Shown: one piece after another, positions 1 to 33,374 of the stretch
Layout of the letters: every line of letters begins with the position of its first letter
Position numbering within the stretch: position 1 is the first letter of the stretch
DNA from: an uncultured Candidatus Pelagibacter sp.
GTDB taxonomy: Bacteria > Pseudomonadota > Alphaproteobacteria > Pelagibacterales > Pelagibacteraceae
Assembly: GCA_913030805.1 (NCBI GenBank)
Contig: CAJWDL010000010.1
Location: forward strand, 1-33,374
Direction: 5' to 3'
DNA: 33,374 nucleotides
Translations under genes and position numbers: made by a program
Notes under the pieces: generated by a model
What the model was told of the DNA's origin: nothing
Databases searched by the model: none
Seen by the model: only the letters and a program-made list of their open reading frames with translations

Positions 1-465
1 ATTAATTTTAAAGTGTCACAATTTTTAATTTTTATTTCTAAAAGTTTTTTCATTTCTTCACTTCTTTTTTCATTTTTTTTTCTTTCTTTTTGTTTTTTTA
101 CTTACCTCTATGCTATCACATCAACTATAGGTTCCAAAGAGGTAACGACTTGGTATCATATGACGGAAAAAAGTGTTCATTGAAGTGATACACTATTTCT
201 ATTTAAAATAAAATTAATTTACCAATTGATGTAGCCACAACTAAATCGTCGTAAAAGTGAGTTTTAAATCATCAGAGTCATAGGGGACAAATCGTCATTT
301 AATACGCAGGTTTTGACGAAAAAAGAAAACGAGTATCAATCATCATATCACTAAAAAATCGTCTGTATTTTGTCAGACACTTGTCAGACACTTTACAAAA
401 AAATTTATTTGAAATATGATTATTACTGTTGCGTGGTAAAGAGAATTTGAGGAAATGCTAATTTC
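1..465. other. Gene-free stretch with short repeated motifs at an island edge
   Basis: I see no convincing gene here on either strand. The first 110 bases are pyrimidine-rich. The 8-mer AAATCGTC occurs three times in direct orientation (243-250, 289-296, 356-363). The 11-mer TGTCAGACACT occurs twice head to tail (371-381, 382-392). Together with the tRNA 3' fragment immediately downstream, this looks more like the end of an integrated element than an ordinary spacer. That reading is an inference; no integrase gene is in view. Confidence 0.4.
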
Positions 466-498
466 GGGTCGTTACTTCAATTCCCTTCTCCCGCTCCA
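466..498 (+). pseudogene. 3' fragment of a glycine tRNA gene (possible attachment-site remnant)
   Basis: The segment reads as variable loop GGGTC (466-470), T-loop TTCAATT (476-482), 3' T-stem CCCTT (483-487), 3' acceptor strand CTCCCGC (488-494), discriminator T495 and CCA (496-498). A CTCCCGC acceptor with a U discriminator is typical of tRNA-Gly(GCC). The 5' T-stem (471-475, GTTAC) cannot pair with CCCTT, and no matching GCGGGAG 5' end or anticodon arm lies upstream, so the tRNA is not functional as written. Retaining only the tRNA 3' end is the usual footprint of site-specific integration into a tRNA gene. Confidence 0.6.
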
Positions 499-503
499 AT
501 TAA

Positions 504-1658
504 ATGCATATTTCAAAAAATTTGTTAATAGAAGGTTGGCGAGGAATTAATCATTCCTATGCACTGATAAATCAATATCAAATTAGAGAACTATTAAAAA
601 ATAATAACTTTAAAATTTATTTTAAAGATATTCCCTTCCCTATACCGGAATGGAATAAAAAAAATAATTCTAGTGGTTTAGAAGATTTTGAAGAAAAAAT
701 TTCCAAATTAACTCAACCATCAAACAAATTAAAAATTGATATATTATATAGAATTTCATTTCCGTATAGAATGCATGGAGGAAATGCAAATAAAATATTT
801 GTATTTGGAACTTCGGAATATCAAAAAATTGAAAACATGATTTATCAGGGCGAAGAATTAAATGTGAAATACATAAATACATCGATTAAAGTTATTACCT
901 CTTCTAACTGGTCAAAAGTAGGTTTTATTAAAGAGGGATTTAAAGAAAATGACGTTATGGTTATACCTTGTGGTGTTGATTTAAAAATTTTTAAACCAAT
1001 AAACAAAGAAAAGAAAATTAAAATTAGAAAAAAATTAAATATAAACAATGATCATTTTGTTTTTTTAAATGTTAGTGCAATGACCTGGAACAAAGGTATA
1101 AATAAACTGCTAGTAGCTTTTTCCGAAATTAAAAGAAAATACTCTTTTGCTAAATTAATTTTAAAAGATCAAGCGAATTTATACAAAGAAACTGCAAAAA
1201 ATTATATTTCTATTACTAAAAAAAAATTTCCTAATTTATTAACTGATGAAGTGTTATCAAATATAATAGTTATTTCCAAAAACTTAACATTAAAAGAATT
1301 AAGCGAATTATATGGATCCTGCGATGCTTATGTTTCTTCTTATAGAGCTGAGGGATTTAATATGCCACCCTTGGAAGCGGCAGCCTGCGGTATACCTGCA
1401 ATATTAACTTCCGGAGGTTCCACTGATGATTACTATGATCCCTCGTTTGTTTTGAAGATTGAGGGTACGAAAAAAACTTTAAATGATGGTAAAAATTATA
1501 TTGAACCTGATTTAGAAAGTTTAATATCAAATATGTCAGATTTAATTGAAAAACGTAACTCTTTATTAAAAAAAAATAAAGCAATTTCATTTATTGAAAA
1601 AAATTTTACATGGAAGATTGTTAGTGAAAAATTAACTGATTTATTCATAAATGACTAA
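504..1658 (+). CDS. Glycosyltransferase, GT4/GT1 superfamily (GT-B fold)
   Basis: This 384-residue protein is a probable retaining, nucleotide-sugar-dependent glycosyltransferase acting on envelope polysaccharide at the cytoplasmic face. The C-terminal half holds the donor-binding domain. It has the signature E-x7-E motif (E283 to E291, in AEGFNMPPLE) followed by ACGIP, and a loop near residues 155-164 (CGVDLKIFKP) that is typical of the family. The N-terminal acceptor domain is divergent, so the sugar and acceptor cannot be named. The start follows the tRNA-Gly fragment by five bases. The end overlaps the next gene by 8 bp, so the two are probably co-translated. It belongs to a small block of surface-sugar genes of low GC. 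Confidence 0.85.
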   Translation: MHISKNLLIEGWRGINHSYALINQYQIRELLKNNNFKIYFKDIPFPIPEWNKKNNSSGLEDFEEKISKLTQPSNKLKIDILYRISFPYRMHGGNANKIFVFGTSEYQKIENMIYQGEELNVKYINTSIKVITSSNWSKVGFIKEGFKENDVMVIPCGVDLKIFKPINKEKKIKIRKKLNINNDHFVFLNVSAMTWNKGINKLLVAFSEIKRKYSFAKLILKDQANLYKETAKNYISITKKKFPNLLTDEVLSNIIVISKNLTLKELSELYGSCDAYVSSYRAEGFNMPPLEAAACGIPAILTSGGSTDDYYDPSFVLKIEGTKKTLNDGKNYIEPDLESLISNMSDLIEKRNSLLKKNKAISFIEKNFTWKIVSEKLTDLFIND

Positions 1659-2871
1659 ATCTGATTTTAATAAAGATATAGCAATTGCTATTATATTTGT
1701 AGTTTGTATTTTTTTTTTATGGAAGTCTGGTATTCTTTATTCTCATAGTCTTTTTCCAATTGTTAAAGAAGGACGATTACATATTTTTGCAGATTGGGCT
1801 TGGGTAATTAAGAATGGCATATGTAAGAATTTAGGTTTTGATATTTTTTACTCGAATGAATGTCCACTTTTTGGAAAAGATAATTTTCATTTCAATATAG
1901 GAAATATATTATTGTATATTCCATATTTTAAATTTTTAGAAAAATTTTATTTTTTTTATTTTCCATTAATGCTATGTTCTATTTTTATTTACACAATTAT
2001 CAAGTTAATTGATCGGAAAAATTTCCTAAACATTGCATTATTAATTTTGATTGTTTTTTCTCCGCAAGTTTTACTTGTTTTAGAAAGATGCAATGTTGAC
2101 CTGATTATATTTTTATTATTAATAATTATGGTTAAGGTCAATCAGCCATTTTTAAGTTTTTCTATAATAAACTTTGTTACTTTATTAAAATATTACCCTG
2201 CTGCTTTAATCACAAATTTTGTTGTAGAAAGAAAAAGGAGCTTCAATAAAAATATATTTATAATTTTGATTTTTTTTTTCACACTCACTTGCCTAATGTA
2301 TTTATCAGGAGAAAGTTTTGGACTAATCAGATATAAACTAAATGCAGTATTACCGACGTGGGGAAATCAATTTTCCATACATTCATTTGCAATACTTTTA
2401 AGTAAACTTAGAAATTATGATTTTAATACAATTTTAATTATCGCTTTATCAGTATTTATAATACTATCATTTTCATTTTATAAATATTTTCAAAATACCT
2501 TAAAAAATATAGAGTTAGATGAAAATAATTTCAAATATAGATTATATATAGTAAGTTCAAATTTAATTATAGCTGTTTATTTAATCACACAAAACATTCA
2601 TTATAGAGAAATTTTCCTTATCGCTTTATTTCCATTAATTTTAGAATTAAAAGATAATAAAAAGATAATATTTTTTAAGTATTTTGTTCTATTTATTATA
2701 TTAAGATTAATTATTTTTTATTTTACTAATTATTACGTTTTTTTTAAAAAAATTTATAATCTACTCTACATTAAGGCATTTCTTGATATTGTAATGATGT
2801 CTATATTTTTCGGATTAACAATATTCTTTAATTTAAAATTAATGAAAAAACTATTTAATTACCGATTATAA
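1651..2871 (+). CDS. Multi-pass membrane glycosyltransferase, GT87/DUF2029-like
   Basis: The 406-residue protein is strongly hydrophobic, with about ten predicted membrane helices. It carries the pattern expected of GT-C glycosyltransferases of family 87: an acidic ER-C-N-V-D motif in a helix-loop region (E145 to D150), then K-Y-Y-P (180-183) after the next helix. Members use polyprenyl-phosphate sugars as donors and add them to lipid-linked glycans on the outer face of the inner membrane. Its start codon overlaps the preceding glycosyltransferase by 8 bp. The GT2 gene downstream could supply the lipid-linked sugar. The family call rests on short motifs and topology only; a general DUF2029 membrane protein is the alternative. 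Confidence 0.6.
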   Translation: MTKSDFNKDIAIAIIFVVCIFFLWKSGILYSHSLFPIVKEGRLHIFADWAWVIKNGICKNLGFDIFYSNECPLFGKDNFHFNIGNILLYIPYFKFLEKFYFFYFPLMLCSIFIYTIIKLIDRKNFLNIALLILIVFSPQVLLVLERCNVDLIIFLLLIIMVKVNQPFLSFSIINFVTLLKYYPAALITNFVVERKRSFNKNIFIILIFFFTLTCLMYLSGESFGLIRYKLNAVLPTWGNQFSIHSFAILLSKLRNYDFNTILIIALSVFIILSFSFYKYFQNTLKNIELDENNFKYRLYIVSSNLIIAVYLITQNIHYREIFLIALFPLILELKDNKKIIFFKYFVLFIILRLIIFYFTNYYVFFKKIYNLLYIKAFLDIVMMSIFFGLTIFFNLKLMKKLFNYRL

Positions 2872-2906
2872 AAAAAAATTAATGATATAAGATTTTATAA
2901 ATTTAA

Positions 2907-3608
2907 ATGAACATAATAAAATCGATAAGTTTAATGTTTCCACTTTATAAAGATAAAAGTACTGTTAAACTTATGATTACGAAAAGTTCTAATGTATTAA
3001 GAAAATTAAAAAGAAAATATGAAATAATAATCATTGATGATGGTTGCCCACAAAATTCCGGTAAATTAGCTAGAGAAGTTGCGAAAAAATTTACTAATAT
3101 AAAAATTTTTTCCCACAAAAAAAATTTAGGTTATGGAGCTGCGTTAAAAACAGGTTTAAAGAAATGCAAAAATGATTGGATTTTTATGATCGACGGTGAT
3201 GCCGAATATGATGTTAATGATCTTTTTAGATTACTTAAGGTTAGTAAAGATAATGATTTAGTAATCACATATAGATATAAAAAAAAATATAGTACTAATA
3301 GAATAATAATTTCATGGATATATAATGCAATTTTAAGACTAATATTTAGAATAAAATTTCGAGATATATCTACAGGTTCAAGATTTGTTAGCAGAAAGTT
3401 AGTTGAAAACATTAAGTTAGAATCAAATAGTCCATTTTTAGGTGCCGAGCTGGCTATAAAGGCAGGATTGGCAGGTTATAAAGTGGGTGAGGTAGGAATA
3501 CATACATTTCCAAGAACCTTTGGTACTGGGTCAACGATAAGTGTAAAAAATATTTTATTGACATTGAAAGATATGATTTTATTTTTTTTTAAAATTACTG
3601 TTAAATGA
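2907..3608 (+). CDS. Glycosyltransferase family 2, polyprenyl-phosphate sugar synthase type
   Basis: This is a 233-residue GT-A enzyme. The nucleotide-binding D44-D45-G, the NLGYGAALKTG segment (73-83) and the metal-binding D96-G-D98 are typical of DPM1/GtrB-like enzymes, which load a sugar onto polyprenyl phosphate. The C-terminus is hydrophobic (last ~20 residues) and could sit in the membrane. It lies 35 bp after the GT87-like gene, which fits a donor-synthase and membrane-transferase pair. Its first ~82 bp are repeated at 4349-4430 as a dead fragment with about 91% identity by hand alignment. The acceptor and sugar are unknown. Confidence 0.8.
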   Translation: MNIIKSISLMFPLYKDKSTVKLMITKSSNVLRKLKRKYEIIIIDDGCPQNSGKLAREVAKKFTNIKIFSHKKNLGYGAALKTGLKKCKNDWIFMIDGDAEYDVNDLFRLLKVSKDNDLVITYRYKKKYSTNRIIISWIYNAILRLIFRIKFRDISTGSRFVSRKLVENIKLESNSPFLGAELAIKAGLAGYKVGEVGIHTFPRTFGTGSTISVKNILLTLKDMILFFFKITVK

Positions 3609-3613
3609 AAAAG

Positions 3614-4314
3614 CTATTCTGTATCCAAGCCGTAAATTCTATCTTCAAAAAAAAGAAGAGGAAATTTATATTTTTTTAATAATCTAAAATTGGAGTTATC
3701 TAAAAAATTTTCCAAATCTTTTGTACTATAATTTTTGTACATTTTAGATAAATGAAATTCTAGAAGAATATACTTAATTTTTTTTTCTTTAATCAAATTT
3801 AGTGCACCTTCCAAGACTTCTTTCTCATGACCCTCTGTATCAATTTTTAATAGATCAATATTGGATATTTTATGATCATTACAAAAATCATCTAATTTCA
3901 TAACATTTACTTTTTCCTCATAAATAAAAGATGATTTTGGCGAACCACCCACAATAAACGACTTAATTTTATACCACAAAGATAGATCATCTATCTCAGA
4001 AAATGTGCTTGTTGAAGATTTTTTATTTATTTTTAAGTTTCTAATTTCATTATTGTTGCCAAAGCTAAATTAAAACAAAATATTTTATTTTCTACACTAA
4101 GTAAATTAAGATTTAGATAGATTTTTTTTTGCGGTTCAAAAGAATAAATTTTCTCAAAATTTTCAATTTTTTTTATTAATTTTAAAAATTCACCTTTATG
4201 AGCCCCAACATCAAAGATAGTTTTAATTTTAAAATTTTTTAAAAAATTATAAATCTTCTTTTGGTGATAATATCTGTCAATAAAATTGATCAAAAAAGTA
4301 ATAGTTTTTTCCAT
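3614..4314 (-). pseudogene. FkbM-family SAM-dependent methyltransferase, split by a frameshift
   Basis: Two adjacent minus-strand reading frames are halves of one FkbM methyltransferase. The N-terminal part (4314 to 4033) has SAM motif I, IFDVGAHKGEF. The C-terminal part (frame open from about 4058, first ATG at 3979, stop at 3614) has the family hallmark DLLKIDTEGHEKEVLEGA. A one-base deletion near 4059-4060 breaks the frame. Restoring one G (TTGG to TTGGG in the coding strand) gives a continuous ~233-residue protein reading NLALGNNNEIRNL across the join. FkbM enzymes O-methylate sugars or polyketides, which fits the glycan block. It is convergent with the GT2 gene, with a 5-bp gap. It could be a real pseudogene, a phase-variable gene or a sequence error. 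Confidence 0.75.
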
Positions 4315-4348
4315 TTTTATTTAATTAATTCATGTATTATAAATTGAA

Positions 4349-4432
4349 ATGAACAAAATAAAATCGATAAGTTTAATATTTCCACGTTATAAAAACAAAA
4401 GTACTGTTAAACTTATGATTACAAAAAATTAA
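4349..4432 (+). pseudogene. Truncated duplicate of the GT2 gene start
   Basis: From ATG 4349 the sequence matches the first ~82 bases of the GT2 gene at 2907 with seven mismatches, then diverges abruptly. The reading frame gives 27 codons and stops at TAA (4430-4432). Similarity also continues ~12 bases upstream of the ATG (TATAAATTGAAATG against TATAAATTTAAATG). It is therefore a copied gene start with its leader, not a chance match. It lies between the broken FkbM gene and the DprE1-like gene. Confidence 0.85.
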
Positions 4433-4451
4433 TTATCATTAAAATTTAGAT

Positions 4452-5768
4452 ATGGATATTAAAAAAATGTCATTAAGTGGCTGGGGAAATAATTTAAGTA
4501 CTTTTTCAAATGTATATAATCCAGAAAACAATGATGAAATTATTAATATTATTTTAAAAGATAAAATTTCAGGTTTTATAACCAGAGGCTTGGGAAGAAG
4601 TTATGGGGACAGTTCTTTGGCAGACAATATTATTTCCTTAAAAAATTACAAAAAACTTTTCAATTTTGATAAAAATAAAGGTATTATTGAATGCAGTTCA
4701 AACTATTCTCTAGGTGAATTAATAAAAATTATTATAGAAAAAGGATGGTTTTTTAATGTCACCCCTGGATCAAAATTTGTTACTGTGGGTGGAGCAGTAG
4801 CAAGCGATGTACATGGCAAAAACCATCATTTAGATGGTAGTTTTTCAGATTATGTTGTTTCGTTAAAAATTATAACCGGTGAAGGAAAATTATATAATTG
4901 TAGCAGGAATGAAAATCAGCAACTATTTCAAGCTACATGTGGGGGAATGGGATTAACAGGTATTATAGTATCTGCAAAAATACAATTATTAAAGTTAAAA
5001 TCGAAGTTTATTGATACACAAATTATAAAAACAAAAAATTTAAAAGAAACAATAGTTAAATTTAAAGAACTAAATAATAACAAGTATATAATAGCCTGGA
5101 TTGATACAACTGCAAAAAATGAAGCTAAAGGCAGATCAATTATTTTTATTGGCAATCACTTAGATGATGGAGATTTAAAATTCGAAGAAAAAAAAACAAT
5201 TTCAATACCTTTAAAATTTCCTGATTTTATATTAAATAAATATACAATTAAATTATTTAGTAAAATTTATTACCATTTTCACAAACATAAGAAAAAATTT
5301 AAACAAAACTTAAATAATTTTTTTTATCCGCTTGATAATATAAACAATTGGAATAATTTGTATGGTAAAAATGGATTTATTCAAATTCAGATTTTAATTG
5401 AAGAAAAAGATCCCAAAATAATTATAAATAAAATCTTAGATTTTTTTCAGGAAAGAGAGCAACATTCTTTTTTAGGTAGTATCAAAGAGTTTGGCAAAGG
5501 TAACGATAATTATCTATCTTTTCCGAATAAGGGCTATACTCTAACATTAGATTTAAAAATGACTAAAAAGTTAAATGAAGTTTATCAAGAGTTTGAGGAC
5601 TTGTTAAAAAAACATAAGACCAAGATTCATTTAACAAAAGACTCATTTATGTCTGAGCAATACTTTAAAAAAACATATAGTAATTATAGTAAGTTTAAAA
5701 AAATTAAGAATAAATATGATCCATTAAATTTAATAAATTCTTTTCAATCTCATAGAATAGGTATTTAA
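4452..5768 (+). CDS. FAD-binding oxidase, DprE1-like (decaprenylphosphoryl-ribose 2'-oxidase family)
   Basis: The protein has 438 residues. The N-terminal FAD-binding (PCMH/VAO) domain shows GLGRSYGDSS (46-55) and TVGGAVASDVHGKNHH (about 111-126), both typical of DprE1-type oxidases; a C-terminal ALO-like domain follows. DprE1 oxidises the 2'-OH of polyprenyl-phosphoryl-ribose to a keto sugar, which DprE2 then reduces to the arabinose epimer. An SDR follows after only 2 bp, so the oxidase-reductase pair is conserved. The neighbouring glycosyltransferases suggest use in envelope glycan assembly. Substrate identity in this organism is inferred from mycobacterial homologues. Related FAD-dependent sugar oxidases are an alternative. 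Confidence 0.8.
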   Translation: MDIKKMSLSGWGNNLSTFSNVYNPENNDEIINIILKDKISGFITRGLGRSYGDSSLADNIISLKNYKKLFNFDKNKGIIECSSNYSLGELIKIIIEKGWFFNVTPGSKFVTVGGAVASDVHGKNHHLDGSFSDYVVSLKIITGEGKLYNCSRNENQQLFQATCGGMGLTGIIVSAKIQLLKLKSKFIDTQIIKTKNLKETIVKFKELNNNKYIIAWIDTTAKNEAKGRSIIFIGNHLDDGDLKFEEKKTISIPLKFPDFILNKYTIKLFSKIYYHFHKHKKKFKQNLNNFFYPLDNINNWNNLYGKNGFIQIQILIEEKDPKIIINKILDFFQEREQHSFLGSIKEFGKGNDNYLSFPNKGYTLTLDLKMTKKLNEVYQEFEDLLKKHKTKIHLTKDSFMSEQYFKKTYSNYSKFKKIKNKYDPLNLINSFQSHRIGI

Positions 5769-5770
5769 AC

Positions 5771-6487
5771 ATGGGTTCAATTTTAGTCATTGGTGGAAAT
5801 TCAGATATTGGATACGCAACAGCAAAAGTGTTTGCGCAAAATAAATATAATATTCATTTAGTCTCGAGAAATACTTCTCAACTCGAAATTAAAAAAAAAG
5901 AAATAGAGAGTCTTTATAAAGTTAAATGCAAAATTACACTCTTAGATATTTTAAATGAAGACAATGTAAATAATTTTTTTAATAAAAATTTAGAATCACC
6001 AAACATTATTTTAATTGCCGTCGGCCACACGGAAATAGATGAGAAAAATTATAAGAAAATAGCCAGTATTAATTATGTATCTCCAATGGTGTTTATCGAA
6101 AAATCCTTAATAAAATACAAAACTCAAAAAAAATTGAATACTATAATTGGCATTAGCTCTGTAGCGGGAGATAGAGGGAAAAAAAGGGGTTGCATTTATA
6201 CTTCATCAAAATCTGCATTTAGCTCTTATCTAGATGGTTTAAGACAAAGACTTTATTCAGATAAAATTCATGTAATTACTGTAAAGCCAGGTTGGGTAGC
6301 AACTAAAATGACAAAAAACTTAGATTTACCTAAAATAATGATTGCAAGTGTTGATTTTGTTGGAAATAAAATATTTAAATCCTATAAAACCAAAAAAAAC
6401 ACATTATATGTACCAAAATTTTGGTCAATAATTATGTTTTTTTACAAAATTGTACCAGAAATTTTATTTAAAATTTTTACAAAATAA
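5771..6487 (+). CDS. Short-chain dehydrogenase/reductase, DprE2-like
   Basis: This is a 238-residue SDR. The N-terminal NAD(P)-binding motif is GGNSDIGYATA (8-18), with a modified glycine pattern as in DprE2-like enzymes. The catalytic set is visible as SS in GISSVAG and Y-x3-K in YTSSKSAF, followed by KPGWVATKM. It is expected to reduce the keto intermediate made by the DprE1-like partner, completing 2'-epimerisation of a lipid-linked pentose. The C-terminal ~30 residues are hydrophobic and may associate with the membrane, near the lipid substrate. It starts 2 bp after the oxidase stop, so the two form a tight operon. Confidence 0.8.
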   Translation: MGSILVIGGNSDIGYATAKVFAQNKYNIHLVSRNTSQLEIKKKEIESLYKVKCKITLLDILNEDNVNNFFNKNLESPNIILIAVGHTEIDEKNYKKIASINYVSPMVFIEKSLIKYKTQKKLNTIIGISSVAGDRGKKRGCIYTSSKSAFSSYLDGLRQRLYSDKIHVITVKPGWVATKMTKNLDLPKIMIASVDFVGNKIFKSYKTKKNTLYVPKFWSIIMFFYKIVPEILFKIFTK

Positions 6488-6509
6488 ACTTTTATTTGAA
6501 AATTAAACA

Positions 6510-6854
6510 ATGACACAACTTTCAGAAAAAAAATGTGTCCCTTGCGAGGGAAATATTTCAGCTTTTGATTATTCTGAGATACATAAATACTTGAAAAAAA
6601 TAAATGGTTGGGAAGTAAAACAAAATGATAAAAGAAATTATTATTTAGAAAAAAATTTTAAATTCAAGAACTTTTTATCCAGCCAAAAATTTATTAATTT
6701 AGTAGGAGGTATTTCAGAAAAAGAAGGTCACCATCCCGATATTAGCTTTGGATGGGGTTATGCTAAAATTAAAATTTGTACTCATGCAATTAGTGGTTTG
6801 TCCGAAAACGATTTTATTTTAGCAGCAAAAATTGACAATATTTCTAATGTTTAA
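6510..6854 (+). CDS. 4a-hydroxytetrahydrobiopterin dehydratase (pterin carbinolamine dehydratase)
   Basis: The 114-residue protein matches PCD/DCoH in size. The core motif EKEGHHPDISFGWG (about 73-86) carries the active-site His pair, and the third conserved His is in CTHAISGLSENDF. The enzyme dehydrates the 4a-hydroxy pterin formed by aromatic amino-acid hydroxylases, or serves pterin or molybdopterin recycling; no hydroxylase is in view. It has a ~15-residue N-terminal addition with two cysteines (KKCVPCEG), common in bacterial forms. It lies 22 bp after the SDR, and its last 11 bases overlap the end of the convergent purH. Confidence 0.9.
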   Translation: MTQLSEKKCVPCEGNISAFDYSEIHKYLKKINGWEVKQNDKRNYYLEKNFKFKNFLSSQKFINLVGGISEKEGHHPDISFGWGYAKIKICTHAISGLSENDFILAAKIDNISNV

Positions 6855-8391
6855 AGTGCCTAGTTTTTGAAAAAATCAAGACAGTTCCTGTTTTATCAGC
6901 CAGTTTTATTATCTCTTTGTCTCTAATTGATCCTTGAGGCTGAATAACCGCACCAACTCCTGACTGAATTAATTTTTCAAGGCCATCAGTAAATGGAAAA
7001 AAAGCATCAGAAGCAGCGACCGAATTTAAAAGATTTTTAAACTGAAACCTTTTGGCTTTATTTATCGCCAGATCACAACTGTCCAACCTACTTGGTTGTC
7101 CCGAACCTATTCCTATTGTTGATTTATTTTTGGCTAAAACTATTGCATTTGATTTTACGTATTTACAAATATTAAATGCAAAAATTAGACTTTCCGTTTC
7201 ATGTTTAGATGGTTTTTTTTTAGAAACCACTTTTAAATTTTTTTTATTGATAATTAAATCATCCGAATCTTGATATAAAAAGTTTTTTTTATAAAAAAGG
7301 ATATTTGAATTACCCTTATTTTGAAAGTTGTGTGCGTTTATTAATCTTACATTCTTCTTTTTTTTTAAGATTTTCAAAGCATCTGTTTCAAATTCATTTG
7401 CAATGATAATTTCAAAATAAAATTGGTTAAGTTTTTTTGCTAATTCTTTATTAATCTTAAAATTACATGATACTATTCCTCCATATGCACTTACAGGATC
7501 ACAATTAAAAGCTAAATTAAATGATTTTAAATTATTTTTTTCTATTGAAACACCACAAGGATTTGCATGTTTAATAATTACAGTTCCATTATTTTTTTCA
7601 AAAGATTTTGAAATTGATAGAGCGGAAAAAATATCGTTATAATTATTAAAGCTTAATTTTTTTCCATGTAACTGTTTTATATTTGAATTATTTTCATTTG
7701 AATAAATTGCAGCTTTTTGATGTGGGTTTTCACCGTATCTTAAGTTTTCGACCAATTTTCCAGTAAAAGTTTTTTTATTTGGAAATTTAACATTAAACCT
7801 GTCATTAAAATAATTTGCAATGATAGAATCGTAATTTGCAATTTCATTAAATGCATTTATAGCCATTTGTTTTCTGAAATTCAAAGATGTTGAACCTTTG
7901 TATTTATTTATTTCGTGCATTATATTTATATAATTTTTTGGACTTGTGATTACCAAAACATCACCAAAGTTCTTGGCTGCCGCTCTAACCAAAGTAGGGC
8001 CACCGATATCAATATTTTCAATTATACTTTCAAAATTATTGTTTTTTTTTATAAAATTTTCGAAAGGGTAAAAATTTACAATAATCAAGTCTATTTCTTT
8101 AAAATTGTTTTTAATAAGATCAAGTTTATGACTCCTGTTACTTCTGATATTTAATATTCCAGCATGTATTTTAGGATGAAGTGTTTTTACCCGACCTCCA
8201 AGCATTTCATTGGATCCTGTAAAATTTGCAATTTCAATACTTTTAAAACCAAGTTTTTTTATTTTTTTATATGTTTTCCCCGAACTAATAATTTCAATTT
8301 TATATTTGGAAAGAAAAGGTAGTAAATTTTCTAAAAGTGATTTATCAGAAACAGAAATCAAAGCCCTTTTAATTTTAACTATATTTTTCAT
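6844..8391 (-). CDS. purH: Bifunctional AICAR transformylase / IMP cyclohydrolase
   Basis: PurH catalyses the last two steps of de novo purine synthesis, from AICAR to FAICAR to IMP, in the cytoplasm. The N-terminal cyclohydrolase (MGS-like) domain begins KRALISVSDKS and contains GGRVKTLHPKIHAGIL. The C-terminal transformylase domain has LRYGENPHQKAA, the catalytic KHANPCGV and GSGQPSRLDS, and ends near FPFTDGLEKLIQSGVGA. I start at ATG 8391 (515 residues, the usual length), not at the TTG one codon earlier, because this ATG overlaps the stop of the upstream heparinase-like gene as TGATG, a translational-coupling arrangement. Confidence 0.97.
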   Translation of the reverse strand: MKNIVKIKRALISVSDKSLLENLLPFLSKYKIEIISSGKTYKKIKKLGFKSIEIANFTGSNEMLGGRVKTLHPKIHAGILNIRSNRSHKLDLIKNNFKEIDLIIVNFYPFENFIKKNNNFESIIENIDIGGPTLVRAAAKNFGDVLVITSPKNYINIMHEINKYKGSTSLNFRKQMAINAFNEIANYDSIIANYFNDRFNVKFPNKKTFTGKLVENLRYGENPHQKAAIYSNENNSNIKQLHGKKLSFNNYNDIFSALSISKSFEKNNGTVIIKHANPCGVSIEKNNLKSFNLAFNCDPVSAYGGIVSCNFKINKELAKKLNQFYFEIIIANEFETDALKILKKKKNVRLINAHNFQNKGNSNILFYKKNFLYQDSDDLIINKKNLKVVSKKKPSKHETESLIFAFNICKYVKSNAIVLAKNKSTIGIGSGQPSRLDSCDLAINKAKRFQFKNLLNSVAASDAFFPFTDGLEKLIQSGVGAVIQPQGSIRDKEIIKLADKTGTVLIFSKTRHFKH

Positions 8392-10043
8392 CAAGATATT
8401 TTTTTAAAACTCCATTCGATTATTTGATTTTCTCCATTTGTGATGCCTGGAATATATATGTTTTCATTTTCTGTAATTTTATTCTTATTTCCTAAATAAA
8501 TGCCTTTTTCAATTAATACTTCTTTATTGTTACAACTAAACTTCCAACCCTCACCATTTTTTAAGCTCAATAAAATGGATTGAAAATTTTGAGTTTTTAC
8601 TATTTTTATTCCAGGATAAATATGAAATCTAATTCCATAGCTTATATTATTGGCTTTTTCATTTTTAATTAAACTGTCCATTCCAAGGAAAATTTTCTCT
8701 TTTTTTATGAATTTTATGGATCGTTCATGAATATAACCATATCTGTTTTGATATCCATTATGACTGACAATAATATTTTCAAAATCTTTCTCACTAACAA
8801 TTTTTTTTTTTATAATTTTCAATCCTTTATATAATTTATTTTCATGATTGATTTTAAAAGAATGACTGGTTCTAAAAGTACAAGAAGAATGATTATTTAA
8901 ATATAAAGTTGAATGAGCGGCAGTAGATCTGCTTAATAATTTTATTTTATTATTTTTATTTATATCAAAACCTAAATTACAAATTAATTTTTCTTTGTTC
9001 GAAGTTATTTCGAATGAAAGACATCCAGATTGGTATTTTTTTGAATATTTGAAATCTGGAGAGTTTCCAATATCCATTATAAAAACTATTTTTTTATCTT
9101 TAAATATAACATATCCACTTTTTTCTTTTGAAGAATCCTTAAAATTGTAATTGAGATAATTTAGATATTTTTTAAATTCTTCGTTTTGTATTTCTGGAGC
9201 TCCATTAAAGAGTGGTAATTTATCCAAATTTTTTGATAAAAAACTATAAGACTTTCCGCAATTAAAAATTATTTCTTCCAAATAATCAGGTACTTGATTT
9301 TGTGATTCTTTTATCCATTCTTTTATTAAGATTAAATATTTTAGGCAAATCATTAATTCTTCGGGGTTTCTAGATTTTGGAAATCCTGAATTATCAAAAT
9401 TATTATTAATAAATTTTTGAAGTATTGATAAACTTGATCTGTAATGTTTATTTTGATTTTTAAAAGTTAAGCCAACCAAAATTAATGATGAGCAATAAAT
9501 TAATTTATTTTCATCATCTTCTGAGCTACCAATATTTATTGATAAGTGATTGGCTTGCTTTGTTATACTCAAAATAAATTTTTCTTTATATTTTGGACCA
9601 GATCCTTCTATAGTTAAATTAGAATTTGAAATCCAAGCAATTAGTCTTTTGCTTAGTATATCTAATTTCCATGTTTCTTCATCAAAATCATTATTGTTAT
9701 CAATCCAATTTTCAATAATAGTTTGTGTTGAAGTTTTATTTGTTTTTATATCTAGAAAAGTAAGCCATAAAAAATTATGTAAATTTTGAAATTCTGATTT
9801 ATTTTTGGAGCTTAATTTCCAAAGGGAATTCAAAGTGTAATTTTCAATTTTAATTTTTTTTTTATTAAATGATGTTAACGAATTAATTATATGTAGGCTT
9901 GGTTTGTAATCAAATTTAGAAGGTAAATTATTTGAGATTTTTTTTTTATAAAAATTTGATTTGAAATATAATATTTTTAATTTAAATAAAAAAAATTTAG
10001 AAATTAAAAAAAAGTATTCACTTATACTTTTTATTTTTTGCAT
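8391..10043 (-). CDS. Heparinase II/III family protein
   Basis: The 550-residue protein resembles the heparinase II/III-like proteins that sit next to purH in many alphaproteobacteria. The N-terminal ~300 residues look like an alpha-helical toroid, and the C-terminal ~240 residues are beta-rich (SRSTAAHSTLYLNNHSS, about 369-385), as in the heparinase C-terminal domain. The family cleaves uronic-acid polysaccharides by elimination, but the true substrate of this subfamily is unknown. No clear signal peptide is seen; the N-terminus has a short hydrophobic stretch flanked by lysines. It lies between rpe (4-bp gap) and purH (one-base overlap), so it is in an operon with housekeeping genes. Confidence 0.8.
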   Translation of the reverse strand: MQKIKSISEYFFLISKFFLFKLKILYFKSNFYKKKISNNLPSKFDYKPSLHIINSLTSFNKKKIKIENYTLNSLWKLSSKNKSEFQNLHNFLWLTFLDIKTNKTSTQTIIENWIDNNNDFDEETWKLDILSKRLIAWISNSNLTIEGSGPKYKEKFILSITKQANHLSINIGSSEDDENKLIYCSSLILVGLTFKNQNKHYRSSLSILQKFINNNFDNSGFPKSRNPEELMICLKYLILIKEWIKESQNQVPDYLEEIIFNCGKSYSFLSKNLDKLPLFNGAPEIQNEEFKKYLNYLNYNFKDSSKEKSGYVIFKDKKIVFIMDIGNSPDFKYSKKYQSGCLSFEITSNKEKLICNLGFDINKNNKIKLLSRSTAAHSTLYLNNHSSCTFRTSHSFKINHENKLYKGLKIIKKKIVSEKDFENIIVSHNGYQNRYGYIHERSIKFIKKEKIFLGMDSLIKNEKANNISYGIRFHIYPGIKIVKTQNFQSILLSLKNGEGWKFSCNNKEVLIEKGIYLGNKNKITENENIYIPGITNGENQIIEWSFKKIS

Positions 10044-10047
10044 TAAA

Positions 10048-10710
10048 TTAATGGTTTCTTAGAGTCTCAATGTTTTTTTTAATATTACCTTCGTTGTCTT
10101 TAAATATTGTAGTACCTGAAACTAAAATATCAACACCTGCTTTTTTAACTATCTTGGCATTATCAAAATTAATTCCTCCATCTATTTCAATTTCTACAGC
10201 GAATTTTTTTTGATCAATTTCTTTTCTTAACAATTTTACTTTTTCCAGTGTTTCTTTTATAAATTTTTGACCTCCAAATCCTGGATTTACGCTCATTATC
10301 AAAACTAGATCAATTAGACTAAGAACAGGTAGAACTTTTTCTATAGTTGTCTTTGGATTAAGAGATACACCAGCTTTTTTACCATATTTTTTAATTTCAT
10401 TAATTGTTTTAACTAAATTATCAGTGGATTCTGGATGTATTGTGATTATATCCGCGCCAGCTTCTGCAAAGTTTTTTATATATTTATCAACAGAAGAAAT
10501 CATCAAGTGCACATCGAAAGGTAAAGAAGTGTGTTTTCTAAGGCTTTTTATTATTTCTGGGCCAACAGTTATATTTGGAACAAAATGTCCATCCATTACA
10601 TCGATATGTATTAAATCCGCGCCAGCTTTTTCTAATTCATAAATTTCGGTACCTAATTTACTAAAATCAGCGGATAAAATTGAAGGAGATATTTTAATTT
10701 TTGAAGACAT
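10048..10710 (-). CDS. rpe: Ribulose-phosphate 3-epimerase
   Basis: Rpe interconverts ribulose-5-phosphate and xylulose-5-phosphate in the pentose phosphate pathway, using a TIM barrel with a metal ion. The family motifs are SPSILSADFSKLG at the start, HIDVMDGHFVPNITVG (metal-binding His-Asp and catalytic Asp), MSVNPGFGGQKF and EIDGGIN (second catalytic Asp). I use ATG 10710 (220 residues, the family length). An upstream ATG at 10767 would add 19 residues without family support. It lies 75 bp downstream of acs and 4 bp before the heparinase-like gene. Confidence 0.96.
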   Translation of the reverse strand: MSSKIKISPSILSADFSKLGTEIYELEKAGADLIHIDVMDGHFVPNITVGPEIIKSLRKHTSLPFDVHLMISSVDKYIKNFAEAGADIITIHPESTDNLVKTINEIKKYGKKAGVSLNPKTTIEKVLPVLSLIDLVLIMSVNPGFGGQKFIKETLEKVKLLRKEIDQKKFAVEIEIDGGINFDNAKIVKKAGVDILVSGTTIFKDNEGNIKKNIETLRNH

Positions 10711-10785
10711 AGAAAAATTTATATTTTTTATTTTAATAAAATCAAAAAGAGGTTTTAAAAAAACCATTCATTAAATTTTTTAGAT

Positions 10786-12861
10786 CTATTTGTTTCGTCT
10801 ATTTTTAATTAAACTATCAACTACGGATGGATCAGCTAAAGTAGTGGTATCTCCAAGTTGATCGTGTTCATTAGCTGCAATTTTTCTTAAAATTCTTCTC
10901 ATAATTTTTCCCGACCTAGTTTTAGGTAAAGAAGGAGAAAATTGTATAAAATCTGGAGTTGCAATAGGTCCAATTTGTTTTCTCACCCAAAGTTTTAAAT
11001 CTCTCTCAATTTCACCTGATGATTTTTCTCCAGAGTTTAAGGTAACATAACAATATAAGCCGTTTCCCTTAATATCGTGAGGATAACCAACAACCGCTGC
11101 TTCAGCAACTTTTGGATGTGCAACAAATGCGCTTTCTATTTCGGCAGTACCAAGATTATGTCCCGATACAATTATTACATCGTCTACACGTCCGGTGATC
11201 CAATAATATCCATCCTTATCTCTCCTACAGCCATCACCGGTAAAATATTTTCCATCATATTGTGAAAAATATGTGTCAATAAATCTTTGATGATCTCCAT
11301 AAACTGTTCTCATCTGTCCAGGCCATGATAAAGTCATACACAGTCTTCCTTTGCATGGTCCTTTTAATGTGGTTCCTTTTTCATCAACGATAACTGGCTT
11401 AATGCCATAAAATGGTTTTGTTGCAGATCCAGGTTTTAAATCCATTGCTCCTGTTTGAGGTGAAATTAATATTCCTCCCGTTTCAGTCTGCCACCAAGTG
11501 TCTACTATTGGGCATTTTGAATCACCTACGGTTTTAAAATACCACATCCAAGCTTCTGGATTAATTGGCTCCCCTACAGTTCCCAAAAGTTTTAAAGATT
11601 TTCTGCTAGTTTTTTTAACCGGATCTGCCCCCTCTTTCATTAGGGCTCTAAGTGCCGTTGGAGCTGTATAAAAAATATTTATCTTATACTTATCAACTAT
11701 TTGCCACCATCTAGAACTATCGGGATAATTTGGTATTCCTTCGAACATTACTGTTGTGGCTCCATTAGCCAAAGGTCCATAAATAATGTAGCTATGTCCT
11801 GTAACCCAACCAATATCGGCAGTACACCAGTAAACATCTTTATTTTTGTAATTGAAAATATATTGATGTGTCATTGATGTATAAACCATGTATCCACCAG
11901 TGGTATGTAAAACGCCCTTAGGTTTTCCAGTTGATCCTGAAGTGTAAAGGATAAATAAAGGATCTTCCGCGTTCATCTCTTCTGGATTGCATTTATCAGA
12001 AGTATTTAGAGTAATGTCGTCATACCAGATATCTCTACCATTAACCCAGTTGATTGCATTACCTGTTCTTTTTACAACTACGCATTTTTTTATACTTCGA
12101 CACTTACTTAGAGCTTCGTCAGTAATTTTTTTTAGCGGAATAATTTTACCACCTCTTACACCTTCATCAGCTGTAATTATGTAATCAGATTCACAATCAT
12201 CTATTCTTCCAGCTATTGAATCTGGAGAAAAGCCACCAAAAATAATGGAATGTATTGCTCCGATTCTTGCACAAGCTAGCATCACAAAAGCAAGCTCAGG
12301 AATCATAGTTAAATAAATAGTGACTCTATCCCCCCTTTTAACTCCTATGTTTTTTAATCCATTTGCAACCTTGCAAACATTTTCATGAAGTTCTCGGTAG
12401 CTAATATTTCTAGAGTCCTTTGGATTATCTCCAACCCAAATTATTGCTGTTTTATTTTTCTTTTTACCAAGATGTCGATCTATGCAATTTGTAGAAGCAT
12501 TTAAGGTTCCATCGTAAAACCATTTTATTTTAACATCAGTCTTACTATATTTTACATTCTTAACTTTTGTATAGGGTTTTATCCATGTAATCCTTTTTCC
12601 TTCTTTTTTCCAAAAACCTTCGTTATTTTTAATAGATAAATCATATTTCTTTTCGTAAGCCTTTTTATTCACATAAGATTTTTTTATCCAATCTTTAGTT
12701 GTTTTAATAACCAATTCTTTTTCAGCATTTGTAATAATTTCTTTTCTGGTTTTATAAATTTGTGATCTTTTCTTTTTTGATTTTATTCTCTCAATTTTTT
12801 TTAATTTTGCCTTTCTGGGTTTTTTTTTATTTCTCCTTGTTTTTTTCTTTTTTCTAGCCAT
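10786..12861 (-). CDS. acs: Acetyl-CoA synthetase with a basic N-terminal extension
   Basis: Acs converts acetate, ATP and CoA to acetyl-CoA through acetyl-AMP. The ANL-family core is complete: [12 protein letters not shown] (ATP P-loop-like motif), [20 protein letters not shown], and [11 protein letters not shown] with the catalytic lysine that is acetylated in regulated Acs enzymes. The protein is 691 residues against about 650 normally. The excess is a leading segment of about 45 residues, almost all Lys/Arg (starts [14 protein letters not shown]), before the usual N-terminal domain. There is no in-frame Met between this segment and the core, so it appears to be truly translated. It lies between the EVE protein (16 bp) and rpe. 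Confidence 0.96.
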
Positions 12862-12877
12862 AAATTTTTCTCATGTA

Positions 12878-13294
12878 TTAATCCATATTACTCATCTTAC
12901 ATATTTTTTTCCAGTACTTTGTATTAATCTCCATAACTGATAATCGACTTTGTTTTACAAGCGCTAATTCTTTAAAAAATTTATCATTTTTTATTTTCTC
13001 TAAAGTTATTGGTTTTGATAATTCATCTTCTCCACGAACCATAACCGATACAAATTTATTAGCTTTATCTGTCTTGTCTCTGAAATATTCCTTAATTATT
13101 CTTACAATTCCTATGATTCTTTTTTCTTTACCACTATGATAAAAAAAACATAAATCATTTTTTTTCATAGCTTTTAAATTTTTAGATGCTTGATAATTTC
13201 TTACTCCATTCCATTCTGCAATTTGGTTTTTTGATTTTAGCTGATCTTTCCATGACCAATTTTGAGGTTCAGTTTTTAGCAACCAATATTTCAT
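12878..13294 (-). CDS. EVE domain-containing protein
   Basis: This 138-residue protein consists of a single EVE domain, of the THYN1 type in the PUA-like fold. It begins MKYWLLKTEP, the hallmark start, followed by WNGVRNYQA and LCFFYHSGKEKRIIGIV. EVE proteins are thought to bind modified bases in DNA or RNA, but the specific role of this core-genome form is unknown. Its ATG directly follows the tsaD stop (TAAATG), so the pair is probably translationally coupled. The link to a tRNA-modification gene is suggestive only. Confidence 0.9.
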   Translation of the reverse strand: MKYWLLKTEPQNWSWKDQLKSKNQIAEWNGVRNYQASKNLKAMKKNDLCFFYHSGKEKRIIGIVRIIKEYFRDKTDKANKFVSVMVRGEDELSKPITLEKIKNDKFFKELALVKQSRLSVMEINTKYWKKICKMSNMD

Positions 13295-14368
13295 TTAAAG
13301 TTTTATTCCAGCTCCTTTCAAGAAGGGAGCTTTTTCGTCTAACGGCCACCTAGCTTTTGCAGGAAAGTCTAACTTATTTAAAAGACCCAACTTAAATCTT
13401 TCTATTCCAGTCCATGCAATCATTGCTGCATTATCACTACATAAATTTATTGGTGGAAAAACTGGTTCAAAATCCTTTTGCGTTGAAAGATTGATTAATT
13501 TTTTTCTTATTTTTTTATTAGAAGCTACCCCTCCAGCAATTACAAAAGTATTTTTTTTGTTATTATAATTTTCTTTAAACAAACTCATTGCAAATTTGCT
13601 TTTTTCACAAAGTATATCTTCAATTGTTTTTTGAAATGAAGCTGCAAGATGATATTTTTCTTTTTCATTTTTCATTTTTTTTGAAATTTTTAAAACTGTA
13701 GTTTTTAATCCAGCAAAAGACAGATTACACCCACCTTTATGAATTATTGGCTTGGGTAGTTTAAAGTAATTTTCATTACCTTTTTTTGCAAATTCTTCTA
13801 TCATTGGTCCTCCAGGAAATTCTATTCCTAAAAGTTTAGCGGTTTTGTCGAAAGCTTCACCCACAGCATCATCAATTGTAGTTCCTAATCTTACGTAATT
13901 ATTAACACCTCTGACTTCTAAAAATTGTGTGTGTCCTCCAGAAATTAACAAAACTAAGTAAGGAAAATTGATTTTTTTTACGAGTTTTGGACTTAAGGCA
14001 TGACCTTCTAGATGATTTACAGCAATTAAAGGTTTATTAAGAGAAGCTGCTATGGCTTTAGCAGCACTTAGTCCAACTGTTAAACACACAATTAATCCTG
14101 GTCCAGCAGTTGCGGCAATTCCATCAATATCATTTATATTTGTTTTGCTTTCTTCCAAAGCTTTATTGATAATAAAATCAATTTTTTCAATATGTGCCCT
14201 TGCTGCTATTTCGGGAACCACTCCACCGAATTCCTTATGTTCCTCTATCTGACTTGAAACAATATTAGAGAGTATTTCAACATTACCATTGCAATCTTCT
14301 CTAACTATTGAAGCTGCTGTTTCATCACAACTTGTTTCTATACCTAAAAAAATTAATTGTTTTTTCAT
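13295..14368 (-). CDS. tsaD: tRNA N6-adenosine threonylcarbamoyltransferase
   Basis: TsaD transfers the threonylcarbamoyl group to A37 of ANN-decoding tRNAs, together with TsaB and TsaE. The Kae1/TsaD motifs are present: GIETSCDETAAS at the start, AVNHLEGHALSP with the metal-binding His pair, LLISGGHTQ, and CSDNAAMIAWTG with the metal-binding Asp near the end. I use ATG 14368 (357 residues), which puts GIETSCDET at about residue 8 as in homologues; an upstream in-frame ATG at 14386 would add six residues. It is transcribed divergently from hemC across about 60 bp. Confidence 0.96.
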   Translation of the reverse strand: MKKQLIFLGIETSCDETAASIVREDCNGNVEILSNIVSSQIEEHKEFGGVVPEIAARAHIEKIDFIINKALEESKTNINDIDGIAATAGPGLIVCLTVGLSAAKAIAASLNKPLIAVNHLEGHALSPKLVKKINFPYLVLLISGGHTQFLEVRGVNNYVRLGTTIDDAVGEAFDKTAKLLGIEFPGGPMIEEFAKKGNENYFKLPKPIIHKGGCNLSFAGLKTTVLKISKKMKNEKEKYHLAASFQKTIEDILCEKSKFAMSLFKENYNNKKNTFVIAGGVASNKKIRKKLINLSTQKDFEPVFPPINLCSDNAAMIAWTGIERFKLGLLNKLDFPAKARWPLDEKAPFLKGAGIKL

Positions 14369-14429
14369 TGATTTATATTTTACCAATTCATAAAAAAATC
14401 AATATAAATAAACTCTTAAATTTAAATTA

Positions 14430-15356
14430 ATGATTAAAAATAAAATTATTATAGGATCGAGAGGAAGTAAACTTGCAATTCTTTATGCAGAAAAGGCCAA
14501 AGAAACTATTTTATACAACAATGTTGATTTAAATAAAGATTCTATCGATATAAAAATTATTAAAACAACAGCGGACATTCATTATTCCAAAAGTCTATCT
14601 GAAATAGGAGGAAAGAGACTTTTTTCAAAACAAATTGAAGAAGAATTACTAGATCAAAAAATTGATATTGCTGTCCATGCTTTAAAGGATTTACCTTCAG
14701 AAGAAACAAAGGATTTAGAAACCAAAGTTTTTTTAAAAAGAAATGATCCACGAGATGTTTTTATTAGCTTAAAATATAAATCAATAACTGATTTAAGATC
14801 TAATTCAATCATTGGAACTAGTTCTTTTCGAAGAGCTGCACAATTAAATGTTTTAAGAAAGGATTTAAATATTAATCTTATAAGAGGAAACATAGATACA
14901 AGAATCAATAAATTGGAAAAAGGAAATTTTGACGCAATAGTTTTATCATACGCAGGTATAAAGACATTGGGTTTAGAAAAAAAAGTTTCTCAAATTTTTT
15001 CTATTGAAGAAATGTTACCATGCGTTGGTCAGGGAGTTATTGTATTACAAACTCGAAAAAACGATCAAGATATTTTAAATTTGATTCATAAAATTAACGA
15101 TCCGAATACACTTAGCTGCGTGATTGCTGAAAGAGCAATGCTTAAAACAATCAAAGGGGATTGCGATACAGCTGTTGGAGGACTTGCTACAATTGATGAC
15201 AATCTGATAACATTAAAAAGTGAACTTTTTTCAATAGATGGTAAACAAAAATTTTCTTCCAAATTTTCAGGGGAGATCGATGAAGCTGAAGAAATTGGAG
15301 TTAAAGTTGGAATAAAATTAATTGCTCAGGCTGGCAATACTTATAAAAATAAATAA
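14430..15356 (+). CDS. hemC: Hydroxymethylbilane synthase (porphobilinogen deaminase)
   Basis: HemC joins four porphobilinogen units into hydroxymethylbilane for haem synthesis. The 308-residue protein has GSRGSKLAI at the start, DIAVHALKDLPSE (catalytic Asp region), GTSSFRRAAQL and RGNIDTRINKL (substrate-binding arginines). The dipyrromethane cofactor cysteine is C245, in KGDCDTAVGG. The length fits the family. It is the first gene of a plus-strand run with hemD, an MscS channel, yggT and folD; hemD follows after 8 bp. Confidence 0.97.
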   Translation: MIKNKIIIGSRGSKLAILYAEKAKETILYNNVDLNKDSIDIKIIKTTADIHYSKSLSEIGGKRLFSKQIEEELLDQKIDIAVHALKDLPSEETKDLETKVFLKRNDPRDVFISLKYKSITDLRSNSIIGTSSFRRAAQLNVLRKDLNINLIRGNIDTRINKLEKGNFDAIVLSYAGIKTLGLEKKVSQIFSIEEMLPCVGQGVIVLQTRKNDQDILNLIHKINDPNTLSCVIAERAMLKTIKGDCDTAVGGLATIDDNLITLKSELFSIDGKQKFSSKFSGEIDEAEEIGVKVGIKLIAQAGNTYKNK

Positions 15357-15364
15357 TATATTAA

Positions 15365-16066
15365 ATGCACATTATTATAACCAGGCCGATTGAAGATTCT
15401 TTAGAATTAATGAGAAGTTTAAATCTTGCAAATCATACAGTTACACATCTTCCTTTAATAAATATCAAAAAAATTTCCAATAAAAATGTTAATTTTCATA
15501 ATTATAAAGGGATAATTTTTACAAGCGCAAATGCAATAAAGTTTTTGGATACTAAAAATATTCCAAAAAACATTCACTGTTTTTGTGTAGGTGGAGCTAC
15601 TGAAAAAAAAGCAAAAGATTTTGGATTCTATAATGCAATATCAGCCGGTGGTAATGTTGATGTTCTCATCGAATTGATTATTAGAACGTTCGATAAAAAT
15701 TTTGGAAGATTACTCTATGTTAGTAGTGAATTTATTTCAAAAGAATTGGATTTTGAATTGAAAAAAAAAGGCTATTCGGTTGACCGAATAACAAACTATA
15801 CTTCAGAACCAATTAATCAAATTAAACAAAATACTCTAGATTATATTAAAAAAAATACTCCAGATATTATTATTGTTTACTCAGAAAAGAGTGCTATTAA
15901 TTTAAAAGATTTAATCAAAAAATACTCACTAGTTGACGTAATGGTACTATCTAATTTAATGTGCATTAGTAAAAAAACTTCAAAAGTATTAGAATTTATT
16001 AAGTGGAAAAAAATTATTTTTTTTAATCCTGGAGAAGAAGAATTTTTTTTAAATAAAATAAATTAA
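15365..16066 (+). CDS. hemD: Uroporphyrinogen-III synthase
   Basis: HemD cyclises hydroxymethylbilane with inversion of ring D. The sequence is poorly conserved, as is usual in this family. The start MHIIITRPIEDS, the FTSANAIKFL segment (~51-60) and the two-lobe pattern (second lobe near LLYVSSEF, ~118-125) support the call. The length, 233 residues, is normal. Its position 8 bp after hemC is the strongest evidence. A mechanosensitive channel gene follows after 3 bp, so the operon mixes haem and envelope genes. Confidence 0.88.
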   Translation: MHIIITRPIEDSLELMRSLNLANHTVTHLPLINIKKISNKNVNFHNYKGIIFTSANAIKFLDTKNIPKNIHCFCVGGATEKKAKDFGFYNAISAGGNVDVLIELIIRTFDKNFGRLLYVSSEFISKELDFELKKKGYSVDRITNYTSEPINQIKQNTLDYIKKNTPDIIIVYSEKSAINLKDLIKKYSLVDVMVLSNLMCISKKTSKVLEFIKWKKIIFFNPGEEEFFLNKIN

Positions 16067-16069
16067 TTT

Positions 16070-17155
16070 ATGGACCTAATTAAAAATTTTATAAATCTAT
16101 TTTTAGAGGTTTGGAATGATGGTATTCTAGGAATTGATATATTTCAAATATTAATTGGTCTTGGAATTTTTCTAATTTTTTTATTATTTAGAGGGTTAGT
16201 AGGCAAAATAATAATTCGGCGTTTAGAAAAAATAGCAAAAAAAACTTCAAATAAACTCGACGATACTTTTGTAAAAGCGATGGAAGGTCCTGCTCGATTT
16301 TTTCCAATTGTAATAGGTTTTTTTATTGCAAGTTATTATTTAGAATTTGGTTCAGAATCTCAGCAATGGATTGATGATTTAAATAGAACGCTAGTCACCG
16401 TATTAATTTTTTGGCTATTGCACCAGTTTATCGAACCACTCTCATATCTTCTAACAGGTTTAGACAAAGTTTTAACAAGAGAACTGATAGGCTGGATTAC
16501 CAAATTACTGAAAATACTTATAATTATTTTAGGTGCCGCCGCCGTATTAGAATTATGGGGTATAAAAATTGGACCAATTATTGCTGGATTGGGTTTATTT
16601 GGAATTGCCGTTGCCCTAGGTGCGCAAGACCTATTCAAGAATTTAATTTCAGGAATTTTAGTATTGGTGGAAAAAAGATTTAAAGTTGGAGACTGGATTA
16701 TCGTTGAAAATATTATCGAAGGAATTGTGGAACGTATTGGATTTAGATCTACAGTAGTTAGAAAATTTGATAAATCTTTGGCAATTATTCCAAATTTTCA
16801 ATTTGCAGAAAATGCTGTTATCAATGTAAGTGCAACGACAAATTGGGGAATTAGTTGGATAATAACTCTGCAATACAACACAACGATTGATCAACTTAAA
16901 AAAATTAGAGATGAAATAGAAAAATATATTACTACACACAAAGATTTTAAAGTTAATATGGGTTATGCAGTAAGAGTAGATAAATTTTCTGACAGTTCCA
17001 TTGATATGTTTATCAGGTGCTTTACAGTAACCAATGATTGGGGTGAATGGCTTGGGGTTAAAGAGAGATTAGCGTTAGAAATTAAGCAAATAGTAGAAAA
17101 GAATAATGCGTCTTTTGCTTTTCCTAGTCAGTCTATTTATGTCGAAAAAAAATGA
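16070..17155 (+). CDS. MscS-family mechanosensitive ion channel
   Basis: The 361-residue inner-membrane protein has an N-terminal membrane region of about four helices ending in the pore-lining TM3 pattern of glycine/alanine-rich helix (GLGLFGIAVALGAQDLFKN, ~173-191). A soluble beta domain starts at KRFKVGDWI, and a C-terminal alpha-beta domain follows. MscS channels open on membrane tension to release solutes during osmotic downshock. There are two additional helices upstream of the MscS core. Its stop overlaps the next start by 4 bp (ATGA). Confidence 0.92.
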   Translation: MDLIKNFINLFLEVWNDGILGIDIFQILIGLGIFLIFLLFRGLVGKIIIRRLEKIAKKTSNKLDDTFVKAMEGPARFFPIVIGFFIASYYLEFGSESQQWIDDLNRTLVTVLIFWLLHQFIEPLSYLLTGLDKVLTRELIGWITKLLKILIIILGAAAVLELWGIKIGPIIAGLGLFGIAVALGAQDLFKNLISGILVLVEKRFKVGDWIIVENIIEGIVERIGFRSTVVRKFDKSLAIIPNFQFAENAVINVSATTNWGISWIITLQYNTTIDQLKKIRDEIEKYITTHKDFKVNMGYAVRVDKFSDSSIDMFIRCFTVTNDWGEWLGVKERLALEIKQIVEKNNASFAFPSQSIYVEKK

Positions 17156-17442
17156 AATCGTTATTTCTTTTAATAGACAGCGTTATTAATATTTATATTT
17201 GGTTAATTATAATTAATGCCATACTAAGTTGGTTGGTAGCATTTAATGTTTTAAATACCCAGAATAGATTTGTTTTTGCGATACTAAATGCCACCCATCA
17301 GCTAACAGATCCTGTTTTAAATAAAATTAGAAAATTCATCCCTAATTTAGGTTCAATAGATATTTCACCCGTTGTCCTGATTTTATTGTTATTTTTTATC
17401 AGAAACTTGTTTTTTGAACTACTTGCTCCAAATTTATTTTAA
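17152..17442 (+). CDS. YggT family membrane protein
   Basis: The 96-residue protein has two membrane helices (about 4-26 and 70-93) separated by a short loop containing LTDPVLNKIRKFIPNLGSIDISP, abbreviated here by its ends LTDPVLNKIR and SIDISPVVL. This is the YggT pattern. The family is linked to cell-division site placement and osmotic tolerance, but its biochemical role is unknown. It overlaps the MscS gene by 4 bp and precedes folD by 8 bp, in the same operon. Confidence 0.9.
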   Translation: MKSLFLLIDSVINIYIWLIIINAILSWLVAFNVLNTQNRFVFAILNATHQLTDPVLNKIRKFIPNLGSIDISPVVLILLLFFIRNLFFELLAPNLF

Positions 17443-17450
17443 TTAAAATT

Positions 17451-18299
17451 ATGCTTAAAATTGATGGAAAAAAAGCAGCAGCCGATTTAAAAGCAGACCT
17501 TAAAAAAAAGGTAGCAGAACTCAAGTCCACTTATAATGCCGTTCCAGGATTAACTGTAATTTTGGTTGGCGAAGATACTCCAAGTCAGATTTATGTAAAA
17601 AATAAAGAAAAATCTGCAAACGAAGTTGGTATTAAATCTGAAGTGATTAGATATCCAGAAAAAGTAGAAGAAAAAGTTGTTTTGGATAAAATTAAAGAAC
17701 TTAATGATAATAACGAAGTTTCTGGAATACTGGTTCAATTACCTTTACCCAAGCATATTGATAAAAGAAAAGTTATTGAAGCTATAAATCCCAGTAAAGA
17801 TGTAGACGGTTTTCATCCAATGAATGTGGGTAATTTATCCTCAGGTTATGAAAGCAATATTCCATGCACGCCATTGGGTTGTTATTTGTTAATAAAAAAT
17901 ATTGAAAAAAATTTAAATGGAAAACATGCAGTTATTATCGGAAGATCAAACTTAAATGGCAAACCTATGGCTCAATTACTTTTAAAAGAAAATTGTACTG
18001 TAACCATTACACATTCCAAAACAAAAGATCTAAAAGCAGAATGTGCCAAAGCAGATATAATTATTGCTGCTGTTGGAAGACCCAAATTAGTTAAAGCAGA
18101 TTGGGTGAAAAAAGATGCAATAATTATTGATGTTGGAATTAATAAAACCGACTCTGGATTGGTGGGAGATGTTGATTTTGATGGGGTATCAAAAGTTGCA
18201 AAAGCAATTACCCCCGTTCCAGGAGGGGTGGGTCCAATGACAATTGCCTGCTTATTAAATAATACCGTTGAATGTTTTAAAAAGGCTCAATCTAGTTAA
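17451..18299 (+). CDS. folD: Methylenetetrahydrofolate dehydrogenase / methenyltetrahydrofolate cyclohydrolase
   Basis: FolD interconverts 5,10-methylene-, 5,10-methenyl- and 10-formyl-tetrahydrofolate, which PurH and initiator-tRNA formylation need. The 282-residue protein has YVKNKEKSANEVGI with the catalytic Lys, GILVQLPLPKHID, DVDGFHP, the NADP-binding GRSNLNGKPMAQLL and the C-terminal PVPGGVGPMT. All family motifs are intact. It is the last gene of the hemC run. Its stop TAA (18297-18299) shares a TTAA palindrome with the stop of convergent argG (18296-18298), so the two genes end in each other. Confidence 0.97.
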   Translation: MLKIDGKKAAADLKADLKKKVAELKSTYNAVPGLTVILVGEDTPSQIYVKNKEKSANEVGIKSEVIRYPEKVEEKVVLDKIKELNDNNEVSGILVQLPLPKHIDKRKVIEAINPSKDVDGFHPMNVGNLSSGYESNIPCTPLGCYLLIKNIEKNLNGKHAVIIGRSNLNGKPMAQLLLKENCTVTITHSKTKDLKAECAKADIIIAAVGRPKLVKADWVKKDAIIIDVGINKTDSGLVGDVDFDGVSKVAKAITPVPGGVGPMTIACLLNNTVECFKKAQSS

Positions 18300-19480
18300 C
18301 GAAGTTTTTTCTTATGAAAGTTAATAAATCTTTCTATATTTGATTTATTAAATGTTTTGTTTTCTTCAAAGGAAACTTTCTTCATGGAATAAGCACTGCT
18401 CTTAGTTTGTCTTGAAATAATTATAATATTACCTTTGTATAATTTAAGTTTAACAGATCCATTTACTTTATTTCTTTTTAGATCCACGATTTTTTGAAGT
18501 TTAAATCTTGCTTTTGAATACCAATAACCGTTGTAAATAAGTTCTGCGTATTTAGGCATAATTTCATCTTTTTTGTGCATCGTTTCTTTATCCAAAGTAA
18601 CAGATTCAATTGCTCTATGGGCAGTTGTTAATAAAGTTCCACCTGGAGTTTCATAAACACCTCTAGATTTTATTCCAATAAATCTGTTTTCAACCAGATC
18701 AACTCTGCCAATACCATTCTTACCTGCAAGGATGTTTAATTTTTGTAAAAGATTTCCTGGAGATAATTTTTTACCATTAACAGTTATTGGATCTCCATTT
18801 TTAAATCCCAGAGTTACAAAAGAAGCTTTATTTGGTGCTTTTTCAGGAGCAGCTGTTCTTTGATAAATAAATTCTGGTGCTGCATTTTTAGGATTCTCTA
18901 AAACCTTACCCTCGGTTGATGTGTGATATAAATTATCATCTACAGAAAATGGTGGAGCTCCTTTTTTATCTTTAGGTATGGTGATTCTATTTTTTTTTGC
19001 ATATTTAACCAAATCTGTTCTTGAATTTAATTTCCATAATCTCCACGGAGCAATTACTTTAATTTTTGGACCAAAATAATAATATGCAAGTTCAAATCTT
19101 ACCTGGTCATTTCCTTTGCCTGTTGAACCGTGAGAAACTGCATAAGCTTTAAATTTTTTAGCTATTCTTATTTGTCTTTTTGCTATTAAAGGTCTGGCTA
19201 TTGAAGTTCCCAATAAATAAGTTCCTTCATAAACAGCATGACCCCTTATCATTGGATAAACGTACTCTTTTACAAAAATATCTTTCAAATTCTCAATAAT
19301 AATTTTTTTAACACCCAGTGATTTTGCATTTTTAATGATTGTTTTTTTATTTATTTTTTGTCCAATATCAGCCGTGTAAGCAATGATTTCGGCACTATAA
19401 TTTTCTTGAAGCCACTTTAGAATAATTGATGTGTCTAATCCCCCAGAATACGCAAGAACAATCCTTTTATTACTTTGCAT
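18296..19480 (-). CDS. argG: Argininosuccinate synthase
   Basis: ArgG condenses citrulline and aspartate using ATP in arginine synthesis. The 394-residue protein has the PP-loop VLAYSGGLDTSI at the N-terminus, EGTYLLGTSIARPLIA, SHGSTGKGNDQVRFE (citrulline and aspartate site) and APWRLW. The C-terminal oligomerisation part is intact. It lies 6 bp downstream of the IalB-like gene and shares stop bases with folD. No repressor site is evident. Confidence 0.97.
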   Translation of the reverse strand: MQSNKRIVLAYSGGLDTSIILKWLQENYSAEIIAYTADIGQKINKKTIIKNAKSLGVKKIIIENLKDIFVKEYVYPMIRGHAVYEGTYLLGTSIARPLIAKRQIRIAKKFKAYAVSHGSTGKGNDQVRFELAYYYFGPKIKVIAPWRLWKLNSRTDLVKYAKKNRITIPKDKKGAPPFSVDDNLYHTSTEGKVLENPKNAAPEFIYQRTAAPEKAPNKASFVTLGFKNGDPITVNGKKLSPGNLLQKLNILAGKNGIGRVDLVENRFIGIKSRGVYETPGGTLLTTAHRAIESVTLDKETMHKKDEIMPKYAELIYNGYWYSKARFKLQKIVDLKRNKVNGSVKLKLYKGNIIIISRQTKSSAYSMKKVSFEENKTFNKSNIERFINFHKKKLR

Positions 19481-19486
19481 TTCAAT

Positions 19487-20008
19487 TTAGCTACAATTTT
19501 TTTTAGCAGTATCATAGGCTTTGGTAAAACCCATTAATGAATAATGATCAATAGTTTGTTTTCCTTTTTCTGTTCTTCCAATTATCATCACTCTAGAAGC
19601 TTTTTTCATTGCTTTAATAAATCTTTGTTCCTCTTCAGCATCACGAATCCACGCAAATTCTTCTTCTCCAGGAGAAAAAAAATCATAAGTTTTTTTCCCT
19701 GTTTTTGCTTTTACAATCTTATCTTTCTGAAAAGTATACCCAGAAGTAGCACTTACTTCGTCTTTTATGTCTTCGGTAGGTCGAAAACTTACGAATAATC
19801 TTGAAGGATTTCTTTCAAATTTTTTTGGGGCTCTTAGTATCGGAATAGATTGGGAAAAACAAATTTTGTTATTGTTTTCAGTTACGATAAAAGTTTCCCA
19901 ATTTTTAAATTTACCAGTACTTTTAAGATCTTCAGCAGACCTAGCTGAAAATGAAATTAAAATTATAATAAAAGAAATATATAATGAATTAGTGAATTTT
20001 TGGGGCAT
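19487..20008 (-). CDS. IalB-like exported protein (invasion-associated locus B family)
   Basis: The 173-residue protein has an N-terminal signal peptide (about 1-24, cleavage near SARSA/ED). The mature domain starts with GKFKNWETFIVTE and contains CFSQSIP, with a final Cys near the C-terminus; this pair may form a disulfide. This is the IalB layout of alphaproteobacteria, a periplasmic family of unknown biochemical activity. The name comes from Bartonella and does not imply pathogenicity here. It is first in a two-gene unit with argG (6 bp). Confidence 0.78.
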   Translation of the reverse strand: MPQKFTNSLYISFIIILISFSARSAEDLKSTGKFKNWETFIVTENNNKICFSQSIPILRAPKKFERNPSRLFVSFRPTEDIKDEVSATSGYTFQKDKIVKAKTGKKTYDFFSPGEEEFAWIRDAEEEQRFIKAMKKASRVMIIGRTEKGKQTIDHYSLMGFTKAYDTAKKNCS

Positions 20009-20052
20009 GAGTTTTGTGTATTATTAAAGATTAATTAAATTTTTTCAATATA

Positions 20053-20081
20053 TTGAAATTTTACTTTTTAGCTTATATATA
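20053..20081 (+). promoter_or_regulatory. Sigma-70-like promoter of the Bax-inhibitor-1 gene
   Basis: TTGAAA (20053-20058), 17 bp, TATATA (20076-20081). The predicted transcription start falls 6-7 bases after the -10 box, at about 20088, which is the start codon itself. No Shine-Dalgarno sequence precedes that ATG, so the mRNA may be leaderless. Confidence 0.45.
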
Positions 20082-20087
20082 GTCTAT

Positions 20088-20843
20088 ATGGAATTTAACA
20101 GGCAAAATATTCGATCAAAAGCAAGTTCAGCTGAGACGCATGTAATTGACGAAGGCTTGAGATCTTACATGTTGAAAGTTTACAACTATATGTCTTCGGG
20201 CGTATTATTGACCGGCATTGTGTCATTGTTGTTATTTAAACTTTCTGCTGTAACCAATTCTGAAGGTGCGATTACCGGTCTAACGAGCTTAGGTAATGCC
20301 CTATATAATTCAGCTTTAATGTGGGTTGTAATGTTAGCGCCGCTAGGTGTTGTTTTTTACATGAGTTTTGGAATTGCTAAAATGAGTTCATCAAAGGCTC
20401 AAACTACTTTTTGGATATTTGCTGCTTTGATGGGAGCATCATTATCTTCGATTTTCTTAGTCTATACTGGCGCAAGTATAACAAGAGTATTTTTTATCAC
20501 TGCAGGAACATTCGCGGCTATGAGCATATATGGTTATACCACTAAAAAGGATTTAACACGACTTGGTTCATTCTTAATGATGGGTTTAATAGGAATAATA
20601 ATTGCATCAATAGTGAATATTTTTATGAAATCTACCATGATGTACTTTGTAATTTCCATAATTGGAGTTTTGATATTTGTTGGGCTGACCGCATATGATA
20701 CACAAAAAATAAAAAATATGTATTTGGTCAGTGACAGTGGGGAAGTTATGGGCAAAAAAGCTGTAATGGGTGCACTAACTCTTTACTTGGATTTCATTAA
20801 TTTATTTATAATGTTGCTCAGGTTATTTGGTCAAAGAAGATAA
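20088..20843 (+). CDS. Bax inhibitor-1/YccA family membrane protein
   Basis: The 251-residue protein has seven predicted membrane helices after a ~28-residue soluble N-terminus. The start DEGLRSYMLKVYNYM is typical of alphaproteobacterial members, and the conserved acidic pair of the pH-sensing site is near GLTAYDTQKIK (helix 6-7) and YLDFINLF. The family forms calcium leak channels or acts with membrane quality control (YccA with FtsH); the role here is unknown. ATG 20088 is needed to keep the conserved DEGLRSYM segment. Convergent DUF2794 begins 4 bp beyond the stop. Confidence 0.92.
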   Translation: MEFNRQNIRSKASSAETHVIDEGLRSYMLKVYNYMSSGVLLTGIVSLLLFKLSAVTNSEGAITGLTSLGNALYNSALMWVVMLAPLGVVFYMSFGIAKMSSSKAQTTFWIFAALMGASLSSIFLVYTGASITRVFFITAGTFAAMSIYGYTTKKDLTRLGSFLMMGLIGIIIASIVNIFMKSTMMYFVISIIGVLIFVGLTAYDTQKIKNMYLVSDSGEVMGKKAVMGALTLYLDFINLFIMLLRLFGQRR

Positions 20844-20847
20844 TTTT

Positions 20848-21198
20848 TCAATTTACAAGCTTCAATTTTTTAAATCTTGTCTTATATAACAATTCTTTCA
20901 AATTTTTGGATATATTTAAAATGTTTCCTCGAGAATCCGACGTAAAATATTTTAGATTTTTATTTTTTAATTTATAGTTTTTATGTATTCTAAATTCTGC
21001 GTTTTCAGAAGCTCTTTTATATACATCAAAACTAACTTTTTCTTTTGAAATATTCAGACTATAATCTTTCCAAAAACCTTTAGAAACCATTTTGGAATAA
21101 AGATTAAGAATAACTCTTAATTCAGATTTGTTAAAAAAAAGATTTATTTTCTTCGTTGCTAAATTGGAATTTTTAATTATAAGTTTTAAATGATTCAT
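20848..21198 (-). CDS. DUF2794 protein of unknown function
   Basis: The 116-residue basic protein matches the small alphaproteobacterial DUF2794 family. It has FFNKSELRVILNLYSKMVSKG (shown by its ends FFNKSELRVI and YSKMVSKG), then GFWKDYSL, SFDVYKRASENAEFRIHK and a variable lysine-rich tail. There is no signal peptide or membrane helix. Function is not known for the family. The ATG immediately follows the yciB stop (TAAATG), so the two are probably translated together. Confidence 0.7.
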   Translation of the reverse strand: MNHLKLIIKNSNLATKKINLFFNKSELRVILNLYSKMVSKGFWKDYSLNISKEKVSFDVYKRASENAEFRIHKNYKLKNKNLKYFTSDSRGNILNISKNLKELLYKTRFKKLKLVN

Positions 21199-21750
21199 TT
21201 ATTTTTTAATTTGATATTTTTTTATTAATGGAATTTGTGAAACAGTAAATAAAAAACTAATTGGTAATAATCCCCAGACTTTAAAATTTACCCAAAATTC
21301 TTCCGACTGAGTTCTCCATACTATTTCATTTAAAATAGCTAGAAAGAAAAAAAATAATATCCATCTATCATTAAACTTACTCCATCCTTCATCTAATAGC
21401 TTAAACGAATTTTTAAATAATTTTTTGAGCAGAGGTTCTTTAGAAAAGAATTTTCCAAATATCAAAACCAATGCAAATAATATGTTTACCACCGTCGGTT
21501 TCACATAAATAAAAACAGGATTGTCAAAATATAATGTCAAACCTCCAAAAAATGTTATTACGATTCCACTTGCTAAAGGCATAAAAGCAACTTTTTTTTC
21601 TAATAAATAAATTATTGCAAGTGATAATAGGGTTGCAATTATAAGGGGAGGTATGGCAACCCTTAAATTAAGTCCGCTTTGGTAGTAAAAAATAAAAAAA
21701 ATTAAGAGAGGTCCAAAATCTGTAATAAATTTAATGAATCCTTTATTCAT
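21199..21750 (-). CDS. yciB: Inner-membrane protein YciB (septation protein A family)
   Basis: The 183-residue protein has about five membrane helices. It has the family start FITDFGPLLIFFIFYY, the WSKFNDRWILFFFFLAILNE segment (shown up to WILFFFFLAILNE) and VWGLLPISFLFTVSQ at the end. YciB (also IspZ) affects cell envelope integrity and division in E. coli. The length fits the family. It is followed without a gap by DUF2794, a pairing that I infer to be an operon. Confidence 0.92.
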   Translation of the reverse strand: MNKGFIKFITDFGPLLIFFIFYYQSGLNLRVAIPPLIIATLLSLAIIYLLEKKVAFMPLASGIVITFFGGLTLYFDNPVFIYVKPTVVNILFALVLIFGKFFSKEPLLKKLFKNSFKLLDEGWSKFNDRWILFFFFLAILNEIVWRTQSEEFWVNFKVWGLLPISFLFTVSQIPLIKKYQIKK

Positions 21751-21836
21751 TTAAAATATGTTAGCATATCCATATAACTTTGAGACATTTTTTGCTATTG
21801 ATTTTTTTTTAAATTTAACTATTTTGAGTTTATCCG

Positions 21837-22157
21837 ATGGCAACTAATTCAGCGAAATTTTCAATAGGCAATATTGTTAAACATAAACATTTTGATTTTA
21901 GAGGTGTGATTTATGATGTTGATTTCGAGTTTAGTAATTCTGAAGAATGGTACCAATCTATTCCAAAGGATGTCAGACCAAGAAAAGATCAACCCTACTA
22001 TCATCTTCTAGCCGAAAATGATGAAATTACGTACGAAGCCTATGTTTCGGAACAGAACTTAATTTTAGATGATTCTAATAAACCCATTAAACATCCTCTA
22101 ATTAATGAAATATTTTCAGGCAAAAAGGGTTCGGGATATTTTAAGCCCTCAAACTAA
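21837..22157 (+). CDS. hspQ: HspQ / YccV-like protein
   Basis: The 106-residue protein is a YccV-like single domain: KFSIGNIVKHKHFDFRGVIYDVD, shown by its ends KFSIGNIVKHK and FRGVIYDVD, followed by QPYYHLLAE and AYVSEQNL. In E. coli HspQ is a heat-shock protein that stimulates Lon and binds hemimethylated DNA. The C-terminal tail (HPLINEIFSGKKGSGYFKP) is a usual extension in alphaproteobacteria. It is divergent from yciB over an 86-bp gap. A ~310-bp stretch without a gene follows. Confidence 0.9.
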   Translation: MATNSAKFSIGNIVKHKHFDFRGVIYDVDFEFSNSEEWYQSIPKDVRPRKDQPYYHLLAENDEITYEAYVSEQNLILDDSNKPIKHPLINEIFSGKKGSGYFKPSN

Positions 22158-22225
22158 ATCAATTTGCCCCAAATTAAACATAGTTCTTACAAATCATAGA
22201 CAAATTATGATGCATAATGTTTGTA

Positions 22226-22288
22226 TAGCCTAGTTAGGGGCGTTTATTCAAAGCATCATCATCTCCCTCTTCGCTCTTAATTAGGCTA
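22226..22288 (+). ncRNA. Candidate small RNA hairpin with a CU-rich loop
   Basis: Bases 22226-22242 (TAGCCTAGTTAGGGGCG) pair continuously with 22272-22288 (CGCTCTTAATTAGGCTA) over 17 bp. Three pairs are G-U in the plus-strand RNA (33/81, 37/77, 39/75 of 222xx). On the other strand these would be A-C mismatches, so the structure is selected, if at all, as plus-strand RNA. The 29-nt loop ends CATCATCATCTCCCTCTT and could pair with purine-rich ribosome-binding sites. It lies between hspQ and the PagL-like gene. No promoter or terminator is clear. It could be a free sRNA or a 5' leader of the PagL-like gene. Confidence 0.5.
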
Positions 22289-22393
22289 GTCTGTCGAATA
22301 TCAAATTTGTTATACATATATTCAAAGCATCATCATCTCCCTCTTCGCTCTTAATTAGGCTAGTCTGTCGAATATCAAATTTGTTATACATAT
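22245..22393 (+). repeat. Exact 74-bp tandem duplication (two copies)
   Basis: Copy 1 is 22245-22318 and copy 2 is 22319-22392, identical base for base; identity runs one base further at 22393. The unit carries the CU-rich loop, the hairpin 3' arm (copy 2 at 22346-22362) and an AT-rich tail, but not the hairpin 5' arm, which is present once. The single 5' arm could therefore pair with either 3' arm. No spacer separates the copies, so this is not a CRISPR array. Confidence 0.95.
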
Positions 22394-22466
22394 TATTTAT
22401 TTTCATAAAAATTTAGAAAAAAATGAAAAAAAACAGATTTTTCAAACCAATTTGTTGTTTATAATA
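22394..22466. other. AT-rich spacer before the PagL-like gene
   Basis: This A-rich tract contains no gene and no clear promoter hexamers. With 22158-22244 and the tandem repeat it completes the ~310-bp gene-free stretch between hspQ and the PagL-like gene. Confidence 0.5.
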
Positions 22467-22481
22467 ATGATTGTGAAGTAT

Positions 22482-23012
22482 ATGTTAAAGTATATGAGAG
22501 CACTAAACAGAATTTTGTTTTCCATAATATTAATTTTTGGATTGACCTCAATAGGGTTTGCTGAAGAAGAAAAGTTACAATTACCCAATACACAATTGAA
22601 TATGTATTCTGGAATGTTTGACTTTAGCGACGAAAAACAAAGAGCGGTGTTGGTTGGATTTCAGCATCAAAATGAAGAATTATATAGAGAAACATTTTTA
22701 GGAACATTATCACCTATTACGGGTGGTTTTATAACAGAAAATGCTGCACTCTATGCTTATACGGGAATTGAGTGGAATTTTGATTTAGGTCCAATAAATT
22801 TTACACCAAGTTTTGCACCTGGACTTTATGGTGAAGGAGATGGAAAAGATTTAGGACATATTCTGGAATTTAAAAGCGAGGTTCAAGCATCATTTAATCT
22901 TTCAGAAAATAGCCAGCTCGGCATGTCCTATAATCATATCTCAAATGCAAGTTTGGGAGATAAAAACCCTGGGGCAAATAGTTACATGTTCAATTTTTTG
23001 AAAAAATTTTAA
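22482..23012 (+). CDS. PagL-like lipid A 3-O-deacylase (acyloxyacyl hydrolase), outer membrane
   Basis: The protein has an N-terminal signal peptide (MRALNRILFSIILIFG..., cleavage near GFA/EEE) and a small beta-barrel of alternating residues ending in Phe (KKF), as in outer-membrane proteins. The active-site pattern is YNHISNASLGDKNPGAN, which matches the PagL His-x-Ser-Asn signature with NPGxN downstream. PagL removes the 3-O acyl chain of lipid A. Several in-frame starts exist (TTG 22452; ATG 22467, 22482, 22494). I chose 22482 for the GAAG upstream, but 22494 is as likely. It is transcribed after the hairpin/repeat region, which could regulate it. Confidence 0.78.
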   Translation: MLKYMRALNRILFSIILIFGLTSIGFAEEEKLQLPNTQLNMYSGMFDFSDEKQRAVLVGFQHQNEELYRETFLGTLSPITGGFITENAALYAYTGIEWNFDLGPINFTPSFAPGLYGEGDGKDLGHILEFKSEVQASFNLSENSQLGMSYNHISNASLGDKNPGANSYMFNFLKKF

Positions 23013-23029
23013 AATGAAATTATAAGAAA

Positions 23030-24178
23030 ATGAACCTTAAAAAATGTCATAACTTTGATGATTATAGAAAATTAGCAAAAAAGAAATTACCATCTCCCAT
23101 ATATCATTATATTGATGGTGGTGCAGATGACGAAATAACTTTAAAAAGAAATACTGAGTCGTTTAATGACTGTGATTTAATACCAAATGTATTAAGCGAT
23201 GTAAGTAATGTGGATTTATCCACAACTGTTTTAGGACAAAAAATTGATTTTCCGCTTTTTCTTTCAGCAACTGCTATGCATCGTCTCTATCATCATCATG
23301 GAGAACGAGCTACAGCAAAAGCCGCCGAAGCAATGGGCACGATGTTTGGCATATCAACAATGGCAACGGTAAGTATTGAAGAAATTGCAAAATTAACGAA
23401 AGGTCCTAAGCTATTTCAACTTTATATCCATAAAGATAAAGGGTTAACCGACAATTTAATTGAAAGGTGTAAGCAAACTGGTTTTAATAGTATGTGTTTA
23501 ACAGTAGATACAGTTGTGGCAGGCAATAGAGAGAGAGATCGTAGAACAGGATTTACCACTCCTCCCAAATTAACATTGGCTAGTTTATTAAGTTTTGCAC
23601 TACATCCAGGTTGGACTATTAATAATTTAGTGCATGAAAAATTTAAGTTGGCAAATATCGTTCACATGACCGACAAGGGTAGTAGCATTGATAAATCAGT
23701 TATAGATTATATAGACGAACAGTTCGATCCTTCAATGAATTGGAAAGATGCAGAATATTGCGTAAAAAAATGGGGAGGTCCATTCGCCCTTAAAGGCGTT
23801 ATGTCAGTAGAAGATGCAAAAAAGGCAATTGATATTGGATGTAGTGCGATAATGATTTCAAATCATGGCGGCAGACAGTTGGATGGTTCTAGAGCGCCCT
23901 TCGATCAACTTGCCGAGATCGTTGACGCTGTTGGAGACAGGATAGAAGTAATTCTTGATGGTGGAGTTAGAAGAGGAACCCACGTTTTAAAAGCTCTAGC
24001 ACTTGGAGCAAAAGCTTGTAGCTTTGGCAAAGGTTATTTATTTGCATTAGGAGCTGCGGGACAAAAAGGCGTTGAATCCATTTTACAAAAAATGAAGGAA
24101 GAAATAAACCGTGGCATGATCCTAATGGGTTGCAAATCCGTTAAGGAACTCAATAGAACAAAAATCAAATTTAGATAA
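23030..24178 (+). CDS. lldD: FMN-dependent alpha-hydroxy-acid oxidase/dehydrogenase (LldD family)
   Basis: The 382-residue protein is a TIM-barrel flavoenzyme that oxidises 2-hydroxy acids such as L-lactate or glycolate to the 2-keto acid. It has FPLFLSATAMHRLYHHHGE near the N-terminus, QLYIHKD, TVDTVVAGNRERDRRTGF and the catalytic SNHGGRQLDG (His at residue 279), followed by ILDGGVRRGTHV and GKGYLFALGAAG. It is not clear from sequence whether the substrate is lactate or glycolate. It starts 17 bp after the PagL-like gene. The neighbouring glycolate oxidase operon suggests a broader 2-hydroxyacid role. Confidence 0.9.
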   Translation: MNLKKCHNFDDYRKLAKKKLPSPIYHYIDGGADDEITLKRNTESFNDCDLIPNVLSDVSNVDLSTTVLGQKIDFPLFLSATAMHRLYHHHGERATAKAAEAMGTMFGISTMATVSIEEIAKLTKGPKLFQLYIHKDKGLTDNLIERCKQTGFNSMCLTVDTVVAGNRERDRRTGFTTPPKLTLASLLSFALHPGWTINNLVHEKFKLANIVHMTDKGSSIDKSVIDYIDEQFDPSMNWKDAEYCVKKWGGPFALKGVMSVEDAKKAIDIGCSAIMISNHGGRQLDGSRAPFDQLAEIVDAVGDRIEVILDGGVRRGTHVLKALALGAKACSFGKGYLFALGAAGQKGVESILQKMKEEINRGMILMGCKSVKELNRTKIKFR

Positions 24179-24247
24179 CAACTAATTTTGATTTGAATCA
24201 ACGTCTTAATCAAACCAGCAATGTAATTATAACATTTTTCTGTACGA

Positions 24248-24253
24248 TATAAT
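24248..24253 (+). promoter_or_regulatory. Possible -10 box of the aminotransferase gene
   Basis: A perfect TATAAT lies 17 bp before the start codon in the 92-bp gap between the lldD-like and aminotransferase genes. No convincing -35 hexamer sits at 16-18 bp. This would give a leader of about 11 bases. Confidence 0.35.
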
Positions 24254-24270
24254 CTTGTTATTAAAATGAT

Positions 24271-25434
24271 ATGAAAATTGTAGAAAATGTAAATAGACTT
24301 GGTACCGAGACAGCTTTCAAAGTCTTGGCGGAAGCAAAAAAATTAGAAAAAGAAGGAAAAGAAATTATTCATTTAAATTTGGGTCAACCTGATTTTAAAA
24401 CTTCAAACCATATAGTTGATGCTACAATTAAAGCCTTAAAAGATGGACATCATGGTTATGTACTGCCACAAGGAACAATTGAATGCAGAGAGGCTGTAAG
24501 TAGAAAAATTAAAAGCCTCTACAATGCCGATATTAGTTCCGAGAGAATAGTTATTATGCCTGGAGGAAAACCGACAATGTATTATGCCATTACTTTGTTT
24601 GGTGAGCCAGGAACAGAAATTATATATCCTGATCCGGGCTTTCCCATTTACGAATCTATGATTAACTATGTTGGCGCAAAAGCAGTTCCTATAAACATGC
24701 TTGAAAATAAAGATTTTTCAATTAATCCTGAAAAAATTTTATCTTTAATTAACAAAAATACAAGATTAATTATTTTAAATAATCCGAATAATCCTACGGG
24801 CGGTTTTACAGAAAAAAATAAAATTGATCAACTTGCCGAGGGTCTAAAAAATTTTCCTCATGTTGCAATTTTAAGTGATGAAATTTATAGCAGACAAATT
24901 TTTGATGGAAAAAAAATGCCTACTTTTTTCAATTATCCCTATCTTTATGACAGATTAATTGTTCTTGATGGATGGAGCAAAACTTACTCCATGACAGGTT
25001 GGCGATTAGGTTGGGGTGTATGGCCTGAAAAATTAATTGAACATGTAATTAAGTTTTGCATAAATAATCATTCATGTGTAAATGCAGCTGTCCAATTTGG
25101 GGGTATTGCAGCTTTGGATGGACCTGAGAATGAATTAAATACTATGCTTGAAAAATTTGCTCTAAGAAGGAAACTTATTGTTGCTGGCTTAAACAATCTA
25201 AAAGGAGTTGAATGTAGTTTGCCAGGAGGAGCATTTTATGCATTTCCCAATGTTAAAGGAACCGGAATGACCGGTGAAGAATTTACAAGAAAATGTTTGC
25301 ATGAAGCTGGAGTTGCTGTAGTTCAGGGAAGAGCATTTGGAAAACTTGCCGAAGATTATGTAAGATTTAGTTTTGCTGCTTCAAGAGAAAATATTTCAAA
25401 AGCGCTTGAAAAGATAAATAAAATGCTTCAATAA
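24271..25434 (+). CDS. PLP-dependent aminotransferase, class I/II
   Basis: The 387-residue protein has the fold-type I layout: LNLGQPDFKTS near residue 31, NNPNNPTGG (~171-179), LSDEIYS, and the Schiff-base lysine K237 in GWSKTYSMTGWRLGWG. The C-terminal substrate arginine is in YVRFSFAAS. The group includes aspartate, alanine and aromatic aminotransferases; specificity cannot be set from motifs. Its place between a 2-hydroxyacid oxidase and the glycolate oxidase operon suggests that it could convert glyoxylate or pyruvate to glycine or alanine. That is inference. Confidence 0.9.
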   Translation: MKIVENVNRLGTETAFKVLAEAKKLEKEGKEIIHLNLGQPDFKTSNHIVDATIKALKDGHHGYVLPQGTIECREAVSRKIKSLYNADISSERIVIMPGGKPTMYYAITLFGEPGTEIIYPDPGFPIYESMINYVGAKAVPINMLENKDFSINPEKILSLINKNTRLIILNNPNNPTGGFTEKNKIDQLAEGLKNFPHVAILSDEIYSRQIFDGKKMPTFFNYPYLYDRLIVLDGWSKTYSMTGWRLGWGVWPEKLIEHVIKFCINNHSCVNAAVQFGGIAALDGPENELNTMLEKFALRRKLIVAGLNNLKGVECSLPGGAFYAFPNVKGTGMTGEEFTRKCLHEAGVAVVQGRAFGKLAEDYVRFSFAASRENISKALEKINKMLQ

Positions 25435-25449
25435 ACCTTATTAATCTTT

Positions 25450-25477
25450 TTGATCAACTGATTTATTGAGTTATAAT
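25450..25477 (+). promoter_or_regulatory. Sigma-70-like promoter of the glcDEF operon
   Basis: TTGATC (25450-25455), 16 bp, TATAAT (25472-25477). The expected transcription start (~25484) is only 1-3 bases before ATG 25486, so the glcD message could be leaderless. The next in-frame ATG, at 25501, would leave a ~17-base leader but also lacks a Shine-Dalgarno sequence. Confidence 0.5.
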
Positions 25478-25485
25478 AATTGTTT

Positions 25486-26955
25486 ATGACGCAATTAGTA
25501 ATGCCTAAAATCGACAAAAAAATATTGTCGAATAAAGAAACGATTGTAAAAAAACTAAAAGAAATTACCAATTCAAACAATGTTTTAAGTCATGAAAGTG
25601 AGCTTATACCTTACGAAACAGATGCGCTAACAGCCTACAAACAAATACCTTTAGTGGTGGCGCTACCGGAAACAACCCATGAAGTCAGTGAAATTCTAAA
25701 GTATTGTAACAATGAAAAAATTAAAATTGTCCCAAGAGGTGCTGGGACAGGTCTTTCAGGGGGAGCCCTACCTTTGGAGGATAGCATTGTATTAAATCTT
25801 GGAAAATTCAACAAAATACTGGAAGTTGATTTTGGGAATAGATGTGTAGTTGTTCAACCCGGAGTAACAAATTTGGCTATTACCAAAGCCGTTCAGCATA
25901 AGGGATTTTATTTTGCCCCGGATCCATCCAGTCAAATTATTTCTTCAATAGGAGGCAATGTTGCAGAAAACTCTGGAGGAGTTCATTCTCTAAAATATGG
26001 AACAACTACAAATAATATATTGGGAGTGGAAGTAGTGTTAATGGATGGCACTATTTGTCGATTTGGTGGAAAAACTTACGATTCAGAAGGTTATGATTTA
26101 TTAGGATTAATTTCGGGTTCAGAGGGATTATTGGGTGTGATTACAGAGATAACGGTTGAAATAAAAAAAAATCCCCAAACCGTAAAAGCAGCTTTAATTG
26201 GTTTTCCAACAATCGAGGATGGAGGAAATTGTGTATCCAGTATTATTGCTGGTGGCATCGTTGCTGCTGGCATGGAAATGATGGACAAGGTTTTAATTGA
26301 GGCTACGGACAATTTTTCAAAAGCGGGATATCCAAGAGATGCCCAAGCATTGTTAATAGTAGAATTAGACGGAACTAAATCCGATGTTGATGAACTAATT
26401 AATAAAGTTAGCGAAATTGCAAAAAAAAATAATGCAACAAGTTTAAAGATTAGCAACAATGAAGAAGAACGATTAAAGTTTTGGGCCGGAAGAAAGGCAG
26501 CATTTCCTGCCTGCGCAGCTATGTCACCGGACTATTATTGTATGGATGGAACGATTCCAAGAGGAAGATTAGCTGAAGTCCTGAAAGAAATAAATCGATT
26601 GTCTAAAAAATATGATCTGCCCGTTGCAAATGCATTTCATGCAGGAGATGGTAATCTTCATCCAATTATTATGTATGATGCTAATAAAGAAAAGTCATTG
26701 GAAAAAGCAGAAGAATTTGGAGCAGATATTTTAAAATATTGCGTCAAAGTGGGAGGAGTATTAACCGGAGAACATGGAGTTGGGGTTGAAAAACGCGAAC
26801 TCATGTGCGAGATGTTTAATGATAATGATATCCAACAGCAATTAAGAATTAAAAAAGCTTTAGATTACAATTCTTTATTAAATCCCGGCAAAGTATATCC
26901 AATATTAAAAAAATGTGTAGAGGAAGGAAGAGCTCGTGTTCACAGAGGAGAATAG
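25486..26955 (+). CDS. glcD: Glycolate oxidase, FAD-linked subunit GlcD
   Basis: GlcD is the catalytic flavin subunit that oxidises glycolate or D-lactate. The 489-residue protein has the PCMH FAD-binding motif KIVPRGAGTGLSGGALP, then SSIGGNVAENSGGVHSLKYG, GSEGLLGVITE, and the C-terminal HAGDGNLHP and GVLTGEHGVGVEKREL, all typical of the family. I use ATG 25486; an upstream TTG (25480) is less likely. It overlaps glcE by 20 bp. Length matches E. coli GlcD (about 499). Electrons go via GlcE and the iron-sulfur subunit GlcF to the quinone pool. Confidence 0.95.
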   Translation: MTQLVMPKIDKKILSNKETIVKKLKEITNSNNVLSHESELIPYETDALTAYKQIPLVVALPETTHEVSEILKYCNNEKIKIVPRGAGTGLSGGALPLEDSIVLNLGKFNKILEVDFGNRCVVVQPGVTNLAITKAVQHKGFYFAPDPSSQIISSIGGNVAENSGGVHSLKYGTTTNNILGVEVVLMDGTICRFGGKTYDSEGYDLLGLISGSEGLLGVITEITVEIKKNPQTVKAALIGFPTIEDGGNCVSSIIAGGIVAAGMEMMDKVLIEATDNFSKAGYPRDAQALLIVELDGTKSDVDELINKVSEIAKKNNATSLKISNNEEERLKFWAGRKAAFPACAAMSPDYYCMDGTIPRGRLAEVLKEINRLSKKYDLPVANAFHAGDGNLHPIIMYDANKEKSLEKAEEFGADILKYCVKVGGVLTGEHGVGVEKRELMCEMFNDNDIQQQLRIKKALDYNSLLNPGKVYPILKKCVEEGRARVHRGE

Positions 26956-28207
26956 AAATTCTCAGATATCCCAAAATTCTGAAAATAGTTTTAGTCCGGA
27001 TAATGAACTGGAAGTTTCAAAAATTGTAAAAAAACTTTACCAAGAAAATTTATCAGTTGAAATAATCGGATCTGGCTCCAAAAGAAGAATTGGAAAAAAA
27101 CTTAAATGTAAAAAAATTTTAGATCTTTCCAAACTCTCGGGTGTTATTGAATATTTACCTGAGGAACTATACATAAAAGTGAAAGCATGTACTCCCATCG
27201 CAGAAATAGAAGCGCTGTTAAAAAAACATAACCAAGAGCTTGCTTTTGAACCACTGGATTTAGGTTATATGTTTTATGGAAAAAGCAACAAAGGGACTGC
27301 TTCAGGACATGTGTCGTGTAATTTTTCTGGATCTAGAAGATTTAAAGTTGGCAGTATCAGAGATCATGTTATTGGTTTTAGGGCGGTTAATGGAACAGGG
27401 GATATAATAAAATCAGGGGGCAATGTTGTTAAAAATGTCACCGGCTATGATCTGTGCAAATTGATTTGTGGATCATTTGGCACTCTCGTTGCATTGACCG
27501 AATTAACTTTCAAAGTTTTGCCATCCAAAGAAAATAGTAACACGTTAGTAATTCATGAATTGTCAACAAAAGATGCAACAGCAATGCTAAATAAAGTCGC
27601 TAGTTCAAGTAGCGATACATCAGGTGCAGTTTTCTTGCCGTTGGAACCAAAAAATGGAAATTATGAACAAAATATAGAAAGTTTATTTAAATTAAATGAT
27701 CTGCAATATAAAGGTCCTTTTACAGCAATTAGATTGGAAGGGTCCAAAACATCAATTCAAGAAAGGCTAGCTAACTTAAAAAAAGAATTAGATTTGGATG
27801 GTAAAGAAATATCGAATTTGGATACATATCAATCAACATTGTTTTGGGAAAAAATCAAAAATTTAGAGTTTTTCAATAATTCAAAAAACGCTGTTTTACG
27901 CGCTGTAATACCTCCATCAAGTTGTGTGAAATTGATAAATTTTTTAGATAATAAATATAAATATTTTGTTGATTGGGGAGGCTCTTTAGTTTGGTTTGAG
28001 GTTAATGACTTATCCAATAGTAGTTTGCAACCGATAAGACAATTTATTTTGGAACTTAATGGGTACCTAACGGTTATTAAACATCCTGACGATCAAAGAT
28101 CACTAGAAGAAGTTTTTACAGTTGCTCCAGATCGGCTGGATATTTCAAACAACATTAAAAAAAGTTTTGATCCTAAAAAAATATTTAATCCTGGAAAAAT
28201 GTATTGA
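26936..28207 (+). CDS. glcE: Glycolate oxidase subunit GlcE (FAD-binding)
   Basis: The 423-residue protein starts at GTG 26936 within the glcD end, after a GGAAG-type ribosome-binding site at ~26924-26930. It has an FAD-binding domain with VEIIGSGSKR, GTASGHVSCNFSGSRR and the typical VGSIRDHVIGFRAVNGTGDI, then GGNVVKNVTGYDLCKL and SFGTLVALTELTFKVLP. The C-terminus ends FDPKKIFNPGKMY, shared with GlcD-type proteins. It is longer than E. coli GlcE (about 350). GlcE is a second FAD-type subunit required for activity. GlcF follows after 9 bp. Confidence 0.93.
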   Translation: MFTEENRNSQISQNSENSFSPDNELEVSKIVKKLYQENLSVEIIGSGSKRRIGKKLKCKKILDLSKLSGVIEYLPEELYIKVKACTPIAEIEALLKKHNQELAFEPLDLGYMFYGKSNKGTASGHVSCNFSGSRRFKVGSIRDHVIGFRAVNGTGDIIKSGGNVVKNVTGYDLCKLICGSFGTLVALTELTFKVLPSKENSNTLVIHELSTKDATAMLNKVASSSSDTSGAVFLPLEPKNGNYEQNIESLFKLNDLQYKGPFTAIRLEGSKTSIQERLANLKKELDLDGKEISNLDTYQSTLFWEKIKNLEFFNNSKNAVLRAVIPPSSCVKLINFLDNKYKYFVDWGGSLVWFEVNDLSNSSLQPIRQFILELNGYLTVIKHPDDQRSLEEVFTVAPDRLDISNNIKKSFDPKKIFNPGKMY

Positions 28208-28216
28208 GGTGATTGG

Positions 28217-29512
28217 ATGCAAACAAATTTTTCATTAGAACAGCTGCAAGATCAAAACAACAAGGCTTGCGAAGAAATTTTCAGAAAATGCGTCCATTGT
28301 GGTTTTTGTAACGCAACCTGTCCCACTTATCATTTATTAGGAGATGAATTGGATGGCCCAAGAGGCAGGATATATATGATTAAAGATATGATCGAAAACC
28401 AAAAAAAACCAACCGAAAATATTGTAAAGCATATTGATCGTTGCTTATCATGTTGCAGCTGTATGACTACCTGTCCTTCAGGAGTTAAATATATGCACGT
28501 TATTGATTATGGAAGAAACTATGTTGAAAAAAATTATCAAAGACCTTTTTGGGATAAAAATATTAGAAAAGTATTATCAATAGTAATTCCCAACCATTAT
28601 ATATTTAGACTTGCCGGTTTTTTTACTCGATTTGTAAAACCTTTTAAATTTCTACTTCCAAAAAAAATTAAAAATATGGTTGCTTTAATGCCAACAAACT
28701 TTCCCAAAAAAAAATTAAAGGATAAAAAAGTCTACCCGGCAAAAAATAATGAAACAATTGCTAGAGTCGCATTACTGACTGGCTGCGTACAAAAAGTTAT
28801 CTCTCCTCAAATTAATGAGGCTACAATTAGATTGCTCAATCGACATGGTGTAGAAGTTGTTGTTCCAAAAAAAATAAAATGCTGTGGTTCTTTAAATCAT
28901 CATCTGGGAAAAGAGCATTCTGCACATAAGGAATTTAAAAATAATATACTTCACTGGTATGATGAATATTCAAAAGGCGGCCTGGATGCTATTATTTCAA
29001 ATGCCTCGGGATGTGGCACAACCATAAAAGACTATGGATTTGTTTTTAGAGGAGATGGTGAACTTAAAAAAAAGGCAAAGAAAATTTCAGAGCTTACAAA
29101 AGATATTTCTGAGTATTTAACCCAAAGCTTAAAACTTAATTTTAAAAATATAAATAAAAATTATAAAATTGCATATCATTCGGCATGCTCTTTACAACAC
29201 GGTCAAAAAGTTCATACGGAACCAATGGATTTGATAAAAAAAACAGGCAATGAAGTAGTTGAAATTCCTGATGGTCACCTTTGCTGTGGATCTGCAGGAA
29301 CTTATAACATGCTACAGGATGAAATTGCAGAAAGACTACTTAAGGAAAAAATAATGAATATTGAAAAGATTAAACCAGATATAATTTTGACAGGCAATAT
29401 TGGTTGCATAACTCAGATTTCTATTGGTACAAAAATTCCAATATTACACACGGTTGAAATTATTGATTGGTATACAGGTGGACCGAAACCAAAAATTTTA
29501 TCAAAGTTGTGA
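28217..29512 (+). CDS. glcF: Glycolate oxidase iron-sulfur subunit GlcF
   Basis: The 431-residue protein has two [4Fe-4S] sites, CVHCGFCNATCPTYHLLGDE and CLSCCSCMTTCPSGVKYM. Two CCG domains (CCGSLNHHLGK, CCGSAGTYNML) follow, the pattern of GlcF and related electron-transfer subunits. It takes electrons from GlcD/GlcE. The GAGGTGAT before ATG 28217 is one of the clearest Shine-Dalgarno sequences in the window. Its stop overlaps the next start (GTGA) by 4 bp. Confidence 0.95.
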   Translation: MQTNFSLEQLQDQNNKACEEIFRKCVHCGFCNATCPTYHLLGDELDGPRGRIYMIKDMIENQKKPTENIVKHIDRCLSCCSCMTTCPSGVKYMHVIDYGRNYVEKNYQRPFWDKNIRKVLSIVIPNHYIFRLAGFFTRFVKPFKFLLPKKIKNMVALMPTNFPKKKLKDKKVYPAKNNETIARVALLTGCVQKVISPQINEATIRLLNRHGVEVVVPKKIKCCGSLNHHLGKEHSAHKEFKNNILHWYDEYSKGGLDAIISNASGCGTTIKDYGFVFRGDGELKKKAKKISELTKDISEYLTQSLKLNFKNINKNYKIAYHSACSLQHGQKVHTEPMDLIKKTGNEVVEIPDGHLCCGSAGTYNMLQDEIAERLLKEKIMNIEKIKPDIILTGNIGCITQISIGTKIPILHTVEIIDWYTGGPKPKILSKL

Positions 29513-30462
29513 ATAAAATTTTAGTAACAAGAAAATTATTAAGATCCAACGAAGAAAAAATATCCAGGTTTTTTGATGCCAAATTAAATTTAAATGATGA
29601 AATTTATTCACAAAATAAGTTAATTGAACTCAGCAAAGATTGTGATGGAATTTTATGTTCCATAACTGATAAATTTGATAAAAAAACAATCAATCAACTT
29701 TCTAATTCAATAAAAATTCTATCTAATTTTGCAGTTGGATTTGGAAATATTGATTTAAAAGCAGCAGAAAAAAAAAAAATTGTTGTTACTAATACTCCTG
29801 ATGTTTTAACAGATGCAACAGCAGAAATTGCAATGCTATTAATTCTTGGCGCAGCTAGAAGAGTTTCAGAAGGAATAAAATCGGTAAAAGATAAAAATTG
29901 GAAATGGTCCGTTGATTTTTTAATAGGTAAGCAACTTGAAGGCTCTAAATTAGGAATTTTAGGAATGGGAAGAATTGGTAGAGCAGTTGCATTAAGAGCA
30001 AAAGCTTTTGGAATGCAAATTCATTATCGTAATAGATCAAGATTAAAAGCTGATTTAGAAGCAGGAGCAACCTATCACGAAAGTATTCAAAGTTTATTTT
30101 CCGTATCAGATATTTTATCAATAAATTGTCCAGCAACGCCAGAAACAAAAAATATAATTAACAAAAAAACTTTAGAATTTTTTTCTACGGGAGCTATCAT
30201 AACAAACAGCGCAAGGGGAGATATGATCGATGATGAAGCTTTGGTTCAAGCTTTAATAAATAGAAGAATTTATGCCGTGGGTTTAGATGTTTATAAAGGA
30301 GAACCAAATATTTATCCGGGATATTTAAATCAAAAAAATGTTTTTATTTTACCTCATTTAGGTAGTGCTACAAAAAAAACCAGAACTGCTATGGGGAACT
30401 TAGCAATTGATAACATCGTTGAATTTTTTGATAAAGGTAGTTGCAAAAATAGGGTAAATTAA
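29509..30462 (+). CDS. D-glycerate dehydrogenase / hydroxypyruvate-glyoxylate reductase
   Basis: The 317-residue protein is a D-2-hydroxyacid dehydrogenase that reduces glyoxylate or hydroxypyruvate with NAD(P)H. It has the Rossmann motif GILGMGRIGRAVALRAKAFG (~148-167), the catalytic Arg in TNSARGDMID, Glu in DVYKGEP and His in LPHLGSAT. I use GTG 29509, which overlaps the glcF stop by 4 bp; a TTG at 29467 would add 14 poorly conserved residues. Placed after glcDEF, it likely handles the glyoxylate made there, giving glycolate/glyoxylate cycling or glycerate formation. Confidence 0.88.
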   Translation: MNKILVTRKLLRSNEEKISRFFDAKLNLNDEIYSQNKLIELSKDCDGILCSITDKFDKKTINQLSNSIKILSNFAVGFGNIDLKAAEKKKIVVTNTPDVLTDATAEIAMLLILGAARRVSEGIKSVKDKNWKWSVDFLIGKQLEGSKLGILGMGRIGRAVALRAKAFGMQIHYRNRSRLKADLEAGATYHESIQSLFSVSDILSINCPATPETKNIINKKTLEFFSTGAIITNSARGDMIDDEALVQALINRRIYAVGLDVYKGEPNIYPGYLNQKNVFILPHLGSATKKTRTAMGNLAIDNIVEFFDKGSCKNRVN

Positions 30463-30518
30463 ATCTAACTTTTATATTATATACTTGTTCATCATATTAC
30501 TTTTTAGATAAATCGATA

Positions 30519-31352
30519 ATGGAAACAAAAAATAATACAATATTTATGGCTTTATCGCCTCATAATGGATTATCTTACAAATACCAAGCTCCCAATAGCG
30601 CGGATGGTTTCACATTTGTATGTTTCAATCCACTCACAGGAGATAAGGCGATGTGGGAGACTGGAATAGGTGCAAGATTTATCAACCAAGGACACGGCTT
30701 GTTAACATGGAATATGCGCGGACAAGCAAACAGTCCTTTCAGTAATGGTGAAATTCATGAGGATAATATTGTCGGTGATGCGATATGTTTGCTCAAAAAA
30801 ATTAAGCCGCAAAATCCAGTGTTTATTGGTTTATCGATAGGAGGACTTTATGCGGCTAAAGTATATCTTGGTAAAGAAAATTATCCTTGTCTTGGCCTCG
30901 TTCTTATCAATACTTTGCGTAAAATAGGTCCCCGACTTTCGTGGATCAATAAGTCACTTGTGCGACTAGCCGAAACCGGTGGACTTGATTTACTTCGTGA
31001 TGTTTATTCACCTCTTTTGTTTGGAGAAAAATGGCAAGCACAGAATCATGAAAGTTTTTTGAAAAGTTACTCCTATACGTCAATTAAAAAAAACGATGGT
31101 GCTTGGCATCTATTAAAGGCTGGCGAAAATACAATGTGGAATGTTAACTGGGAAACGATAGATGTTCCGGTTTTTAATATCACTGGCTTACAGGATCAAA
31201 TTTTTAGAAATGACAAGGTAATCGCTGAAATGTTAACACAATTTCAAAATATCAAAAGCATCGAATATAAAGATGCTGGTCATATGATTCCAGTTGAAAC
31301 ACCCGAACAGCTCGCTAAAGATATTCTCAAATTTATTGAAAGATTGCGATGA
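30519..31352 (+). CDS. Alpha/beta hydrolase
   Basis: The 277-residue cytoplasmic hydrolase has the nucleophile elbow GLSIGG (~107-112), an Asp in TGLQDQIF (~226-233) and a catalytic His in DAGHMIP (~252-258). A lipase- or esterase-type reaction is likely, but the substrate is unknown. No signal peptide is seen. It overlaps the EamA gene by 4 bp, so the two form a unit. GC content is higher than in the operon before it (23 of 60 at 30901-30960 against 14 of 60 at 29641-29700). The gene start is repeated at ~32320-32358. Confidence 0.87.
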   Translation: METKNNTIFMALSPHNGLSYKYQAPNSADGFTFVCFNPLTGDKAMWETGIGARFINQGHGLLTWNMRGQANSPFSNGEIHEDNIVGDAICLLKKIKPQNPVFIGLSIGGLYAAKVYLGKENYPCLGLVLINTLRKIGPRLSWINKSLVRLAETGGLDLLRDVYSPLLFGEKWQAQNHESFLKSYSYTSIKKNDGAWHLLKAGENTMWNVNWETIDVPVFNITGLQDQIFRNDKVIAEMLTQFQNIKSIEYKDAGHMIPVETPEQLAKDILKFIERLR

Positions 31353-32317
31353 TCCAAACGACCAACAAAAATGAATCTGCGTGGCATCGCCATGCATGGA
31401 TTGCATATTTAGCTGTTTTTATTGGAGTTATAGGTCATGCGAGCTCGGAGTTTGTGGCAAAAATTATTTCCAACAACTCGACAATTACAGGACCAGAAAT
31501 TTCGGTATGGCGATTTTTTTTTGGCGGAATAGGATTGGTTATTGTTTCACTGATGATTCCGTCATCACGTGATCTTGTGACACCGATCAAGAAAAACGGA
31601 ATGTCGCTCATGCTTTTTTCATTATTCGGTGTAGCAAGTGCTTATCTATTTTTTCACTGGTCACTTGATTATGCAACGGTACCACAAGTAGCAACTGTCG
31701 TGACCACAATTCCAATTTTTGTTGGACTAATCAATCTTTATGCTAACAAAGTATCAATTGGTGTAGCTAAAATTATTTCTGGTCTTGGGGCTGTTTTTGG
31801 CGTTATTCTTCTTGTTACCGACGGAGCGTTACTAGCTCTATCTGGCGATTCATCAAATCTTATCGGAATTTTTATGGCAATTATGTGCGCGTTTTTCATG
31901 TCAGGATATTTAGTGTTGATAAAACCTCTTATTAAAGAATTCGGTGCTTTACGAATTACTGCCATTACGCTTTTTCTTGGAGGATTTATATTATGGATTG
32001 GAGTCGGATTGCTATTTGGACGCTGGGTTGCGTTTTGGGATTTTAGCGATCTTGCATTTACAGTCATGGTTGGAATCATTGTGATTATTCTTTACAACAC
32101 CACATTGACCCAATGGTTATGGATTGGTGGATTGGCAGCGGTTCCCGATATTACTCGCGGCAGCTATCTTTTTTTTCTTAAGCCGGTAGTAGCCGCATTC
32201 CTATCAGTAACTTTTTTAGGAATCAGCCTAAGTATTTGGCAGGTGTTTGCCATATTGATTATTTGCAGCGCTGTAGTAACTGAAGCTTTAATTAGCTATT
32301 ACCAACAAAAAAAATAA
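31349..32317 (+). CDS. EamA/DMT-family transporter
   Basis: The 322-residue protein has about ten membrane helices in two EamA repeats. The start is charged (NKNESAWHRHAWIAYLAVF) and the repeats have the usual GPxxxxxWR-type segment (GPEISVWRFFFGG) and the helix with AYLFFHWSLDYATVPQVA. Members export or import small metabolites such as amino acids or drugs; the substrate is not predictable. It overlaps the hydrolase by 4 bp. GC reaches 31 of 60 at 32101-32160, unusual in this window, which suggests a different origin. Confidence 0.9.
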   Translation: MIQTTNKNESAWHRHAWIAYLAVFIGVIGHASSEFVAKIISNNSTITGPEISVWRFFFGGIGLVIVSLMIPSSRDLVTPIKKNGMSLMLFSLFGVASAYLFFHWSLDYATVPQVATVVTTIPIFVGLINLYANKVSIGVAKIISGLGAVFGVILLVTDGALLALSGDSSNLIGIFMAIMCAFFMSGYLVLIKPLIKEFGALRITAITLFLGGFILWIGVGLLFGRWVAFWDFSDLAFTVMVGIIVIILYNTTLTQWLWIGGLAAVPDITRGSYLFFLKPVVAAFLSVTFLGISLSIWQVFAILIICSAVVTEALISYYQQKK

Positions 32318-32319
32318 AT

Positions 32320-32358
32320 AAAAAAATAATATAATATTTATAGTTTTATCGCCTCATC
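32320..32358 (+). pseudogene. Remnant copy of the alpha/beta hydrolase gene start
   Basis: The stretch resembles the first codons of the hydrolase (30527-30565), with a handful of mismatches, and encodes KNNIIFIVLSPHHV then a stop, against KNNTIFMALSPHNG in the intact gene. It has no in-frame start codon and lies between the EamA gene and the convergent regulator. It marks the far end of the hydrolase-transporter pair with a direct repeat of the near end. Confidence 0.75.
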
Positions 32359-32815
32359 ATGTGTAATTTAGCGGAAGATTGCTGGTATATTTAATCTCTT
32401 CCATGGAAAAACTTGATGTAACTTCAGAGAAATCTATTTTATCGGTCAGCTTTTTATAAAACTCATTATATTTTTCTATACTAGGAACCAATACTTTGAA
32501 AATGTAATCAACCGTTCCGCTTAACCGATAGAATTCTACAACCTCCTCCATTTCGGCAACTGCCTTTATAAATCTTTTTGACCAATTCATACTGTGTTGA
32601 CTTGTTCTGATTTGAACAAAAGCGATAATGGGAAGATTAATTTTCAGTCGATCAACAACGGCCACTTTTTTTTTTATATAACCTTGCTTATAAAGTTTGT
32701 TAATTCTTGCCCAACACGGGGTTGCTGACAAGTTTACTTTCTTAGATAATTCAGCAATCGGAATGTCGGCGTTATCTTGTAAAATTGACAATATTTTCTT
32801 ATCGATCTCGTTCAT
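32357..32815 (-). CDS. Lrp/AsnC-family transcriptional regulator
   Basis: The 152-residue protein has an N-terminal winged helix-turn-helix (NEIDKKILSILQDNA to VNLSATPCWARINKLYKQG, about 2-47) and a C-terminal RAM/AsnC ligand domain with GTVDYIFKVLVP. Such regulators respond to amino acids or related metabolites and often control nearby transporters. It is convergent with the EamA gene, ~40 bp away, and its promoter region faces the SAM-responsive leader. Control of the hydrolase-transporter pair is a reasonable guess; no operator is identified. Confidence 0.93.
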   Translation of the reverse strand: MNEIDKKILSILQDNADIPIAELSKKVNLSATPCWARINKLYKQGYIKKKVAVVDRLKINLPIIAFVQIRTSQHSMNWSKRFIKAVAEMEEVVEFYRLSGTVDYIFKVLVPSIEKYNEFYKKLTDKIDFSEVTSSFSMEEIKYTSNLPLNYT

Positions 32816-32923
32816 GATATTTTATTCTATTATTTTAGAACATTATAGATTTTTTAACTATAAAACAATAATAACTTGATGATTATTAACTTATTTTTCT
32901 ACAAAACTTTACTTTATTAGAAT

Positions 32924-32929
32924 TATATC
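32924..32929 (+). promoter_or_regulatory. Weak -10 candidate for the riboswitch leader
   Basis: TATATC lies ~20 bp before the SAM-II-like aptamer, in an AT-rich 128-bp gap that must also hold the divergent regulator promoter. No good -35 is placed correctly. Low confidence. Confidence 0.2.
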
Positions 32930-32943
32930 CTAAAAGAACTAAA

Positions 32944-32996
32944 AAGCGCTGATTTTAAATCAAATTGCAAGCGCGGTAGAAATCCTGCTAAAGCGA
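32944..32996 (+). promoter_or_regulatory. SAM-II-like riboswitch aptamer
   Basis: The segment shows the conserved SAM-II skeleton: P1 stem GCGC (32946-32949) with GCGC (32971-32974), GATTT in the loop with AAAT in the 3' part, the TTGCAAGCGCG block (32965-32975) and GCTAAA (32987-32992). SAM-II aptamers bind S-adenosylmethionine in a pseudoknot and usually lie before methionine or sulfur genes of alphaproteobacteria. A terminator follows directly. The call is from memory of the consensus, not a covariance search. Confidence 0.8.
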
Positions 32997-33003
32997 TGTT
33001 TGT

Positions 33004-33033
33004 AAACCACCGTTTTAGCCGGTGGTTTTTTTT
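33004..33033 (+). terminator. Intrinsic terminator controlled by the SAM-II-like aptamer
   Basis: AAACCACCG (33004-33012) pairs perfectly with CGGTGGTTT (33020-33028) around a 7-nt loop, followed by T's to 33033. CCTGCTAAA (32984-32992), part of the aptamer pseudoknot, can instead pair with TTTAGCCGG (33014-33022) with one mismatch. That pairing would break the terminator, so it is a plausible antiterminator. Confidence 0.85.
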
Positions 33034-33066
33034 GGGATCAGATTTCAATTAGAAACCAGATGTTTA

Positions 33067-33114
33067 AGTTTGAATTTGTGTATCCGGCATAATGTCAAAA
33101 CACTAAAAAAGGTT
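33067..33114 (+). promoter_or_regulatory. SAM-V-like riboswitch aptamer
   Basis: P1 can form between TTTGA (33069-33073) and TCAAA (33095-33099), and a pseudoknot between GTGT (33078-33081) and ACAC (33100-33103). It ends CTAAAAAAGG (33103-33112), as expected of SAM-V/SAM-II-fold aptamers, which share a ligand pocket. A tandem SAM-II then SAM-V arrangement is known in SAR11. The GG at 33111-33112 is ~22 bases from the start codon, so it may not be the ribosome-binding site here. Confidence 0.6.
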
Positions 33115-33134
33115 AAATAAATAAAAAGGAAGTA

Positions 33135-33374
33135 ATGAGCAATTCAAATATAATTACAAGTGAAGATGTTTTTCAATTGGTTAATGGTTTGACATTAAAT
33201 CAAAAAATAGAACGTTCTTTAAATTTAATAAATGATGCTCATAATAAATATGGAGATAATTTAATAGTTGCAAATAGTTTGGGCAAGGATTCTTGCGTTG
33301 TTTGGGATTTGGCAAAACAAGTGTCTTCTGACATTAAAGGTTTTATAGTAACTACACCTTTTAAACCTGTAGAG
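33135..33374 (+). CDS. PAPS reductase-family protein, CysH-like (N-terminal part, cut by window end)
   Basis: Eighty codons are present. The PP-loop motif SLGKDSCVVWDLA (~48-60) and GFIVTTPFKP (~69-78) place it in the adenine-nucleotide alpha-hydrolase/PAPS reductase superfamily. The start ATG 33135 has AAGGAAG (33127-33132 region) close upstream. The family reduces PAPS or APS to sulfite, but PP-loop relatives such as CysD share this part, so the exact enzyme is open. A SAM-responsive leader implies a sulfur/methionine role. This is notable because well-studied SAR11 strains lack assimilatory sulfate reduction. Confidence 0.65.
   Translation, partial: MSNSNIITSEDVFQLVNGLTLNQKIERSLNLINDAHNKYGDNLIVANSLGKDSCVVWDLAKQVSSDIKGFIVTTPFKPVE

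Follow-up and report, generated by a model that had tools for sequence, protein, structure and literature searches.

A SAR11 tandem SAM-II/SAM-V riboswitch leader followed by a probably acquired cysH gene

SAR11 is the textbook example of marine bacteria living on reduced organic sulfur, and the presence in such a genome of a cysH gene behind a SAM-binding leader raises two questions, namely, whether the arrangement is genuine and what the leader would control. The window examined here was a whole contig (G000:C10) of 33374 bases from a SAR11-type genome of 1.0 Mb that is ~80% complete. An earlier note had placed a SAM-II aptamer, an intrinsic terminator and a SAM-V aptamer in series ahead of a PAPS-reductase-family gene at the end of this contig. 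Coordinates are those of the window and features lie on the forward strand unless otherwise stated.

Rfam detected no matches anywhere in the window at gathering thresholds. A permissive scan gave matches to SAM_V at 33058-33116 (27.6 bits, E=0.015; gathering cut-off of 41, RF01826), SAM_alpha at 32936-33012 (18.7 bits; cut-off of 36) and SAM-II at 32940-33001 (18.5 bits; cut-off of 44), with membership of the SAM-II family being judged against RF01726 and RF00521 and that of SAM-V against RF01826. The earlier note had proposed that the lack of a significant Rfam hit would speak against the riboswitches; on gathering scores this was literally the outcome, but controls showed that the test is insensitive in SAR11. 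A genome of the same family (G028) was recognizable as HTCC1062-like because its SAM-V matches are located in those intergenic regions that PMC2704228 lists for HTCC1062 (metY, mmuM and bhmT). The known metX SAM-II of the HTCC1062-like genome scored 31.8 bits against the Rfam cut-off of 44, and its bhmT SAM-II was invisible to Rfam even at E<=0.5. The SAM-V elements at the same locus as that of the window in two congeners, G004 (34.3 bits) and G002 (28.7 bits), also fell below the gathering cut-off. As Rfam misses even the studied HTCC1062 bhmT SAM-II, its miss in the window refutes nothing. The gathering cut-off is insensitive for SAR11 SAM-II, which is a matter of library sensitivity and does not discriminate, and this score was dropped as a ground for refutation.

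Covariance models were built from the leaders of SAR11 relatives with a SAM-V match, the SAM-II-terminator and SAM-V parts being aligned separately and the window being left out. Model R1 (SAM-II plus terminator; 17 leaders) matched the window at 32942-33034 with 89.7 bits (E=3.8e-20), and model R2 (SAM-V; 19 leaders) matched at 33036-33113 with 36.0 bits (E=6.2e-6). The next best matches in the window scored 12.1 and 12.6 bits, respectively. The R1 score was close to the 89.1 bits of the HTCC1062-like bhmT leader. The R2 score was the lowest of 45 compared matches. Together with a terminator scan, these matches confirmed the tandem where the earlier note had located it. A chance resemblance at a site devoid of a riboswitch would fit the empty Rfam result at gathering score; this reading is hardly credible and is refuted on sequence grounds by E values from models that excluded the window, by syntenic homologues of the leader and by the insensitivity of Rfam in the control.

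The SAM-II aptamer (32942..33001), which coincided with the R1 match and the weak Rfam matches to SAM_alpha and SAM-II, has the form of an H-type pseudoknot. In the P1 hairpin, GCGC at 32946-32949 pairs with 32971-32974, and this helix was 98% paired over relatives, with changes on both sides. Both strands of the P2 pseudoknot are present, and pairing of the loop UUGC (32965-32968) with GCUAA (32987-32991) was read from the sequence. The intrinsic terminator (33004..33033) was detected by the terminator scan, lies within the R1 match and consists of a 9-bp stem (33004-33012 with 33020-33028), supported over relatives, and a U tract extending to 33033. An antiterminator pairing (32987..33019) links the two elements: GCUAAAGCG at 32987-32995, which contains the SAM-II pseudoknot strand, is complementary to CGUUUUAGC at 33011-33019, the loop and edge of the terminator, over 9 pairs, one of them G-U. 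Over 51 distinct relatives these positions were 93% paired, with changes on both sides at 2 pairs, as opposed to 14-51% for slid partners. The folding energies of the terminator and antiterminator folds in the window were near-equal (-23.5 and -22.8 kcal/mol, respectively).

The complementarity between the 3' strand of SAM-II and the terminator loop gives good sequence support for a leader that turns transcription off in response to SAM. The leader is predicted to bind SAM and to switch. At low SAM, GCUAAAGCG would pair with CGUUUUAGC, the terminator would be blocked and cysH would be transcribed; at high SAM, the UUGC:GCUAA pseudoknot would capture the GCUAAAGCG strand, the terminator would form and transcription would stop. 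The HTCC1062-like bhmT leader resembles the window leader in the order of SAM-II, terminator and SAM-V, in its SAM-II score and in having the same antiterminator complementarity. The window leader differs in preceding cysH and not bhmT, in having a more diverged SAM-V and in being followed by a separate Shine-Dalgarno sequence beyond SAM-V. The bhmT SAM-II and SAM-V each bind SAM if assayed alone (PMC5069961), and the SAM-II domain of the full-length bhmT tandem was unresponsive to SAM in vitro (PMC11508383), so that transcriptional switching is unproven even in this reference case.

The leader occupies a conserved locus. A divergent Lrp/AsnC-family regulator gene (32357..32815, reverse strand; Pfam HTH_24 and AsnC_trans_reg) marks this locus and is followed by a 30-nt block, AAAACTTTACTTTATTAGAATTATATCCTA (32903..32932), which is identical at the same locus in G002 and G004. 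This block is a probable promoter, a role that is putative because the sigma-70 consensus has no match there on the forward strand. G002 (L142) and G004 (L070) have the same lrp gene (79% aa identity between the window and G004), 30-nt block, SAM-II, terminator and SAM-V, and the alignment parts just after ACUAAA. Behind the leader, G002 carries genes for a peroxiredoxin, Sulf_transp and DUF6691, while G004 carries a rhodanese and a Sulf_transp gene. Unlike in the window, the Shine-Dalgarno sequence at these two loci adjoins SAM-V, the extra spacer is absent and the cargo, also sulfur related, is a different one. In three genomes of two other genera, lrp lies beside rhodanese and Sulf_transp genes without the tandem before them, either as a direct neighbor (one genome) or with a peroxiredoxin gene between (two genomes).

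In the window, the leader is followed by a gene that starts at 33135 and stays open up to the contig end at 33374. These 80 5' codons encode the start of a CysH (APS/PAPS reductase) protein. The Pfam PAPS-reductase match of the 80-aa fragment alone was weak (E=0.01), and the fragment contains an SLGKDS motif and is 74-88% identical in amino acids to CysH of Thioglobus-type gammaproteobacteria (L002-L005). The full-length homologues pass the cut-off of NCBIfam NF002537, the CysH equivalog, and have the iron-sulfur enzyme motifs CC and CxxC. The family assignment made in the earlier note was thereby upheld. A CysH tree, built on ~80 residues and with most forks weak, placed the fragment with Thioglobus-type gammaproteobacteria and T4-like viral contigs. 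In the viral contigs (L017, L156 and L158), cysH genes of the same clade lie beside ribonucleotide reductase genes, with nrdB after cysH in L017 and a large putative nrdA-like ORF before cysH in L158. Nucleotide homology to the gammaproteobacterial cysH loci begins at 33115, ~20 nt before the ATG, which is a rough limit because the spacer is AT-rich. This upstream extent of the homology suggests that the gene may have been captured with its own ribosome-binding site, for which 20 nt of AT-rich homology is weak evidence.

A native SAR11 cysH was rejected as a source. Strong PF01507 matches in an order sample of 397 genomes were, where classified, CysD, DndC or unassigned, and no CysH was recognized in the order genomes surveyed from this sample. 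A close CysH copy (E<=1e-40) was absent from the 384 other genomes of a class sample, and cysH is absent from seven tabulated SAR11 genomes (PMC5069961). Transfer of leader and gene as a unit was also rejected. The leader was sought at gammaproteobacterial and viral cysH loci and was found at none of them. In the genomes of the gammaproteobacterial relatives, R1 reached 27.7 bits at most (E=0.0035), which is not significant. The Thioglobus-type loci share with the window the CysH similarity and the ~20 nt before the ATG but differ in having no SAM leader, and in L002 cysH is preceded by genes for sulfite reductase and DUF934. The viral cysH genes, set in a phage neighborhood beside ribonucleotide reductase genes and with no SAM leader, did not qualify as a source of leader plus gene either.

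We infer lateral transfer of cysH and consider it probable that a genuine SAR11 tandem riboswitch, at a conserved slot for sulfur genes, now has behind it a laterally acquired cysH of gammaproteobacterial type with its own ribosome-binding site. Counting against this explanation are the occurrence of leader plus cysH in one genome only, with the gene truncated where the contig stops, the weakest SAM-V score of the set and the silence of SAM-II in the bhmT tandem (PMC11508383). As the gene occupies the final 240 bases of the contig, an alternative is an assembly chimera, in which a SAR11 leader was joined to a cysH fragment of a co-occurring gammaproteobacterium or phage. A chimera would also fit the absence of the join from the other SAR11 genomes surveyed, the origin of the close homologues in marine gammaproteobacteria and viruses and the 3.6% contamination of the MAG. 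However, the fragment has a GC3 of 16%, in line with the contig and not with the closest gammaproteobacterial copies (24-31%), and the known copies are only 76-84% identical to it in nucleotides. Furthermore, inspection of the sequences by eye showed no long shared word at the junction, and congeners also carry sulfur genes at exactly that position. An assembly artifact is considered unlikely.

The SAM-V aptamer (33036..33113) forms a P1/P2/P3 pseudoknot in which GAU (33059-33061) pairs with AUC (33082-33084) in P1, UUGUGU (33076-33081) pairs with ACAC-U-AA (33100-33106) in P2 and GGC (33086-33088) pairs with GUC (33094-33096) in P3. Two compensatory changes are unique to the window (G-C to A-U in P1 and C-G to U-A in P2). 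Comparison with the structure in PMC6061858 showed that the ligand-contact bases are kept, these being the UUU third strand, the UUG of P2 and CUAAA. An extra spacer (33113..33134), which overlaps the homology to cysH loci from 33115 and is absent in congeners, contains a second Shine-Dalgarno sequence and was probably gained together with the gene. This likely cysH Shine-Dalgarno sequence, AAGGAAG at 33126-33132, lies about 15-20 nt beyond SAM-V and hence outside the aptamer, and the 3' end of SAM-V in the window does not occlude it. The cysH start is 27 nt after ACUAAA, as compared to 11-15 nt in most other SAR11 SAM-V leaders, which mostly have GGAG within a few nucleotides of the aptamer.

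The earlier note had suggested that SAM-V could block translation. The aptamer is present and its ligand core is retained, but repression is doubtful, as the gene has a Shine-Dalgarno sequence of its own downstream of the aptamer. This location suggests that the translational block is weak or lost, and the translational arm is probably decoupled from cysH. Both arms might nevertheless work, with SAM-V lowering translation through a ribosome stand-by region in spite of the external Shine-Dalgarno sequence. The retention of UUU, UUG and CUAAA and the maintenance of the helices through compensation are in keeping with this proposal, whereas the 27-nt distance and the displacement of the Shine-Dalgarno sequence relative to other SAR11 leaders make it rather doubtful. 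At the other extreme, the leader could be a relic through which transcription runs freely, with cysH expressed from its own ribosome-binding site and without SAM control. The divergence of the SAM-V, the greatest among the 45 matches, the extra spacer and the silent SAM-II of the full-length bhmT RNA in vitro (PMC11508383) would accord with a relic, but the SAM-II and terminator score as highly as those of the HTCC1062-like bhmT leader, the antiterminator pairing is retained with a G-U pair and SAM-V has undergone two compensatory changes. A relic is considered improbable. Under the preferred reading of a captured cysH behind a genuine leader, the window offers a natural test of each arm of the tandem, because the translational arm seems to be uncoupled while the transcriptional arm seems intact.

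The earlier note had proposed that SAM, if the arrangement was real, would repress inorganic or novel sulfur assimilation in a lineage usually described as unable to reduce sulfate. The description of the lineage agreed with our survey, as sulfite reductase was detected in none of 61 genomes, that of the window included, and CysH was not recognized in the order genomes. Repression of sulfate assimilation found no support in the gene content: neither sulfite reductase nor, in a search of 41 genomes, ATP sulfurylase was detected in the window's ~80%-complete genome. The 3' part of cysH was not found elsewhere in this genome, the window copy being the only one. Sulfate assimilation cannot be claimed for this organism, as these two enzymes were not found and about one-fifth of the genome is missing. 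Two other types of PF01507 protein were observed in SAR11. L031 (G066), and perhaps also L033 (G146), encodes a DndC-type DNA phosphorothioation sulfurtransferase (595.7 bits for L031), and in L018-L024, from one SAR11 family, CysD corresponds to the 300 C-terminal residues of a ~495-aa protein, whose N-terminal 190 residues are unexplained (L018 examined).

A broader reading, on which we are evenly divided, is that the lrp/promoter/SAM-II/terminator/SAM-V leader of SAR11 is a fixed slot with exchangeable cargo, so that acquired sulfur genes would come at once under SAM control via the terminator, their own ribosome-binding sites notwithstanding; the cargo in the window would be a gene of reductive sulfate assimilation. 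If true, a cysH gene controlled by a SAM riboswitch would be a first indication that part of the sulfate-reduction pathway is returning in some SAR11, and the exchange of genes behind a single conserved leader would illustrate how streamlined genomes connect foreign genes to RNA control that is already in place.

The order SAM-II, terminator, SAM-V is common to many SAR11 relatives. The association of the tandem with bhmT, cited in the earlier note, was seen, but it is not confined to this gene: the tandem also precedes metY and, at the lrp locus, rhodanese or peroxiredoxin genes. The tandem thus occurs more widely than was described in 2016 (PMC5069961). At other sites, SAM-II and the terminator were found with no SAM-V behind them. 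One example, in the same genome as the window (L081, G000:C3:10371-10457), precedes a gene for a 379-aa protein that is putatively of metX type by comparison with HTCC1062. Others, in several SAR11 genera (L128-L133 and L137-L139), precede a putative methylenetetrahydrofolate reductase-like gene whose product starts like that enzyme (FEFFPAK, FGAGGGER). In several of the tandem leaders before metY or bhmT (L110, L143, L144 and L049), 77-140 nt separate SAM-V from the start of the long ORF. This interval holds a short reading frame and, in some of them, a GGAGAAG/CTTCTCC inverted repeat, and may represent an additional control element.
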